Shown here: positions 1-57,530 of the stretch, piece after piece
Position numbering within the stretch: position 1 is the first letter of the stretch
Layout: each line of letters begins with the position of its first letter
Origin: Acidobacteriota bacterium
Lineage (GTDB): Bacteria; Acidobacteriota; Terriglobia; Bryobacterales; Bryobacteraceae
Assembly: GCA_026393985.1 (NCBI GenBank)
Contig: JAPKZB010000005.1
Coordinates: 1-57,530, forward strand
DNA: 57,530 nucleotides
Direction of reading: 5' to 3'
Translations under genes and position numbers: made by a program
Notes under the pieces: generated by a model
Databases searched by the model: none
What the model saw: the letters and a program-made list of their open reading frames with translations, nothing else
Told to the model about the DNA's origin: nothing

Positions 1-594
1 TCGGTCGACGACCGCAAAGCCTACGTCCGGCTCCATCAGGCCAACTTACGCAAATTCCGGCCCGATTCCGAACAGGAACTGCAACTGCTCCGGCTCATAA
101 CCGCCGAACAGTTCGAATACGAACGCTGCGGCAAACTTGAATCGCTCCAGTTTCAGGTCGAGCACGACAAGCTCCTCCGCGAATGGCCCGAAGTACCCGA
201 CGAACACTTCAGCTACTACGCCGTCCAACGCGCCGCGGACGATGACAAAGTCTATCGGTTCCTCGCCCGCAAGAAAAAGGAGCATCTGGCCGCCTGGCTG
301 AAACTCCAGCGCCTCTTCGCGCAAAATCGAAAAACCTTTCCCGTCAATCCGCCGGAACCGGTCGATATCACGGCAGACTCAAACCTGATCATCGATACGG
401 ATCCGCCCGCCTATGTCATCGACGAACTGCTCAAACTCGCCGACAAGGCCAAAAACGAACCCACCGGCTACCTGCCCCCGTTTGTCATCCAGCTCATTCA
501 TGACAAAGAACTTATGGCAAAATACGCTCCCGATTACGACTACGCCGATCTGCGTGAGCGCTACCCGCTGCCCAAGCCGCGACTGGCTGCGTAA
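1..594 (+). CDS. Partial hypothetical protein (5' end cut by window)
   Basis: Frame 1 is open from base 1 to a TAA at 592-594, giving 197 residues without a start. The N-terminal two thirds is highly charged and rich in Arg, Glu, Lys and Gln, and is probably helical. After a Pro-rich hinge near residue 117 comes a stretch around IIDTDPPAYVIDELLKLADK, and the protein ends in PKPRLAA. I recognise no catalytic motif or family. Codon use matches its neighbours, and the opposite strand offers only a 92-codon ORF, so this frame is the coding one. It converges on the LarA-like gene with a 27-bp gap. Confidence 0.7.
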   Translation, partial: SVDDRKAYVRLHQANLRKFRPDSEQELQLLRLITAEQFEYERCGKLESLQFQVEHDKLLREWPEVPDEHFSYYAVQRAADDDKVYRFLARKKKEHLAAWLKLQRLFAQNRKTFPVNPPEPVDITADSNLIIDTDPPAYVIDELLKLADKAKNEPTGYLPPFVIQLIHDKELMAKYAPDYDYADLRERYPLPKPRLAA

Positions 595-621
595 TCACCC
601 CGGCAACGGCAATTTCACCCC

Positions 622-1899
622 TCAGGCCTGTCGATTTACCCGGGCTAGCACGTACGGACCTTCCGGAACAATCGCCACGCGGGCCCCCGGCGCAAGGCCC
701 TCGAGGACTCGAGCCACCGCCGCCTCCCACGTTGCGTAAGCCCGGCCCCACAATACCGCCTGGTACCGCTCCGGCAGCCCCGGCACGTAGTAGTGCAGCT
801 CGGCCTGCGCACACACTAGCGCCAGTTTCTCAAGCTGCCACTGGTCCACCTCCACCGGCCGGTCGAGAATCGCCTCGAGAAAACCCTGCGGCTCCCGAAA
901 CCGCTCCATCATCCCGGCAAACTCCGGGGCCCCTACCCCCTCCGTACAAGCCGAAAGCGTCAAAATCCGCCCCCCCGGCTTCACAAAGTGGCTCGCCGCC
1001 GTCACGCCCTTCACCGTCTGGTAGTAAGTCAAATCGAGCGGATAGCCCGCCGCCGAGGTGATCACTACATCCACCGGCTCCTCCAGCCGCTCAAGCATCG
1101 TCTCGCCCACATACGCCGCACCCTCGGCATGGGCCCTCTCCGGGTCGCCCGCGAATACCCGGGCAATACGCCGATCCCGGGTCAGCGCCACGTCCACCAA
1201 AAAGTCATGCCGCGCCATCCGCGCTATCTCGAGCAGTTCCCCGTGTAGCGGGTTATCCGCGATCGAACCCTCCGTCGCCCTGGGATCCCTCATGAACTTC
1301 GGGCTGTGGATCACCTTGATCGTCTCCGCCGCCGCCAGACCCGGTGCGATCAGCTTCCGGCCCCCCGAAAAGCCCAGCATCAGATGCGGCTCAATGAATC
1401 CCAGCGTGATGTGGAGATCAGCCTCCACAAACCGGCGGTCAAGGTACACCGGCGTCCCCGCCGCCGTCGTGCCCAACCCCACGTGCTCGTCCCGGTTCTT
1501 GGCCCGGTGGTTCTCCACCCGCACCGTCCCGTACAACTCCGGCCCGACAATCTCCCGCATCTCCGCCTCGGTCGCCTCCCGGTGCAACCCCGTGGCGATC
1601 AGGATCACGACGTTCTCCCGCCCGATCCCCGCCGCGGCCAACCGGTCCAGCACCGGTGGCAGTACCCGCCGGTTCGGCGCCGGGCGCGTAATGTCGCAAA
1701 CCGAGATAGCCGCCGTCCGCTTACCCCGCGCTAACTCCAACAAGGGCGCGCAGCCGATGGGCCGGTCCAACGCCTCCGCCAGCGCCGCCGCCTCATCCGC
1801 CAGTCCCTGGGCCGAGTGCGCCTCCAGTACCTGGTACGGCAACCCATCCGGTAACTCCAGCGCCAGACCCGTCTTCCCAAAAGCCATCGTTACAGTCAT
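622..1899 (-). CDS. larA: LarA-type nickel-dependent racemase/epimerase
   Basis: The 425-residue product belongs to the LarA family (DUF2088), which uses a nickel-pincer nucleotide to racemise or epimerise 2-hydroxy acids. Family residues are visible: DITRP at 69-73, His106 in ATGLHR, His172 and Lys182 in PHLMLGFSGGRK, and His198 in IHSP. They fall about two positions from His108, His174, Lys184 and His200 of Lactiplantibacillus LarA, and the length is nearly the same. The ATG at 1899 is preferred over a TTG three bases upstream; a TATCGT hexamer lies 7 nt before the ATG. No larB, larC or larE is in the window, so cofactor synthesis must be encoded elsewhere. The substrate could be lactate or another 2-hydroxy acid. 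Confidence 0.88.
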   Translation of the reverse strand: MTVTMAFGKTGLALELPDGLPYQVLEAHSAQGLADEAAALAEALDRPIGCAPLLELARGKRTAAISVCDITRPAPNRRVLPPVLDRLAAAGIGRENVVILIATGLHREATEAEMREIVGPELYGTVRVENHRAKNRDEHVGLGTTAAGTPVYLDRRFVEADLHITLGFIEPHLMLGFSGGRKLIAPGLAAAETIKVIHSPKFMRDPRATEGSIADNPLHGELLEIARMARHDFLVDVALTRDRRIARVFAGDPERAHAEGAAYVGETMLERLEEPVDVVITSAAGYPLDLTYYQTVKGVTAASHFVKPGGRILTLSACTEGVGAPEFAGMMERFREPQGFLEAILDRPVEVDQWQLEKLALVCAQAELHYYVPGLPERYQAVLWGRAYATWEAAVARVLEGLAPGARVAIVPEGPYVLARVNRQA

Positions 1900-1906
1900 C
1901 AAATCT

Positions 1907-1912
1907 ACGATA
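1907..1912 (-). promoter_or_regulatory. -10-like hexamer TATCGT before larA
   Basis: Read on the minus strand, TATCGT ends 7 nt before the ATG at 1899. It fits the TANNNT pattern seen at many starts here and predicts a leaderless or near-leaderless mRNA. No convincing -35 element is visible. Confidence 0.4.
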
Positions 1913-2043
1913 CCCTAAGGCCCTTCTCCCCCCGCCCCAACTTTCTTGCGTACTCTTGGCCCCGTTCTGCGCGTTGTTATAGCAGAGGGTCAACCGGTAA
2001 CGATTGGCCGTCCGATTGCACTAACAGAAGCACAGAGGGAGAT

Positions 2044-2175
2044 ATGCTTGTCGCTGCCATCATCGCCGGTTTCCTGATTTTGGGCCTGTTCTTTTCCATG
2101 CTCTCGTCCACCCCGGCTCCCGCCGGAACCCTGGACCCGCTCAAAGAATCGGGTCGCCCCGATACAGCCCTGTAG
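2044..2175 (+). CDS. Small single-TM membrane peptide (43 aa)
   Basis: ATG at 2044 follows a strong purine-rich ribosome site (GAGGGAGAT), and the frame ends at TAG 2173-2175. The peptide starts with a hydrophobic helix of about 20 residues (LVAAIIAGFLILGLFFSML), then has a Ser/Pro/Ala linker and a short polar tail ending in DTAL. This could be a membrane anchor or small regulator. I do not recognise it. It sits alone between larA (divergent) and the amidohydrolase gene (same strand, 45 bp downstream). A TATAGC hexamer near 1978 could be its -10. The good ribosome site and the helix support it; the short length limits confidence. Confidence 0.5.
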   Translation: MLVAAIIAGFLILGLFFSMLSSTPAPAGTLDPLKESGRPDTAL

Positions 2176-2208
2176 CCCCGGCGCCACAGCCCCGCCGCGG
2201 CTCTGGCT

Positions 2209-2214
2209 TACACT
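2209..2214 (+). promoter_or_regulatory. -10-like hexamer TACACT before amidohydrolase gene
   Basis: TACACT ends 6 nt before the ATG at 2221. The 6 nt between them are GAGGAG, which would be too close to the ATG for a normal Shine-Dalgarno site. This fits the leaderless pattern of the window. Confidence 0.35.
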
Positions 2215-2220
2215 GAGGAG

Positions 2221-3801
2221 ATGCTCCGCCTAGGTCGGCTCCTCCTCCTGCTTGCGCTTCCTGTCCTCGCCCAATCGCCCGACTTCGACCTGCTCATCAC
2301 CGGCGGTCGCATCGTCGACGGCGCGGGCAACCCATGGTTCGTGGGCGATGTGGGCATCGTGGGGGACACGGTGGTCTATGTGGGTCCAGCCACCCGCAAG
2401 GTGGGGAAAAAGACCCTATCCGCCCAAGGTCTTATCGTCGCCCCCGGCTTCATCGACACCCATTCCCACGGCCGTCGCGGCGTCTTTGAGGTCCCCTCGG
2501 CCGAAAACCAGATCCGCCAGGGCGTCACCACCATCATCGAAGGGCCCGACGGCAGCTCGCCTTACCCCATCAAGCCCTTCCTCGACCGCTTCTCGAAGGT
2601 GCCCGCCACCACCAACTTCGGCCTCCTGCTCGGCCAGGGCACCGTCCGCGAGCAGGTCATCGGGCTGAAGGACCGCAAGGCCACCCCCGAAGAGATCACT
2701 CGCATGGAAGGGATGGTCCGCCAGGCGATGCTGGACGGCGCCTTCGGCCTCTCCACCGGCCTGTTCTACCTCCCCGGCGCGTTCACGCCCACCGAAGAGG
2801 TCGCCGCCCTCGCCAAAGTGGCCGGCGCCATGGGCGGTGTCTACACCTCCCACATGCGCAGCGAAGCCGCCGCCATCGTCGACGCCGTCAAGGAGACCAT
2901 CCGCATCGGCGAGCTCGCCGGCATCCCCGTCCAGGTCACCCACCACAAAGTCATCGGCCGCGCCAACTGGGGCCTCAGCAAAGAGACCCTGCGTCTTGTC
3001 GACGAAGCCCGCTCCCGCGGCATCGACGTGACCATCGACCAATACCCCTACACCGCCTCCTCCACCGGCCTCGCCGCCCTCTTCCCCAAATGGGCGCTCG
3101 AGTCCGGCCAGAAAGCCTTCCTTGAGCGCGCCGCCGCCCCCGGCCAGCGCGCCCGCATGCGAGCCGAAATCGCCACCGCCATCGAAACCGACCGCGGCGC
3201 CGGCGACCCGAAAAACGTCGTCATGGCCAGTTGCGCCGCCGACCGCTCCCTGGCCGGCAAAACCCTTGCCGACGTCACCCGCGCCCGGGGCAGGGAAGTG
3301 ACGTTCGCCACAGCGGCCGAAACCGCCATCGAACTCCAGGAGAAGGGGGGCTGCTCCTGTGTCTATCACGCCATCGCGGAGGAGGACATCGAACGCATCC
3401 TCCGCTATCCCTTTACGATGGTAGCCAGTGACGGTGGCATTCCTTTCTTTGGCGTCGACGTGCCCCATCCCCGCAGCTACGGTACCTTCGCCCGCGTTCT
3501 CGGCCGCTACGTCCGCGAGCGCCACGTCCTCACGCTGGAAGAAGCCATCCGCCGCATGACCAGCCTACCCGCCGCCCGCTTCCGCCTCATGGACCGCGGC
3601 CTGCTGCGCCCCGGCATGAAAGCCGATATCGCCGTCTTCGACCCCGCCCGCGTCATCGACAAAGCCGACTTCGTCAATCCCCACCAGTACGCCGAAGGCT
3701 TCGTCCACGTCCTCGTCAACGGCGTCCCCGTTCTTGCAGCCTCGAAGATGCTCGCCAGCCGCCCCGGCCGCGCCCTCTACGGTCCGGCCTACCAGAAATG
3801 A
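2221..3801 (+). CDS. Exported D-aminoacylase-like amidohydrolase
   Basis: The 526-residue protein has a signal peptide ending near LAQ18 and then an amidohydrolase of the N-acyl-D-amino-acid deacylase type. The metal site is visible: His81 and His83 in DTHSH, His211 in SHMRSE, His241/242 in VTHHK and Asp404 in ASDGG. The family usually has a bridging Cys in a GNCG motif after the QGVTT strand; here the motif reads EGPDGSS, so that ligand is changed. Substrate is therefore uncertain: N-acyl-D-amino acids, or another cyclic or linear amide. Export suggests processing of peptides or cell-wall material in the periplasm. The last codon overlaps the acetyltransferase start (ATGA), so the two are probably translationally coupled. 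Confidence 0.85.
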   Translation: MLRLGRLLLLLALPVLAQSPDFDLLITGGRIVDGAGNPWFVGDVGIVGDTVVYVGPATRKVGKKTLSAQGLIVAPGFIDTHSHGRRGVFEVPSAENQIRQGVTTIIEGPDGSSPYPIKPFLDRFSKVPATTNFGLLLGQGTVREQVIGLKDRKATPEEITRMEGMVRQAMLDGAFGLSTGLFYLPGAFTPTEEVAALAKVAGAMGGVYTSHMRSEAAAIVDAVKETIRIGELAGIPVQVTHHKVIGRANWGLSKETLRLVDEARSRGIDVTIDQYPYTASSTGLAALFPKWALESGQKAFLERAAAPGQRARMRAEIATAIETDRGAGDPKNVVMASCAADRSLAGKTLADVTRARGREVTFATAAETAIELQEKGGCSCVYHAIAEEDIERILRYPFTMVASDGGIPFFGVDVPHPRSYGTFARVLGRYVRERHVLTLEEAIRRMTSLPAARFRLMDRGLLRPGMKADIAVFDPARVIDKADFVNPHQYAEGFVHVLVNGVPVLAASKMLASRPGRALYGPAYQK

Positions 3802-4241
3802 TCCGCGCCGCGCGGCCGGCCGAGATGGAGACGGTTCGCCTCCTCTTCCGCGAGTACCAACAGCACCTCGGCATCGACCTCTGCTTCCAGAACTTCGAGC
3901 AGGAACTCGCTAGCCTGCCGGGCAAATATACCGGCATCTGGTTGGCGGAAGCGGACGGGGAACTGGCCGGGATTGTCGCGCTGCGCCCGTGGGCGGAACG
4001 GATCGGAGAGATGAAGCGCTTGTACGTGCGCCCCCGGTTTCACGGCCGGGGCTTGGGTAAGGCGCTGGCGGAGACCGTCGTCGCGGCCGCGCGGCAGTCC
4101 GGCGACCGTGCTCTGCGGCTCGATACGCTCGCCTCCATGGCCGCGGCTGTCGCGATCTATCGCGCCATGGGCTTTCGGGAGATCGAGCCGTACACCCTCA
4201 ACCCGGTGCCCGGCGCCCTCTTTCTGGAGCTAAGCCTCTAA
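3798..4241 (+). CDS. GNAT-family N-acetyltransferase
   Basis: The 147-residue protein has a GNAT fold. The acetyl-CoA loop is RFHGRGLGKAL around residues 78-88, after the strand MKRLYVRP; a second conserved block, AVAIYRAMGF, lies near residue 117. The start overlaps the stop of the amidohydrolase by 4 bp, so the two form an operon. The acceptor cannot be read from the sequence; a small amine or amino acid released by the upstream enzyme is a reasonable guess. It converges on the sulfatase gene with a single base between the stops. Confidence 0.88.
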   Translation: MIRAARPAEMETVRLLFREYQQHLGIDLCFQNFEQELASLPGKYTGIWLAEADGELAGIVALRPWAERIGEMKRLYVRPRFHGRGLGKALAETVVAAARQSGDRALRLDTLASMAAAVAIYRAMGFREIEPYTLNPVPGALFLELSL

Positions 4242-4242
4242 G

Positions 4243-5655
4243 CTACCGGCTCCGCCCCTGCCGCCGCCACGTCTCTAACTGATCCCGTAACCGCGCCACC
4301 ACCTCCGGCTTCTCGGCGTACAGGTTATGGTCCTCATGCGGATCCGAGAGCACATGATACAGCTCTCCCTCCGGCTCTCCCGCCCCCGGTTCCACCTTGA
4401 CGGGCGAGGTGAATCCGCCCGATCCCCGGCCCAGCACCAGCTTCCACTCCCGGTCCCGAATCGCAAACAGCCCGTTGCCGGAATGGTGTACCACGGCTGT
4501 CCGCATCCGTGTCGCCCCCTCGCCCCGTAACGCCGGGGCAAACGAGATGCTGTCCTCCGCCATCCCCTCCCCCAGCTTCACCCCCGCCAACTCGGCCACC
4601 GTCGCAAACAGGTCCGTCAGGCACACCAACTGCGTAGACAGCCCCCCCGCCGCAATCCGCCCCGGCCAATGCGCCAGCAACGGCACGCGGTGGCCGCCCT
4701 CCTGAATATCAGACTTCTGCCCCCGCCACGTCCCGTTGGCCTGGTGGCCGGCCGCCTCCCGCGCATCGCGCGCCTCCCACGGCGCCCCGTTGTCGCTCGT
4801 CACCACCAGCAGCGTATTCGTCCCCGCCACGGCATCCGCAATCCGTCCGATGGCGGCATCCACTTCGCCCACGAAGTCCCCGTACAGCCCCGCCTTCGAC
4901 TTGCCCTGAAACGGCTTCGACGGCACCCACGGCGTATGCGGCGCCGGCAGTGGAATATAGGCAAAAAACGGCTGGGCCGACTTCACCGCGCCCCGCAGAA
5001 ACCGCTCGGCCCGCTCGGTGATCTTCGGCAGCACCTCTTCCATCACAAATCCCGGCGCACGCGGTCCGCCCCGCCAGAAGGGCCCGCGCTTCACTTCGCC
5101 ATTGTCGGCAATGGTTGCTGTGGGCGCTTCCACCGCCCGGTCGTTTTCGAGGTAGACGTAAGGTGGCATGTCGAGCGAGGCCGGGATGCCGAAGTACTCC
5201 GTAAACCCATACTGCAAAGGCCCCGGCGCGTAGGGCCGGGCGTAGTCGACCTTCTCTTCGTTGCCGAGTCCCAAGTGCCACTTGCCGAAGCCCCCGGTGC
5301 GGTAGCCCTGCGCCAGCAGCAGCGCCGCCAGGGTCTTGCGGCCCGGCTCAATCAGCGCTGGCGAGTAGCCGTTCAGCACGCCCTGCGTCAGTTTCGTCCG
5401 CCAGCAGTAGCGGCCCGTCAACAGGCCATAGCGCGTCGGCGTGCAGACGCCGGACGGCGAATGCGCATCGAGGAATCGCATGCCCTCCCGCGCCAGCCGG
5501 TCCAGCCGCGGCGTCGCCACCTTCGCTGCCGGAACGAAGGCGCCCACGTCGCCGTAGCCGAGGTCATCACAAAGCACGATCACCACGTTCGGCCTGGCAG
5601 GGGCAGCGGCCAGCGCCGTAGCCGCCAGCGAAGCATTAAAAATCCGGCGAGTCAC
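4243..5655 (-). CDS. Secreted sulfatase (formylglycine type)
   Basis: The 470-residue protein is a type I sulfatase that hydrolyses sulfate esters. The N-terminus (MTRRIFNAS, then an Ala-rich hydrophobic stretch) looks like a short Tat or Sec signal. Metal-site Asp30-Asp31 lie in CDDLGYGD. The formylglycine signature CTPTR (Cys71-Arg75) has the Cys that must be modified for activity, and GKWHLG follows. The start is GTG at 5655 with TACAAT 6 nt upstream. It is divergent from the dehydrogenase gene. Natural substrates could be sulfated polysaccharides; no linked glycoside hydrolase is present, so none is assigned. Confidence 0.92.
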   Translation of the reverse strand: MTRRIFNASLAATALAAAPARPNVVIVLCDDLGYGDVGAFVPAAKVATPRLDRLAREGMRFLDAHSPSGVCTPTRYGLLTGRYCWRTKLTQGVLNGYSPALIEPGRKTLAALLLAQGYRTGGFGKWHLGLGNEEKVDYARPYAPGPLQYGFTEYFGIPASLDMPPYVYLENDRAVEAPTATIADNGEVKRGPFWRGGPRAPGFVMEEVLPKITERAERFLRGAVKSAQPFFAYIPLPAPHTPWVPSKPFQGKSKAGLYGDFVGEVDAAIGRIADAVAGTNTLLVVTSDNGAPWEARDAREAAGHQANGTWRGQKSDIQEGGHRVPLLAHWPGRIAAGGLSTQLVCLTDLFATVAELAGVKLGEGMAEDSISFAPALRGEGATRMRTAVVHHSGNGLFAIRDREWKLVLGRGSGGFTSPVKVEPGAGEPEGELYHVLSDPHEDHNLYAEKPEVVARLRDQLETWRRQGRSR

Positions 5656-5661
5656 CCCGAT

Positions 5662-5667
5662 ATTGTA
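5662..5667 (-). promoter_or_regulatory. -10-like hexamer TACAAT before sulfatase gene
   Basis: On the minus strand TACAAT (5 of 6 bases match TATAAT) ends 6 nt before the GTG at 5655. The same hexamer and spacing precede the gene at 13971-14450. Confidence 0.45.
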
Positions 5668-5678
5668 TGCTTCTCAGA

Positions 5679-6695
5679 ATGCCGCCGTTCCGTGTCGGGG
5701 TCACCCCGGACTTCTATGTCGATGCCAAAGGGCGCTTTGAGCACGTGGTCGAAGCCAAATTCGCCGTCCCCAATCTCGAGTGGGAAGCCATGCCCGAGAT
5801 GCCCGGCAACCATGCCACGCCGGAGGTCCTGAACCGTTACGATGCCGTCTTCGCGCTGTCGACCAAGATCGACGCCGAAAGTCTCCGCGGCGTCGACCGA
5901 CTTGCCATCGTCGCCCGCTGGGGCGTCGGTTATGACCGCATCGATACCGAGGCGCTCACGGCGGCCGACGTAGTCCTGGCCATCACCCCCAACGCCGTCC
6001 GCACCCCCGTCGCCGAAGCCATTCTCACGCTCGTCCTGGCCCTGGCCAAGAACCTGCTCATCCAGGACCGTCTCACCCGCCAGGGCAAATGGCGCGGCGA
6101 CCTGCCGCGCCTGGGCCGCAATCTGCGCGGTCAGGTGCTCGGCTCGATCGGCTGCGGCAACATCGGTCGCGAACTGTTCCGCCTCGCGCAGCCTTTCGGC
6201 TTCTCCCGCCTGCTGGCCCACGATCCCTACGTCGACGCGGTTGAGGGCGTCGGGATGGTGGATCTCGAAACCGTCTGCCGCGAGAGCGACTTTGTCTGCG
6301 TCAATACCCTGCTCAACGAATCGACCCGCGGCCTGGTGAACGAACGCCTCTTCCGCCTGATGAAGCCCACGGCCCACTTCATCAACACCGCCCGCGGTCC
6401 GATTGTCGATGAGACCGCGCTGATCCGGGCGCTCTCGGAGGGCTGGATCGCCGGCGCCGGTATCGACGTCTTTGAGCAGGAACCGCCCCGGCCGGATCAC
6501 CCGCTCTTCGCCATGGACAACGTCATCGTCACCCCGCACGGCCTGCCCTGGACCGAAGAGATCGCCCGCGACAACGGCCTCGAAGCCTGCGACAACATCC
6601 TTTCTGTCGCTCGCGGCCAGGCCCCGGGCGGCGTCGTCAACCGAGCGGTGCTCAGCCGCCCCGGATTTCAAAACAAATTGCAAAGGTATCTATGA
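5679..6695 (+). CDS. NAD-dependent D-2-hydroxyacid dehydrogenase
   Basis: The 338-residue protein has the D-isomer-specific 2-hydroxyacid dehydrogenase fold. It shows a Rossmann GCGNIG loop in the middle, NTARGPIVDE with the catalytic Arg, GIDVFEQEPP with the Glu, and VTPHGLPW with the His. The usual His-x-x-Trp spacing is kept. The product would be a 2-oxo acid, or the reverse. An in-frame ATG 12 bp upstream (5667) is possible, but the second ATG gives a more typical N-terminus (MPPFRVGVTPDF). It overlaps the aldolase gene by 4 bp, which suggests a joint route for a hydroxylated or sugar acid. Confidence 0.88.
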   Translation: MPPFRVGVTPDFYVDAKGRFEHVVEAKFAVPNLEWEAMPEMPGNHATPEVLNRYDAVFALSTKIDAESLRGVDRLAIVARWGVGYDRIDTEALTAADVVLAITPNAVRTPVAEAILTLVLALAKNLLIQDRLTRQGKWRGDLPRLGRNLRGQVLGSIGCGNIGRELFRLAQPFGFSRLLAHDPYVDAVEGVGMVDLETVCRESDFVCVNTLLNESTRGLVNERLFRLMKPTAHFINTARGPIVDETALIRALSEGWIAGAGIDVFEQEPPRPDHPLFAMDNVIVTPHGLPWTEEIARDNGLEACDNILSVARGQAPGGVVNRAVLSRPGFQNKLQRYL

Positions 6696-7474
6696 AACCC
6701 AATCGCTTGCAGCAAGCCCTCGCCGCCCGCGGCTCCGCCGTCGGCACCATGATCATGGAGTTCGGCACCCGCGGTGTCGCGAAGATTCTGGCCTCGACGC
6801 CGGTCGACTTCGTCATGATCGACATGGAACACACCGGCTTTGACACGAGTCACGTCGCCGATCTGTGCGCGTGGTTTAAAGCCACCGACATCGCGCCGTT
6901 CGTGCGCATTCCGCAGAATCTTTATCACTTCTGCGCGCGCACCCTCGACGCCGGCGCGCTCGGCATCATGGTCGCCAATGTCGAGAACGCCGAGCAGGCC
7001 AAAGCCATTGTCGATGCCTGTAAGTACGCCCCGATGGGCAAGCGCGGCATCGCCCTTGGCACGGCGCATTCGGATTATCTGGTCCCGGACCCGGTCGGCT
7101 ACTTTGCCCGCGCCAATGAGAATACGACGGTCATAACGATGATCGAGTCGCCCTCGGGACTCGCCAATCTGGAGGCGATTGCGGCGACGCCCGGCGTGGA
7201 CGTGCTCTGGGTGGGGCACTACGACCTGTCGAGCGCCATGGGCATCCCGGGCGAGTTCCAGCACCCGGACTTCCTGGCGGCGCTCGCGGCGGTGGTGGCG
7301 GCCGCAGCGCGGCACGGCAAGGTGGCGGCCATCCAGCCGGGTAACTCGGCCCAGGCCAAACAGTGGCACGACATCGGCTTCCGAATCCTGAGCTGGAGCG
7401 TGGATCTGGCGGTCTATCGCAACGCGGTCAACGCCGGGTTGATGGAGCTGAAGCAGTTACTCGGCACGGCGTGA
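6692..7474 (+). CDS. HpcH/HpaI-family aldolase
   Basis: The 260-residue protein is a class II, metal-dependent HpaI-type aldolase that cleaves 2-keto-3-deoxy acids to pyruvate and an aldehyde. Family marks are IDMEHTGFD near residue 33, the metal Glu in MIESPSG and the metal Asp in VGHYDLSSAMG. The start overlaps the dehydrogenase stop (ATGA), so they are one operon: the aldolase may make or consume the hydroxy or oxo acid that the dehydrogenase handles. Its 3' end overlaps the converging MFS gene by 18 bp. The exact substrate (2,4-dihydroxyhept-2-enedioate, dehydrodeoxyglucarate or another) cannot be read. Confidence 0.88.
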   Translation: MKPNRLQQALAARGSAVGTMIMEFGTRGVAKILASTPVDFVMIDMEHTGFDTSHVADLCAWFKATDIAPFVRIPQNLYHFCARTLDAGALGIMVANVENAEQAKAIVDACKYAPMGKRGIALGTAHSDYLVPDPVGYFARANENTTVITMIESPSGLANLEAIAATPGVDVLWVGHYDLSSAMGIPGEFQHPDFLAALAAVVAAAARHGKVAAIQPGNSAQAKQWHDIGFRILSWSVDLAVYRNAVNAGLMELKQLLGTA

Positions 7475-8671
7475 CCGGGGTCGGAAGAAGGTGACAAACA
7501 GCAGCGCGCAAAAGACGGTCAGGCCCAGCGGGACCAGGAAGATCCGCGAGTAGTCGACCGTCCGCGCGCCGGCGGCGTCGACGACCGTATAGAGGTCGCT
7601 GATGAAGCCGGCGAACCAGCTGCCGACCACCATGCCGGCGCCCAGCAGGACGAAGGTGATCAGACCCTGCGCGGAGGCGCGGTTTTCCGGCTCCGCGGCC
7701 TGGTCGACGTAGATGTAGGACGCCGTAAAGAAGCAGACGTAGCAGAGGCCGTGCAGGGTCAGAGAGGCCAGAATCAGCCAGAGTGGCCCGCCGAGGGCGA
7801 AGATGCCGTAGCGGATGGGCCAAGCGAGAATGCCCACCATCATGGTGCCCCGGATGCCCCAGCGCTTCAGCATCCACGGCAGGCCGATCATCGTGAGGAT
7901 CTCGGCCGCCTGCGCGAGCGCCATCCAGGCGGGCGCTGAACCGGGGGCGATGCCCACGGCGTACAGGAACGGGCCGGTGAGCACGAAGTAGAACATCAGC
8001 TCGGTGGCCACGACAAAGGCGATGCCGAGGAAGACGGCAAACTCGGGATCCCTGAGCATCTTGAGGGCGGAGAGAAAGGCCCAGGGCGAACCGCTCTTGC
8101 GGGCGGGCGGGGTAGGGGGCAGGAGGAGGCAGAACAGGCCCAGCAGAACCGAGAGCCCGGCCCCGAGCCACATCCCGTCAAACCCCTGGAACTGCCCCAG
8201 CAGGAGCGGCGCCCCTTCGCGTAGCCCCACGCCCAACAACAGCCCGACCACAATCCAGCCGATGGTGCCCCAGACGCGGACCAGGCCGAACTCGCCTTCG
8301 GCCTCCGGCATATGGTGGAAGCAGATCGAGTTGGTCAGCGCCAGGGTCGGCCCGTACAGCAGCGACCAGAGCAGCATCCAGACCCATACCCCGTCGTAGT
8401 TGGTGGCCGAGGCGACCACATACAACGGAATGGCCCCCAGCAGATGCAGCACGGCGAGGAGTTTTTCGGTGGAGAAGTAGCGGTCGGCGAGCTGCCCGGC
8501 AAAGAACGGCGCCACCATGCAGCCAATGGGCAGCAGGGCATAGATCGCTCCCACCTGGCCGTCGGTGAACTTGAGCACGGAGCCGAGATAGGCCGAGAAG
8601 TCCGGATACCAGGCTCCCCAAACCATATACTCGAGCAACATCATGACGCTGAGGCGGAATCGAATTGACAT
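7457..8671 (-). CDS. MFS transporter, nucleoside:H+ symporter (NupG-like) family
   Basis: The 404-residue protein has about twelve hydrophobic segments and no signal peptide. The first helix contains EYMVWGAWYPDF, and the FGLVRVWGTIGWI motif in the first half is typical of the nucleoside:proton symporter branch of the MFS. A cytoplasmic loop rich in Pro and Arg lies near residue 195. The predicted role is import of nucleosides or a related small molecule across the inner membrane. The start lies 31 bp inside the upstream di-iron gene, so the two are probably translationally coupled. Substrate is inferred from family only. Confidence 0.85.
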   Translation of the reverse strand: MSIRFRLSVMMLLEYMVWGAWYPDFSAYLGSVLKFTDGQVGAIYALLPIGCMVAPFFAGQLADRYFSTEKLLAVLHLLGAIPLYVVASATNYDGVWVWMLLWSLLYGPTLALTNSICFHHMPEAEGEFGLVRVWGTIGWIVVGLLLGVGLREGAPLLLGQFQGFDGMWLGAGLSVLLGLFCLLLPPTPPARKSGSPWAFLSALKMLRDPEFAVFLGIAFVVATELMFYFVLTGPFLYAVGIAPGSAPAWMALAQAAEILTMIGLPWMLKRWGIRGTMMVGILAWPIRYGIFALGGPLWLILASLTLHGLCYVCFFTASYIYVDQAAEPENRASAQGLITFVLLGAGMVVGSWFAGFISDLYTVVDAAGARTVDYSRIFLVPLGLTVFCALLFVTFFRPRSRRAE

Positions 8672-9378
8672 GGAAGCCTACTAGCATAACTCTTGCGCTG
8701 CACCTCCAGCAGCAGCGCATCGCATTCCTGACAAAACGAAGCCAACGAGTAGCCACCCGCCCGCAGCAGGCGGCCATGCTGCTGCCAGACCACCAGGCCG
8801 ATCACCAACTGCAGCGCCCGGTGCAGCGCATGGCGAAGCCCGAAGTGATCGCGGACGACCAGGCTCAGGTTATGCGCCTGAAACTGTAAATGAAAGGCTT
8901 CATCTTCGAGGATCCGCGCGCAAATGGCCCGCAGCGAAGGGAGCGTCGAGACGCGCGCGACGGCGGAATAGTAAGGCACCGCGACCACTTCGGCTGAGAC
9001 GAGCACCGCTACCTCAAGGCCGAACCCCACCGTCCGCCGGAGCAGGCGAAAGACGCCATCTACCCAGTGGCGGCGCAGGAGCGGTTCGCCGTGCGTCCGC
9101 AGGACGAGCGCCAGCCAGCGGGAGTGCCGCTGCTCTTCGGCAATCAGTCCCGCCACGGCCTCCGGCAGATCCGCATCGCCAATCCGCGCGGCGAAGGTGC
9201 GGGCAAAGCGCAGGAGGTTACAGCCGTCCGAACCCTCCCCCAACTGAAACTGGCGGAGGGAGGCGCACAGGAGCGTGCGTTCGGCCGGGGGCAGAATCGG
9301 ATCGTCCGGAATGGTCAACTCGATCGGCCAACGGCGGGAAAAGTGGATGCGCCACAGGGCGCTAGAGGAAAGAGACAT
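8641..9378 (-). CDS. Ferritin-like di-iron domain protein
   Basis: The 245-residue protein is mostly helical. Two carboxylate-His motifs are visible: EEQRH (Glu81-His85) and EDEAFH near residue 160, the usual pair of half-sites of a ferritin-like di-iron protein or oxygenase. A hydrophobic helix lies between them (GFGLEVAVLVSAEVVAVPYY). The frame stays open for 61 more codons upstream, but these overlap glcF and look non-coding, so ATG 9378 (MSLSSSALW) is chosen. It overlaps the NupG-like gene. I cannot say whether it is an oxidase, a desaturase-like enzyme or an iron-binding protein. Confidence 0.7.
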   Translation of the reverse strand: MSLSSSALWRIHFSRRWPIELTIPDDPILPPAERTLLCASLRQFQLGEGSDGCNLLRFARTFAARIGDADLPEAVAGLIAEEQRHSRWLALVLRTHGEPLLRRHWVDGVFRLLRRTVGFGLEVAVLVSAEVVAVPYYSAVARVSTLPSLRAICARILEDEAFHLQFQAHNLSLVVRDHFGLRHALHRALQLVIGLVVWQQHGRLLRAGGYSLASFCQECDALLLEVQRKSYASRLPCQFDSASAS

Positions 9379-9409
9379 GAATACACTTTGCAACGCAAAG
9401 TGCTTTGTG

Positions 9410-10708
9410 TCAAGAGGAATAGTTTTTGTATGCTTCGTCGAGTACCTGTACGACGTGCATGACGCGTTGTCCGGTGCCGTGGAGGCGGGCTCCGGCGTCG
9501 AGCTGCAGCATGCAGCCCGGGTTGGACGCCACGATGACTTCGGCGCCGGTGCCGTTGACATAGCCCATTTTGTTTTTCAGCAACTGGCTGGCCATCTCGG
9601 ACTGGACGACGTTGTAGATGCCGGCGCTGCCGCAGCACAGATCGCTCATGGGCATTTCCTTGAAGCGCAGCGCGGGGATGGCGGCGAGGATCTTGCGGGG
9701 GCCGACGCGCACTTTCTGGCCGTGGGCGAGGTGGCAGGAGTCCTGATAGGTTACCGAAAGCGGCACGGGGCCGAGGTTCGGATTCAGTTCGATGGCGCCG
9801 AGGAACTCGTTGACGTCCTTCATTTTTTTGACGAAGGCATGGGCGCGGTCGTGGTAGGCCTCATCGTTTTCGAGGAGCTCGTGATACTCCTTGAGGGTCG
9901 ACCCGCAGCCGCCGGTGTTGCTGATGATGGCGTCGAAGCCGCCGTCGAGGAGGGCATCAATATTCTTGCGTGCCAGTTTGCGGCCGTCCTCTTTGCGTCC
10001 CGAGTGGACGTGGAGGGCGCCGCAGCAGCCCTGCTCTTCCGGGATGTGGACCTCGCAGCCGTTTTTCTGGAGTACGCGGACGGTGGCTTCGTTCAGCCGG
10101 GCGAAGGAGACGTTTTGGATGCAGCCGGCCAGGAAGGCGACTTTGTACCGCTGTGGGCCTTCGGCCGGAAACACCTTGCCGATCTGGCCAAAGAAGAACG
10201 GGGTTTCGGCGTTGGGCGAGAGCATTTCGATGTCGGCGAGTTTGCCGAACAGCTTGAGGATACCGCTCGAGCGCACGAACTTTTGCAGCCCGGAGGCTTG
10301 ATAGAGATACAGGCCCGCGCCGGCGACGCCGAGCATCCACCGCGTTTGCAGGAGCTGGCCGAAGATGAACCAGCGGAACAGGCGGACCGGGAGCGGGCGG
10401 GGGCGGTTTTCCTCAATGTGCGCCCGGGCGGCCTCGATTAGCTTGCCGTACTGCACACCGCTTGGGCAGGCGGTTTCGCAGCCGCGGCAGGCGAGGCAGA
10501 GGTCCATGTGTTCGACGTAGGCGTCGGTGATGGGGGCCTGGCCGGTGGTGATCTGCACCATCTGATAGATGCGGCCGCGAGGGGAGTCCATCTCGACGCC
10601 CAGCTCGCGGTAGGTGGGGCAGGCGTTGAGGCACAGCCCGCAGTGGACGCACTTGTCGAGATCCTTCTGCAGCGGCGCTTCCGCGTTATTGAGGTTAGAT
10701 GCGGCCAT
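9410..10708 (-). CDS. glcF: Glycolate oxidase iron-sulfur subunit GlcF
   Basis: The 432-residue protein has two 4Fe-4S motifs near the N-terminus: CVHCGLCLNACP (Cys20, 23, 26, 30) and CLACRGCETACP (Cys71, 74, 77, 81). Two Cys-rich CCG domains follow (EEQGCCGALH and DLCCGSAG). This is the GlcF electron-transfer subunit that passes electrons from glycolate oxidation to the quinone pool. The start overlaps the glcE stop by 14 bp. A hydrophobic stretch near residue 125 may sit at the membrane. The flavin catalytic subunit GlcD is not in the window. Confidence 0.92.
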   Translation of the reverse strand: MAASNLNNAEAPLQKDLDKCVHCGLCLNACPTYRELGVEMDSPRGRIYQMVQITTGQAPITDAYVEHMDLCLACRGCETACPSGVQYGKLIEAARAHIEENRPRPLPVRLFRWFIFGQLLQTRWMLGVAGAGLYLYQASGLQKFVRSSGILKLFGKLADIEMLSPNAETPFFFGQIGKVFPAEGPQRYKVAFLAGCIQNVSFARLNEATVRVLQKNGCEVHIPEEQGCCGALHVHSGRKEDGRKLARKNIDALLDGGFDAIISNTGGCGSTLKEYHELLENDEAYHDRAHAFVKKMKDVNEFLGAIELNPNLGPVPLSVTYQDSCHLAHGQKVRVGPRKILAAIPALRFKEMPMSDLCCGSAGIYNVVQSEMASQLLKNKMGYVNGTGAEVIVASNPGCMLQLDAGARLHGTGQRVMHVVQVLDEAYKNYSS

Positions 10709-11789
10709 AGAGACGCCCCTTGTTCAGCAGTTGCTGCGGATCCATCATGTTTTTGATTTTCTCCATTACGGCGAGGTCGTCCCCCGGGGAAGGCCACTGC
10801 ACGACGGCGCCGCGGTCTTCGCCCGCTTCGAGGACGCCGGAAAAGGGTTCGCGGGCGCTGGCAAGGTGCAGGTAGGCGACGCCATTGGCGGCCCGGACGA
10901 CGAGCGGGCGCTGCTCGGTTTCGAGCAACGGCTGCAGACCCTGCAGGCGAGTGCTGAGGCGCGCAATGGCGCCTTGGGGATGCTGGGAGAGGAAGGTCGC
11001 GGGGAACTCGGCGATGCGGTCGAGCAGGGTATCAGACGCCAACTGATAGCGGCTCAGCTCCCGCTTATAGCGTTCGAGCACGACGGCGCTGCCGCCGACG
11101 GGCAACACGAGCAGAAAACCCTGGTGGCCCAGCATCTGGCTGGCGGCGGGATTCAGCAGGTCGATGCCGGAGGGCTGCAGGACGCCGGTCAGTAGGCGGT
11201 TGCGTTCGGCCACGGCTTCGGCCGCCGTCGCGAAGCTCTGGACAAAGGTCAACTTTTCCGGGGGCGATGGGATCAGCTTGAAGTTAACCGAACAGAGAAC
11301 CCCAAGCGTTCCATAGCTGCCAATGAGCAGCTTACCCATGTCCAGGCCGGCCACATTCTTGACGACCATGCCACCGCTCTGCACCAGCTTGCCGTCCATG
11401 GTGGCGAACTCGAGGCCGATCACCAGGTCCCGTGCCGTACCGAACAAACGGCGGCGGCTCCCGCTGAGGTTGGTGGCTACCACGCCGCCGATGGTGGCCT
11501 CGGCGGCGTAGGGCGGGTCGAGCGGGATCATCTGGCGATTGCCGGCGAGCAGGCGCGTGAGTGCGGCGTAGGACATACCGGCTCCGACGGAGATGGTCAG
11601 ATCGCGCGGTTCGTACTGCAAGACGGTGTTGAGCTTCGCGGTAGAGATCCGCAGCGCTGCCGTTGAAACCGGACCGCCCCAGAGGGCTTTTGAAAAGTTG
11701 CCGCCGCACTCGACGGTCTGGCCGCGCTCGCTGGCCTGCCGCAGTTGGGACGCCAGTTCGGCCGGCGATGTGGGGGATAGAATCGACAT
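10695..11789 (-). CDS. glcE: Glycolate oxidase FAD-binding subunit GlcE
   Basis: The 364-residue protein is an FAD-binding type 4 (PCMH) protein. Family marks are the N-terminal GQTVECGGNFSK loop, ISVGAGMSYAALTRLL, and the FAD loop ATIGGVVATNLSG. Its length and partnership with glcF fit GlcE rather than the larger GlcD. The pair starts divergently from the NTF2-like gene with only 30 bp between start codons; a TATACT box lies 12 nt upstream. Together with the phosphoglycolate phosphatase at 51516-52163, the window encodes parts of 2-phosphoglycolate salvage, though the genes are 40 kb apart. Confidence 0.87.
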   Translation of the reverse strand: MSILSPTSPAELASQLRQASERGQTVECGGNFSKALWGGPVSTAALRISTAKLNTVLQYEPRDLTISVGAGMSYAALTRLLAGNRQMIPLDPPYAAEATIGGVVATNLSGSRRRLFGTARDLVIGLEFATMDGKLVQSGGMVVKNVAGLDMGKLLIGSYGTLGVLCSVNFKLIPSPPEKLTFVQSFATAAEAVAERNRLLTGVLQPSGIDLLNPAASQMLGHQGFLLVLPVGGSAVVLERYKRELSRYQLASDTLLDRIAEFPATFLSQHPQGAIARLSTRLQGLQPLLETEQRPLVVRAANGVAYLHLASAREPFSGVLEAGEDRGAVVQWPSPGDDLAVMEKIKNMMDPQQLLNKGRLYGRI

Positions 11790-11801
11790 CCTGAACCTGC
11801 A

Positions 11802-11807
11802 AGTATA
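11802..11807 (-). promoter_or_regulatory. -10-like hexamer TATACT before glcE
   Basis: On the minus strand TATACT ends 12 nt before the glcE ATG. It overlaps, on the other strand, the TATAAT that serves the divergent gene at 11820, so only one polymerase could occupy the site at a time. Confidence 0.4.
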
Positions 11808-11809
11808 AT
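11804..11809 (+). promoter_or_regulatory. -10 box TATAAT before NTF2-like gene
   Basis: A consensus TATAAT ends 10 nt before the ATG at 11820. A TCGACA -35-like element lies 15 bp upstream (11783-11788), inside the glcE start codon region. A transcript would begin about 4 nt before the ATG. Confidence 0.5.
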
Positions 11810-11819
11810 TGGTCTTACG

Positions 11820-12233
11820 ATGCGTCTGGTATTGGCCCTATTTTTTACGCTGCCTCTTTGGGGGCAGGATGCCGCGATTCGCGGCGTATTGACCGAGCAG
11901 GCGGCGGCCTGGAATCGTGGCGATCTGGAATCGTTTGCTTCGACCTACGAGAATTCGCCGCAGATCACGTTTTTTGGCAAGTCGCTTAACCGGGGGTATG
12001 CCGACGTTCTGGCGCGCTACAAGAAGAGCTATGCGACCCGGGAGGCGATGGGGAAACTGCGTTTTGAGATCCTCGAGTCGCGTCCGTTAGGCGCCGACCA
12101 TGCGTTGGTGCTGGGTAAGTTTTTCCTGACGCGATCGGCGGCGGGCGGCGGCGATGCCACGGGCCAGTTCACGCTGGTTTTGCGCAAGACGAAACAGGGC
12201 TGGAAGATTGTGCACGACCACACGAGTTCGTGA
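11820..12233 (+). CDS. Exported SnoaL/NTF2-like (DUF4440-type) protein
   Basis: The 137-residue protein has a signal peptide (MRLVLALFFTLPLWGQ) and then an NTF2-like domain. Family features are an initial helix with EQAAAWNRGDLESFASTYE, a strand with ITFFGKSLNRGYADVLARY, and a C-terminal strand pair GQFTLVLRKTKQGWKIVHDHTS. Such domains form a conical barrel with a ligand or active-site pocket; many have no known role. No Shine-Dalgarno site is seen; a TATAAT lies 10 nt upstream. It converges on the thioredoxin-like gene. Confidence 0.8.
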   Translation: MRLVLALFFTLPLWGQDAAIRGVLTEQAAAWNRGDLESFASTYENSPQITFFGKSLNRGYADVLARYKKSYATREAMGKLRFEILESRPLGADHALVLGKFFLTRSAAGGGDATGQFTLVLRKTKQGWKIVHDHTSS

Positions 12234-12266
12234 GGCGGAGCGAGCCAAAGAGATAGAGAACCCGCG

Positions 12267-12851
12267 TTACTTGGCGGATTTGGCAGCGGCGGCCGCAGCG
12301 GCCGGTTTCTTTGGCGCGGCGGAGGTGGGCGCGGCGGCTCCGCCCGCTTTCAACAGCGGTAACAAAACGTCGCGCAGATTCTTCTCTTCATTTTCGAAGA
12401 ACTTGTCGCCACCGGGAAATTGATGGCGGATCACGCCCTTGCGGTCAATCACCACCACTTGCGGCATGAGCATGCTCATCATGATGGGATGTTGCAGGAA
12501 CTGCGTGGCGACGTCCCGGTTGGAATAGCCGACCGGATAGGTGAGATTGAATTGCTTCGTGTAGTCGTTAATCAGCATGTTCGCCATGTCATTAATGGCG
12601 ATGCCGATCGGCTGGAAGCCCTGCGGCCCCAGCTCTTTATAGAGCTTCTGCATGTTCTGCGACGCCTTCTGGCAGTGCGGACAGGTCGTCAGCAGAAATT
12701 CCAAAGCCACCACCTTGCCACGAAACTTGCTCAGCAACTGTTCCTGGCCGTTCGCCGCTTTGATGACGAGTTCCGGCGCCGGGCGCGGATCGGCCGCCGT
12801 GAGCACTGTTGCCAGCGCGAGCATCAACAAGGAAGTTCTCATAAAAATCAT
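12267..12851 (-). CDS. Exported thioredoxin-like (redoxin) protein with CPHC site
   Basis: The 194-residue protein has a signal peptide ending near TAAD21, then a thioredoxin/AhpC-TSA fold with the redox pair CPHC (Cys57, Cys60) after FRGKVVALEFLLTT. The downstream half has PQVVVIDRKGVIRHQFPGG, typical of TlpA/ResA-like proteins, and the C-terminus is a low-complexity Ala/Pro/Lys tail. The frame stays open far upstream, but that part overlaps the metallopeptidase gene; ATG 12851 follows GAAGGG and is preferred over ATG 12842. It is last in a three-gene run of exported proteins, and may reduce or oxidise thiols for its partners. Confidence 0.82.
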   Translation of the reverse strand: MIFMRTSLLMLALATVLTAADPRPAPELVIKAANGQEQLLSKFRGKVVALEFLLTTCPHCQKASQNMQKLYKELGPQGFQPIGIAINDMANMLINDYTKQFNLTYPVGYSNRDVATQFLQHPIMMSMLMPQVVVIDRKGVIRHQFPGGDKFFENEEKNLRDVLLPLLKAGGAAAPTSAAPKKPAAAAAAAKSAK

Positions 12852-12852
12852 T

Positions 12853-13974
12853 CTAACGCATCCCTTCGGAGACAATAACACGCTCGCCCCGCTGCTCGAT
12901 ACGGGTTTTTGCACCTTTCCGCTCGTTTTGTAGCGCCGCGAAATCGGCCGCTGCCGCGGGATTTTCCCAGGCGACGGTGTACTGCAGCAGCGGCTCTTTG
13001 GTCTTGCGGTGTTCGAGGACGCGGAACTTGCCGCCGCGCCAGCGTTCGGCCCGCGCAGCGGCGGAATCGGCTTCGCCGAACTGCTTGAACATGACGAGGC
13101 AGTCGAACTCGCCGAGGGTGCCTTCGATGAGCACCTTGAAGCCTTTTGGCGCGGGTTCGAGATCGACCGGAACGGCTTCGGTGCGGGCGAAGTAACGATC
13201 GGGGTGGAGGATGTGCTGGGTGGTGGCCGGGGGGCGCGCAAAGACCTCGCGGAAGCCATCGTTGCCGAGTTTTTCAATCACCCGGGCGTTAAACAGAAAG
13301 CCGCGCGAGTAGGGAAACAGCAGGCTCTCGCGGATATAGATGGGCGCGCTGGTCAACTCCGGATATTGAGATAAGCCCGACTCGCCCATATTGGCCATCA
13401 TGCGGACGAGACCGGGATCTTTGCGCAGGCTCTGGCCCGTCTTGGCGCCCATGACCTCGTACATGAGCCACTGCGCCTGGCCCTCCATGACGGCAAGGCG
13501 GGCGGTGGCGGCGTCGTCGGTCTGGCCTTTGCGGATGAAGCGGCCGAGGTTAAAGTGCTGGTCGGCGAGGGCGTGGGCCAGTTCGTGGGTCAGCACGAAG
13601 CGCTGAGTGGACTCGGGCGCGCTTTCGAGAATAAACATCTTCTTCTTGCGGTAGTCATAGAAGGCCGCCGCCTGCTCGGTGAGCAGAGAGACCGTGGAGC
13701 CTTTGAGGTCGTAGTCGGCCGGGATGAAGCCGAACAGGCGCAGGGTGAGGGTTTCGACGCGCAGTTCTTCGTCGCTGACGGTCTCCTGAATCCGGGTTTC
13801 GAGAAACTTTTTCAGGTTCGCCTTGCTGATGAAGGAGCGATCGACGCGCGACTTCATGGCCAGGCCGGTTACATCGGCCAGGTCCTTCATGGCCGGATCG
13901 ATTTCGGCAAACAGGTCGGTTTGCGCCGAGGCCGGTTGCAGAAGCAGGAGGATCGCGACGGCGAGCCGTTTCAT
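12853..13974 (-). CDS. Exported HExxH zinc metallopeptidase, unknown family
   Basis: The 373-residue protein has a signal peptide (MKRLAVAILLLLQPASAQ). The zinc site is HELAH (His130, Glu131, His134) within VLTHELAHALADQHF; Glu164 in MEGQAQW is a likely third ligand, as in gluzincins. The C-terminal third contains strands that may bind substrate. The start overlaps the stop of the HMA-domain gene by 4 bp, and the downstream thioredoxin-like gene starts within 1 bp. All three are exported, so a periplasmic or surface task is likely. I do not recognise the exact peptidase family. Confidence 0.75.
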   Translation of the reverse strand: MKRLAVAILLLLQPASAQTDLFAEIDPAMKDLADVTGLAMKSRVDRSFISKANLKKFLETRIQETVSDEELRVETLTLRLFGFIPADYDLKGSTVSLLTEQAAAFYDYRKKKMFILESAPESTQRFVLTHELAHALADQHFNLGRFIRKGQTDDAATARLAVMEGQAQWLMYEVMGAKTGQSLRKDPGLVRMMANMGESGLSQYPELTSAPIYIRESLLFPYSRGFLFNARVIEKLGNDGFREVFARPPATTQHILHPDRYFARTEAVPVDLEPAPKGFKVLIEGTLGEFDCLVMFKQFGEADSAAARAERWRGGKFRVLEHRKTKEPLLQYTVAWENPAAAADFAALQNERKGAKTRIEQRGERVIVSEGMR

Positions 13975-14450
13975 GGAAGAACTTCCGTTACGTCGAGCAA
14001 TGGCGTCGTCTGCGGATCCGGGGGCACGGCGGAGATGGCGCGGACCTTGCGCACCGTGGCGGGTTTTTCCTGCAGGGTGAGGAGCAGATCGTCGCGACGG
14101 CTCGAAAGGTTGTAGACCTTGCCGGTGCCTTCGACGGAGAAGCGCCAGCGGCCATCGTCGGTGACGGGGGTGCCGCGCACGACCACCTTGGCATCGCCGG
14201 GCCGGAAGCCGATGCCTTTGATGGCGTCGCGGAGCTGTTCGAGACTGACGCGGTTGCCTGGGGCGAGGGTGAACTCGACGCCGACGGCCGGGTCGATGGC
14301 GACCTTTTCGACGCCGCGAATCTTGCGCAGACCGATTTCCATGCTCTTGACGCAGGTGGCGCAGTCCATGCGCTCGACATCGAGGGCGACCTGCAGGAAT
14401 TCGGCTTGCGCCAGCGCCCAGGGCGCTATCAATAACAACAGCTTTCGCAT
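13971..14450 (-). CDS. Exported HMA (heavy-metal-associated) domain protein
   Basis: The 159-residue protein has a signal peptide (MRKLLLLIAPWALAQA) followed by a heavy-metal-associated domain. The metal motif is MDCATC (Cys30, Cys33) and is followed by VKSMEIGLRKIRGVEKVAID, as in CopZ and MerP. The C-terminal half resembles a second small beta-rich domain without Cys. It heads a three-gene operon with the metallopeptidase and thioredoxin-like protein. Metal (copper or another soft metal) is inferred from the family. TACAAT lies 6 nt upstream of the ATG and no Shine-Dalgarno is seen. Confidence 0.82.
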   Translation of the reverse strand: MRKLLLLIAPWALAQAEFLQVALDVERMDCATCVKSMEIGLRKIRGVEKVAIDPAVGVEFTLAPGNRVSLEQLRDAIKGIGFRPGDAKVVVRGTPVTDDGRWRFSVEGTGKVYNLSSRRDDLLLTLQEKPATVRKVRAISAVPPDPQTTPLLDVTEVLP

Positions 14451-14456
14451 GACTCT

Positions 14457-14462
14457 ATTGTA
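14457..14462 (-). promoter_or_regulatory. -10-like hexamer TACAAT before HMA gene
   Basis: On the minus strand TACAAT ends 6 nt before the ATG at 14450, the same box and spacing as at the sulfatase gene. It predicts a leaderless mRNA for the three-gene operon. Confidence 0.45.
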
Positions 14463-14500
14463 GAGACGGAAGTGGTCGCCATTTAGTTGAACCGGCGCGT

Positions 14501-17029
14501 TCAGGGAACAATCTCGGTGAACAGATCGGCCTGGGTGGTCCGGTTGCCGATCGAGATCTCAATGCGCTGCCGACCGGGGGGGCAGGCGGGGGGGACGGTG
14601 AACTGGACGGAGAGAAAGCTGTTGTGCGGATGCGCGCTGCGGACTTCGGCGGGCAGACCGCACAGGCGCGCCGATACCGGTGCGTCGGCGCTGCCGTTGA
14701 GCGTGACTTCGGCAACCGCGCCGGCGCGGAAGCGGTAGCTGGTCTGGTCTGGAACGGGGGAGAGCAGCGGCAGTGCGGGGGTGACGGGGCCGGTGGGCAT
14801 TTCGACGGTGTGGAGGATGGCTCCATCGGCTTCGACGGCAAAGGTGATCGCGCCGGCGGGAAGGGAGGGCGGCGTGAGGGCGACGAGCTGGCGGGGGCTT
14901 GTGAAGAGCGGCTCGAGGCGCGCGTCGCCGATGCGGATGCGGGCGTTGGGCGGCAGATCCTGGCGGGCGAAGAGGGTGATGACGGTGGAGGGCGCGAGGG
15001 GGCCGGAGAGGAAGCTGGCGCTGTTGACGAGGCCGGCGGCGGTGAAGGGGACGGGGCGTGTGAGGAGGTAGGCGACGACGCCATCGTGGTCGGACAGGCG
15101 GGTGGCGGCGGGGAGGTCGGCGTTGCCGCGGGCGAAGTGGACGCGGCTGAGGAGGGCCGGCTGGTTGAGCAGGATGTGGTCGAGGGTTTGGGTTTGGCCG
15201 TCGAAGACGTAGGAATAGTTTTCGGCGGCGGGGAGGGTGGTGGTGAGGTTGGTGAAACCGGGGAAGTTGATTTCGTTTGCGAACGAGTTCCAGTCGCCGG
15301 CAACGACGATGGGACGATTGGCCGGGAGCAGGCGGAGTTCGGCGGTGACGGAGGCGAACTGGGCGGCGCGTTTGGCCTGGACGCGCGGGTCATCGAGGTT
15401 GAGGCGGGAGCGCAGGTGGACGCCCATGACGGCGATGGGCTGGCCGGCGAGGCGGGCGCGGAGGAGGATGGGCGGGCGGTCGTGCGTGATCTGGCCGGGG
15501 GCGAACTCTTCGTCTTTGGCGAGTTGCGCGACGGCGTCGACGGCGACGCGGGAGGCGCGGGCGAGGAAACCGGAGGTGATGCCGCTGGGGTCGTTGGAGG
15601 GGGCGGTGAAGGCCATGTAGTCGGCGCCGATCGAGTCGGCGGCGCGTTCGAGGGTGGCGAGGTTGTCGACCTCCTGGATGACGATGACGTCGGGCAGGCC
15701 GAGTTGGCGCTGGACGTACTGGCGGAGGCGGGGGAGGCGGGCGGAGAGGGCGGGTTCGTTGAAGAAGCGTTGGAGGTTGAGGGTGGCGATGGTGAACTCG
15801 TACTCGGCGCGGGCGGGGGCGGGGGGCGGATCGGGGAGGGGGGCGGGAGTGGCGATGGGGTTGGCGTAGACGGTGTAGGCGCGGGAGCCGTAGTCGAGGG
15901 GCCCGTTGACGTTGGGAAGCGCGACGCCGGCGGGGATAGCGGTGGTGGTGATGAGGCGGAGGAGGTTGGGCCAGGGGGATTCGTCGGAGCGGCGGAAGGG
16001 GCGGGGGGCGTCGAGGGTGGCCCAGGCGACGGAGCCGTTGAGGGGGGCGACGACGCGGAGGCCGGCGCGGACGAGCATGCCTTCGTACCGTTCGAGATCG
16101 GTATCGGGTTCGAGGGTTACCGGCGCGGGGAGCGATTGGCCCTGGGCGCGGAGGGTGACGGTGGGGTTGATGAGTTCGGTGAGCGGGGGGCTGGCGGGAT
16201 CGGTGGCGGGGCGGAACTCGACGATGTCGCCTTCGACTTCGAGGAGAGCGCCGGGCTGGGCGGCGGCGGGTGGAGTAGCTTGGGTAAAGACGAGGATGCC
16301 GGAGGAGGCGTGGGGGTCGGGCTGGGGGGACTGGAGATAGAAGCCGTTGGACCGGCGGAAGGTGACGATGCCGGAGGTGAGGCCGCGGCGGCCGGCGAAG
16401 GGGCTTTCGGCGCCGGGGCCCTGGATTTCGGAGATGGAGAGGCGGAGGGTTTCGGGCGGAGGGGCGCAGTTGACGGGTGGGGTGGGGTGGTGCGGTGGCG
16501 GGGGGCGGGGGGCGGGGGCGGCGATGGTGAAATCGGCGCTGTTATTGTTGGTGTCCTGGCAGCCGGCGCGGGCGCGGAGGGCGGCGGTGGTGTTGGAGAG
16601 ATCGCGGGTGGGGGCGGTTTCAAATTCGGTGGCAGCGGCGCCGTAGCCGACGCGGTCGACGACTTCGCCGGCGGCGTTGCGGAGGACAAGTTTGCCGGCG
16701 GTGGCGGAGAGAGCGAGCGTGCCGGTGGCGTCGGGGTCCGGGAGGTTTTGGGCGCCGCCGGCGCCGGCGGCCTGCTGGATGAGGTAGTAGCGGCCGGGTT
16801 CGAGGGTGCCGGAGAGGGGGGTGGACTGGTAGGTGGTGGCGGTGGCGCCGGCGTATTGGACGGTCCAGCCGGTGAGGGGTTGGGGCTGGGCGCCGCGATT
16901 GAAGAGTTCTATGAAGTCGTGGCGGAGGGTAGCGCCGGTGTTGCCGCCTCCTCCGTAGATCTGGCTGATGACGACCTGGGCGGGCAGGGCGGCGGACAGG
17001 ATCAGGAGGAGGAGGCAACGAAGCAGCAT
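14501..17029 (-). CDS. Secreted lamin-tail/endonuclease protein with C-terminal Ig-like module
   Basis: The 842-residue protein has a signal peptide (to about Gln18). A lamin-tail domain follows (VVISQIYGGGGNTGA, FIELFNRG), about residues 18-135, then a Pro/Ala-rich linker near 175-190, an OB-like region to about 400, and an endonuclease/exonuclease/phosphatase domain about 410-655. EEP residues are visible: TLNLQRFF, VIVIQEVDN, VVAGDWNSF and LSDHDGVVAYL. The last 180 residues start AAGLVNSASFLSG and resemble the Solibacter TIGR03437 module. This architecture fits secreted ExeM/NucH-type DNases. It is the third gene of an SGNH-AKR-nuclease run (3-bp gap). Very high GC leaves a 1124-codon antisense frame open. 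Confidence 0.88.
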   Translation of the reverse strand: MLLRCLLLLILSAALPAQVVISQIYGGGGNTGATLRHDFIELFNRGAQPQPLTGWTVQYAGATATTYQSTPLSGTLEPGRYYLIQQAAGAGGAQNLPDPDATGTLALSATAGKLVLRNAAGEVVDRVGYGAAATEFETAPTRDLSNTTAALRARAGCQDTNNNSADFTIAAPAPRPPPPHHPTPPVNCAPPPETLRLSISEIQGPGAESPFAGRRGLTSGIVTFRRSNGFYLQSPQPDPHASSGILVFTQATPPAAAQPGALLEVEGDIVEFRPATDPASPPLTELINPTVTLRAQGQSLPAPVTLEPDTDLERYEGMLVRAGLRVVAPLNGSVAWATLDAPRPFRRSDESPWPNLLRLITTTAIPAGVALPNVNGPLDYGSRAYTVYANPIATPAPLPDPPPAPARAEYEFTIATLNLQRFFNEPALSARLPRLRQYVQRQLGLPDVIVIQEVDNLATLERAADSIGADYMAFTAPSNDPSGITSGFLARASRVAVDAVAQLAKDEEFAPGQITHDRPPILLRARLAGQPIAVMGVHLRSRLNLDDPRVQAKRAAQFASVTAELRLLPANRPIVVAGDWNSFANEINFPGFTNLTTTLPAAENYSYVFDGQTQTLDHILLNQPALLSRVHFARGNADLPAATRLSDHDGVVAYLLTRPVPFTAAGLVNSASFLSGPLAPSTVITLFARQDLPPNARIRIGDARLEPLFTSPRQLVALTPPSLPAGAITFAVEADGAILHTVEMPTGPVTPALPLLSPVPDQTSYRFRAGAVAEVTLNGSADAPVSARLCGLPAEVRSAHPHNSFLSVQFTVPPACPPGRQRIEISIGNRTTQADLFTEIVP

Positions 17030-17032
17030 GGC

Positions 17033-17956
17033 CTAACGGTTGTATTGGGGCGTGATGCCGCGAAGTTGGGCCCAGACGCGGTCGATGGCGGCGAGGGTAT
17101 CCGCGGAGAGGGGGCCTTCGTTGGCGGCGGCGACGTTGGCATCGAGCTGGCTTTGGCGGCTGGCGCCGAGGATGATGCCGGTGATGGGGGTGTGGTGGAG
17201 GAGCCAGGAGAGGCTGAGGCTGATCATGGTCCGGCCAGCGGCGGCGGCAATCTGCTTCAACTCGTCGACGGCGGCGAACTGGGCGGGGTGCCAGTAGCGG
17301 TCGAGGTACATCTGGTTGCCGTCGAAGCGCGTGCCGGGCAGGGGAGCGGCGGCGGCCTGTTTGCCGGTGAGGAGGCCGCCGGCGAGCGGGTTGTAGATGT
17401 AGGTTTCGACGCCGTAGCGGGCGCACATGGGGAGATATTCGGGTTCGATGCCGCGGGCGAGCAGGTTGTACATGGGCTGCGAGATCTTCATGGGATGGCG
17501 GCAGAGGGTTTGCATTTCGGTGACCTGCCAGGCGGCGTAGTTGGAGCAGGCGAGTTGGCGCACCTTGCCCGCGTCGACCAGGCGGGCCATGGCTTCGAGG
17601 GTCTCTTCGATGGGAGTGGCCGGGTCGGGCATGTGGAGGTAGTAGACGTCGACGTAGTCGGTGGCGAGGCGGCGGAGGGAGGCGTCGATTTGTTTATTGA
17701 TGGCGGCGGCGGAGAGGCCGATGTCGTCGGGGGCGTCGCCCATTTTGCCGCGGACCTTGGTGGCGAGGCGGATGCGGCTGCGGCGTCCGTGGAGCGCTTT
17801 GGCGACGATCTCTTCGCTGTGGCCCATGTTATAGACATTGGCGGTGTCGAGGAAGGAGATGCCGTAGTCGAGGGCGGCGTCGATGAGGCGGAGCGATTCG
17901 GCTTCGTCGAGTTGCGAGCCGAAGGTCATGGTGCCAAGGACGAGACGATGGTTCAT
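17033..17956 (-). CDS. Aldo/keto reductase
   Basis: The 307-residue protein is an aldo/keto reductase with the full catalytic tetrad: Asp37 and Tyr42 in FLDTANVYNMG, Lys67 in LATKV and His108 in YYLHMPD. The NADPH site is indicated by ITGIILGASRQSQLDANV near the C-terminus. It has no signal peptide, so it is cytoplasmic, unlike both neighbours. It overlaps the SGNH hydrolase gene by 4 bp and precedes the nuclease by 3 bp. It reduces an aldehyde or ketone, possibly a sugar-derived one; the substrate is not readable. Confidence 0.92.
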   Translation of the reverse strand: MNHRLVLGTMTFGSQLDEAESLRLIDAALDYGISFLDTANVYNMGHSEEIVAKALHGRRSRIRLATKVRGKMGDAPDDIGLSAAAINKQIDASLRRLATDYVDVYYLHMPDPATPIEETLEAMARLVDAGKVRQLACSNYAAWQVTEMQTLCRHPMKISQPMYNLLARGIEPEYLPMCARYGVETYIYNPLAGGLLTGKQAAAAPLPGTRFDGNQMYLDRYWHPAQFAAVDELKQIAAAAGRTMISLSLSWLLHHTPITGIILGASRQSQLDANVAAANEGPLSADTLAAIDRVWAQLRGITPQYNR

Positions 17957-18531
17957 GGGAGGAGTACCTGTAAGACCTGGCGGGCGAGGGTTTCATAGCC
18001 GGCCGGGGTGTAGTGGACGTTTTCGGGAAGCTGGCCGGAGTGGTCGGCGCGGAACAGATCGTTGATCTGGATGTTTTCGGCCTGCATGATGCGGGCGGCG
18101 GCGGCGTTGTAGTGGGGGACGTCGGCGGGGTCGCGGGGGGGATTGACTTTGCCGAGGGGGACGGGGGTGGTGGAGGCCCAGATGAGGCGGGCTTTGGTTT
18201 TCCGGAGGCGGGCGAGGATGGAGCGGAGGTTTTGTTCGTAGTCGGCGAGGGGGATCTGACGGCGGGCGCCGTCCATGATCTTGAGGTCGTGGAGGCCGAA
18301 GTTGAAGTGGATGATGTCCCACTGGCCGTCGCCGAGCCACTGGTCGATTTTGGCGAGGCCGTTTCCGGTGTGGGCGGCATTGCCTTCGTTATGGACGACG
18401 GTGGCTTGGCCGGCGAGGGCTTTGGCGACGAAGGGGGTGTAGCCGATGGAGATAGAGTCGCCGATGATGAGGATTTTCTTGTTCTGGGCGCAGAGGGGGA
18501 GGGCGAGGGCGAGCAGGAGCAGGAGCCGCAT
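17953..18531 (-). CDS. Exported SGNH/GDSL-family hydrolase
   Basis: The 192-residue protein has a short signal peptide (MRLLLLLALALPLCAQ) and an SGNH hydrolase fold. Block I is IIGDSISIGYTP with nucleophile Ser26. Block III is FNFGLHDLK, where the usual GxND is replaced by GLHD, so the Asn is not obvious. Block V is PENVHYTPAGYE with the Asp/His pair altered to Glu-Asn-Val-His. Esterase or lipase activity on a periplasmic ester or acetylated sugar is likely. The start overlaps no upstream gene; TATCAT lies 8 nt before the ATG. Confidence 0.85.
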   Translation of the reverse strand: MRLLLLLALALPLCAQNKKILIIGDSISIGYTPFVAKALAGQATVVHNEGNAAHTGNGLAKIDQWLGDGQWDIIHFNFGLHDLKIMDGARRQIPLADYEQNLRSILARLRKTKARLIWASTTPVPLGKVNPPRDPADVPHYNAAAARIMQAENIQINDLFRADHSGQLPENVHYTPAGYETLARQVLQVLLP

Positions 18532-18539
18532 GAACTTCG

Positions 18540-18545
18540 ATGATA
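18540..18545 (-). promoter_or_regulatory. -10-like hexamer TATCAT before SGNH hydrolase gene
   Basis: On the minus strand TATCAT (5 of 6) ends 8 nt before the ATG at 18531. It lies directly after the terminator of the preceding operon, so the SGNH-AKR-nuclease run has its own promoter. Confidence 0.45.
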
Positions 18546-18549
18546 GATC

Positions 18550-18579
18550 AAAAAAAGGCCCGCGGCCGGAGCCGCGGGC
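18550..18579 (-). terminator. Rho-independent terminator of the TIGR03437-TonB-beta-helix operon
   Basis: On the minus strand a perfect 9-bp stem GCCCGCGGC / GCCGCGGGC with loop TCCG is followed by C and seven T. It starts 32 bp after the stop of the beta-helix gene. Confidence 0.9.
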
Positions 18580-18610
18580 GTAAAGTATGGCTAATCATCC
18601 GGCCGTAAAG

Positions 18611-20365
18611 TTACGGCTGGAGATCCTGTTCCTGGGCGAAGCTGGCCCACTCTTCGGTCCAGTCGATGTCGCCGAAGGCGCCGATCCAGGTGGCCCACTG
18701 GTCGAAGAAGCCGTCGTCGGGGGGCTGGACCCAGTTGGCGCGGAAGACGGGGGAGCCGGTGAGGGGCCGGAAGTCGGGGTCGGAGCGTTCGAGGGGGCGG
18801 CGGAGGAGGGTATCGCCGAGGAGGAACTGGGCGAGGGGGTTGGTGAGCAGCGCCCGGAAGTCGGCGACAACTTGGCCTTCGAGGGTGGCCGGGGCGGCCG
18901 GGGTGGTGTTGTAGCCGTTGTTCCAGGCAAGGATGCCGTTGACGCGGAAGTTGCCGGCGGCGATGTTCGGCTGGATGCTGTCGGCGATGTTAGCGCCGCC
19001 GAAGGTGCGGGTGATCCAGTTGTGGCAGAGGATGTTGTTGTAGGAGCCGCCGGCGCCGCGCCGGAAGTAGAGACAGGGCGCGTCGGACTCGTCAAAGCCG
19101 CGGGCGCCGCCGCCGACGAAGGTGAGATTGAACATGGTGGGATTCCCGAGGGGGCGGGCGGCGAAGTTCCGTTCGTAGTTATCCATCTCAATGCCGCGGT
19201 TGGAGAGGTCGTCGTTGGCGACCATGACGCCGTGTTGGAGGCGGCCGCTCCAGCCAATCTGGCCATCGAGGAAATCGTCGGCGGTGTAGGTGCCGACCAG
19301 ATACTTGGCGTCGTTGGTGCCGCCGAACCATTCGAAGGCGTCGTCGAGGCCGTAGTGGGCCTGGAGGTACTCGCCCTTGGTGCCTTTGCCGCAGCCGCCC
19401 CAGGTGATGGAGTTCGTCTCTTCGTTGGGGCGGAGGAGGGCGCCGGCGAACTCGACGCGGACGTAGCGGAGGCTGCCGCAGCTGTGGTTGGAATCGGTGC
19501 CGCCGTAGCGGGTTTCGGGCAGTTCCGGGAGGCCTTCGATGGAGAGGAAGCCGGCGGGGTCGTTGATGGGGGCCTGGCCGAGCATGACGAGTCCACCCCA
19601 ATCGCCGCGCTGGCGGCGGCCGATGGGCTGGGAGGAGGTCATGATGATGGGGCGGGAGCGGGTGCCTTCGGCGACCAGCTTGCCGTTGTTGGCGACGAGC
19701 AGCACGGAGGGGGGCTGAGAGCCGGGCTGACCGATGATTACGGTGCCGGGTTCGATGGTGAGGGTGGCGTTGTTGCGGACGGTGACGATGCCGCGGATGC
19801 TGTAGGCGTTGTCGGCGGTAAGGGTCCGGTTCTCGGTGATGGCGGCCGGGAGATCGACGGTGGCGCGGACGACGCTGAACTTGAAGTAGGCGGTTTTGAC
19901 GGGCCGGGTGCCGGTGTAGTCGCGCAGTTGGACGACGAGCGTGTGCATGCCGAACTCTTCGGGGACGGTGACGGTGGCGACCGTGGCTTTGGTTGCTTCC
20001 GGAAGGCGGACGATGCGGAAGCCCTGGTCCGGGGTATTGCCGAAGAAGTCGGTGGCGGTGTTGTTATTGGCCGGGAGGTAGAACTTGGCGCCGGTCTGGT
20101 TGTTTTGCCGGTAGGCGACGATCGTATAGGGATAGAGATCGTTGTTGGGCTTCACGGTCCAGCGGACAGTGAGCTGTTCGCCGGGCCGGTAGACCTGTTT
20201 GTCGGCCCAAACCCACATGGCGGCGGTAGAGGAGACGCTGGTGAAACCGCTGATTTCGCGCTCGGCCTGGCTGGCGCTGACGGTCCGGAAGGCGGGACCT
20301 TCGGCGGCAACAAGGCCGGTGCTGAGCAGGCCCAGCGCCGCGGTGGCGAGAGTAATCGTTCGCAT
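18611..20365 (-). CDS. Exported right-handed beta-helix protein paired with TonB receptor
   Basis: The 584-residue protein has a signal peptide (to about residue 21) and an N-terminal beta-sandwich-like region. A central stretch then has repeated short strands around ATLTIEPGTVIIG, KLVAEGTRSRPIIMTS and GDWGGLVMLG, typical of a parallel beta-helix. The C-terminal part is rich in Trp, Asn and Asp (WNNGYN, FRANWVQPPDDGFFDQW). Similar surface proteins are found next to TonB receptors in other phyla, and a binding or capture role for the receptor ligand is plausible. It follows the receptor gene by 26 bp and ends at a strong terminator. The ligand is unknown. Confidence 0.75.
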   Translation of the reverse strand: MRTITLATAALGLLSTGLVAAEGPAFRTVSASQAEREISGFTSVSSTAAMWVWADKQVYRPGEQLTVRWTVKPNNDLYPYTIVAYRQNNQTGAKFYLPANNNTATDFFGNTPDQGFRIVRLPEATKATVATVTVPEEFGMHTLVVQLRDYTGTRPVKTAYFKFSVVRATVDLPAAITENRTLTADNAYSIRGIVTVRNNATLTIEPGTVIIGQPGSQPPSVLLVANNGKLVAEGTRSRPIIMTSSQPIGRRQRGDWGGLVMLGQAPINDPAGFLSIEGLPELPETRYGGTDSNHSCGSLRYVRVEFAGALLRPNEETNSITWGGCGKGTKGEYLQAHYGLDDAFEWFGGTNDAKYLVGTYTADDFLDGQIGWSGRLQHGVMVANDDLSNRGIEMDNYERNFAARPLGNPTMFNLTFVGGGARGFDESDAPCLYFRRGAGGSYNNILCHNWITRTFGGANIADSIQPNIAAGNFRVNGILAWNNGYNTTPAAPATLEGQVVADFRALLTNPLAQFLLGDTLLRRPLERSDPDFRPLTGSPVFRANWVQPPDDGFFDQWATWIGAFGDIDWTEEWASFAQEQDLQP

Positions 20366-20391
20366 GGGTCGGTGTGATTCCTTTATTGGAG

Positions 20392-23154
20392 TTAGAAGAA
20401 GGTGTAACTGGTGCCGATAGTAAAGGTACGGCCAATCTGGAAGCGGCGGACGACAAAGTCGGCCTGCGTCTGCCGGTAAATGTTGTTATTGAGGTTTTCG
20501 CCGCTGAAGCGGAGCTTCCATTTCCCGGATTCGCTCATCGTATACTCGTAGACGAAGTCGAGCAGTACGTTGCGCTCCTGGTAGATATCCGGTAGTTTGA
20601 AAGTCCCTACGTCAGTAATGCGGCGGGAGACGGAATTGACATAGAAGCGACCATTTGAACGCCAAGAGGGGCGCTGCCATTCGGCGATGACGTTGAAGAT
20701 ATAGCGTGATTGCCCCACGAGCGGGCGATTGGCCGAGGTCAGTTGGACGAACTGGTCGGTGGGTATCTTGACATCGGAGTCGACCAAGGTGAGGTTGGCT
20801 TGGACGCCAAACTCGCGGAGCGACTTATGGAAGCGGCCGAGCCCCTGGCGCCATTCCAGTTCCACGCCCTGATTCCTGGCGCTGGGTACGTTGAGGAAGC
20901 TTTGGCGGAGTTCGGAGGCCGTCGGGCGGTAGATCTGTTCGATCGGGTCCTGGAAGCGTTTGAAGAAGTAACTGGCGGCGATCACCTGATTCCCGCCGAG
21001 GAACCATTCCCAGCGGAGGTCGAAGTTATCGATCTTAGCCCGGCGCAGGGTTGGGTTACCGACGGTGGAGAAGCCACCGACGACGTTGGTGAATTCAAAC
21101 GGAGACAGTTCGCGGAAGTCAGGCCGGTTGACAGTGCGGCCGTAGCCGAAGCGGATGTTCTGCTTGGAGGTGGCCTGGTAGATGACGTTGACGGCCGGGA
21201 GCAGGTCGCGGTTGTTGAGGTTGGCAACCGAGGGGATGCCGCCGGGGATGAGCGGGTCGAGCGTGGTGACGTTGATCTGGGCGTCTTCGATACGGGCACC
21301 GGAGATGATGCGCCAGCGGGAGCCGATGGCGAGGTCGACCATGCTGTAGCCGCCGTAGATGTCCATGAGCGCGTTGTAGCGGTCGGTGCCGCGGGTAATT
21401 TCGCGAACGACAAAGCCATCGGGGCGGATGTTGTTCGAGCCGAGGACGGTGTTGGTGGGTTGGATGAAGTCGATGGTACCGGCGCGGATGGGGAAGAAGC
21501 GGAAGCGGCGGCTATCGAAGTCGCGGCGGCGGACGGTGCCGCGGAAGCCGGTTTTGAACAGGCCGCTGAACTTGCCTTTGAAGAAGGGGATGGACCAGTC
21601 GGCCTGGGGTTCGTAGATCTTGTCTTTCAGCGTGGAGAAGAAGCGGAGGCCGCTTTCGGGCAGGTTGAGGAAGGCGTAGGGCTGCGTGGAGCCGGGTTCG
21701 CGGCCACGGATGGTTTCGCGGAGGTCCGGTTCGGAGCGGTCCGAGTTCGATAGGGTGAACTGCCAGTGGAAGACGCTGTTCTTCCAGCGGGCGATGGCGT
21801 GGTCGCCTTCGATGCCGGTGGACATGAGGCCGCGTTCGGTCCAGCGGAGGCGCTCGGAGAGGATGTCCTGGCCGTTGCCGCCGTTGAGGCCGGAGATGAA
21901 GCGGGCCTCTTTGTCGGTATCGCGGGTGAGGGTGTTGCGGAAGATCAGTTTATTGGCGGAATTGATGCGGTAAGCGGCGTTGAGGACGGCGCCGATGCGG
22001 GCGGATTCGTTGCCCACGTCGAACTGGTAGTCGGAGAAGATCTGCGGGCGGCCGCCGCCGCTGTTGACGAGGAAGCGGCGGTCTTCAGGGGTCTGCTGGG
22101 GCGAATTGTTGAAGGTGACGGCCGCGACGACGCCGAGTTTGCCCCAGGTGTTGCCTCCGGAGATGGAGTAGGTTTGGGTGGGGCGGGCGGAGGCGACGGG
22201 GCGGATCTGGTAGTCGGGGTTGAAGGAGCGGCCGAACTGTTGGAACTGCTGGTCGGTGAAGTTGCCGACGAACAAGCGCTTGTCAGCCGGGATGCCAGCC
22301 GGGATGCCGCGGTTGCCATCGTCAAAGCCGAAAGCGTCGCGGGCGCCGCCGGCGAAGCTGCCGAAGCGCTGGCGGAAGGTTTGGGAGTTGAAGCCGTAGT
22401 TGACCGAGACGGTCATCGTTTTCTGGGCGGGGAATTCGGTGGTCTGCATCTGGACGAGGCCGCCGGAGAACTCGCCGGGCAGGTCGGCGCTGTAGGTTTT
22501 GATGACCTTGATGCTGTCAATGAGCGAGGCGGGGAAGAGGTCGAGCGGGACGACGCGGCGTTCGGGCTCGGTGGTGGGCACCATGGCGTTGTTCAGCATG
22601 GTGGAGGAGTAGCGTTCGCCGAGGCCGCGGACGAAGACGAAGCCACCGTCGACGACCGAGATGCCGGTGACTTTTTCGAGGGCGCCGGCGGCGTCGGAGG
22701 CGGTGCTGGCTTTGATGTCTTCCTTCGAGATGCTGTCGCTGACGCTGGAGGCGAGCTTGCGCTCGACCAGCATCGACTCGGCTGTGGTCTGGACGGAACC
22801 GACCTTTTCAACAACGTCGAGGGTGGTGACGGCGCCTTTCTGTTGGAGGACCGAGCTGGCTTCGGTGATCTCACCGGCTTTGACGGCGACCTCGTCGATG
22901 GTGGTCTCGAGGTGGTTCGGACTGGTCAGGCGGAGCTTGTAGGTGCCGGGGGCCAGGGTGATGGAGTAGCGTCCTTCGGTGTCGGTGGTCATTTTGCCAT
23001 CGGTGACGCCGTTGACCTCCACTTGGACGAGCGGCACCGGGCGTCCGGTGGCGGCGTCGAAGATGGTGCCGGTAACGGTGCCCTTGCCTGGGGGTTGGGC
23101 AAACGCAAGGGGGAGAGAGGCGAGCAGAAGCAGCCAGAATCTGGATGAAGACAT
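20392..23154 (-). CDS. TonB-dependent receptor with N-terminal carboxypeptidase-regulatory domain
   Basis: The 920-residue protein has a signal peptide (to about AFAQ19). A carboxypeptidase-regulatory-like beta-sandwich follows (GTVTGTIFDAATGRPVPLVQV), about 24-105, then a plug domain around 120-260 (ITEASSVLQQKG, LEKVTGISVVDGGFVFVRG, with MLNNAMVPTTEPERR) and a beta-barrel ending in aromatic FTIGTSYTFF. It imports a substrate too large for porins with energy from TonB. No ligand motif is seen. It lies between the TIGR03437 protein (26-bp gap) and the beta-helix protein (26-bp gap), one operon closed by a terminator. Confidence 0.93.
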   Translation of the reverse strand: MSSSRFWLLLLASLPLAFAQPPGKGTVTGTIFDAATGRPVPLVQVEVNGVTDGKMTTDTEGRYSITLAPGTYKLRLTSPNHLETTIDEVAVKAGEITEASSVLQQKGAVTTLDVVEKVGSVQTTAESMLVERKLASSVSDSISKEDIKASTASDAAGALEKVTGISVVDGGFVFVRGLGERYSSTMLNNAMVPTTEPERRVVPLDLFPASLIDSIKVIKTYSADLPGEFSGGLVQMQTTEFPAQKTMTVSVNYGFNSQTFRQRFGSFAGGARDAFGFDDGNRGIPAGIPADKRLFVGNFTDQQFQQFGRSFNPDYQIRPVASARPTQTYSISGGNTWGKLGVVAAVTFNNSPQQTPEDRRFLVNSGGGRPQIFSDYQFDVGNESARIGAVLNAAYRINSANKLIFRNTLTRDTDKEARFISGLNGGNGQDILSERLRWTERGLMSTGIEGDHAIARWKNSVFHWQFTLSNSDRSEPDLRETIRGREPGSTQPYAFLNLPESGLRFFSTLKDKIYEPQADWSIPFFKGKFSGLFKTGFRGTVRRRDFDSRRFRFFPIRAGTIDFIQPTNTVLGSNNIRPDGFVVREITRGTDRYNALMDIYGGYSMVDLAIGSRWRIISGARIEDAQINVTTLDPLIPGGIPSVANLNNRDLLPAVNVIYQATSKQNIRFGYGRTVNRPDFRELSPFEFTNVVGGFSTVGNPTLRRAKIDNFDLRWEWFLGGNQVIAASYFFKRFQDPIEQIYRPTASELRQSFLNVPSARNQGVELEWRQGLGRFHKSLREFGVQANLTLVDSDVKIPTDQFVQLTSANRPLVGQSRYIFNVIAEWQRPSWRSNGRFYVNSVSRRITDVGTFKLPDIYQERNVLLDFVYEYTMSESGKWKLRFSGENLNNNIYRQTQADFVVRRFQIGRTFTIGTSYTFF

Positions 23155-23180
23155 GATTAGGAGTGATTGCAGTGGCGTGA

Positions 23181-23945
23181 CTATTCCGCGACCCAGATGG
23201 AGACGGCGTTGCTGGCGATGCCATTGACGGTGACGAGGACCGGAACCTGACCGGAGACGAAGCTTTGATTGGGGATGACGGCGTTGATCTGGCAGATGCC
23301 GGGGAACTGCGGGTGGGCACCGGCGAACTGGGGGGTGACTTCGATGACCGAGATGGTCACCTTGACGTCGGCGATGGCGCGGGAGAGTTGCGCGGGCGGG
23401 GCGCCGTCGGTGACGCGGGGATTGGTCAAGCCGCAGCCGGTGGCGTAGAGTTGAATCACTTCGCCGCGGCGGGCGCGGGTGGTTCGGCTATTGATGCCGA
23501 AGTCCTGATTCTGGGCGATGGCCGGGCGGGTTGTCTCGGTGCCGGCTGTGGCAAGAGCGGGCCAGAAGTCGTAAATGTTCACTGTGCCGCGGGCGACGGT
23601 CGTCGTGCCGTTGAGGACTTCGACTGGAACGCTGCCGGTAGCGGCGCCCACCGGAACGACAAAGTTGACCTGATTGGCGGAGACGAAATAGAGGGGTGCG
23701 TTCACGCCGCCGACTGTGAGGCGTACATTGGCGAGTGTCGTCGGCATGGGGCTGAGCGAGGCCAGCGCCGTGGTGGTGACGCTGCCAAAGTTGCCATAAG
23801 CGCTAGCAATCGATCCCGGCGCGATGGGAGCCTTCACGTCGAGGTTGCTGTAATTGATTACGGTGACGGTACCGGGCGTCTGCGCGGTCATCAGCGCGGC
23901 GGAAAGGGCCGCGAGCATGAGAAAACGCTTACTAAGGATCTTCAT
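23181..23945 (-). CDS. Exported TIGR03437-type (Solibacter) protein
   Basis: The 254-residue protein has a signal peptide (MKILSKRFLMLAALSAALMTAQ). The rest matches the TIGR03437 type of domain seen at the C-termini of Solibacter exported proteins: SIASAYGNFG near the start, LANVRLTVGGVNAPLYFVSANQ, VPVEV, and GEVIQLYATGCGLT then QINAVIP in the second half. Here the domain stands alone instead of being a C-terminal tail. It is first in the operon with the TonB receptor and beta-helix gene, so it may help bind or present the same ligand. TAGAAT lies 8 nt before the ATG. Confidence 0.88.
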   Translation of the reverse strand: MKILSKRFLMLAALSAALMTAQTPGTVTVINYSNLDVKAPIAPGSIASAYGNFGSVTTTALASLSPMPTTLANVRLTVGGVNAPLYFVSANQVNFVVPVGAATGSVPVEVLNGTTTVARGTVNIYDFWPALATAGTETTRPAIAQNQDFGINSRTTRARRGEVIQLYATGCGLTNPRVTDGAPPAQLSRAIADVKVTISVIEVTPQFAGAHPQFPGICQINAVIPNQSFVSGQVPVLVTVNGIASNAVSIWVAE

Positions 23946-23953
23946 CTGATCCG

Positions 23954-23959
23954 ATTCTA
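23954..23959 (-). promoter_or_regulatory. -10-like hexamer TAGAAT before TonB operon
   Basis: On the minus strand TAGAAT (5 of 6) ends 8 nt before the ATG at 23945. It would start the mRNA about 2 nt before the start codon of the first gene of the TonB operon. Confidence 0.45.
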
Positions 23960-24007
23960 GTGAGCGAAATGTAACACAGAATTACTGGAGCATGACAGTT
24001 GCGTGAA

Positions 24008-24045
24008 AAAGCAAAAGCCACCGTGCGGGCGGTGGCTTTTGCTTT
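24008..24045 (-). terminator. Terminator downstream of radical SAM gene
   Basis: A 15-bp perfect inverted repeat (AAAGCAAAAGCCACC against GGTGGCTTTTGCTTT) with an 8-nt loop lies 20 bp after the stop of the radical SAM gene. On the minus strand the second arm ends in a T run. Confidence 0.88.
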
Positions 24046-24064
24046 CTAATGTGATCGTTGATGC

Positions 24065-26188
<2,124 letters not shown>

Positions 26189-26194
26189 AGAAGA

Positions 26195-26200
26195 ATAGTA
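26195..26200 (-). promoter_or_regulatory. -10-like hexamer TACTAT before radical SAM gene
   Basis: On the minus strand TACTAT ends 6 nt before the GTG at 26188. The spacing supports GTG as the start over the ATG at 26167. Confidence 0.4.
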
Positions 26201-26344
26201 CTTCCGATGCTAAAGATTAACCCGGGATTCAGGAATTCCCAATCGTTCAACACCGAACGGGGATTTCGGGGGCTCAATGGCGATCTGGCGGGTTGAATGG
26301 AATCGCTGCGGCAGCCCTTTTCTTTTGGAATGAGCGATTTGCAA

Positions 26345-26830
26345 CTAGGTTGCGGTTTGCTCCAGGGTGGCCAGGCGGCGGGAGACCCGTTCGGCGGACT
26401 GGCGGGCGGCGGCGGCGGCGGCGGGGTTGGGCGCAGTTGCTTCGAGGTCCTGATAGCGCGCTAGAGCCTCGCGGTAGGCGGCGCGGGCGAGTCCGGGCCG
26501 GGCGGCGCGATGCTCCTCGGCGAGCGCGAGGACGGCGGCGGCTCCGGCGGCGAGCGGCTCCCGGACGTGGGTATCGACCGCTTCAAAGTGACCGGCGAGG
26601 GTGAGGAGAGCCGCATCGAGGTCGCCCGCGGGGACGGCGAAGAAGAAGCGGTGGGCGATGTGGGGACCGATCTGACAGACGAAGGCGAGGCGCTGTTCGG
26701 GGCTGTTGTATTCGAGGCCCAGGATGAGCGGCTCCATGCCGGCGATCAGGTGCTTGCGTTCGAGATCTTCGAGGCCGCGGAGGACGCGGTAGCGTTTGCC
26801 GGTTGCAAGCAGGGGAAAATCAACTAGCAT
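26345..26830 (-). CDS. Hypothetical protein with Ala-rich helical C-terminus
   Basis: The 161-residue protein is unfamiliar. The first 75 residues look globular and mixed alpha/beta (LERKHLIAGMEPLILGLEYN, FVCQIGPHIAHRFFFAVPAGD). The rest is strongly helical, rich in Ala, Arg and Glu, and could form a coiled coil or helical bundle. No signal peptide or membrane segment is seen. Its ATG is only 11 bp from the divergent ATG of the M14 peptidase gene, which leaves no room for ordinary separate promoters. Codon use is that of a real gene on this strand. Confidence 0.6.
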   Translation of the reverse strand: MLVDFPLLATGKRYRVLRGLEDLERKHLIAGMEPLILGLEYNSPEQRLAFVCQIGPHIAHRFFFAVPAGDLDAALLTLAGHFEAVDTHVREPLAAGAAAVLALAEEHRAARPGLARAAYREALARYQDLEATAPNPAAAAAARQSAERVSRRLATLEQTAT

Positions 26831-26841
26831 AAGTAGCTTAG

Positions 26842-27972
26842 ATGCTGATTCTTCCGTTCGCGTTATTGATTTCGGTAACCTGGAATTTTGAAGGCGGCAG
26901 CGCCGGTTGGGTGGAGCCGGTGGGGGACGCCCATGTGCGGGTTGGGGCGTTGGGACAGAAGGACCAGGACGGGCGCAACCGGCAGGCCAACTGGTACTAC
27001 TTTCGCGTGGATGGCGCGCGGCCGGGGCAGGCGGTGATGATTGATCTGGTGGACCTGCCAGGCGAGTACAACTACCAACCCAACCGGGGAGCCGTGAATG
27101 CGGAGACGCCGGCGGTGTGGAGCGAGGATGGGACGAATTGGCGGCACGTCGACGACTTCACCTACGATGCGGGCGAGCCGAAGATGACCCTGCGCATTAC
27201 CCCGCGCGGCCGGCGCTTCTGGGTGGCGCATACCCCGCCGTACACGAACCGCCATCTGGAGGGGCTGTGGAAGGACGCCCGGCGCGAGTTTCGCCGCACG
27301 GAGATTGGCCGGAGCGTCGAGGGGCGTCCCCTGTGGTTGTGGACCGCGGGAACGGGCGCGAAGACGATTTGGCTGATGTTCCGGCAGCACAGTTGGGAAA
27401 CGGGCAGTTCGTGGGTGGGTGAGGGCGCGGTGCAGGAGTTGCTGCGGAACCCGGCGCTGCGGAACGCTTACACGTGGAAGATTCTGCCGATGGCGGATCC
27501 GGATGGGGTGGCGCGGGGCGGGGTGCGTTTTAACCGGCATGGATTTGATCTGAACCGGAACTGGGACGTGAACGGGGTGGCGAAGATGCCGGAGATTACG
27601 GCGCAGCGGCAGGCGATTCTGGCGGCGGGGGGCGGGGCGTTGTTTCTCTCGCTGCACAATACGGAGACGGCCGAGTATCTGGAGGGGCCACCGGTGCAGG
27701 ATGCGGCGGTGCGGGAGCTGGCCGGGCGATTTTATGAGGCGCTCGTGGCGCGGTCGAGTTTCGCGCCGACGCGGCCGCTGAGTTTTGCCGGGCCGGTGGC
27801 GGCGGGACGGATGACGGTGATCCACGGGTTGACCCGGGAGCGGGCGTGGCCGGCGTTTTTGATGGAGCAGCGGATTAGCGCGCAGCCCAAGTACGGGCGG
27901 CGGCCATTGGTGGCCGACCGGCTCCGGTTTGGCGGCGAGTTGGTGCAAGTGATGAGTGAGGTCCTGCAGTAA
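26842..27972 (+). CDS. M14-family zinc carboxypeptidase
   Basis: The 376-residue protein has an N-terminal beta-domain like that of M14B (cytosolic carboxypeptidase-type) enzymes (NWYYFRVDGARPGQ), then the peptidase domain from about 150. Zinc ligands are His183 and Glu186 in RQHSWETG and His272 in LSLHNTE; the general base is probably Glu342 in LMEQR. The substrate loop FNRHGFDLNRNWD is also conserved. The first 13 residues are hydrophobic and might act as a short signal. It removes C-terminal residues from peptides. It is 2 bp from the downstream AhpD-like gene, so they probably form an operon. Confidence 0.87.
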   Translation: MLILPFALLISVTWNFEGGSAGWVEPVGDAHVRVGALGQKDQDGRNRQANWYYFRVDGARPGQAVMIDLVDLPGEYNYQPNRGAVNAETPAVWSEDGTNWRHVDDFTYDAGEPKMTLRITPRGRRFWVAHTPPYTNRHLEGLWKDARREFRRTEIGRSVEGRPLWLWTAGTGAKTIWLMFRQHSWETGSSWVGEGAVQELLRNPALRNAYTWKILPMADPDGVARGGVRFNRHGFDLNRNWDVNGVAKMPEITAQRQAILAAGGGALFLSLHNTETAEYLEGPPVQDAAVRELAGRFYEALVARSSFAPTRPLSFAGPVAAGRMTVIHGLTRERAWPAFLMEQRISAQPKYGRRPLVADRLRFGGELVQVMSEVLQ

Positions 27973-27974
27973 CG

Positions 27975-28385
27975 ATGGCTACCTACGGCTTGGTGGAATA
28001 CGACGACGCTTCGCCCGCGGTGCGGGCCGTTTATGACGAGATCCGGGCGGTACGGCAGACGGACTACATCAATAACTTCTGGAAGGCGCTGGCGCACGAC
28101 CCGGCGACGCTGCGGCGGACCTGGGAGAGCGTGAAGGAGATCATGGGTCCGGGCGGGGCGCTGGATCCGCTGGTGAAGGAGATGATCTATATCGCCGTGA
28201 GCGCGACGAACGGGTGCGGTTACTGCGTGGCGTCGCATACGGCGGCGGCGAAGAAGGCCGGGATGACGCCGGCGATGTTTGGGGAACTGATGGCCGTTGT
28301 CGGGATGGCGAACGAGACGAACCGGTTAGCGGTGGGCTGTCAGATCGAGATCGACGAACGGTTTCGGACGAGTCAGGTACCATAA
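27975..28385 (+). CDS. Carboxymuconolactone decarboxylase/AhpD-like protein
   Basis: The 136-residue all-helical protein has the AhpD core: CGYC (Cys81, Cys84) with a His at 88 in VASHTAAAKKAG. The spacing is that of peroxidase-related CMD proteins. Likely roles are thiol-based peroxide reduction or a related redox step; lactone decarboxylase activity is less likely. It lies 2 bp after the M14 peptidase and 6 bp before the regulatory-domain protein, in a + strand run that continues through queG. Confidence 0.87.
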   Translation: MATYGLVEYDDASPAVRAVYDEIRAVRQTDYINNFWKALAHDPATLRRTWESVKEIMGPGGALDPLVKEMIYIAVSATNGCGYCVASHTAAAKKAGMTPAMFGELMAVVGMANETNRLAVGCQIEIDERFRTSQVP

Positions 28386-28391
28386 AAGGCG

Positions 28392-29903
28392 GTGCGGATC
28401 TCGATCGGATTGGCAGTGGCCTGTTTGGCGTGGGGGCAACTGCCCCGGCCTGTGGAAGGCACGGTGGTGAACGGATTGACGGGGGAGCCGCTGCGGCGGG
28501 TGAGCGTGCAGGTGATGAGCGCGCCGCGACCGATGGAGCCGGTGGTGACCGATGCGCTGGGCCGTTTCCGCCTGCCGGAGGTGCCGCCGGGGCGCTACCT
28601 GCTGCGGGCCTCGCGAGCCGGTTTCTTCGCACCCAACAATTCGGACGCGGCCGTTGAGGTGGCGCCGGGCGATGGGCCGGCGACGGTGGCGATCCAGCTG
28701 AATCCCGGTGCGGCGGTGAGCGGAACGGTGACCGATGAGGCCGGCGAGGCGCTGCCGGGGGCGCAGATTACGTTGTTGCGGCGGGCCTATGTGGGCGGCC
28801 GGAAGCAGTTGGTTTTGGCGGCCTCGGGAGTGACCGACGACCGCGGTCAGTACCGGCTGCACAGTCTGGCGCCGCATACCTATCTGGTGCGGGCGGGGGT
28901 GCAGCGGTTGGCGGGAGATCCGCAGCTGTATCCAGCGATGTATTATCCGGCGGCGCTCGAGGCCGAGAAGGCGCTGGCGGTGGCGCTGGGACCGGGGCAG
29001 GAGCAGCGGGGGGTGAACATCAGCCTGCGGCCCGGCCCGGGCTACCGGGTGAGTGGGCGGCTGGTGAATGGCTTGACGAATACTCCGCTGACGAATACTG
29101 CGCTGACGCTGATGGCGCGCGGCGTGGGGGTAGCGGTACTGGAAACGGGACCGCAGGTTCTGGTGCGAGACTCGGGCGGGCGGTTTGCGGTGCAGGGCGT
29201 GGCCCCGGGGTCGTATGATCTGACGGGAAGCTATCTGCAGGGCGGGCAGCCGTTGCAGGTGCGGATGCGGCTGGAGGTCAGCCGCGACTTGGACGATGTG
29301 GTGGTGACGATGCGGCCCGGGGTGACGGTGCGGGGCCGGGTGGTCCTGGAGGGCGAAGGTACTTTAGAGACGGCGACGCTGGGCGTTGCGATTGAATCGG
29401 ACGAAGATCTGGTCGGCGGCGGAGGGGCGGCGCGACCGGGGGCGGATGGCACCTTTCTGATTGGCCCGCTGCTGTCGGGGGGCTACGGGGCGAACCTGCA
29501 CCGGCTGCCGCCGGGGGCCTATTTGCGGGCAGTGCGGGTAGGCGGGCGGGAGGCGGCGCTCGACCTTTCCGGGGCGACGGGGCAGACTGTCGAGACCGAG
29601 TGGGTGGTCTCGCTGGGCGGCGGGAAAGTGGAGGGCCGGACGATGGGGGGCGCGGTGGTGGCGCTGGTTCCGGCGGTTGAGGCGGCCAATCGGCGAAGCC
29701 GCTACCGGGCGGCGGAAGCCGATGCCGAAGGCCGGTTCGGATTGTCCGGCGTGGCGCCCGGGAATTACCGGCTCTACGCGTTTAAAAACGTCGAAGCGGG
29801 GGCCTGGATGGATGATGAGTTTCTGAGCACGCTGCCCGAGGCTGGTGTGGGAATCGCGGTTGGAGAGCGGGAGACGAAGCTGGCCGACGTCAAGGCCCAA
29901 TGA
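28392..29903 (+). CDS. Exported multi-domain carboxypeptidase-regulatory-like protein
   Basis: The 503-residue protein starts at GTG 28392 after AAAGGCG. A signal peptide ends near AWGQ. At least three beta-sandwich modules of the carboxypeptidase-regulatory or SpaA type follow: VEGTVVNGLTGEPLRRVSV, VSGTVTDEAGEALPGAQIT, and YRVSGRLVNGLTNTPL. A last module near the end has FGLSGVAPGNYRLYAF. Such modules are common in Acidobacteria surface proteins and bind or scaffold; no enzyme domain is seen. It overlaps queG by 4 bp (ATGA). Confidence 0.75.
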   Translation: MRISIGLAVACLAWGQLPRPVEGTVVNGLTGEPLRRVSVQVMSAPRPMEPVVTDALGRFRLPEVPPGRYLLRASRAGFFAPNNSDAAVEVAPGDGPATVAIQLNPGAAVSGTVTDEAGEALPGAQITLLRRAYVGGRKQLVLAASGVTDDRGQYRLHSLAPHTYLVRAGVQRLAGDPQLYPAMYYPAALEAEKALAVALGPGQEQRGVNISLRPGPGYRVSGRLVNGLTNTPLTNTALTLMARGVGVAVLETGPQVLVRDSGGRFAVQGVAPGSYDLTGSYLQGGQPLQVRMRLEVSRDLDDVVVTMRPGVTVRGRVVLEGEGTLETATLGVAIESDEDLVGGGGAARPGADGTFLIGPLLSGGYGANLHRLPPGAYLRAVRVGGREAALDLSGATGQTVETEWVVSLGGGKVEGRTMGGAVVALVPAVEAANRRSRYRAAEADAEGRFGLSGVAPGNYRLYAFKNVEAGAWMDDEFLSTLPEAGVGIAVGERETKLADVKAQ

Positions 29904-30916
29904 TCACGGCGGCGATGGTGCGTGAGGAGGCGGCTGCCTGCGGTTTTGCGCTGGCGGGCGTTGCGCCGGTGGGTCCCTATGCCGATCACCGGATCTACAG
30001 CGATTGGGTGGACCGGGGGCTGGCGGGGCGAATGGGATACCTGACCGACCATCGGGCGGCGAAGCGCGCCGATGTGCGGAACCTGCTGCCGGAGGCGCGC
30101 AGCGTGCTGGTGGTGGGGCAGTTGTACAATCCGCCGGCGCCGTACTCGACGGCTTTTTCCGAGGCCGAGCGCGGCTGGATTTCACGCTATGCCTGGGGGA
30201 CCGATTATCACGACACTCTGCGGGCTGGATTGGAGCGGCTGGTGGCCGGGTTGAGCGTCCATGGGAGCTTCCGCTACAAGATTTGTGTGGACACGGCGCC
30301 AGTGCTCGAGCGGTCACTGGCGCGGTTGGCGGGGCTGGGGTGGATTGGGAAGAATACGTGTCTGATCAACCAGCAGCAGGGTTCGTGGTTCTTTCTGGGC
30401 GAGGTGATCTGGTCGCTGGAGCTGCCGGCGGACGGTCCGCCGCCGGACCGCTGCGGCACCTGCACGCGCTGTATCGATGCCTGCCCGACGGCGGCGCTTA
30501 CCCCGCGCGAGGGTCGCTACGAACTCGATGCGCGGCTGTGTATCGCTTATCTGAATATCGAACTGAAGGGGGCGGTGCCGGAGGAGTTGCGGGCGCCCAT
30601 GGGCCGGCAGGTTTTTGGTTGTGATATCTGCCAGGATGTGTGTCCGTGGAACCGGCGGGCCGCGGCGCTGCCGTCGTTTGAGGCGGAGATCGATCCACCG
30701 CTCGAGCGGTTGGCGGCTTTGACGCGCGAGGAGTTTGGGGCTCTTTTCGCTGGAACGCCGGTGGAACGGACGCGCTATCAGGGATTTTTGCGAAACGTAT
30801 GCATCGCCATGGGCAATGCCGCGCTGCCGCAGTTCCGCGCCCCGCTCGAACGACTGGCCGGCTGCGGGGATATTGTAGTAGAGGAGCATGCCCGCTGGGC
30901 GTTGGCGCAATTATGA
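29900..30916 (+). CDS. queG: Epoxyqueuosine reductase QueG
   Basis: The 338-residue protein is QueG, which reduces epoxyqueuosine to queuosine in tRNA with a cobalamin cofactor. Two 4Fe-4S motifs are visible: CGTCTRCIDACP and CDICQDVCPW. The active-site Asp is expected in CVDTAPVLERSLA, and GLGWIGKNTCLI matches the cobalamin-binding region. C-terminal HEAT-like helices are present. The length is normal. Its start and stop both overlap neighbours by 4 bp. Confidence 0.95.
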   Translation: MITAAMVREEAAACGFALAGVAPVGPYADHRIYSDWVDRGLAGRMGYLTDHRAAKRADVRNLLPEARSVLVVGQLYNPPAPYSTAFSEAERGWISRYAWGTDYHDTLRAGLERLVAGLSVHGSFRYKICVDTAPVLERSLARLAGLGWIGKNTCLINQQQGSWFFLGEVIWSLELPADGPPPDRCGTCTRCIDACPTAALTPREGRYELDARLCIAYLNIELKGAVPEELRAPMGRQVFGCDICQDVCPWNRRAAALPSFEAEIDPPLERLAALTREEFGALFAGTPVERTRYQGFLRNVCIAMGNAALPQFRAPLERLAGCGDIVVEEHARWALAQL

Positions 30917-32082
30917 ATCTGCTGCGGTTTGCGTTTCTGATTCCTTTTGTTTTGCCGGCCCAAACGGTGAGTCCGGGCTTTGAGCATTTCTACAACATGG
31001 AGTACGAGCAGGCGATAGCCGTTTTTCAAAAGGAGATCGCCACCCGGCCCAATGATCCGTCCGGGTATAACCATCTGGCGCAGGCGCTGCTCTATCGCGA
31101 GATGGACCGGGCCGGGGCGCTTGAAAGCGAACTGGTGACCGGGAACAATCCGTTCCTCCACCGGGGCAAGATTGCCGCTTCGGCGGCCGAGCAAAAGCGC
31201 TTCGACGATTCGATTGCCCGGGCCATCGCCTTGTGCGAGGCGCGGATTCAAGCCAACGCTACCGATGTGGATGCCATCTATTTGCTGAGCGTGGCGCATG
31301 GTCTGGAGGCCAACTACAATTTCCTCGTGCGTCGGCTGTGGCGTGATTCGCTCAAGCAGTTTACACTTTCGCGGAAGCTCTCGATGCAAGTGACGGCGGC
31401 GGATCCGCGGCGGGTGGACGCTTACCTCGTGCAGGGGGTGCACGATTATATCGTTGGTAGTCTGCCATTTGGCTGGAAGCTACTGGGTTTTCTGATTGGC
31501 TTCCACGGGGACAAAAGTGGCGGACTGCGGACCGTGGAGATGGTGGCCAACCAGGGGGATAAGAACAAGTTTGACGCCATGATTGCCTTGGCCGTGGCTT
31601 ACCGGCGCGAACGGCATTCTGAAAAGGCCGTACCGCTACTTCTTGAACTGATGCGGTGGTTTCCGCGGAACTATCTGTTCCGGCTCGAACTGGTGCAGAT
31701 GTACGGTGACCTTGGGCGGAAGGAAGATGCTTTGGGTGTGCTGGCTCGCATGGAGCAGTTGAAGCGGGAGGGGTCTCCGGGTTACAAATCGTTGCCGGCG
31801 GGGAAGATTCAGTATGCGCGCGGCAACCTGTTGTTCTGGTATCGCGACTACGCGGGGGCGATTGAAAACCTGTTGAAGGTAGCGCAGGGGGGTGAGGAGT
31901 TGGACGGGAATACGGCCATGAACGCCTGGATGCGGCTAGGACAGAGCTACGATCTATTAGGTCAGCGGTCCCAGGCGCTGGCGGCTTATGAGCGGGCGGT
32001 TACAATCGCTCCGGAGTCGGACGCGGGGCGGGAGTCGAAACGGTACCTGCGTTCACCCTACCGTCGGCCCGCGCCGCTTTAG
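30913..32082 (+). CDS. Exported TPR-repeat protein
   Basis: The 389-residue protein begins with a signal peptide (MNLLRFAFLIPFVLPAQ) and has TPR-like helices through most of its length (YNMEYEQAIAVFQKEIATRP, AVAYRRERHSEKAVPLLLEL, AGAIENLLKVA, GQRSQALAAYERAV). The frame opens 38 codons earlier inside queG, but the ATG overlapping the queG stop gives a clean signal peptide and is chosen. Its 3' end overlaps the converging GT39-like gene by 83 bp. It probably scaffolds protein contacts in the periplasm. Confidence 0.8.
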   Translation: MNLLRFAFLIPFVLPAQTVSPGFEHFYNMEYEQAIAVFQKEIATRPNDPSGYNHLAQALLYREMDRAGALESELVTGNNPFLHRGKIAASAAEQKRFDDSIARAIALCEARIQANATDVDAIYLLSVAHGLEANYNFLVRRLWRDSLKQFTLSRKLSMQVTAADPRRVDAYLVQGVHDYIVGSLPFGWKLLGFLIGFHGDKSGGLRTVEMVANQGDKNKFDAMIALAVAYRRERHSEKAVPLLLELMRWFPRNYLFRLELVQMYGDLGRKEDALGVLARMEQLKREGSPGYKSLPAGKIQYARGNLLFWYRDYAGAIENLLKVAQGGEELDGNTAMNAWMRLGQSYDLLGQRSQALAAYERAVTIAPESDAGRESKRYLRSPYRRPAPL

Positions 32083-33331
32083 CCTCGTTCGGGCAGAGAT
32101 CGAGTTTGAGCGCCGCCTCCTCGTGCTCCTCGACGAGCCAGACGCCTGGAGTGCGCGTGACGGTGAGAGCCAGTTCGGCCAGCTTGCGGGGGAAGGGGAG
32201 GCAACGCATCTGGATGGGACCTCGATAGTCACGGGCGGCCGCCAGCAGTTGTTCGGTCGGATGGGCGCGTTCGACGAACTGATGATGTTTGTAGGCCCAA
32301 ACGTAAACCGTTTGATGGAGTGCGCAAACCGTGGCCATTGCCGCCAGCCAGCGTTGGCGGTGAGGGAAACGATCCCGCAGCGTGCGCCAGGCGGCGGCGA
32401 GCAGGAAGGCCGGGCCGACGGCGGCGAGATAAGTATGCCGGCTCGGCGCTGCTCCTTGATAGGTCAAGAAGCTGTAGGGCAGCAGGGTCACCACCATCCA
32501 GAGGGAACAGGCCGCCAGAATGCGCCAGTCCCGCTTGATGGCTGCCAGCACGAGCAGCGCCACACTGCCCCAAAGTGCGAGAAGGCGGCCAATGGTGCGG
32601 AGTTCAGTCGCCCAGAACGGGGCCGAGAGCGAAAAGGTTCCGTCATTGAAATGGAGATGAGTTTCCCGGGCGCCGTGAATGGAGAGAAAATACCACACCG
32701 AAGTCACGACGGCGGGAAGCAGGCGCCACCAAAGCTCCCGTCGCCAACCCGCAATCAGAATAGCCAGAGGAACGAAAACCACTGCGGACTCCTTAGACAG
32801 CAGGGCGAGGGCGAACGCCACGCCGGCCGCCACATACCAGCTCCAGCGTCCGGTTTGACAGTGCTGAATCCACGCCAGCAGCGCAGCAATCGTAAACGTG
32901 AACACCAAAAGCTCCGGCAGGGCCGAGTACCAGAGCACAGCCTCATGCGGCCGTTCCAGGAAGGCGAAGACCAACGCGGCGGGAATGGACAAAACGAAGC
33001 CAATCGGTCGCCAAATGCCGAGGCAGGCAACCAGGCAGCAGTTAAGAAAATGAACCAGTAGGCTGGTGAGGTTAAACCAAAAGGGATCGAGTCCCAACCA
33101 CTTTTCGGTCCAGTGCGTGAGTACGATGGAGGTGGCTCGGCATCGATAGAGAGCGTCCGCCGCAAGGGCCGGCCACTGTTCCCAGGACCCATAGTCACGT
33201 CCTAGCTGGATCTGGAGATAGTCGTCGCTGATCAGGGGCAGCGTCAAGCCGCGGCCGTAAGTAAGAAGACACAGAAAAGCCAAGGCTAAACACAGCCCGA
33301 GCGAGCGCCATGCGAGTGGAGTTGTTCCCAT
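32000..33331 (-). CDS. Polytopic membrane protein, GT39/PMT-like glycosyltransferase
   Basis: The 443-residue protein has about ten membrane helices. After the first comes an outside loop with PLISDDYLQI (Asp36-Asp37), the acidic pair of GT39/ArnT/PMT lipid-sugar-dependent transferases; a second loop has LERPHEAVLWYSALPE. The C-terminal 80 residues are soluble. It may transfer a sugar from a lipid carrier to a protein or lipid outside the inner membrane. It stands alone; its 3' end overlaps the TPR gene by 83 bp, so one of the two C-termini could be shorter in vivo. Confidence 0.7.
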   Translation of the reverse strand: MGTTPLAWRSLGLCLALAFLCLLTYGRGLTLPLISDDYLQIQLGRDYGSWEQWPALAADALYRCRATSIVLTHWTEKWLGLDPFWFNLTSLLVHFLNCCLVACLGIWRPIGFVLSIPAALVFAFLERPHEAVLWYSALPELLVFTFTIAALLAWIQHCQTGRWSWYVAAGVAFALALLSKESAVVFVPLAILIAGWRRELWWRLLPAVVTSVWYFLSIHGARETHLHFNDGTFSLSAPFWATELRTIGRLLALWGSVALLVLAAIKRDWRILAACSLWMVVTLLPYSFLTYQGAAPSRHTYLAAVGPAFLLAAAWRTLRDRFPHRQRWLAAMATVCALHQTVYVWAYKHHQFVERAHPTEQLLAAARDYRGPIQMRCLPFPRKLAELALTVTRTPGVWLVEEHEEAALKLDLCPNEAKAARADGRVNAGTVSTPAPRPTPERL

Positions 33332-33425
33332 TACCAGATTACCCGTTAGCGGCTATCACCCCTGACTGCCGCTGCTACAAGCCAAACCAAATTACTTTTA
33401 TTACATCACAAAATCGTGGCACCCG

Positions 33426-33455
33426 TTAACCGAACTCAATCGGATCGCGTATAGT
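33426..33455 (+). promoter_or_regulatory. Candidate promoter of TPR gene (TTAACC-18-TATAGT)
   Basis: TTAACC (33426-33431, 4 of 6) and TATAGT (33450-33455, 5 of 6) are separated by 18 bp. The -10 ends 12 nt before the ATG at 33468, so the leader would be only a few nucleotides. Confidence 0.4.
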
Positions 33456-33467
33456 AGGTATGGGACG

Positions 33468-34373
33468 ATGCGAGGCTTATGGATCTGGATCGGTTTGGCG
33501 GGTTCGACGGTCCTGTTCGGGCAACGAACTGAACCGGAGGTCTATTCGCCCCTCGGCAAGGCTTATTTTGCCCGGCCCGATGCGGCGGGCGTGATTGCGC
33601 AGGCGGATAGAGCTTTGGCCGTCGGCGGAGAGAAGGCCGATCTGCTGTTGGCCTCAGGGCGCGCCCGCGATCAGTTTCTCCGCTTTGGGGAGTCGATTCC
33701 GCTTTACACCCGCGGCATGCAGTTGTTTCCCGAAGATGTGCGCTTTGTCCGCTATCGCGGGCACAGGCTGCTCTCGACCCGGCGCTTCGATGCGGCATTG
33801 GCCGATCTGAAGGCGGCCGCCGGACTGGCCCCGGCCAGCTTTGACGTCTCCTACCATCTCGGGTTGGCTTACTATCTGCGCGGGGACTACAATCATGCCG
33901 CGCGGGAGTACACCCGCTGCCTCGCTCTGTCCGACAAGCCCAGGCCGGAGTTTCTACGCGGGGTGCCCGGGGATTGGCGAAGCTGTTACGCCCTTGACGA
34001 TGACTCGCGCGTCGCGCTCACCGACTGGGCCTACCGGGCGCTCCGCCGGGCGGGTAAGCATGTCGAAGCCAAGGCTCTGCTCGAACGGATTCGGGAGTCG
34101 ATGGCGGTGAAGGAGAACACCTCCTACTGGAAAGCGCTGCTATTCTACAAGGGCGTGCGGAGTGAAGAGTTGACACTCGGCGGCCAAGGCAATGGCAACG
34201 CGCCGGCGACGATCGGCTATGGCGTGGCGGTATTCCATCGGCTGGAGGGGCGACCTGAGCGGGCGTGCCAACTGCTGCAGCGGATCGTCAATGACGAGAA
34301 CTGGACCACTTTTGGGCTGATCGGGGCCGAAACGGACTTGGCGCGCGGCCTGTGCGCGCCGGCTAAGAAGTAA
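33468..34373 (+). CDS. Exported TPR-like protein
   Basis: The 301-residue protein has an N-terminal signal (MRGLWIWIGLAGSTVLFGQ). TPR-like helical hairpins follow (ADRALAVGGEKADLLLASG, FDAALADLKAAAGLAP, DVSYHLGLAYYLRGDYNHAA, PERACQLLQRI). No catalytic motif is present. It resembles the many exported TPR proteins of this group of bacteria. It runs into the converging HIT gene with an 11-bp overlap. Confidence 0.75.
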   Translation: MRGLWIWIGLAGSTVLFGQRTEPEVYSPLGKAYFARPDAAGVIAQADRALAVGGEKADLLLASGRARDQFLRFGESIPLYTRGMQLFPEDVRFVRYRGHRLLSTRRFDAALADLKAAAGLAPASFDVSYHLGLAYYLRGDYNHAAREYTRCLALSDKPRPEFLRGVPGDWRSCYALDDDSRVALTDWAYRALRRAGKHVEAKALLERIRESMAVKENTSYWKALLFYKGVRSEELTLGGQGNGNAPATIGYGVAVFHRLEGRPERACQLLQRIVNDENWTTFGLIGAETDLARGLCAPAKK

Positions 34374-34854
34374 GCGCCGCGAAGGCTTCGCGGAGGCGGC
34401 GCCAGGTGACAGGCAGATCTTCGATGAGCACCCGGGTCTCTCCGACCACCGAAAGGAAATTGGCGTCCCCGAACCAGCGCGGGAGGACGTGCAGATGGAT
34501 GTGGCCGGCCACCCCGGCGCCGGCGCACTCGCCGAGGTTCATCCCCAGGTTGATACCACCCGGCTGATAAACGCGGCGGAGGGCGGTTTCCGCGGTGCGG
34601 GCGAGGTCCATCATCTCACTGGCCGCCGCCGAAGACGCCGCCGCCAGCGAGTCGACATGCTCGTAGGGAGCGATCATCAGGTGTCCGTTGGTGTACGGAT
34701 AGAGGTTCAATAGGACGTAGCAGTACCGGCCACGGTACAAAACCAGATTTTCCTCCTCCTGGCCGATTTCCGCCTTCCGGCAGAATAGGCATCCGGACGG
34801 GGCTGGACCGCTGCTCACATACTGGTAACGCCAGGGACTCCAAAGGCGGTCCAT
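34363..34854 (-). CDS. HIT-family nucleotide hydrolase/phosphorylase
   Basis: The 163-residue protein has the histidine triad HIHLHV in GAGVAGHIHLHVLPRW, preceded by NLGECAGAGV. The N-terminus has the zinc-like CLFCRK pair and LNLYPYTNGHLMIAP. This fits Ap4A phosphorylase-like HIT proteins, which act on dinucleoside polyphosphates or AMP-conjugates. It follows the IHF-like gene by 12 bp and is the third gene of the rpsA operon. Confidence 0.9.
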   Translation of the reverse strand: MDRLWSPWRYQYVSSGPAPSGCLFCRKAEIGQEEENLVLYRGRYCYVLLNLYPYTNGHLMIAPYEHVDSLAAASSAAASEMMDLARTAETALRRVYQPGGINLGMNLGECAGAGVAGHIHLHVLPRWFGDANFLSVVGETRVLIEDLPVTWRRLREAFAALTS

Positions 34855-34866
34855 TCCCGCTCCCGT

Positions 34867-35184
34867 TTACTCGTCGTCGAGATCAAAATCGTCCGAACTC
34901 TCGCCCCCATTGACGGTATCCTTCAGCTCTTTAGAAGGCTTGAAATAGGGGATCCGCTTTGCCGGGACCTCCACGCGGGCTCCGGTTTTGGGGTTCCGGC
35001 CAACGCGGGGTTGTCGCTGCCGCGTACGAAAGCTTCCAAAGCCACGGATTTCGATCTTGTCACCTTGCCGCAGGCTACGAACCACACTATCGAAAATTGC
35101 CTCGACGATGACCTCGGAATCCTTCCGGGTCATCTCCACGACTTTCGACACCTCTTCGATCAAATCCGCTTTCGTCATTGCCAT
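34867..35184 (-). CDS. IHF/HU-family DNA-binding protein
   Basis: The 105-residue protein has the HU/IHF fold: helices at the N-terminus (MTKADLIEEVSKVVEMTRKD), GFGSFRTRQRQPR, the DNA-binding arm with GRNPKTGARVEVPAKRIPYFK, and an acidic tail (DDFDLDDE) beyond the usual end. It bends DNA and helps organise the chromosome. It lies 24 bp after rpsA; the rpsA-ihfB order is also found in E. coli, so IHF-beta-like is a fair name, though HU-like function cannot be excluded. Confidence 0.92.
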   Translation of the reverse strand: MAMTKADLIEEVSKVVEMTRKDSEVIVEAIFDSVVRSLRQGDKIEIRGFGSFRTRQRQPRVGRNPKTGARVEVPAKRIPYFKPSKELKDTVNGGESSDDFDLDDE

Positions 35185-35208
35185 ATAGATTCGCAGGTCT
35201 CCTCGACG

Positions 35209-37053
35209 CTATTCGTCGTTCGCCGCCGCGGAAGGCTCTTCCTTGCGGAGCACCTCCTCAATCGTTGATGTGGCGGCGGCGGCTTGCTTTTGATAGTCGG
35301 CCAGACGGTTATTCTCTTCGTCTTCGGCCACTGCCTTCAAGCTTAACCCGATCTTCTTGTCGCCGGCATTGAGGCGAATCACCTTGAAGACGAACTCTTC
35401 GTTTACGGGAAGGGCCGGAGCCTTGCTCTCCTGGCCTCGCTGGTAGCCGGGCACTTCCGAGTTGTGGCAGAGAGCTTCAACTCCCGGCGCCACTTCGACG
35501 AAGATGCCGAACGTGGAAGCCCTGCAGACGCGGCCTTTGACGAGGTCTCCAACCTGGTGGGACTGGAAGAACGACTCCCAGGCATCGGGCTGGAGCTGCT
35601 TCATGCCGAGCGACAGACGGCGGGTGGGCGCATCAATCTGCAAGATCACGGCCTGCACGATCTGACCCTTCTTGAGCAACTCGGAGGGGTGTTTGATGTG
35701 TTTGGTCCACGACAGATCGGACACGTGCACCAGACCATCGATGCCTTCTTCGATCTCAATGAAGGCGCCAAAATCGGAGAGCTTCCGGACACGGCCTTCG
35801 ACCACGCTCCCGATAGCGTAGCGCGCGGCCACGGTTGTCCACGGGTCATCCTCCAATTGCTTGATACCAAGCGAAATCCGGCGATCGCGCGATTTCACCT
35901 CGAGCACGACGCTTTCGACCGGATCGCCCGGTTTGACCACCTTCGAGGGGTGCTTCATCCGGCGGGACCACGTCATCTCCGAGATGTGGATGAGCCCTTC
36001 GACGCCGGCTTCGAGCTCAACGAACGAACCGTAATCCGTCACGCTGACCACGCGACCAATCACTCGCCTCCCCGGTTGGTAGCGTTCGATTACGGTCGCC
36101 CATGGATCCGGCAGCATTTGCTTCAATCCGAGCGAAATTCGCTCTTTATCCCGGTCGAATTTCAACACGCGGAGCGTCAACTCCTGGCCGACCTGCACTA
36201 CCTCGTTTGGGCGCGCCACGCGGCCGTGGCTCATATCGCTCACGTGCAGCAGTCCGTCGATGCCGCCGAGGTCGATGAAGGCACCGTACTCGGTGAGGTT
36301 TTTCACCGTACCACGGACGTCACCGTTTTCTTGAATCTGATCGAGCAGCGCCGCCTTTTTGGCGTTGACGTCCTCCTCGATCGCCAGTTTGCGGGAGACC
36401 ACCGCGTTGCCGCGGCGCCGGTTGAGTTTGACCACCCGGACCGGAATCTCCTGGCCGATGAAGGCTTCGACGTTGTAGACCGGCCGCACGTCGACCTGCG
36501 AACCCGGCATGAACGCTTCAACGCCAACGTCCACCATCAGACCACCCTTGGTCCGACCGGTTACTTTCCCGGTAAGAACTTCATTGTTCTTGAGGGCCTC
36601 ATCGAGCGCATCCCACGCCTTATTATTGGAAGCTTTATGATGCGAGAGCATCACGTAACCTTCCGGCGTCAGTTGGCCCCGTTCGACCACCACCTCGAGC
36701 GTATCCCCGGGTTTGACGGTAACCTTGCCGTCTACGGTCGGCAACTGAGCGATGGGCACAGCGCCTTCGGATTTGGCTCCAATGTCGACGAGAACCTCTT
36801 TCTCGGTGACTTTAACGACGTAGCCGCGCAGCACCTCGCCATCTTCGGGCATACTGAACTGCCCGTATTCGTCAAGGCCTTCGCTGGCGATCACGTCCTC
36901 CATCGAAAAGGTCTCTTCCACCTCCTCGCTGGCAACCGAATCGGCCAACCGCTCGGCCGGGAGATCCGGAACGGAAGCGGGCCCGGGGGCCGGTCGATTG
37001 TCCGCACTGGTAACAGAATCGTTCGGTATAAAGCTGTCGGGTGTTAGTCCCAT
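35209..37053 (-). CDS. rpsA: 30S ribosomal protein S1
   Basis: The 614-residue protein has six S1 RNA-binding domains. Their opening strands are visible: VLRGYVVKVTEKEVLVDIG, VLTGKVTGRTKGGLMVDVG, VRGTVKNLTEYGAFIDLGG, VIGRVVSVTDYGSFVEL, VEGRVRKLSDFGAFIEI and VKGRVCRASTFGIFVEV. The N-terminal 90 residues are acidic and species-specific. ATG 37053 follows GGAGAGATGGC and is chosen over a TTG nine codons upstream. A near-consensus promoter lies about 120 nt upstream, leaving a long leader where S1 could control its own translation, as in other bacteria. Confidence 0.96.
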   Translation of the reverse strand: MGLTPDSFIPNDSVTSADNRPAPGPASVPDLPAERLADSVASEEVEETFSMEDVIASEGLDEYGQFSMPEDGEVLRGYVVKVTEKEVLVDIGAKSEGAVPIAQLPTVDGKVTVKPGDTLEVVVERGQLTPEGYVMLSHHKASNNKAWDALDEALKNNEVLTGKVTGRTKGGLMVDVGVEAFMPGSQVDVRPVYNVEAFIGQEIPVRVVKLNRRRGNAVVSRKLAIEEDVNAKKAALLDQIQENGDVRGTVKNLTEYGAFIDLGGIDGLLHVSDMSHGRVARPNEVVQVGQELTLRVLKFDRDKERISLGLKQMLPDPWATVIERYQPGRRVIGRVVSVTDYGSFVELEAGVEGLIHISEMTWSRRMKHPSKVVKPGDPVESVVLEVKSRDRRISLGIKQLEDDPWTTVAARYAIGSVVEGRVRKLSDFGAFIEIEEGIDGLVHVSDLSWTKHIKHPSELLKKGQIVQAVILQIDAPTRRLSLGMKQLQPDAWESFFQSHQVGDLVKGRVCRASTFGIFVEVAPGVEALCHNSEVPGYQRGQESKAPALPVNEEFVFKVIRLNAGDKKIGLSLKAVAEDEENNRLADYQKQAAAATSTIEEVLRKEEPSAAANDE

Positions 37054-37175
37054 GCCATCTCTCCGGGCCCAGCGGACCAACAGTGTGCAATCCCGGGGAA
37101 CACTGCTAACCAGCCTGCCGACTGTAAGAAAATCCCAACGCGAGCAATAAAGCGTTGGCCATCAGATACTTCAGA

Positions 37176-37204
37176 AGTATATGGGACGTAAATCGAAGTG
37201 TCAA
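37176..37204 (-). promoter_or_regulatory. rpsA promoter, TTGACA-17-TATACT
   Basis: On the minus strand a perfect -35 (TTGACA, 37204-37199) is followed by a 17-bp spacer and TATACT (37181-37176). The start of transcription would be near 37168, giving a leader of roughly 115 nt before the ATG at 37053. This is the clearest housekeeping promoter in the window. Confidence 0.85.
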
Positions 37205-37277
37205 CGGGCCCAACGAAGTACCGCGTTCCATCGCAGCGGCAAAATCGCGTGGTTGATTTATGATATCGTGCGGTCTC

Positions 37278-38921
37278 ATGCGTCTTGCCGCCTTTCTTTT
37301 CGCTAGCATCGCCCTGGCTCAGCCTCCCAAACCAGCTCCTCCCGCCGTTCCTGAGGGTGTCTTGCTCGATTTCGATGTCGAATACTCGCGCGTGGGCGAA
37401 CGCGTGGCGATGGATATCTTCCGGCCGAAAGCAGGAGGGCCGCACCCGGTCGTGCTGGCGATTCACGGCGGTGGATTCCGGGCGGGGTCCCGGGCCGGCT
37501 ACCACCGCCTCTGCATCGAGTTGGCGCAGAAAGGCTTTGTCGCGGCCACGGCTTCCTACCGCCTGGCGCCGCGACACCAGTTTCCGGCCGCGGTCGAGGA
37601 TGTGAAGGCAGCGGTTCGTTTCCTGCGGGCCAACGCGCGGAAGTACGATCTCGACCCGGAGCGGATCGGTGCGACGGGCGGATCGGCGGGTGGTCACCTG
37701 GCTTTGATGCTTGGACTGACGGGCCAGAGCACGGCGTTTGACGGCACGGGGCCGCACCTCGAACAGTCCAGTAGAGTTCAGGCGGTTGTTAACTTTTACG
37801 GGCCAACCGATTTCACGAAATCCTACGACGCCAGCGTAGATGCCAAAGATGTTCTGCCGCAGTGGATTGGCAACGACCTGGTCCATAACCGGAAGCAGCA
37901 TCTGGTGGCGAGTCCCTTATATTACGTCTCGCCGCTGGCGCCGCCCATTCTGACGGTGCACGGCACCAAGGACACCTACGTGGCCTATGAACAGGGGCAG
38001 TGGCTCGACGAGCGCATGAAGGCGGCGGGCGGCGTCCACGAGCTCGAAACCATTGAGGGGGCCGGGCATGGTTTCAAGGGGCCGGATCTGGCGCGCGCCG
38101 AGGCGCGTCTGTTGGAGTGGTTCAACCAATACTTGCGGCCCGCCCCCCAGCGCAGCGTTCTGATTTCCGATCACGGCCCCAAAGGAGAAGTGGTGCTGGT
38201 CGATTGGCCGAGCGGTCGGGAGCGTCTGCGCGTACCCAACGGCCGGGGACACGACGTGCAGCCCCTGCCGGGCGGCCACATTCTGTACACCGTCGCTCCT
38301 GAGAAGAAGGTGTATGAGGTGGACGCTTCCGGCAAGCGCGTCTGGGAGTGCTGCGAGGGGCTCGAGCATCCGCTGGCGGCGCAGCGCCTGCTCAACGGCA
38401 ATATTCTGATTGGCGATGCCAAGGCCGGCCGGGTGATTGAAGTGGACAAGGCGGGTAACCGGGTTTGGCAATACGCCTCCGAGGATCTGGCCAACATGCG
38501 CATGCGCAACACACGCCGCACGGCGGCGGGCACCACGCTGATTTGCGTCGAGGCGGTGGCCAAGGTGATCGAGGTCAACCAGGGTGGCCAAATCGTTTGG
38601 CAGTGGCAGGCACCGGAGAAAGAGAAGCGCCGGCTCTATCAGGCGTGGCGGCTGCCGGATGGCAATACGCTGTTGAGTTTGTCGGATCCGGGCGAGGTGT
38701 TGGTGGTCAATCCGCAAGGCGCGGTGGTTCGTTCGATCGGCGGCAGCAAGAGCGACATTAAGATGGGCTGGGCGTCGGGCATGACCTGGTTCTCAAACGG
38801 CAACCTGCTGATTAGCGACTACACCGGACGGCGGCTGCTCGAAGTCGATCCGGCTGGCAAGATGGTGAACGAACTGCGCCTGGGACCGCGGACGGTGGCC
38901 AGCCTGGCCGTAGTCGAGTAG
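37278..38921 (+). CDS. Exported esterase fused to a beta-propeller
   Basis: The 547-residue protein has a signal peptide (MRLAAFLFASIALAQ). An alpha/beta-hydrolase of the BD-FAE/acetyl-esterase type follows, with oxyanion HGGG (63-66), nucleophile Ser136 in GGSAGG, Asp in HGTKDTY and His in GAGHGF. From about residue 290 a second domain has repeated strands of about 40 residues (GEVVLVDWPSGRERL, KVYEVDASGKRVWE, RVIEVDKAGNRVWQY, KVIEVNQGGQIVWQW), a PQQ- or WD-like propeller. ATG 37278 is preferred over ATG 37260, which only adds six polar residues. The propeller could bind a polysaccharide or act as a second enzyme. Confidence 0.85.
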   Translation: MRLAAFLFASIALAQPPKPAPPAVPEGVLLDFDVEYSRVGERVAMDIFRPKAGGPHPVVLAIHGGGFRAGSRAGYHRLCIELAQKGFVAATASYRLAPRHQFPAAVEDVKAAVRFLRANARKYDLDPERIGATGGSAGGHLALMLGLTGQSTAFDGTGPHLEQSSRVQAVVNFYGPTDFTKSYDASVDAKDVLPQWIGNDLVHNRKQHLVASPLYYVSPLAPPILTVHGTKDTYVAYEQGQWLDERMKAAGGVHELETIEGAGHGFKGPDLARAEARLLEWFNQYLRPAPQRSVLISDHGPKGEVVLVDWPSGRERLRVPNGRGHDVQPLPGGHILYTVAPEKKVYEVDASGKRVWECCEGLEHPLAAQRLLNGNILIGDAKAGRVIEVDKAGNRVWQYASEDLANMRMRNTRRTAAGTTLICVEAVAKVIEVNQGGQIVWQWQAPEKEKRRLYQAWRLPDGNTLLSLSDPGEVLVVNPQGAVVRSIGGSKSDIKMGWASGMTWFSNGNLLISDYTGRRLLEVDPAGKMVNELRLGPRTVASLAVVE

Positions 38922-38922
38922 C

Positions 38923-39864
38923 CTACCGGGCCAGCAGCCAGCGGGCGGCGGCGACGCCGGACAGAAAGGCGCCCTCGACCCGGGGGCCGCCGAAGGCGTC
39001 GCCGGCCAGTACCAGCGGCGGGTCGCCTTCGACGCCGTAGCAAGGGGCGGGGAAGGTTTCCACCGGCTGGCTATAGCGCCAGCGGTGGTAGCGCCAATGC
39101 GTGACCGGTGAGCCCAGCCACGGGGCGGCGGCGGCCAACAGTAGCCGGGCGACCTCCTCCTGCGGCGTATCCCAATGTTGCAGACTGAAGGCGGGCGAAG
39201 CCAGGATGGTGACTCCGGTAGCGTGGCCGCCCAGACCTTTCTGGCGGTTGTCGGAGAGAGTTTGCAGCGGTTCCTGGGCGAGGCGCAGGAAGCCGGGCGC
39301 CGGGATGGAGGAATCGCCGGCGAGTACAGCGAGGATCGCCAGGCAGCGATGATACTCGATGGTGGCTAACTCCTCGCGGGCCGGCGGTTCGATCTCGACT
39401 AGCGCCAGCGCCTGCGGAACCGGGGCGGTCACCACCACTGCTTTGCACCAGTAAACCTCGCCGCCGGCGGTCTCGATGCGCCACCGGTGTTGATCGCGCC
39501 GGACCGCGTTGACCGTTACCTCGCAAGCGATGCGGAGGCTGTCGGCCATTTGCCGGGGCAGGGAGTTCATCCCGGCCGGCGAACAGTACCGGATTTCGCC
39601 GTCGCGTTCGAACCAACGCGTCACTCGCCCGCTTTCGGCCAGAGGATCGATGAACTGCCGGAACTCCGGATCGCGGACCGAGAAGAACTGCGCACCGTAG
39701 TCTATGTGGGCCTGCTCGAAGTGGCGGGAGGCCATGCGACCGCCGGCGCGGCGGCCCTTATCGAGCAAAAGTACCGGCCGTCCGGCGCGCTTGAGCACGG
39801 TAGCGGCGGCGAGGCCGGACAGGCCGGCGCCAATGACAATGTACTCTTCGAGGCTATCGGGCAT
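38923..39864 (-). CDS. Renalase-like FAD-dependent amine oxidase
   Basis: The 313-residue protein begins with a dinucleotide-binding fold (YIVIGAGLSGLAAATVLKRAG; GAGLSG at 12-17) and RRAGGRMASR, as in renalase and other small flavin amine oxidases. The C-terminal FAD segment is PPLVLAGDAFGG with GAFLSGVAAA. The frame is open much further upstream, but that portion lies in pheA. The start at 39864 has no Shine-Dalgarno; the bases just before it are CCTCCTCCT, the reverse of one. It may reoxidise a dihydronicotinamide isomer, as renalase does, or act on another substrate. It is 16 bp after pheA. Confidence 0.8.
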   Translation of the reverse strand: MPDSLEEYIVIGAGLSGLAAATVLKRAGRPVLLLDKGRRAGGRMASRHFEQAHIDYGAQFFSVRDPEFRQFIDPLAESGRVTRWFERDGEIRYCSPAGMNSLPRQMADSLRIACEVTVNAVRRDQHRWRIETAGGEVYWCKAVVVTAPVPQALALVEIEPPAREELATIEYHRCLAILAVLAGDSSIPAPGFLRLAQEPLQTLSDNRQKGLGGHATGVTILASPAFSLQHWDTPQEEVARLLLAAAAPWLGSPVTHWRYHRWRYSQPVETFPAPCYGVEGDPPLVLAGDAFGGPRVEGAFLSGVAAARWLLAR

Positions 39865-39880
39865 AGGAGGAGGTTTGATT

Positions 39881-40729
39881 TCAGACGCTCTTGGGGTAGC
39901 TGCCGAGCAGATGGAAGGAGTCGGTGAACTCCCGGAGCTGATCGAGAGCCCGCTGGCAAACCGGGTCGGTATCGCGGCCGAGAAAGTCGGCGTAGAACAG
40001 ATACTCCCAGGGTTTGCCGCGCAGGGGGCGCGATTCGATTTTGGTAAGGCTGAGATCGCGCAGGGCGAAGACGGACATGGCGCGGAACAGGGCGCCGGGG
40101 ACGTTGCGCAGGGTGAAGGCCACCGAGGTTTTCCATTCTCTGGGGGAGGCGGCGGGTTCGGCCTCGCCGGGCCGGGAGAGGACAAAGAAGCGGGTAAAGT
40201 TGCGGCGGTCGTCTTCGATGGACCGTTTCAGGATCCGGGCGCCGTAGTAGGCGGCGGCGGTGGCCGAGGCGATGGCCGCTGCGCCGGGGGGGCGCGACTC
40301 CATGATCATTTTCACGCTGCCAGCCGTGTCATAGAAGGTTTCGCGTTCGATCTGCGGACGGTCGGCAAAGAACTGCAGACACTGGTTGATGGCCACCGGA
40401 TGGGAGTAGACTTTACCGACCTTGGCGTAGGTGGTCTCCGGGGCGGCGATCAGGTTGTGGACGATGCGCAGGTTCACTTCGCCGCGAATGGGAAGCTTGA
40501 AATTGAGCAGGTGATCATAATTTTCGTGGACCGACCCGTGAAGGGTGTTTTCGATCGGGACGATGGCGCGGTCGACCTCGCCGCTCGCGAGCCGCTCGAA
40601 GACCTGTTGGAAGCGGGGGCAGGGCACCACCTCGACGGCGGGTCCCAGCAGCAGACGCGCCGCCTCCTCGCTAAACGCGCCGCGTTCGCCCTGAAAAGAT
40701 GCCTTTAGCGGCTGCTGCTTCCGTCCCAT
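39881..40729 (-). CDS. pheA: Prephenate dehydratase
   Basis: The 282-residue protein is a monofunctional prephenate dehydratase. The catalytic domain has FQGERGAFSEEAA, VPIENTLHGSVHENYD, and the NFTRFFVL motif with the catalytic Thr. The ACT domain follows, with KTSVAFTLRNVPGALFRAM and KIESRP at the Phe-binding site. It turns prephenate to phenylpyruvate in phenylalanine synthesis, and the ESRP motif suggests feedback by Phe. It has no chorismate mutase domain. The start lies 25 bp inside the ubiX-like gene. Confidence 0.94.
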   Translation of the reverse strand: MGRKQQPLKASFQGERGAFSEEAARLLLGPAVEVVPCPRFQQVFERLASGEVDRAIVPIENTLHGSVHENYDHLLNFKLPIRGEVNLRIVHNLIAAPETTYAKVGKVYSHPVAINQCLQFFADRPQIERETFYDTAGSVKMIMESRPPGAAAIASATAAAYYGARILKRSIEDDRRNFTRFFVLSRPGEAEPAASPREWKTSVAFTLRNVPGALFRAMSVFALRDLSLTKIESRPLRGKPWEYLFYADFLGRDTDPVCQRALDQLREFTDSFHLLGSYPKSV

Positions 40730-41274
40730 CGTTTCGCCTCCGCATTTGGAATTCCGAGCAGGTCAATCACCCGGTCCACACAGTGATCCACCAAATCCAT
40801 GGCGGTTTGGGGGTTGTTGTAAAAGCCGGGAATCGGCGGGGCAATGACGGCGCCCATCTCGGCAAGGGCCGTCATCGTCCGCAGGTGACCCAGGTGAAAC
40901 GGCATTTCGCGGACCATGAGAATGAGGCGGCGGCGCTCTTTGAGAACGACATCGGCGGCCCGGGTCAGCAGATTATCGGTAATCCCATGGGCGATGGCAG
41001 ACATGGAATGGACCGAGCAGGGCGCTACCACCATGCCATGCGTGAGAAAACTGCCGCTGGCCAGGGTCGCGCCGATCTCTTCGACCGGGTGGCAGTGATC
41101 GGCGAGCTCGCGGAAGGCCTGGGCGCGAAGGCCCATCTCGAGCCAGGCGGTCCGCTCTGCCGAACGGGTCAGCACGAGGTGCGTTTCGACGTTCTCGATC
41201 CTCTTCAGTTTTTCAAGGAGTCGATAGCCGAGAACCGAACCGCTGGCTCCCGTTACTCCAACAATCACTTGCAA
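40705..41274 (-). CDS. ubiX: UbiX-type flavin prenyltransferase
   Basis: The 189-residue protein is a UbiX/Pad1-type flavin prenyltransferase, which makes prenylated FMN for UbiD decarboxylases. Motifs are VGVTGASGSVLGYRLL, VVAPCSVHSMSAIAHGITDNL and LMVREMPFHLGHLRTM. The start is TTG at 41274, seven bases after a strong AGGAGG; a GTG lies two codons later. No ubiD is in the window. It is followed by pheA, with a 25-bp overlap. Confidence 0.92.
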   Translation of the reverse strand: MQVIVGVTGASGSVLGYRLLEKLKRIENVETHLVLTRSAERTAWLEMGLRAQAFRELADHCHPVEEIGATLASGSFLTHGMVVAPCSVHSMSAIAHGITDNLLTRAADVVLKERRRLILMVREMPFHLGHLRTMTALAEMGAVIAPPIPGFYNNPQTAMDLVDHCVDRVIDLLGIPNAEAKRWDGSSSR

Positions 41275-41568
41275 GACTAATCCTCCTGGCGCTTCACCAT
41301 TTCCACGCCGCGAACGGTTTCACGGCGCCCCTTCGTGTACCAGACTAGCGGATTCCCGTCTGGCCGCCAAGCGGTCGCGTCAGGGTTGCGGAAGCCGAAC
41401 GGGAAAAGGGGAAAGAATCCGCTGATTTTCTGAAAAAAGAAAAGAAAGCCGAGGCTTGTTCTGAAATCAGAACAAAATTACTTTTTTCCCATTCCATCTG
41501 CTCAATGGCGCTGATATACTCCGGATATTCTTCCTCAGTGCAGATGGTACACCAACGAGAGAAGTCCT
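41275..41568. other. Intergenic region between ubiX and XRE-like gene
   Basis: This 294-bp divergent region is AT-richer from about 41410. It holds the palindrome at 41456-41475 and a TATACT at 41515-41520 that could be a -10 for the XRE-like gene. On the minus strand an open frame of about 65 codons (from a stop near 41480 to TAG 41278-41280) has no ATG, GTG or TTG until near its end. It could be a gene remnant, but I have no evidence for that. Confidence 0.5.
41456..41475. promoter_or_regulatory. Perfect palindrome, likely operator of the XRE-like regulator
   Basis: TTGTTCTGA and TCAGAACAA form perfect 9-bp arms around AA. It lies about 94 bp upstream of the regulator start, before the likely -10 at 41515-41520. 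A dimeric repressor could bind it; that the adjacent regulator does so is inference. Confidence 0.5.
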
Positions 41569-42414
41569 ATGGCTAACCGCCCGATGCGGATACCTTCTGG
41601 GCTGACCGGCAAAGGTCAAGCGATGGAGGAGGCTGGGCAAAAACTAAAAAGGGTTCGCGAGCGGTTGAACCTGCGGTATCGGGATGTTGAAGACGCTAGT
41701 CTGCGGATCGCCGAACGCCACCAAAACGACGAGTTTGTCGTAGCGCTGTCGCGCCTGTCCGATATTGAAAACAAGGGGACCGTGCCGACGGTCTTTCGGC
41801 TTTACACGTTGTGCACGATCTACCGCTTGGACCTGCTCGATGTGCTGCAGTGGTACGGCGTGGATCTGTCGCATCTGCCGGCGGATGCGGCGGCTATCGA
41901 ACTGGAAAAGACGCACGCGATCCAGTTTCAGGCTATTCATCATGGAGAGGTGCTGCTGCCGTTAGCGCTCGATCCGGGCCTTGATTTGACTAAGACCACC
42001 TACGTGAGCCGGATGATTCAGCGCTGGGGAAAATTGCCGCTCATGCTCTTGCATGGATTGGACTTGAAGACCCACCGGTATGCGTTTGTGGGCTCGGAGG
42101 ACTGGTCGATGTATCCGCTGCTGCAACCAGGATCCCTGCTGTTACTCGATGAGACGAAACGGAAGATCATCCCCTCCGGCTGGACCAACGAGTTTGACCG
42201 GCCGATCTATTTTCTCGAGCATCGCGAGGGGTACGCCTGCGGTTGGTGCAATCTGGATGGGAACCGGCTGGTTTTGCAACCCCACCCGGCGTCCATGTGC
42301 AACCCACAGGTCTTTCTGTTCCCGGACGAGATTGACGTCATCGGCCAGGTTACGGGCGTTGCTATGCGCCTTGACCAGGGGCGTCGACGCCGTGTCGGTG
42401 TTTCAACAGGCTGA
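41569..42414 (+). CDS. XRE-type helix-turn-helix regulator with extra C-terminal domain
   Basis: The 281-residue protein has an N-terminal helix-turn-helix region (GQKLKRVRERLNLRYRDVEDAS, LSRLSDIENKGTVPTVFRLYTLC), much like XRE repressors but with a long insert between the helices (IAERHQNDEF). The C-terminal 170 residues include EDWSMYPLLQPGSLLLLDE and a Cys-containing CGWCNLDGNRLVLQPHP, reminiscent of the S24/LexA-like fold though the Ser-Lys dyad is not clear. A good ribosome site (AGAGAAG) precedes the ATG. The palindrome upstream may be its operator. Its 3' end overlaps the converging gene by 53 bp. Confidence 0.75.
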   Translation: MANRPMRIPSGLTGKGQAMEEAGQKLKRVRERLNLRYRDVEDASLRIAERHQNDEFVVALSRLSDIENKGTVPTVFRLYTLCTIYRLDLLDVLQWYGVDLSHLPADAAAIELEKTHAIQFQAIHHGEVLLPLALDPGLDLTKTTYVSRMIQRWGKLPLMLLHGLDLKTHRYAFVGSEDWSMYPLLQPGSLLLLDETKRKIIPSGWTNEFDRPIYFLEHREGYACGWCNLDGNRLVLQPHPASMCNPQVFLFPDEIDVIGQVTGVAMRLDQGRRRRVGVSTG

Positions 42415-42820
42415 CGAGGGTCCTTAGGTCGGCGGAATAAAGCGCCTTTTCTGAGCCCATCACGCCGTTGGGGACGTACTGTTTCCAGGGCTCCAGCAGA
42501 TCCCACGCGGCGAGTATCTCTTTCATTGATCCCCCAATGTCGACGAGGTAGCCCACGAGGTCGCACTCTTGGCTGGCCAAATCCATGTTCAGCCAGTCGG
42601 CGAAGACCTGCTTGTGGTTCTGGCGCATGGCCTTGGAAGCCTGCTTTTCACCGAAAAGTAGAAAGAGGCCATGGTGCTCATACGTACCAGTGTTCGGGTT
42701 CCGGAGGGATGCCAGGTACTGAAGTTTGCCGAATTGGGTCGGAATCTGTGAGAGCGTATGGAGCCAAAGATCCTCTTTAGCATCTCGATCAAGCACACTT
42801 TTGGGCCGGGCGACGCGCAT
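42362..42820 (-). CDS. Conserved-looking hypothetical protein, no known domain
   Basis: The 152-residue protein is soluble, with no signal or membrane segment. It contains RDAKEDLWLHTLSQIPTQFG, then YLASLRNPNTGTYEHHGL, and a helical second half (MKEILAAWDLLEPWKQYVP). The ATG at 42820 follows GGGAGG at good spacing; a GTG seven codons upstream is also open. It converges with the XRE-like gene, which it overlaps by 53 bp at the 3' ends. I cannot assign a function. Confidence 0.65.
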   Translation of the reverse strand: MRVARPKSVLDRDAKEDLWLHTLSQIPTQFGKLQYLASLRNPNTGTYEHHGLFLLFGEKQASKAMRQNHKQVFADWLNMDLASQECDLVGYLVDIGGSMKEILAAWDLLEPWKQYVPNGVMGSEKALYSADLRTLVSLLKHRHGVDAPGQGA

Positions 42821-43240
42821 TGATTCACGCACCTCCCTCACAGTTTACCTCATTTTTCCCCGTTTGGTACGTTTCTCGATCCCGGAAATCGTTAGCGCGC
42901 AAGCGAACGCCGGGGAGTCTACCTGCGCAAATTCGAGAGCGTCCCTGTTCCAGATTCCGAAAGAGTCTAGCGCTTTCTTCCTAAGAGTCCTATTAGGACT
43001 ACACTCGAAATCACAGCAGACGCTCCTAGATTTTGTAGGCATCCTTGGGCCGAATACGAGTCCTTGTGCTGACCGTTCTGGCTGTGGTACTGGTACTACT
43101 ATAAATCAATGATTTTTTTGGTTCAATCTCGACCCTAACCGATTCGCTATTCGAGAGCCGGAAGCAGGGTCGTGTTTGTTTCCCGTTGGCCGATTCATTA
43201 CAAATCCTAATCCTGAAAACCGTCTTGGAGTTTAAAAATT
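42821..43240. other. 420-bp intergenic region upstream of repeat protein
   Basis: No convincing gene is seen. The sequence is less GC-rich than its surroundings. It holds a 15-bp palindrome (42987-43001), a TATAAA at 43100-43105, and an A/T-rich stretch ending in GGAG-TTTAAAAATT before the ATG at 43241. A 128-codon ORF across it on the plus strand starts inside the opposite gene and looks spurious. Long untranslated sequence of this size is unusual here and suggests regulation. Confidence 0.55.
42987..43001. promoter_or_regulatory. Palindrome AGTCCTA-T-TAGGACT
   Basis: Seven-base perfect arms around a single T, in the long intergenic region upstream of the repeat-protein gene. It could be a protein-binding site; nothing in the sequence says for which protein. 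Confidence 0.35.
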
Positions 43241-43813
43241 ATGAAGTCGTCAGTCCTATCCGTGTTGCTGTCGCTTGCTTTTGCTCTATCCCTGCCCGCC
43301 CAGGGAATTGGGTCGGGCCCCATGTCGATGATTGATGGAACCGGACAGTTGGGAGTGGTTGGTTCTCCTGGCGTCTCGTCTAATGATCAGAGCCTTATCA
43401 TTCCGATACCGGACTGTGGACCCTGCGAACCCGGTGACGACCCGTGGACCGAGGACGTAATTCCGCTGCCTCCGATGCCAAAGGCGCCCGGTTTGCCCAA
43501 GTGCTATCCGAATTGCGTGACGGAAGCCGTTGCCGAAGCCGCCCTATCTTCGAGCGAGCTGAGCCTCATCATTCCAATTCCGGATTGTGGACCCTGCGAA
43601 CCCGGTGACGACCCGTGGACGGAGGACGTGATTCCGCTGCCTCCGATGCCGAAGGCGCCCGGTTTGCCCAAGTGCTATCCGAATTGTGTGACGGAAGGCG
43701 TGAACTCTCAGCAAGTCCACTCTTTGGGGCTAATGTCCTGGAGCGCCAGGTTGCCTTTCGCAGTTCGGTCGGGAGCCCGCCTCGCCATCACGCGGGTGCG
43801 TGCCACCGCCTAG
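43241..43813 (+). CDS. Secreted tandem-repeat protein, Cys/Pro/Asp-rich
   Basis: The 190-residue protein has a signal peptide (to about PAQ21), a Gly/Ser-rich spacer, then two 45-residue copies at 51-95 and 108-152 separated by 12 residues. Each copy has the blocks SLIIPIPDCGPCEPGDDPW and LPPMPKAPGLPKCYPNC, with four Cys in two pairs (CGPC and CYPNC). The copies have identical amino acids although their DNA differs at eight third positions. After them is a basic, unrelated 38-residue tail. The Cys pairs suggest disulfides or metal binding. I know no family. Start: ATG after GGAG, 10-nt spacing. Confidence 0.8.
   Translation: MKSSVLSVLLSLAFALSLPAQGIGSGPMSMIDGTGQLGVVGSPGVSSNDQSLIIPIPDCGPCEPGDDPWTEDVIPLPPMPKAPGLPKCYPNCVTEAVAEAALSSSELSLIIPIPDCGPCEPGDDPWTEDVIPLPPMPKAPGLPKCYPNCVTEGVNSQQVHSLGLMSWSARLPFAVRSGARLAITRVRATA
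43391..43525 (+). repeat. Tandem repeat copy 1 (135 bp, residues 51-95)
   Basis: First of two in-frame copies, period 171 bp. It encodes the same 45 residues as copy 2 but differs at eight bases, all in third positions of codons. Confidence 0.92.
43562..43696 (+). repeat. Tandem repeat copy 2 (135 bp, residues 108-152)
   Basis: Second copy. Silent changes against copy 1 are CTT/CTC, CCG/CCA, ATA/ATT, GAC/GAT, ACC/ACG, GTA/GTG, CCA/CCG and TGC/TGT. Confidence 0.92.
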
Positions 43814-43834
43814 ATCTCTGTCTCAGAACGATTT

Positions 43835-43867
43835 GGCCCGAGGAAAGAGACACTCCCCCCTCGGGCC
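43835..43867 (+). terminator. Hairpin after repeat-protein gene
   Basis: A perfect 9-bp stem GGCCCGAGG / CCTCGGGCC with a 15-nt loop starts 22 bp after the stop. No T run follows on the plus strand, so it may be a weak or factor-dependent terminator, or may protect the 3' end. Confidence 0.5.
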
Positions 43868-43971
43868 GGCAAGGCAGGTATGTAGAATGAGGTCGTGGCA
43901 GCTTCCGATTCCCTTCTGCTTCGATGTGGGAGTAATGGTACACTCCGGTAAAGTCCAGTGTCCGGTTCCGC

Positions 43972-44751
43972 ATGCCTGCCCCTTTTCCAGTTCATCTTTG
44001 GATCAGTCTGGCGACCAGTCTCGGCGCTGGCATCGTTGCTGTCGTCCTCTGGCGACGAGGCTTGGCGCCGGCTTATCCAGGCTTCGTGGCGTATCTGATC
44101 GCAGAGTGTCTGTTAGGCGTTGTCTTCGGTGGTGCTGAATTGATGCTCGATCGCGCGATACACGCCGTCATAGCTCTTGGCTGCCTGCCCCTGCTGTGGA
44201 TCTTCTATCTGGTACTTGTCCGCGAAATTCATGGCAAATGTCTCGCTCGTTTTCCTGGAATTGCCAAGGTTGGTCAGCAGGTGCTCGTTTATGGGCTGGT
44301 CGGCGCGATCATCCTGTCCGTCGTCACTGTGCAACCAGATCTTCATGCGGAGAACCATGACGGAGCGCTCGGGGTCCTATACGTTACTGCTGCCCACCGG
44401 GTCATCACCGGAGGCGTCACCTTGTTCCTCCTGCTCCTCACCGTGATTTTAAACTGGTTCCCGGTGCCTACCTCCAACAACACCATTCTGCACACAACTT
44501 TCTCTTTTTTCTTCTTTTTGTCGATGACGGTGGCACACCTTTATCGGAATTTAAGCGGGAAAATGTTCACCTCTGGCGTCAACCTGGGCATCATGGCGGT
44601 TAGCACGATATGCCTGGCGGGATGGGGCTTTCTTCTGCAGCCGAAGGGAGAGGTGGTCGTGGCGACGGAATCGACCCCTCACGAGGAGACCAGCTGGATT
44701 CTGGCCCAGATGGAGGCCCTCAATCGGGCTCTTTTGCGCGGCGTAAAGTGA
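43972..44751 (+). CDS. Seven-transmembrane protein of unknown family
   Basis: The 259-residue protein has seven hydrophobic helices: about 8-28, 36-58, 64-84, 101-119, 132-160, 172-190 and 202-222. The C-terminal 35 residues are cytoplasmic, charged and helical (HEETSWILAQMEALNRALL). The longest outer loop is short, so no large sensor domain is present. I recognise no transporter or kinase motif. It follows the repeat protein after a hairpin and precedes a membrane-anchored protein, which makes a receptor or sensor role possible but unproven. Confidence 0.65.
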   Translation: MPAPFPVHLWISLATSLGAGIVAVVLWRRGLAPAYPGFVAYLIAECLLGVVFGGAELMLDRAIHAVIALGCLPLLWIFYLVLVREIHGKCLARFPGIAKVGQQVLVYGLVGAIILSVVTVQPDLHAENHDGALGVLYVTAAHRVITGGVTLFLLLLTVILNWFPVPTSNNTILHTTFSFFFFLSMTVAHLYRNLSGKMFTSGVNLGIMAVSTICLAGWGFLLQPKGEVVVATESTPHEETSWILAQMEALNRALLRGVK

Positions 44752-44792
44752 CGAAGAATTTTTCTGAGATTTTCTGGAATCCGGTCGTTGCA

Positions 44793-44825
44793 TTCTCCCT
44801 TTATCCACCTTAGACTAAGGGAGAA
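44793..44825 (+). terminator. Hairpin after 7-TM gene
   Basis: A 9-bp perfect stem TTCTCCCTT / AAGGGAGAA with a 15-nt loop that itself contains CCTTAG/CTAAGG overlap. It starts 42 bp after the stop and has no T run. It could be a terminator, an RNA processing site or a protein site. Confidence 0.35.
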
Positions 44826-44922
44826 GTGCCGGATCGGGAGTGTTCGAACTCAAGGTGAAATGCGAATTTGACGATGTTTTTCGTCGAATCATTCGTCTAC
44901 CACGGCGTGAGGAAGATTCCGC

Positions 44923-45462
44923 ATGATTTATTTTCCGTTCGTTGTCGGTGCCGTTGGAAGCATCATCTTCTTGGTCCTTTTGTCTCGTTTGTCGTCGGGA
45001 GCAAGGCGTGGTTCCCGCCGCGGGGAGAGCTTTGACCCGGAATGGTTTGAAACGTTTTCGGCCTTTCGCTACCTGCCCATGCGGCGCTTGTTGAATGGTA
45101 ACGATGAAGCTTATTTGCAGGGTCAAAACCTGGGCTGTCGAATGTCGCTTCGGGCTTTCCGGGCCGAGCGCCGCCAGCTATTTCGCATCTATCTTGAAGA
45201 TTTGCGATCTGATTTCTATCGCTTGAGCTTGGGCGCCAAGCAGGCGATTTTGAACTCCGCGGACGACCACTCGCACCACGTTGAGACGCTACTGAGTCTG
45301 GAGTGGCGCTTTCAAAAAACCCTTTGGCGGGCCAAGGCCGGGCTTGTTCTGCATGCCTGCGGCTGGTCGGTGAGCGACGCGTCAGATCTTATTGACGTTT
45401 TGCAGCATTTTGAGTTCAGCCTCCGCGAAGCTTATCTCGCTCAAAACGAATCGGCAGTTTAG
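44923..45462 (+). CDS. Hypothetical protein with N-terminal membrane anchor
   Basis: The 179-residue protein has one hydrophobic helix at 4-22 and then a basic linker (SGARRGSRRGE), so the bulk faces the cytoplasm. The soluble part is helical, with FRAERRQLFRIYLEDLRSDFYRL and a C-terminal HACGWSVSDASDLIDVLQHF. No known domain is seen. It has a good Shine-Dalgarno site (GAGGAAG). It is 171 bp after the 7-TM gene, same strand, with a hairpin between them. Confidence 0.6.
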   Translation: MIYFPFVVGAVGSIIFLVLLSRLSSGARRGSRRGESFDPEWFETFSAFRYLPMRRLLNGNDEAYLQGQNLGCRMSLRAFRAERRQLFRIYLEDLRSDFYRLSLGAKQAILNSADDHSHHVETLLSLEWRFQKTLWRAKAGLVLHACGWSVSDASDLIDVLQHFEFSLREAYLAQNESAV

Positions 45463-45496
45463 TCCGATCGTTCTTCTCTTGATCCTCTGAAGGGCG

Positions 45497-45502
45497 TAAG
45501 AT
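45497..45502 (+). promoter_or_regulatory. -10-like hexamer TAAGAT before TPR gene
   Basis: TAAGAT ends 7 nt before the ATG at 45510. A weak AAGGG lies between, so this start may work with or without a leader. Confidence 0.35.
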
Positions 45503-45509
45503 AAGGGCT

Positions 45510-47135
45510 ATGCACGCCTTTATGCTTGTCCTGGTGACTTCGACGTTTTGCCTCTTGGCCCAGAACGCGGCCCCTAGTCACTGCGTCGTCTCCTCGAATG
45601 GCGCCCCGACTCTACCTGCCAAGCTGCTCACTGGCCAGGGCCAAGTCTCCTTTCCGATCACTACGCGCAACCCAGAGGCGCAGAAGTTTTTTGAACAGGG
45701 CGTTGCGCAGATGCACTCCTTCTGGGCGCGCGAGGCCGAACGGAGTTTCCTGCAGGCCGCCGCCCTCGACCCGGATGCGCCCATGCCGTGGTGGGGCGTA
45801 GCAATGGTCGCCGCCGGCGACTACCGCCCTCATTTTCAACTGGTCCGGGACAAGAATGCCACGCCCAAGGGGATGACGCCACCCTTGCAGCGGGCCGTCG
45901 AGGCCTCGAAAAAGGCGCAGACGCTGGCCAGCAACGGCAGCGCCCGCGAACGGGCCTACATCGATTCCATCGCCGCTCGCCGGCAGTTTCCGCTGGACGA
46001 TGCCGCTGCCGATGCCGCATACTTGAGCGGGTTGCGCGCCATCCTCGCGCAGTCTCCGGACGAGGTGGAAGCGGCCACCTACCTGGCCTTGCACCTAATG
46101 GACGGCTTTTTGACCCCCAGCCGCCAGCCGCGCCCCGGTTCCATGGAAGCCGCGCGCATTCTGAAGGACCTCGTCGTCCGCGTGCCTAATCATCCCGGAG
46201 TCCATCACTACGTCATCCATGGCTGGGAGGGTTCTTCGTTCGCCAAAGATGCCTGGAGCAGTTGTGAACGATACACGGCGCTGGTGCCCGAGATTCCCCA
46301 CGCGCTGCACATGCCGGGGCATATCTATTCGCAAACCGGAAAGCTGCAGGAGGCCACCGCCAGTTTCGTCTCCGCCGGACACTTGGAGCGGGCCTACATG
46401 AAGGCCGATCCGGGCTACGGCAATCTGCACCACGGTCACAACATTCACTACCTCGCCGTTGTGCAGGCCGCCGCTGGCAACTATGATGACGCGCTGCGGT
46501 CGGCCCGCGAACTGCTCAACTTCAAGGAATCCGCAGCCGAGGCCAAACAGCTCGACAACTCCCGCACCGCCTACCGGCAGGGCTGGTTCGCGCTGCTGCG
46601 CACGCTGGTTTGGGGGGAGCGCTGGGACGCGCTGCTCGACCCGGCCTCGCTGCCTGTTATCGCCAAGCCACGCGAACAGGCCTGGACGCATTGGGCCCGC
46701 GGTTTGGCCTACGCCGCCAAGGGCGATGTCGACCGCGCTCGCCTCGAGGCCCGGGACATGCGCGCCGCCCTGAAGGATTTCGAGGTGCAGAACAAAACCA
46801 AGTACCCCCGGGAGCTCGGCCTCGCCGAGCAGGAGTTGCACGGGCATATCACCCTGGCCGGCGGAAATGTCTCGCGCGGGCTCAAGATTCTCTCCGACGT
46901 CTCGCGGGGAGAGCGCGCGCTGCGCTACAACGAACCGCCCTACTACCCCCGTCCTGTGGCCGTTGCCTGGGCCGGCGCTGCCGCCAAGGCCGGCAAGCGG
47001 AAGGAGGCTGAACTGGCCTATCGCATCGCGCTCGAAGAGTTTCCGGCCATGGAGCGCGCCGTGCGCGGACTCCAGCACTTGTTGAGCCACGCCCCCAAGC
47101 CGGGGGATAAGCGCGACGATGGCGGCCTCGAATAG
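45510..47135 (+). CDS. Exported TPR-domain protein
   Basis: The 541-residue protein has a signal peptide (to about LLAQ18) and TPR-like helices throughout (EAQKFFEQGVAQMHSFWAREAERSFLQAAALDPD split over 54-90, AMVAAGD, and helical pairs to residue 520). Conserved-looking motifs are HMPGHIYSQTGKL, GHNIHYLAVVQAAAGNYDDAL and GHLERAYM, which contain His but no clear enzyme site. It is probably a periplasmic or surface scaffold. It overlaps the next gene by 17 bp. Confidence 0.75.
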   Translation: MHAFMLVLVTSTFCLLAQNAAPSHCVVSSNGAPTLPAKLLTGQGQVSFPITTRNPEAQKFFEQGVAQMHSFWAREAERSFLQAAALDPDAPMPWWGVAMVAAGDYRPHFQLVRDKNATPKGMTPPLQRAVEASKKAQTLASNGSARERAYIDSIAARRQFPLDDAAADAAYLSGLRAILAQSPDEVEAATYLALHLMDGFLTPSRQPRPGSMEAARILKDLVVRVPNHPGVHHYVIHGWEGSSFAKDAWSSCERYTALVPEIPHALHMPGHIYSQTGKLQEATASFVSAGHLERAYMKADPGYGNLHHGHNIHYLAVVQAAAGNYDDALRSARELLNFKESAAEAKQLDNSRTAYRQGWFALLRTLVWGERWDALLDPASLPVIAKPREQAWTHWARGLAYAAKGDVDRARLEARDMRAALKDFEVQNKTKYPRELGLAEQELHGHITLAGGNVSRGLKILSDVSRGERALRYNEPPYYPRPVAVAWAGAAAKAGKRKEAELAYRIALEEFPAMERAVRGLQHLLSHAPKPGDKRDDGGLE

Positions 47136-48093
47136 CGTTACCATTCTCGGCGGAGGGTTGGCCGGCTGCGCTGCCGGCTTGTCTGCGTTGGCGCAAGGGG
47201 CAAGCGCTACCATCTTCGATCCTGCCCGTGCGGCGCGGCACCGGGTGTGCGGCGAGTTTCTGAGCCCGGAAGTGCGCGGTTCGCTCGAACAACTCGAGGT
47301 GTGGCCGCTGGCGGAAGCCTGCCAACCGGCGCTGATGTACTCGATGCGCGTACACTTCGGGCGCCGCGTATGTGCCGACCGCCTCCCGGAACCGGCCATC
47401 GGCCTCAGCCGGCTGCGGTTGGACCAATTGCTGCGAGAATCCGCCGCCGCGCGGGGTGCCGGCTTCGTTGGCGAGCGCCAAACGCCCGTCCCGGGCTGCG
47501 TTCTGGCGACGGGTCGGCAGACCGGCGCCGTCCGGGGAGATCGTCTGTTCGGCTTTAAGGCCCACTTTTCCGGACCGCCGGGCGACGCCGTGGAACTCTA
47601 CTTCGGCGACCGGTTCTATGTCGGGGTCAATCCGGTGGAAGGAGGCCTGACCAACGTCTGCGGCCTCGCCCCGGAGTCGCTGCTCCGCCGGTTCGATTTC
47701 TCCTACGAAGCGCTCTTGGCCCTCTCGCCAGCCCTTGCCGAACGGACGCGCCCACTTTGCCAAACCATGAACTGGCTGTCGACCGGTCCGCTGGTCTATG
47801 GCCGCCGCGCGCAACCGCCCGGCGTTTATGCCGCCGGCGACGCCTTCTCCTTCATCGATCCCTTCACCGGCGCCGGCATGCTGAACGCCCTCGAAACGGG
47901 GCGCATCGCGGGTCTAGCGGCCGCTGGCGGTCAAACGCCGGAGGCCTATCAGCGCACGGTCCTCCGCCGGTTACGGCGTCCGCTCTTCGTGGCGCAGGTC
48001 TTCCGCACCGCCATCGCCGCAGGCCTGGGAGCGCGTCTTGCACCATGGATCCCTGGCCGCTGGCTCTTCGCGCTCACCCGCCCGGCCGACTGA
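47119..48093 (+). CDS. FAD-dependent oxidoreductase, geranylgeranyl-reductase-like
   Basis: The 324-residue protein has an FAD fold with GGGLAG at 11-16, HRVCGEFLSPEV near 41, and the second FAD motif YAAGDAFSFIDPFTGAGML. These marks are shared by geranylgeranyl reductases and related monooxygenase-like flavoproteins. It lacks a signal peptide and is cytoplasmic. It overlaps the TPR gene by 17 bp. Reduction of an isoprenoid, or hydroxylation or halogenation of a small molecule, are all possible; no partner gene tells which. Confidence 0.8.
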   Translation: MAASNSVTILGGGLAGCAAGLSALAQGASATIFDPARAARHRVCGEFLSPEVRGSLEQLEVWPLAEACQPALMYSMRVHFGRRVCADRLPEPAIGLSRLRLDQLLRESAAARGAGFVGERQTPVPGCVLATGRQTGAVRGDRLFGFKAHFSGPPGDAVELYFGDRFYVGVNPVEGGLTNVCGLAPESLLRRFDFSYEALLALSPALAERTRPLCQTMNWLSTGPLVYGRRAQPPGVYAAGDAFSFIDPFTGAGMLNALETGRIAGLAAAGGQTPEAYQRTVLRRLRRPLFVAQVFRTAIAAGLGARLAPWIPGRWLFALTRPAD

Positions 48094-48101
48094 AATAGAA
48101 A

Positions 48102-48137
48102 AACCGGTGAGCACTCGGAGGAAGATACTCACCGGTT
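48102..48137 (-). terminator. Terminator between converging FAD and Nramp-like genes
   Basis: A perfect 10-bp stem (AACCGGTGAG / CTCACCGGTT) with a 16-nt loop. On the minus strand it runs into TTTCTATTT, so it best serves the purC-to-Nramp operon; it may also stop the converging plus-strand gene. Confidence 0.75.
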
Positions 48138-48225
48138 GGGTCAATCACCTCGCCTGGGAAGGTTCGGTGGCCGTTGACCAATTTGCGAGGCGAAGGAGTA
48201 TACCCCGCGAACCTCTAGTAGTATC

Positions 48226-49605
48226 CTAACCCCAAACCAGTCGAATTGTATAGTACCCCATCATAAAGATTGTGAAAAGGCAGGCTGTCCACAGCGTTAT
48301 CGTGAAGGGCAGTCCGGTCCGCACCTCGGCCGGCATGTGCTTGTAGCGCAGGTAGAGCACGGAAACGGCGATCACCGGCAGCATCAGCGCCTGCGCCACC
48401 CCACCGATCTTCACCATCCGGCTCGGGTCGACCTTCAGGAAGTACAGCGCCACGGGAATGAGCAGGAGAATACAGACAAAGCGGTTGCGCCACTTGACCC
48501 GCGCCGCATAGTCGCCGCGGTCGAATGCCCCAAGCAGACACGCCATGTCGGAATACACCCGGCTGTTGGAGGCCGTTGCCGCAAAAATTGTCCCGTAGAG
48601 CGTGGCGCACGCCCCCACGTAGAAGACCCAAAGCGCCCACGAACCCAGCGTCTCGGTATACATCTTGGAAAGGACCGCGATCATTTCGTTGCCGGCCGGC
48701 ACCAGGCCCTGGCTGTGCAGCACCCCGGCGCCCAGCAGATAAAACGCCAAAGTCGCAATCGTATAGATGGCCATCGAGGCGACGATGTCGGTGTTCATGA
48801 CCTTAATCCAGCCCTGAGCCCGGCTTCTCCAGACCGGCGAATCTTCCCGAACCCCGGTGTAGCGCGCGTAGCCCTTCTCCACGCACCAGTAAGGGTACAT
48901 GAATAGCTCCGCCGCGCCGACGCCCGTTATGCCAAACACGGCCACCGCGGTAGCCAGCCCCTGGCCCGGCAGCTTGAAGCTCAAGCCTTCCAGCAGCGAA
49001 GGCACCGTAAAATACTCGGGCTTGCTGACGAGCACCATGGCACACAGCAGCGTGATCATCGTGAAAAGCCCGACCTTGAACGTAGCTAAATGCTCCACCC
49101 GTTCATAGCCGCCGCCCAGCAGCAGCCACAGCGACAGGGCCAGCAGGCCGAGCACCCAAGCCGTAATCGTCACGCCCGGCACCACCGTATTGAGCACCTG
49201 CGCCACGCCGGCAAACATCGCGCCAATTTGGAACATGGTCACCAGTACCATGAAGGCCCACATCCAAACCACCCAGCTCACCCCAAGCCGCGGTCCCGGC
49301 ACCAGGTTGAACGACCCTAAGCCCGTCTTGCCCGTCGCGATCGTAAACCGGCCCATTTCGGATTGGATCGCGGGTTTCAGAACGCAGCTGATGATGATAA
49401 TCCACAGCGCGACGTAGCCGACTTCGGCGCCGAGCGAGGTGGTGGCAATCAGTTCTCCCGAGCCGACAATCGAAGCCGCCAGAATCATTCCTGGGCCGAT
49501 CCGGCGGAGAATATGCAGGAAAGTGCGCGGCGGTTCGGCCACATCCTCATCGTGGTAAGCGTACGGATCTTTCAGTAGGGGTTTAGACATGACAGGCGAA
49601 GCCAT
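48226..49605 (-). CDS. Nramp-related transporter lacking the canonical metal motifs
   Basis: The 459-residue protein has about eleven membrane helices and the overall Nramp layout. The motif of helix 1, usually DPGN, reads IVGSGE (residues 46-51), and the helix 6 motif, usually MPH, reads ELFMYPYW. Both lose the metal-binding side chains, so the substrate may not be a divalent metal, or may be bound another way. The N-terminal 30 residues are soluble. Two ATGs are possible (49605 and 49590); neither has a Shine-Dalgarno site, but the first is 5 bp after the upstream stop. It is last in a five-gene operon. Confidence 0.75.
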   Translation of the reverse strand: MASPVMSKPLLKDPYAYHDEDVAEPPRTFLHILRRIGPGMILAASIVGSGELIATTSLGAEVGYVALWIIIISCVLKPAIQSEMGRFTIATGKTGLGSFNLVPGPRLGVSWVVWMWAFMVLVTMFQIGAMFAGVAQVLNTVVPGVTITAWVLGLLALSLWLLLGGGYERVEHLATFKVGLFTMITLLCAMVLVSKPEYFTVPSLLEGLSFKLPGQGLATAVAVFGITGVGAAELFMYPYWCVEKGYARYTGVREDSPVWRSRAQGWIKVMNTDIVASMAIYTIATLAFYLLGAGVLHSQGLVPAGNEMIAVLSKMYTETLGSWALWVFYVGACATLYGTIFAATASNSRVYSDMACLLGAFDRGDYAARVKWRNRFVCILLLIPVALYFLKVDPSRMVKIGGVAQALMLPVIAVSVLYLRYKHMPAEVRTGLPFTITLWTACLFTIFMMGYYTIRLVWG

Positions 49606-49610
49606 TTGGG

Positions 49611-51512
49611 TTACTGTATTGCATTTGCCAGGTACTGCGCCAGTTCTCCCCGGGTTACCGGGCCGGTCTTGGCGGGCAGGGCAGGGAACAGACGAGGGAA
49701 CCGCGGCAGGCGCCAATCGCTCCACAGCAGGGGCAGATCGGCGTGAAACCAGTTGCGATGGTCGACGGCCATCCAGCCCCGTTCGACGGCCATCGTAATG
49801 GCGGCCGCCCGTTCTACCGGCAGGGCGAACAGGGCCGCCAGGATTTGCGCCGCCTCGCCGCGCGAAACGGGCGCGTCGGGCGAAGCGTGCAGATCGTGCG
49901 GGCTCACTGGATAGAGGCCGCGCTGCGCCGTCAACTGAATAGCCGCAAAGCGCGGGTCCGACGGCGCCAGATCGTCAAACCAGAACAGAGGAATGCCGGC
50001 GCGGGTCAACTCGCGATCGAGGGTCTGGCCGGGCGCAAGCGTGGCGAGAATAGCCGCCGCCTCGCCGACGTTCCATTCAATCGGATGCAGGCGGTAAGCG
50101 CCGTTGGTCAAATGGGTGACGCCAATGTTCTTGCCGGCCGGCAGAAAGTTCTCAATCGGATCTTTCGGCAGCAGGGCGCCAACCGGAATCTGAAACGGCC
50201 GCGGCATCATCATGCGGCCCTTCTCGTTGGCGCCGCAGGGGTGGATGTCCACCATGTAGAAACCGGTACCAGCCGAGGCAGGGAAGTGGCGCGCGCGCGG
50301 GCCGGGTTGGAACTCGGCGACAATATCCTGCTCCCGCACCGTTTCGCGCGCGACCATCCGGCGGCTCTCGCGGATGTAGGGGTATTGCGACAAGCCATCG
50401 GCCGAGCCCATCTGTTCGGGCAGCAGTTTCAGCTCCGGGTGCCCCAGATCATGCTGCATCCAGGCGAGGAAGGCGTAGGAGGTGCGCTTGGCCTGCTGCA
50501 GAATCCGCGCGACATCGGCCGGGCTCCGGTCGAGAATCGACTCCTCGTGATAGTCCTGCCGCGGCCAGTTCATCAGCGCAACATTGGGCAGCTTCACGCG
50601 GCGCCACGAAAAGAACGGCCGGGGCGACATGTTGTTCGGCACCGGCGGATCGTCGCCGTACATGCTATAGAGCACTTCGCCGCGCCAGCCGTACTCGGCC
50701 GGATAGTTCATCCGCAGGCTGAAGTTCTGGCGCTTGACGATCGCTTCGTGTTCGGGCCGTTTCGGCAGCGCGTGGTTATCGCCAGGCCGCGATTCGATAA
50801 CGAACGGATAGGTAAAACTCTGCACGCAGGCCGGATTGGGCTGGTCGGCCGCGTGGGGTTCGCCCGTGGCACTGCGCGCCTCGGCGCCAACGACGTAGGG
50901 CACCTTCGCCAGCGGCAGCAGGTCGCCCATCTCGGTGGCGTCGAGCACCCAACCCGGGGTGATCCGCACAAACTCCCGCGTATCGAGGTTCACGGCCAGC
51001 GCCGCCGTAATCCGGTTGCCCTCGCGGGTCAATTCCACCACCTTTGTACGCCGCAGCAGCCGAATATTGGTCCGCACGGTGAGCATCTCCTCGAGAATCC
51101 GGACGGCGACGCGCGGCTCAAAGCAGAGCGAAGAGACGTAGCAGCCGCCAGGATTGGGCGTGCCGCCGTAGGCGCCGCGGATCTTCTGGCGAAACTGCAG
51201 ATAGCTCAGCGGCGCGCCCGTAATCTCAATAAACTTGTGCTCATCGAGCGCCGAAACGCCGCCTGCTGTCGCTTGGCCGCCGACCCACGTCGACTCCTCG
51301 GTCAGGCACACGCTCCGTCCCCGGTCCGCCGCTCGCAGGGCCGCCGCTACGCCGCCCATGCCGGCGCCGGCCACCAGCACATCGCAAGCCACCGTGGGCG
51401 GCTGCGCAGGCGCCTCCAGCCGCAGCACGGCGCGCTGCGGGTCGCCGTCGACGGGGACCTTCTCCACGTCGACGACGGCGAATATCGTTGCCGCCAGAAT
51501 CCACCAGGACAC
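49611..51512 (-). CDS. FAD-dependent oxidoreductase, exported or membrane-anchored
   Basis: The 633-residue protein starts at GTG and has a short hydrophobic N-terminus (WWILAATIFAVVDV) that could be a signal. The FAD fold comes next (VLVAGAGMGGVAAALRAADRG), then WVGGQATAGGV, a typical pair of the FAD-dependent oxidoreductase family PF12831 found in planctomycete and acidobacterial secretomes. The C-terminal FAD block is NIGVTHLTNGAYRLHPIEWNVGEAAA, and the last 110 residues form a helical tail. It is 3 bp after gph and 5 bp before the Nramp-like gene. Substrate unknown. Confidence 0.8.
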   Translation of the reverse strand: MSWWILAATIFAVVDVEKVPVDGDPQRAVLRLEAPAQPPTVACDVLVAGAGMGGVAAALRAADRGRSVCLTEESTWVGGQATAGGVSALDEHKFIEITGAPLSYLQFRQKIRGAYGGTPNPGGCYVSSLCFEPRVAVRILEEMLTVRTNIRLLRRTKVVELTREGNRITAALAVNLDTREFVRITPGWVLDATEMGDLLPLAKVPYVVGAEARSATGEPHAADQPNPACVQSFTYPFVIESRPGDNHALPKRPEHEAIVKRQNFSLRMNYPAEYGWRGEVLYSMYGDDPPVPNNMSPRPFFSWRRVKLPNVALMNWPRQDYHEESILDRSPADVARILQQAKRTSYAFLAWMQHDLGHPELKLLPEQMGSADGLSQYPYIRESRRMVARETVREQDIVAEFQPGPRARHFPASAGTGFYMVDIHPCGANEKGRMMMPRPFQIPVGALLPKDPIENFLPAGKNIGVTHLTNGAYRLHPIEWNVGEAAAILATLAPGQTLDRELTRAGIPLFWFDDLAPSDPRFAAIQLTAQRGLYPVSPHDLHASPDAPVSRGEAAQILAALFALPVERAAAITMAVERGWMAVDHRNWFHADLPLLWSDWRLPRFPRLFPALPAKTGPVTRGELAQYLANAIQ

Positions 51513-51515
51513 AGC

Positions 51516-52163
51516 TTACGATTCTATCCTTTCTAACAGCTGACTCATGTGGTGAATCAAAAAGTCGGGCGGCTCGGCCGCGAATGTCTCCGGCTGAAAA
51601 CCCCATGCGCAGCCGCACGCCTGCACCCCGGCGTTGCGCGCCGTGCGGATATCCACCGCCGAGTCCCCCACCATGATGGTCCGGGCCTTGCTGATGCCGG
51701 TCTCGCCGAGCAGGGTGAGAATACCCACCGGGTCCGGCTTCTTCTTGGGTTCAAAGCTGTTCCCGCCGTAGATCCGGACGAAGTGTTGGTCCAGACCCAG
51801 TTGGGCCATCATGCGTTCGGAGAACTTCACCGGCTTGTTGGTGAGCACGGCCAGCGTATGGCCCTTGGTGCGCAGCCGGTCGAGCGCTTCGCGGACGCCG
51901 TCGTAGAGCACCGTTTTATCGAGCATATGCGCGCCGTAGTACTTGATGAAGAAGGTATGCGCGCGCTCGACTTCGCCTTCGGGCGCCGTCTCGCCGAGGG
52001 CGCTGCGCACCAGCGCCAACGCGCCGCGGCCGACATACTTCGCCACCTGCTCACCCGGCAGCGGCGGCAGACTCAGGTAGCCCCGCGTGGCATTGACCGA
52101 ATCAATCAAATCCTGCTTGGAATCAACCAGCGTCCCGTCCAAATCAAAAATCAGTAGATGCAT
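51516..52163 (-). CDS. gph: HAD-family phosphatase, phosphoglycolate phosphatase-like
   Basis: The 215-residue protein has the HAD motifs FDLDGTLVDS (Asp7, Asp9), VLTNKP, KKKPDP and MVGDSAVDI. The small helical cap matches the Gph/PgmB group. The likely reaction is 2-phosphoglycolate to glycolate, which would feed the glycolate oxidase encoded at 9410-11789. Other phosphate esters cannot be excluded. It is 6 bp after cvpA and 3 bp before the FAD gene. Confidence 0.85.
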   Translation of the reverse strand: MHLLIFDLDGTLVDSKQDLIDSVNATRGYLSLPPLPGEQVAKYVGRGALALVRSALGETAPEGEVERAHTFFIKYYGAHMLDKTVLYDGVREALDRLRTKGHTLAVLTNKPVKFSERMMAQLGLDQHFVRIYGGNSFEPKKKPDPVGILTLLGETGISKARTIMVGDSAVDIRTARNAGVQACGCAWGFQPETFAAEPPDFLIHHMSQLLERIES

Positions 52164-52169
52164 GCAACT

Positions 52170-52724
52170 CTATTCCAAACGCCGTATCTGGTCGCGCAGC
52201 GGGTTGAACCAGGCCTTTTTCGCCTTCTCATAGTTCTTCAAAAACTCCTGCTTAAACTCGGTGGGCATCAACTCAGAAAGCACGCGCGAGGAGTCCAGCA
52301 GATAAGGCGCCAGGCGGGACCGCACCACGAGCGATGGTGGCTCACCCGGAAGAAAAGCGTTCACAGCCATCAGTACGACAATTGCCATCAGCCCCCCGCG
52401 GAGCAGCCCCACCACGCCACCCAACGCCCGATTTAGCCACGACAAACCCACCAGCTTGAAGAATCGCGTTGCGCCGTGACCCAGCAGCGCCCCGGCCAGA
52501 ATCACCCCGCCGAAGATGCCGATGTAACCCAGAAAGTTCGCCACGCCCGTCGAACTCGTGTAGTCGCGGAACGGACGCCCGGCCTCCGGGTAGTACAGCG
52601 CGGCCAGCAGAAACGCCAGCAGCAGAGCGGCCATGCCAATCCCGATGCGCGCAAAGCCCCGGACGACCCCCGAATACACCGACCCGGCCAGGATGAGGGC
52701 GAAGACGAGATCGAGCGTGTTCAC
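52170..52724 (-). CDS. cvpA: CvpA-family membrane protein
   Basis: The 184-residue protein starts at GTG 52724, which overlaps the purC stop (GTGA). It has four membrane helices (about 4-21, 27-46, 62-82 and 100-120) and the CvpA features [17 protein letters not shown] and [19 protein letters not shown]. CvpA is tied to envelope functions and, in E. coli, lies near purF; here it lies after purC. The frame is open 34 codons further upstream, but that part lies in purC and lacks homologous features. Confidence 0.85.
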
Positions 52725-53608
52725 AGCTTTTTGCCGGTCAGAATCCGATAGGCTTCGACATACTTCTCCCGGGTCTTGGCGACCACCTCTTCGGGCAGCT
52801 CCGGTCCCGGTGCCTGCTTGTTCCAATCGAGGGTTTCAAGGTAATCCCGGACGTATTGCTTGTCGAAGGAGGGCTGCGGTCCGCCAGGCTTATAAGTGGC
52901 CCGTGGCCAGAAACGCGAACTGTCCGGCGTCAACACCTCGTCGGCCACCACCAGGCGGCCGTCGACAAAGCCAAACTCAAACTTGGTGTCGGCCAGAATG
53001 ATTCCCCGGGTCTCGGCGTACGCCGCCGCCCGGTCATAGATCCGCAGCGTCAGATCCCGTAACTGAGTTGCCAGCTTCGCTCCAACCTGGTCGACGACGT
53101 GTTCAAACGGTATGTTCTCGTCGTGACCCGTCTGCGCCTTGGTCGCCGGGGTGAAGATCGGCGCCGGCAGCCGGTCGCCCTCCTGCAGGCCAGGCGGCAG
53201 CGGCAGCCCGCACACGGTCGCCCCCTGCTGATACTCCTTCCAGCCCGAGCCGGACAGGTAACCGCGCGCCACGCACTCCACGTCCACCATCTTGGCCAGG
53301 TGAATGAACATCGACCGGCCTTCCAGCTGATCCCGGAACGGCTGCAGCGAGGCAGGGAACTCATCAACGTTGGCGCTGATGACATGGTTCGGGATCACGT
53401 CTTTAAGAAACTCGAACCAGAACAGCGAGATCTGGGTCAGCACCTTGCCCTTGTCGGGAATCCCGCTGCCCAGAATCACGTCAAAGGCGGAGATGCGGTC
53501 CGTGGCAACCATCAGCAGTTGCGTGGGGGAGATTTCGTAGACGTCACGCACTTTGCCGCGACGAAGGAGCTTTAGCCCGGGAAGATGGCTTTCAAGAAGC
53601 AAACTCAT
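52721..53608 (-). CDS. purC: SAICAR synthetase PurC
   Basis: The 295-residue protein is phosphoribosylaminoimidazole-succinocarboxamide synthase, a step of purine synthesis. Motifs are [37 protein letters not shown] and [10 protein letters not shown]; the C-terminus has the longer insert of the eukaryote/Acidobacteria-type PurC. It is the first gene of a five-gene run (purC, cvpA, gph, FAD, Nramp-like) with gaps of -4, 6, 3 and 5 bp. TATAAT lies 19 nt before the ATG. Confidence 0.95.
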
Positions 53609-53627
53609 AGACAGTCAGGAATACTTC

Positions 53628-53633
53628 ATTATA
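53628..53633 (-). promoter_or_regulatory. -10 box TATAAT before purC
   Basis: On the minus strand a consensus TATAAT ends 19 nt before the purC ATG, giving a leader of about 12 nt. No clear -35. It sits between two divergent genes and only 6 bp from the ATG of the YkgJ-like gene. Confidence 0.5.
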
Positions 53634-53638
53634 GAGGT

Positions 53639-54166
53639 ATGAGCGAACGCCCTCTCGTTACCGACCTCGTCCAGATCAAGCGCCTTGGCGAGCAGAAGCG
53701 CGACGAGAACCTGCGCCTCCGCATGCACCTCAAACGCCACGCCTTCGTCGAGCGCAAACTGAAGAATATCGCCGACGCGATCGAAAAAAAAACCGACTGT
53801 CTCGCCTGCGCCAACTGCTGCCGCAACGCCACGGCCCGGCTGCAGGAACGAGAGCTCGAAGCGGTGGCCAAGGGCGCCGGCATGCGCCTCAAGGACTTTC
53901 TGCGGGATTGCGTCGAAGAGTCTGAGGAGGAGGGAATGATTCTCAAGCGCCACGAAGACGGCAGCTGCGTCTTCCTGAACGGCAACGAGTGTCTGATCTA
54001 CCGCCACCGGCCCACCGCCTGCCGCCACTTCCCTCACCTGACCAGCGGCCCCGGCTCGCTTATCTGGCGCATGTGGGAGATGCCGGACCGCGCCACCTAT
54101 TGCCCCATCGTCTACAACACGCTCGAAGCCTGGAAGGACGAGGTCGATTTTCAGCGCACCGTTTAG
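53639..54166 (+). CDS. YkgJ-family cysteine-cluster protein
   Basis: The 175-residue protein has the Cys cluster of the YkgJ family: CLACANCCRN, then GSCVFLNGNECLIYRHRPTACRHFP split over two loops, and a last Cys in ATYCPIVYN. These probably bind zinc or iron-sulfur. The N-terminal 55 residues are a basic helical region. ATG 53639 is chosen (MSERPLVTD) over an earlier in-frame start that would overlap purC. Role unknown; relatives are linked to metal or flagellar functions in other bacteria. Confidence 0.85.
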   Translation: MSERPLVTDLVQIKRLGEQKRDENLRLRMHLKRHAFVERKLKNIADAIEKKTDCLACANCCRNATARLQERELEAVAKGAGMRLKDFLRDCVEESEEEGMILKRHEDGSCVFLNGNECLIYRHRPTACRHFPHLTSGPGSLIWRMWEMPDRATYCPIVYNTLEAWKDEVDFQRTV

Positions 54167-54169
54167 GCG

Positions 54170-54175
54170 TATGCT
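54170..54175 (+). promoter_or_regulatory. -10-like hexamer TATGCT before sugar-binding lipoprotein gene
   Basis: TATGCT ends 6 nt before the GTG at 54182. It lies 3 bp after the stop of the YkgJ-like gene and would give a leaderless mRNA. Confidence 0.4.
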
Positions 54176-54181
54176 AGCGGG

Positions 54182-55093
54182 GTGCTATCCCGTCGCCATC
54201 TGTTAGCCGGTTGTGGCCTGGTCTCCTGCGGGCGTTCCTCGCTGGCGCGTATTGCCGTGGTGCCCAAGGCGACGGCACATCTGTTCTTCGTCGCTATACA
54301 CGGCGGCGTCGACCGGGCAGCGCACGAGTTCGGCATCCAGGTCCTCTGGAACGGACCCAACGAGGAGACCGATTACTCCCGGCAGATTCAGATCGTCGAT
54401 GCCTTTGTGGCCCAGCGCGTCGATGCGCTCGCGATTTCGGCCACCGACGAACGGGCGCTCGTCGCGCCGCTCGAGCGGGCCGCGGCCGCCAGCATCCCGA
54501 TTACGGTGTTCGACTCGGCCGTCGATTTCAAAGACTACGTTACCTTTGTCGCCACGGATAATCACGCGGCCGGTTGCCTGGCCGCCCGCGAGGTCGGCCG
54601 GCTTGTCTCCGGGCAGGGAAGCGTCGCCATGGTCATGCAGAAGCCGGGCGGGGCGTCCACTGGACTGCGCGAACGCGGCTTCTCGGAGACGCTGGCCCGC
54701 GAGTTCCCCGGCGTTCGCCTCCTCGCCCGGCAGTTCGGCATGGGAGACCGCGCCCGGTCCCGCGCCGCCGCCGAAAACATTCTCACGGCGCAGCCCCGCC
54801 TCGACGCCTTGTTCGGCTCAAGCGAAGCGGCTTCCATCGGGATCATCCAGGCCGTCGAGAGCCGCGGCCTGGCCGGCAAAGTGAAGATCGTGGGCTTTGA
54901 TAACAGCGAGATCCATCGCGCCGCGCTGCACCGCGGCACGCTCGCCGTCATGCTCGTACAGGAACCCGACAGGATCGGCTACGAAGCCGTCCGCTCGCTC
55001 GTCCGCAAGCTGCGGGGCGAAACGCCACCGCAACGGCTCGACCTGCCCGTGCTCCGCTTCACGCAAGAAAACGCCGCCGACCTGCCCGCCTAG
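54182..55093 (+). CDS. Periplasmic sugar-binding lipoprotein (LacI/RbsB type)
   Basis: The 303-residue protein begins at GTG with MLSRRHLLAGCGL; LAGC is a lipobox, so Cys11 is probably lipidated. The rest is a type I periplasmic binding protein like ribose-binding protein: IQIVDAFVAQRVDALAIS, ERAAAASIPITVFDSA, VGFDNSE near the end. It would bind a sugar or similar ligand in an ABC importer or a chemotaxis or sensing pathway. No permease or ATPase gene is adjacent, so it is an orphan here. It converges with the SDR gene, overlapping by 4 bp. Confidence 0.85.
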   Translation: MLSRRHLLAGCGLVSCGRSSLARIAVVPKATAHLFFVAIHGGVDRAAHEFGIQVLWNGPNEETDYSRQIQIVDAFVAQRVDALAISATDERALVAPLERAAAASIPITVFDSAVDFKDYVTFVATDNHAAGCLAAREVGRLVSGQGSVAMVMQKPGGASTGLRERGFSETLAREFPGVRLLARQFGMGDRARSRAAAENILTAQPRLDALFGSSEAASIGIIQAVESRGLAGKVKIVGFDNSEIHRAALHRGTLAVMLVQEPDRIGYEAVRSLVRKLRGETPPQRLDLPVLRFTQENAADLPA

Positions 55094-56034
55094 ACCATGG
55101 CGGAAAGTGCCGCCGTCATCAGTTCGCGCCCGTGCACCGGCCGTAATCCGGCGCTCGCCAGCAGCTCTCCGGTCGCCCCCGGATCAAATGGCTGCGCCAC
55201 CGAAAGGTGCGGCAGAAACGTCGCCAGCCCCATCATCGCCCGCCATCCGGTGCTCCGCTCAGAGACCGCCTTCAGCGCCCACTCAAACTTCGAGGCCGAA
55301 ACCAGCCGCGGTCGCCGGCCGCCTCCGGCAAAGGCCACGTCCATCAATTCGCCAAACGTCGGCGCCAACTCCGGTCCGGCGCAGATGTGCCGGATAGCGC
55401 CCGGCGTAAAGTGACGTGCAATCAGCAGCGCCAGGGCGCGCCCGGTCCACTCCGCGCTCACCAGGTCCACGGGAACCTCCGGCTTGCCTGGCAGAATCGG
55501 AATCTCGGAGCTGAACGGAATCAGCCGCAGCACCTGCTCCACGTGGCCGCCCCCGCCCAGCACCGAACTCAGCCGGTGAATCGAAACCGGCAGCTTCGTC
55601 TCGGCCAGCACCAGCGCCTCGGCCTCGTGCTTGGACTGCGTGTAGGTGTTGAAATAGCCCTCGCTGTGCGCAAGCCGCTGCTCGCGCACCCAGCCCTCCC
55701 GCCGGCCCGCAATGTACAGCGTGCTCACGTGGGCAAACCGGTCGAGCCGCGGACAGCCGCGGGCAAACTCGAGCATCCGCCGCGTGCCTTCAAGGTTCGT
55801 TTGCCGCACCTCATCAAGCGGCAAATTGAAGCGGATCTCGGCCGCGCAATGGACGATCACCCGGACCTGCCGCTGCAACTCCCGCCGCGTCTCCTCGCTC
55901 AGGCCCAGCCCGGGCTGACACAAGTCCGCCGTCGGCCGCCGCAGCAGATGCACCGGCTCGCCCCTCATCAATTGCTCCAAAACCGGAAGCATCTCCCGGC
56001 CTACTGTCCCCGTTCCTCCGGTGACCAATATCAT
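55090..56034 (-). CDS. SDR-family NAD(P)-dependent epimerase/reductase
   Basis: The 314-residue protein has an extended SDR fold: ILVTGGTGTVG at 2-12, VIVHCAAEIRFNLPLDEVRQTN, and the active-site YTQSK near 140. The region resembles the Male-sterility/fatty-acyl-reductase-like branch (NAD-binding 4). ATG 56034 shares its A with the upstream stop (TGATG), so it is coupled with the glycosyltransferase gene. It may act on a nucleotide sugar or a lipid-linked substrate. Confidence 0.85.
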   Translation of the reverse strand: MILVTGGTGTVGREMLPVLEQLMRGEPVHLLRRPTADLCQPGLGLSEETRRELQRQVRVIVHCAAEIRFNLPLDEVRQTNLEGTRRMLEFARGCPRLDRFAHVSTLYIAGRREGWVREQRLAHSEGYFNTYTQSKHEAEALVLAETKLPVSIHRLSSVLGGGGHVEQVLRLIPFSSEIPILPGKPEVPVDLVSAEWTGRALALLIARHFTPGAIRHICAGPELAPTFGELMDVAFAGGGRRPRLVSASKFEWALKAVSERSTGWRAMMGLATFLPHLSVAQPFDPGATGELLASAGLRPVHGRELMTAALSAMV

Positions 56035-56717
56035 CAAGAACGCTCCCGGACCAGCGCATAACGCCGCGCCAGCCAACCGGGCGAAACGCCCAGCCAATAC
56101 AAAATCTGCAGCCCGGTCCACTGCGCGAACACGACCGCGAAACTGCGGTGTTCAAAGCGCCGGGCCGAGGCCGTCAAAACACAATCAATCCGCCGGAACG
56201 GTCCGACGCGCCGCAACCGGCGTACCAGATCGACGTCTTCAAAAAGGCCTACCGGCCGGAAGCCGCCAATGGCTTCGTACGTCTCGCGGCGCACGAAGAC
56301 GCCCGAATCCCCGTAGCAAAGCCCCAGCAGACGAAGCCAGGGATAGATCCGGGTCAGCCACCGGGCGCTCCGACCGTCGCCGCCAAAGCGCAGCGTAAAG
56401 TGGCCACCCACCACCGCCGGGTCGCCCAGGGCATTCTCAATCGCCCGCACTGCTCCGGGATCCGGAACGCAGTCGGCGTGCAGAAACCACAGGACATCAC
56501 CGGTAGCCGCCGTCGCCCCCGCCGCCTGCTGCTGGCCCCGGCCCGGTTCGGAGCGCACAACGCTGGCCAACGGTTCGGCGAGCGCCCGGGTGCCATCCTG
56601 ACTCCCGCCATCCGCCACCACAATCTCCGCCAATCCCTCCATACCGGTCAGAATAGCGAGGGTGGCCGGGAGCGCTACGGCTTCGTTCAGGGTGGGAATG
56701 ACAACGGAAATGCGCAA
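56034..56717 (-). CDS. Family 2 glycosyltransferase (TIGR04283-like)
   Basis: The 227-residue protein has the GT2 fold: VVIPTLNEAVALPATL, VVADGGSQDGT, the metal-site motif FLHADC, and CYGDSGVFVRRETYEAIGGF in the acceptor half. A C-terminal hydrophobic segment (VVFAQWTGLQILYWLGVSPG) may anchor it to the membrane. The start is TTG at 56717 with a weak GAAG upstream and TAATAT further back. With the SDR protein it probably forms a small pathway for a glycan or glycolipid. Confidence 0.88.
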   Translation of the reverse strand: MRISVVIPTLNEAVALPATLAILTGMEGLAEIVVADGGSQDGTRALAEPLASVVRSEPGRGQQQAAGATAATGDVLWFLHADCVPDPGAVRAIENALGDPAVVGGHFTLRFGGDGRSARWLTRIYPWLRLLGLCYGDSGVFVRRETYEAIGGFRPVGLFEDVDLVRRLRRVGPFRRIDCVLTASARRFEHRSFAVVFAQWTGLQILYWLGVSPGWLARRYALVRERS

Positions 56718-56776
56718 AACAGAACTTCGCAGAATGTATATTATGTAAACTAATTACCGCAGTGCCGACCGCTTCC

Positions 56777-56827
56777 GGTAAAGGCTCCCATTGTACACAC
56801 CCGGGCGGTGTTTCTGGGAGCCTTACC
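56777..56827 (-). terminator. Large hairpin between Gly-rich gene and glycosyltransferase gene
   Basis: GGTAAAGGCTCCCA pairs with TGGGAGCCTTACC with one bulge, around an inner 5-bp stem (ACACC/GGTGT). It starts a few bases after the stop of the Gly-rich gene on the minus strand. No T run follows, so it may be a factor-dependent terminator or an attenuator-like structure. Confidence 0.5.
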
Positions 56828-56830
56828 CGT

Positions 56831-57530
56831 TTAGCGGTTGCGTCCGCCCCCGCCGCCGGCCCGGCCCACGCCGCCCTCGCGGGAGCCGCCGCCCCCGGGT
56901 TCAGCCCCCGGACCACTCGACCGTTCGCGGACCACCGGTCCCTCCATCCGTCCGCCCCCCGGCATGGAAGGCGCACTGTTGAAACCGCCACGGGACCGGC
57001 CGCCCATGCCGCCTTCCCCCATGCCGCCTCCATTGGACGAGCCCCGCGAACCACCGCCACCGCCACCGAACCGTCCCCAGCCGCCGCCGTCGCTGCCCCG
57101 ATTGCTTTCGCTGCGAGCGCCGGAACCGCCAAAACGACCCGCGCCCGCCCCGTCATCGCCCCGGCTGCTCTCGCTGCGCGCGCCCGAACTGCCGAACCGT
57201 CCCCAGCCGCCGGAGTCTCCTCCCCGGTTACTCTCGCCCCGGGTCACGGCCCCGCCGGCGTCCCCGCGGGATGCCCCATCGCCGAACCGTCCCCAGCCGC
57301 CGGTATCGCCCCCGCGGTTTCTCTCACCCCGGGTGAGTTCGCCCCCCGCATCCCCGCGGACGCCGCCATCACGGTTCACCGCCCCGCCCGCGTCCCCCCG
57401 CGACGTCCCGTCTCCGAACCGCCGCCAACTACCGTTATCAGCGCCCCGGTTCATCTCCCCCCGCGTCACCGGCCCCCCCGCATCCCCGCGGACGCCGCCA
57501 TCACGGTTCACCGCCCCGCCCGCGTCCCCC
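56831..57530 (-). CDS. Gly-rich repeat protein, 5' end beyond window
   Basis: The frame is open from the stop at 56831 to the last base of the window, at least 232 codons; the ATG-like GTG at 57511 lies inside a repeat and is not the start. The sequence is built of Gly, Arg, Asp and Ser with periodic W-G-R-F-G blocks. Copies of about 44 residues share SRGDAGGAV and NRDGGVRGDAGG. The C-terminal 70 residues lose the periodicity and are Gly/Ser/Arg-rich (SRGSSNGGGMGEGGMGGRS). It could be an exported surface protein, an RNA-binding RGG-type protein or a structural one. Composition is extreme and repeats may be mis-assembled. Confidence 0.75.
   Translation of the reverse strand, partial: GDAGGAVNRDGGVRGDAGGPVTRGEMNRGADNGSWRRFGDGTSRGDAGGAVNRDGGVRGDAGGELTRGERNRGGDTGGWGRFGDGASRGDAGGAVTRGESNRGGDSGGWGRFGSSGARSESSRGDDGAGAGRFGGSGARSESNRGSDGGGWGRFGGGGGGSRGSSNGGGMGEGGMGGRSRGGFNSAPSMPGGGRMEGPVVRERSSGPGAEPGGGGSREGGVGRAGGGGGRNR
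57349..57398 (-). repeat. Exact 50-bp repeat, copy A
   Basis: Identical to 57481-57530; the period is 132 bp (44 codons), in frame with the Gly-rich gene. More diverged copies lie at about 57066 onward. Confidence 0.9.
57481..57530 (-). repeat. Exact 50-bp repeat, copy B (at window edge)
   Basis: Matches copy A over all 50 bases and runs to the end of the window, so the true repeat is longer or continues past it. Confidence 0.9.

Follow-up and report, generated by a model that had tools for sequence, protein, structure and literature searches.

Why a bacterial gene should carry two copies of a unit that are identical in protein and yet differ in their DNA is the question raised by an open reading frame (ORF) of the Bryobacteraceae (Acidobacteriota), contained in the window, i.e., in the whole stretch of 57,530 nucleotides that was analysed. 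The earlier note had described there two in-frame 45-codon copies of the same protein with eight silent third-base differences, and had argued that selection keeps every residue of a Pro-rich, acidic sequence with two Cys pairs and no recognised family. The gene appears to be best read, from its sequence and that of its relatives, as a multi-copy member of a family of very small secreted Pro/Cys peptides in the Bryobacteraceae. With a probability of about one half, the secreted peptide would be a signal received by the seven-helix membrane protein (TM) encoded next to it.

The repeat-bearing gene and its neighbours

The gene and its parts are as follows:

43227-43230, forward strand: Shine-Dalgarno-like GGAG, 10 nt before the ATG of 43241-43813
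43241-43813, forward strand: peptide precursor ORF, 190 aa
About residues 1-22 of the precursor: signal-peptide-like leader, the cleavage site and the signal peptide being judged by eye and composition
43391-43525, forward strand: unit 1, 45 codons, precursor residues 51-95
43526-43561, forward strand: linker AVAEAALSSSEL between the units, not repeated
43562-43696, forward strand: unit 2, 45 codons, precursor residues 108-152, identical in protein to unit 1
After unit 2: C-terminal tail of the precursor, 38 residues

The neighbouring genes are:

41569-42414, forward strand: regulator candidate, helix-turn-helix (HTH, XRE-like), 281 aa, at the upstream end of the conserved locus
42362-42841, reverse strand: conserved 159-aa ORF, its end overlapping the end of the regulator
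43972-44751, forward strand: TM, 259-aa predicted seven-helix protein of an undescribed family with a receptor-like conservation pattern
44923-45462, forward strand: P179, 179 aa, with one N-terminal hydrophobic helix and a helical domain, downstream of TM
45510-47135: TPR protein, the third gene downstream, without an HTH match and starting like a secreted protein

Both units translate into SLIIPIPDCGPCEPGDDPWTEDVIPLPPMPKAPGLPKCYPNCVTE, and the residues immediately outside the 45 codons differ between the two. The eight silent third-base differences were confirmed by codon comparison, and the pair was recovered independently by a repeat search (155 nt at 90%) and by TRF (period 171). Under a null in which every single-base change is equally tolerated, the probability that all eight differences are silent is 0.8e-5 to 6e-5, the range being set by the transition/transversion weight. 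The composition is also as had been described, with two Cys pairs (CGPC and CYPNC) in a Pro-rich, acidic unit.

The absence of a recognised family was borne out by the searches with the precursor, which gave four Pfam matches, all below the cut-off, none in NCBIfam, and weak matches at most in PADLOC and PHROGs (best E 0.009). Among six weak matches to PDB sequences the best, PMGL2 (E 0.009), was rejected as being weak and spanning the unit together with the tail. The peptide patterns of the window protein gave 36 pattern matches in the GTDB contigs, with no relative among them, and the genome of origin (G000; 5.9 Mb, 96 contigs) contains one match to the precursor, the gene itself.

Basic form, arrays and tandem genes of the peptide family

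In its basic form, the family is represented by a precursor of about 38 residues, consisting of a leader and a short PxPxCxPC-type tail that usually ends in Arg or Lys. The typical ORF upstream of TM, on the same strand, has 36-50 residues and contains PxPxCxPC followed by a few residues, often ending in ...WVR. Single-core peptides end in Lys or Arg in 36 cases of 41, with a background of 3.5%, and a Shine-Dalgarno-like site precedes 50 of the 51 related peptide start sites (tandem gene copies counted), where 15.5 were expected from shuffles.

Extra copies arise by two routes: the whole gene is repeated in tandem, or 2 to 9 units are strung together as an array within a single reading frame. 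The arrays of the genus of the window were read from the same slot, in those genomes where the slot was locatable. Nine units of NILPIPKCYPC... form the array of G097 and seven units of KILPVPDCWPC... that of G100; other arrays hold eight (G086), six (G099) and four (G098) units, with eight over two contig ends in G087 and at least seven in G095, and several contigs end inside arrays. With few deviations, the arrays share the core [ILV][ILV]P[ILV]P[x]C[x]PC. The units of the window, G091 and G092 are longer and include a second pair of Cys, and a comparable long unit occurs once in G090. As a DNA pattern, the core is matched in 71 of the 237 family genomes, mostly singly, and several of the matches adjoin the TM gene. 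Several arrays have a single Lys or Arg ahead of the next core; neither such a residue nor an adjoining dibasic site is present at the units of the window.

The Cys pairs are not universal: two arrays, L175 and L251 (strain KBS 96), are devoid of Cys although their Pro pattern is retained. The array of KBS 96 (5880-6435), which reads ...AEIPMPDPNSPKRPTLT... and has an N run inside the repeats, occupies the same slot. Metal binding or a disulfide as the general essence of the motif was rejected on account of these two arrays.

Constraint on the peptide copies

The protein search of the 237 family genomes returned two clear relatives of the precursor, in the congeners G091 and G092, and five further weak matches (E 0.004 to 0.008). 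The repeats of both congeners sit, as in the window, between the regulator gene and the membrane-protein gene. A homologous unit of 42 residues is present in two copies in G091 and three in G092, all five being identical in protein. The copies differ within G091 by 4 silent and 0 replacing changes and within G092 by 6, 8 and 9 silent and 0 replacing ones, while the dN/dS-type check across orthologues gave 13-16 silent and 0 replacing differences in each of the six cross-species pairs (42 codons). In the TM gene of the same two genomes, the codon differences over 259 codons comprise 80 silent and 61 replacing ones. Since the unit differs silently only and the TM gene is much replaced, each residue of the unit is held by selection across the two congeners. 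The unit of the window is strongly different in sequence from that of G091 and G092, and because both window copies are the same, the copies are kept alike within a genome, either by concerted change or by copying followed by constraint.

The tandem gene copies of seven genomes extend this result to separate genes. Across the 367 cells of their peptide part, the codon pair-differences number 97 silent and 0 replacing, and across the 606 cells of the leader 162 silent and 93 replacing; the comparison required only two Cys, L171 and L199 were omitted as copies of genomes already counted, and L159 yielded no tandem pair. Among the variable codon columns of 21 arrays, 85 of 92 are silent-only and 7 replacing in the core, versus 44 of 80 and 36 in the linker (Fisher p 1e-8), figures that are to be read with the cores chosen by motif, which favours conserved Pro and Cys there, with linker columns scored only where units have equal length, and with array pair-differences that are not independent of one another. 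The view that selection keeps each residue is upheld by the silent-only differences in the window, the congeners and the tandem copies. Homologous copies differing freely in protein are not what is found, the exceptions being the arrays L046, L052, L053 and L057, whose cores each contain between one and three replacing columns, and the tandem genes of L273 (of another family), which differ at one tail residue.

It may be supposed that the duplications are simply recent and free of special constraint, their silence being due to chance or mutational bias. The window alone shows only eight differences, and turnover does happen, as seen from the window copies, which are identical to each other and differ from the G091 units. 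Against the probability calculated for the window, the complete lack of replacing changes between G091 and G092 and the ratio of 97 to 0 in the duplicated genes, such an explanation is highly improbable. The ORF at 43241-43813 very probably encodes a peptide precursor in which each copy is a functional unit.

Linkage of the peptide and membrane-protein genes

At E<=1e-8, TM has matches in 162 of the 237 genomes of the family, spread over 65 of 76 genera. The loci fetched comprised 60 TM loci beyond the genus and nine regions found by the core pattern, and a strict rule was counted over the 68 loci in which 500 bases or more were available upstream of TM. A secreted ORF with CxPC lies upstream of TM on the same strand in 43 of the 68, with controls of 0/68 for upstream antisense, 0/68 for downstream on either strand, 0/68 for antisense to TM, 1/68 for further upstream and 1/1360 for shuffled sequences. 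Chance small ORFs are ruled out by these controls as an explanation of the strict-rule count. Among the 25 misses, 18 have an array or a variant (recognised by eye), and the other seven are also without the regulator. A relaxed rule, less specific by its controls (0, 11, 2, 0 and 3 of 68; shuffles 64/1360), places a candidate peptide in 54 of the 56 loci with the regulator and in 3 of the 12 without it; the two misses with the regulator (L043 and L044) plainly carry arrays.

The search with the regulator gave 126 relatives, and among the best 80 of these the TM gene was seen at 55 loci, 44 of which have the strict CxPC peptide. Ten of the remaining 11 contain arrays or variants, and one (L248) has no recognisable peptide. 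The two sets of loci, L042-L176 and L177-L256, overlap and their counts are not additive.

The arrangement around TM recurs as well: the regulator lies upstream on the same strand in 56 of 75 TM loci, P179 downstream on the same strand in 56, and the opposite-strand 159-aa ORF is present in 50. The last also gave an HMM match at 79 of the 80 regulator loci (best 80 of 126). In L204, L210 and L235 the peptide gene is apart from TM, yet TM is found elsewhere in the same genome. In L250 the peptide is absent from the locus, and TM and P179 were not found in the genome. TM lies elsewhere in the genomes of L203, L209 and L225, where no peptide is recognisable at the regulator locus; the L225 genome has, ahead of a membrane gene, another kind of small secreted peptide (...APPPCCPPICKK).

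Several single observations are added here. At L242, two identical peptide genes stand in tandem next to the regulator, with neither TM nor P179 found in the 5.7-Mb genome. The genomes G634 and G635 gave four and three P179 matches, respectively, and one TM match each; P179 is present at their regulator loci (L203 and L209), which are without a recognisable peptide.

A TM profile run on 396 genomes sampled from the whole phylum matched 41, namely two from the window family, 38 from a single further family within the class and one from another class. Small secreted peptides with a PxPxC-like motif lie upstream of TM in 5 of the 18 loci outside the window family, including three peptide gene copies with identical tails in L270 and L271 and two copies in L273, and three more of these loci have small secreted peptides without Cys. 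This is only suggestive of a peptide/TM locus extending beyond the window family. In L263-L265, of a second family of the class, Cys-free peptides of the ...VVTGTDPQP... and ...VTGGDPQP... types precede the seven-helix gene.

The seven-helix membrane protein and its co-divergence with the peptide

No Pfam match at E<=0.01 was obtained in 52 of 52 TM members, and no match to PDB by sequence. The AlphaFold2 model (pLDDT 87.2, pTM 0.83) has as its top-ranked Foldseek neighbours GPCRs of several classes and microbial rhodopsins, with a best E of only 0.09; nothing was found in the viral structure library at E<=0.001. TM, accordingly, models as a GPCR/rhodopsin-like bundle, a resemblance in predicted architecture. 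A Lys in helix 7 occurs only in columns 197, 200, 220 and 221, in 1 to 4 of 52 rows, and as no helix-7 lysine is conserved, TM is not a retinal protein. In the predicted seven helices the cytoplasmic side is more positive in charge. The outer half is the more variable one (mean entropy 2.71 vs 2.10, p 8e-9), and 28 of the 30 most conserved positions belong to the cytoplasmic half or the tail.

The distances between peptides follow those between the TM proteins after the removal of the regulator distance (partial r 0.32, p 0.0005, 44 loci); with TM removed, the value for the peptide and the regulator is -0.06 over the same loci, i.e., the divergence of the regulator does not track the peptide. 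The relationship with TM, the regulator removed, holds in the 30 loci where every part is present (0.245, p 0.002) and in the 23 loci outside the window genus (0.278, p 0.0125). In the same 30 loci it stays at 0.22 (p 0.0015) with the opposite-strand ORF removed and falls to 0.08 (p 0.13) with P179 removed, P179 co-diverging with the peptide as TM does. The peptide, TM and P179 thus change together, and the contact of the peptide may be either TM or P179.

A bacteriocin-like reading, with the peptide as a secreted antimicrobial and TM serving immunity or export, agrees with a small secreted Pro/Cys peptide beside a membrane protein, with copies that could raise the dose and with the divergence of TM along with the peptide. 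Bacteriocins are usually patchy in their spread. The locus is, on the contrary, widely syntenic, as the counts by genus and by neighbouring gene given above indicate, and the conserved side of TM is the predicted cytoplasmic one, which is not what one would expect of an immunity protein that has to deal with a peptide from outside; the antimicrobial role is considered unlikely. A structural or assembly role in the envelope, where the peptide would belong to a TM/P179 complex as a subunit, or stabilise it, and the copy number would set the stoichiometry, is in keeping with the tight gene linkage and with the co-divergence with both proteins. Taken alone, such a role leaves unexplained the tandem genes and the arrays of identical short units in many genomes, as well as the variable outer half of TM, and only a small probability is assigned to it.

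Other genes of the locus

Eight proteins of the window were scanned by Pfam, and six plus the flavoprotein by NCBIfam; the precursor, TM, P179, the regulator and the opposite-strand ORF match no Pfam or NCBIfam family above the cut-off. P179 is modelled by AlphaFold2 with a pLDDT of 90.4, and gave no Pfam match in 15 members, no PDB sequence match and no Foldseek match in PDB at E<=0.001. It is a possible signalling or accessory partner. The regulator has weak HTH matches below the cut-off, HTH_31 being matched at E<=0.01 in 11 of 14 relatives, and no TPR match in the Pfam scan or PDB sequence match. Its C-terminal half looks to us like a LexA/S24-type domain (motif SMxPxxxPG), and gave no match in Pfam. 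The opposite-strand ORF is matched by Pfam in 1 of 15 members (E 0.021). The gene for the TPR protein was seen in 7 of the 75 TM loci, most other loci having too little downstream DNA. A glycine-rich repetitive ORF with repeats of the GWGRFG...SRGDAGGAVTRGE type (TRF periods 42-132 nt) runs off the end of the window at 56831-57529 on the reverse strand.

A flavoprotein gene (PF02441) is present at 45 of the 75 TM loci. The PF02441 family also includes peptide cysteine decarboxylases, and this enzyme, along with the multi-copy cores behind a leader and the co-divergence of the peptide with TM and P179 alike, would fit a RiPP-like modified product for which TM and P179 act as maturation or export factors. 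The window flavoprotein, however, is named by NCBIfam, above the cut-off, as a UbiX family flavin prenyltransferase, and for this reason is more likely a housekeeping enzyme. The other scanned neighbours match no modifying enzyme in Pfam or NCBIfam, scans outside which undescribed enzymes fall, and the leader looks like an ordinary signal peptide. A modified product is for these reasons thought to be rather improbable.

Comparison with known peptide systems

The reading of the peptide as a signal for TM invites comparison with several systems. The yeast pheromone receptor is a seven-helix protein. In PMC5850478 and PMC7329392, the fungal prepro-alpha-factor and Kex2-processed repeat proteins are described as having a signal peptide and several peptide copies per gene, with a copy number that varies between close relatives. 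The window precursor is similar to prepro-alpha-factor in having a signal-peptide-like leader followed by copies that are more constrained than the spacers. It differs from the Kex2-processed fungal precursors in being bacterial, in the lack of a dibasic site beside its units and in a basic form that is single-copy, with about 38 residues; no sequence relation to prepro-alpha-factor was seen, the likeness being one of architecture.

Agr/ComD-type systems place a polytopic membrane receptor next to a small peptide gene, and the polytopic TM likewise adjoins one. Unlike those receptors, TM, at 259 residues, lacks a recognisable histidine kinase domain, given that none of the 52 members matched Pfam at E<=0.01; an AgrB-like model gave no match in any of the eight window proteins. 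RRNPP systems, as presented in PMC7425212, combine Sec-exported pre-pro-peptides with intracellular TPR receptors, such as AloR-AloP of Paenibacillus. They share with the present locus a tiny precursor with an N-terminal signal sequence beside a presumed receptor, which here, however, is a seven-helix membrane protein, while the regulator is free of a TPR match and does not track the peptide in divergence once TM is removed. With regard to GPCRs and microbial rhodopsins, TM gave Foldseek values of E 0.09 at best and no PDB sequence match, and the Schiff-base lysine that retinal rhodopsins have in helix 7 is not conserved in it.

Proposed mechanism

The peptide family, its linkage to the TM gene, the constraint on each copy, the tandem genes and arrays, and the predicted seven-helix architecture are shown by the sequences. 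On this basis, the window gene would encode a secreted precursor with two copies of one peptide, which would leave the cytoplasm by the Sec route and then be cleaved and trimmed to the mature form, possibly with a disulfide. The mature peptide would act outside the inner membrane by binding to the neighbouring TM, the variable outer face of which would read it, and the conserved cytoplasmic face would pass the signal on, perhaps to the co-encoded P179; any link to the regulator is presumptive. The copying of genes or repeat units would supply more peptide, so that dose may be the reason for the copies, and if the partner accepts one exact sequence, selection would keep every copy at that sequence.

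Significance for the Acidobacteriota

Acidobacteriota are among the commonest soil bacteria. A literature search over the best-ranked open-access papers, paywalled papers and preprints lying outside its scope, returned no peptide signalling in this phylum and nothing on the peptide/TM locus, and a genome survey (PMC5900883) gave no match to quorum, pheromone or three similar terms. Such peptide genes are easily missed: the precursor is either short or made of repeats, and in several assemblies the sequence breaks off within an array. What the Bryobacteraceae appear to possess is a conserved locus in which a very small secreted peptide is accompanied by a seven-helix partner and by a helper, with no described family above the cut-off in the window.

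We know of no stand-alone seven-helix receptor of GPCR-like architecture for peptides in bacteria. It may tentatively be proposed, with less confidence than the reception of the peptide by TM itself, that Terriglobia talk via ribosomal Pro/Cys peptides and a stand-alone GPCR-like seven-helix receptor, with the dose set by copy number and the sequence serving as a species-specific password. If the peptide and TM are indeed ligand and receptor, they would offer a model for the coevolution of ligand and receptor, and for the evolution of dose by repeats, in bacteria.
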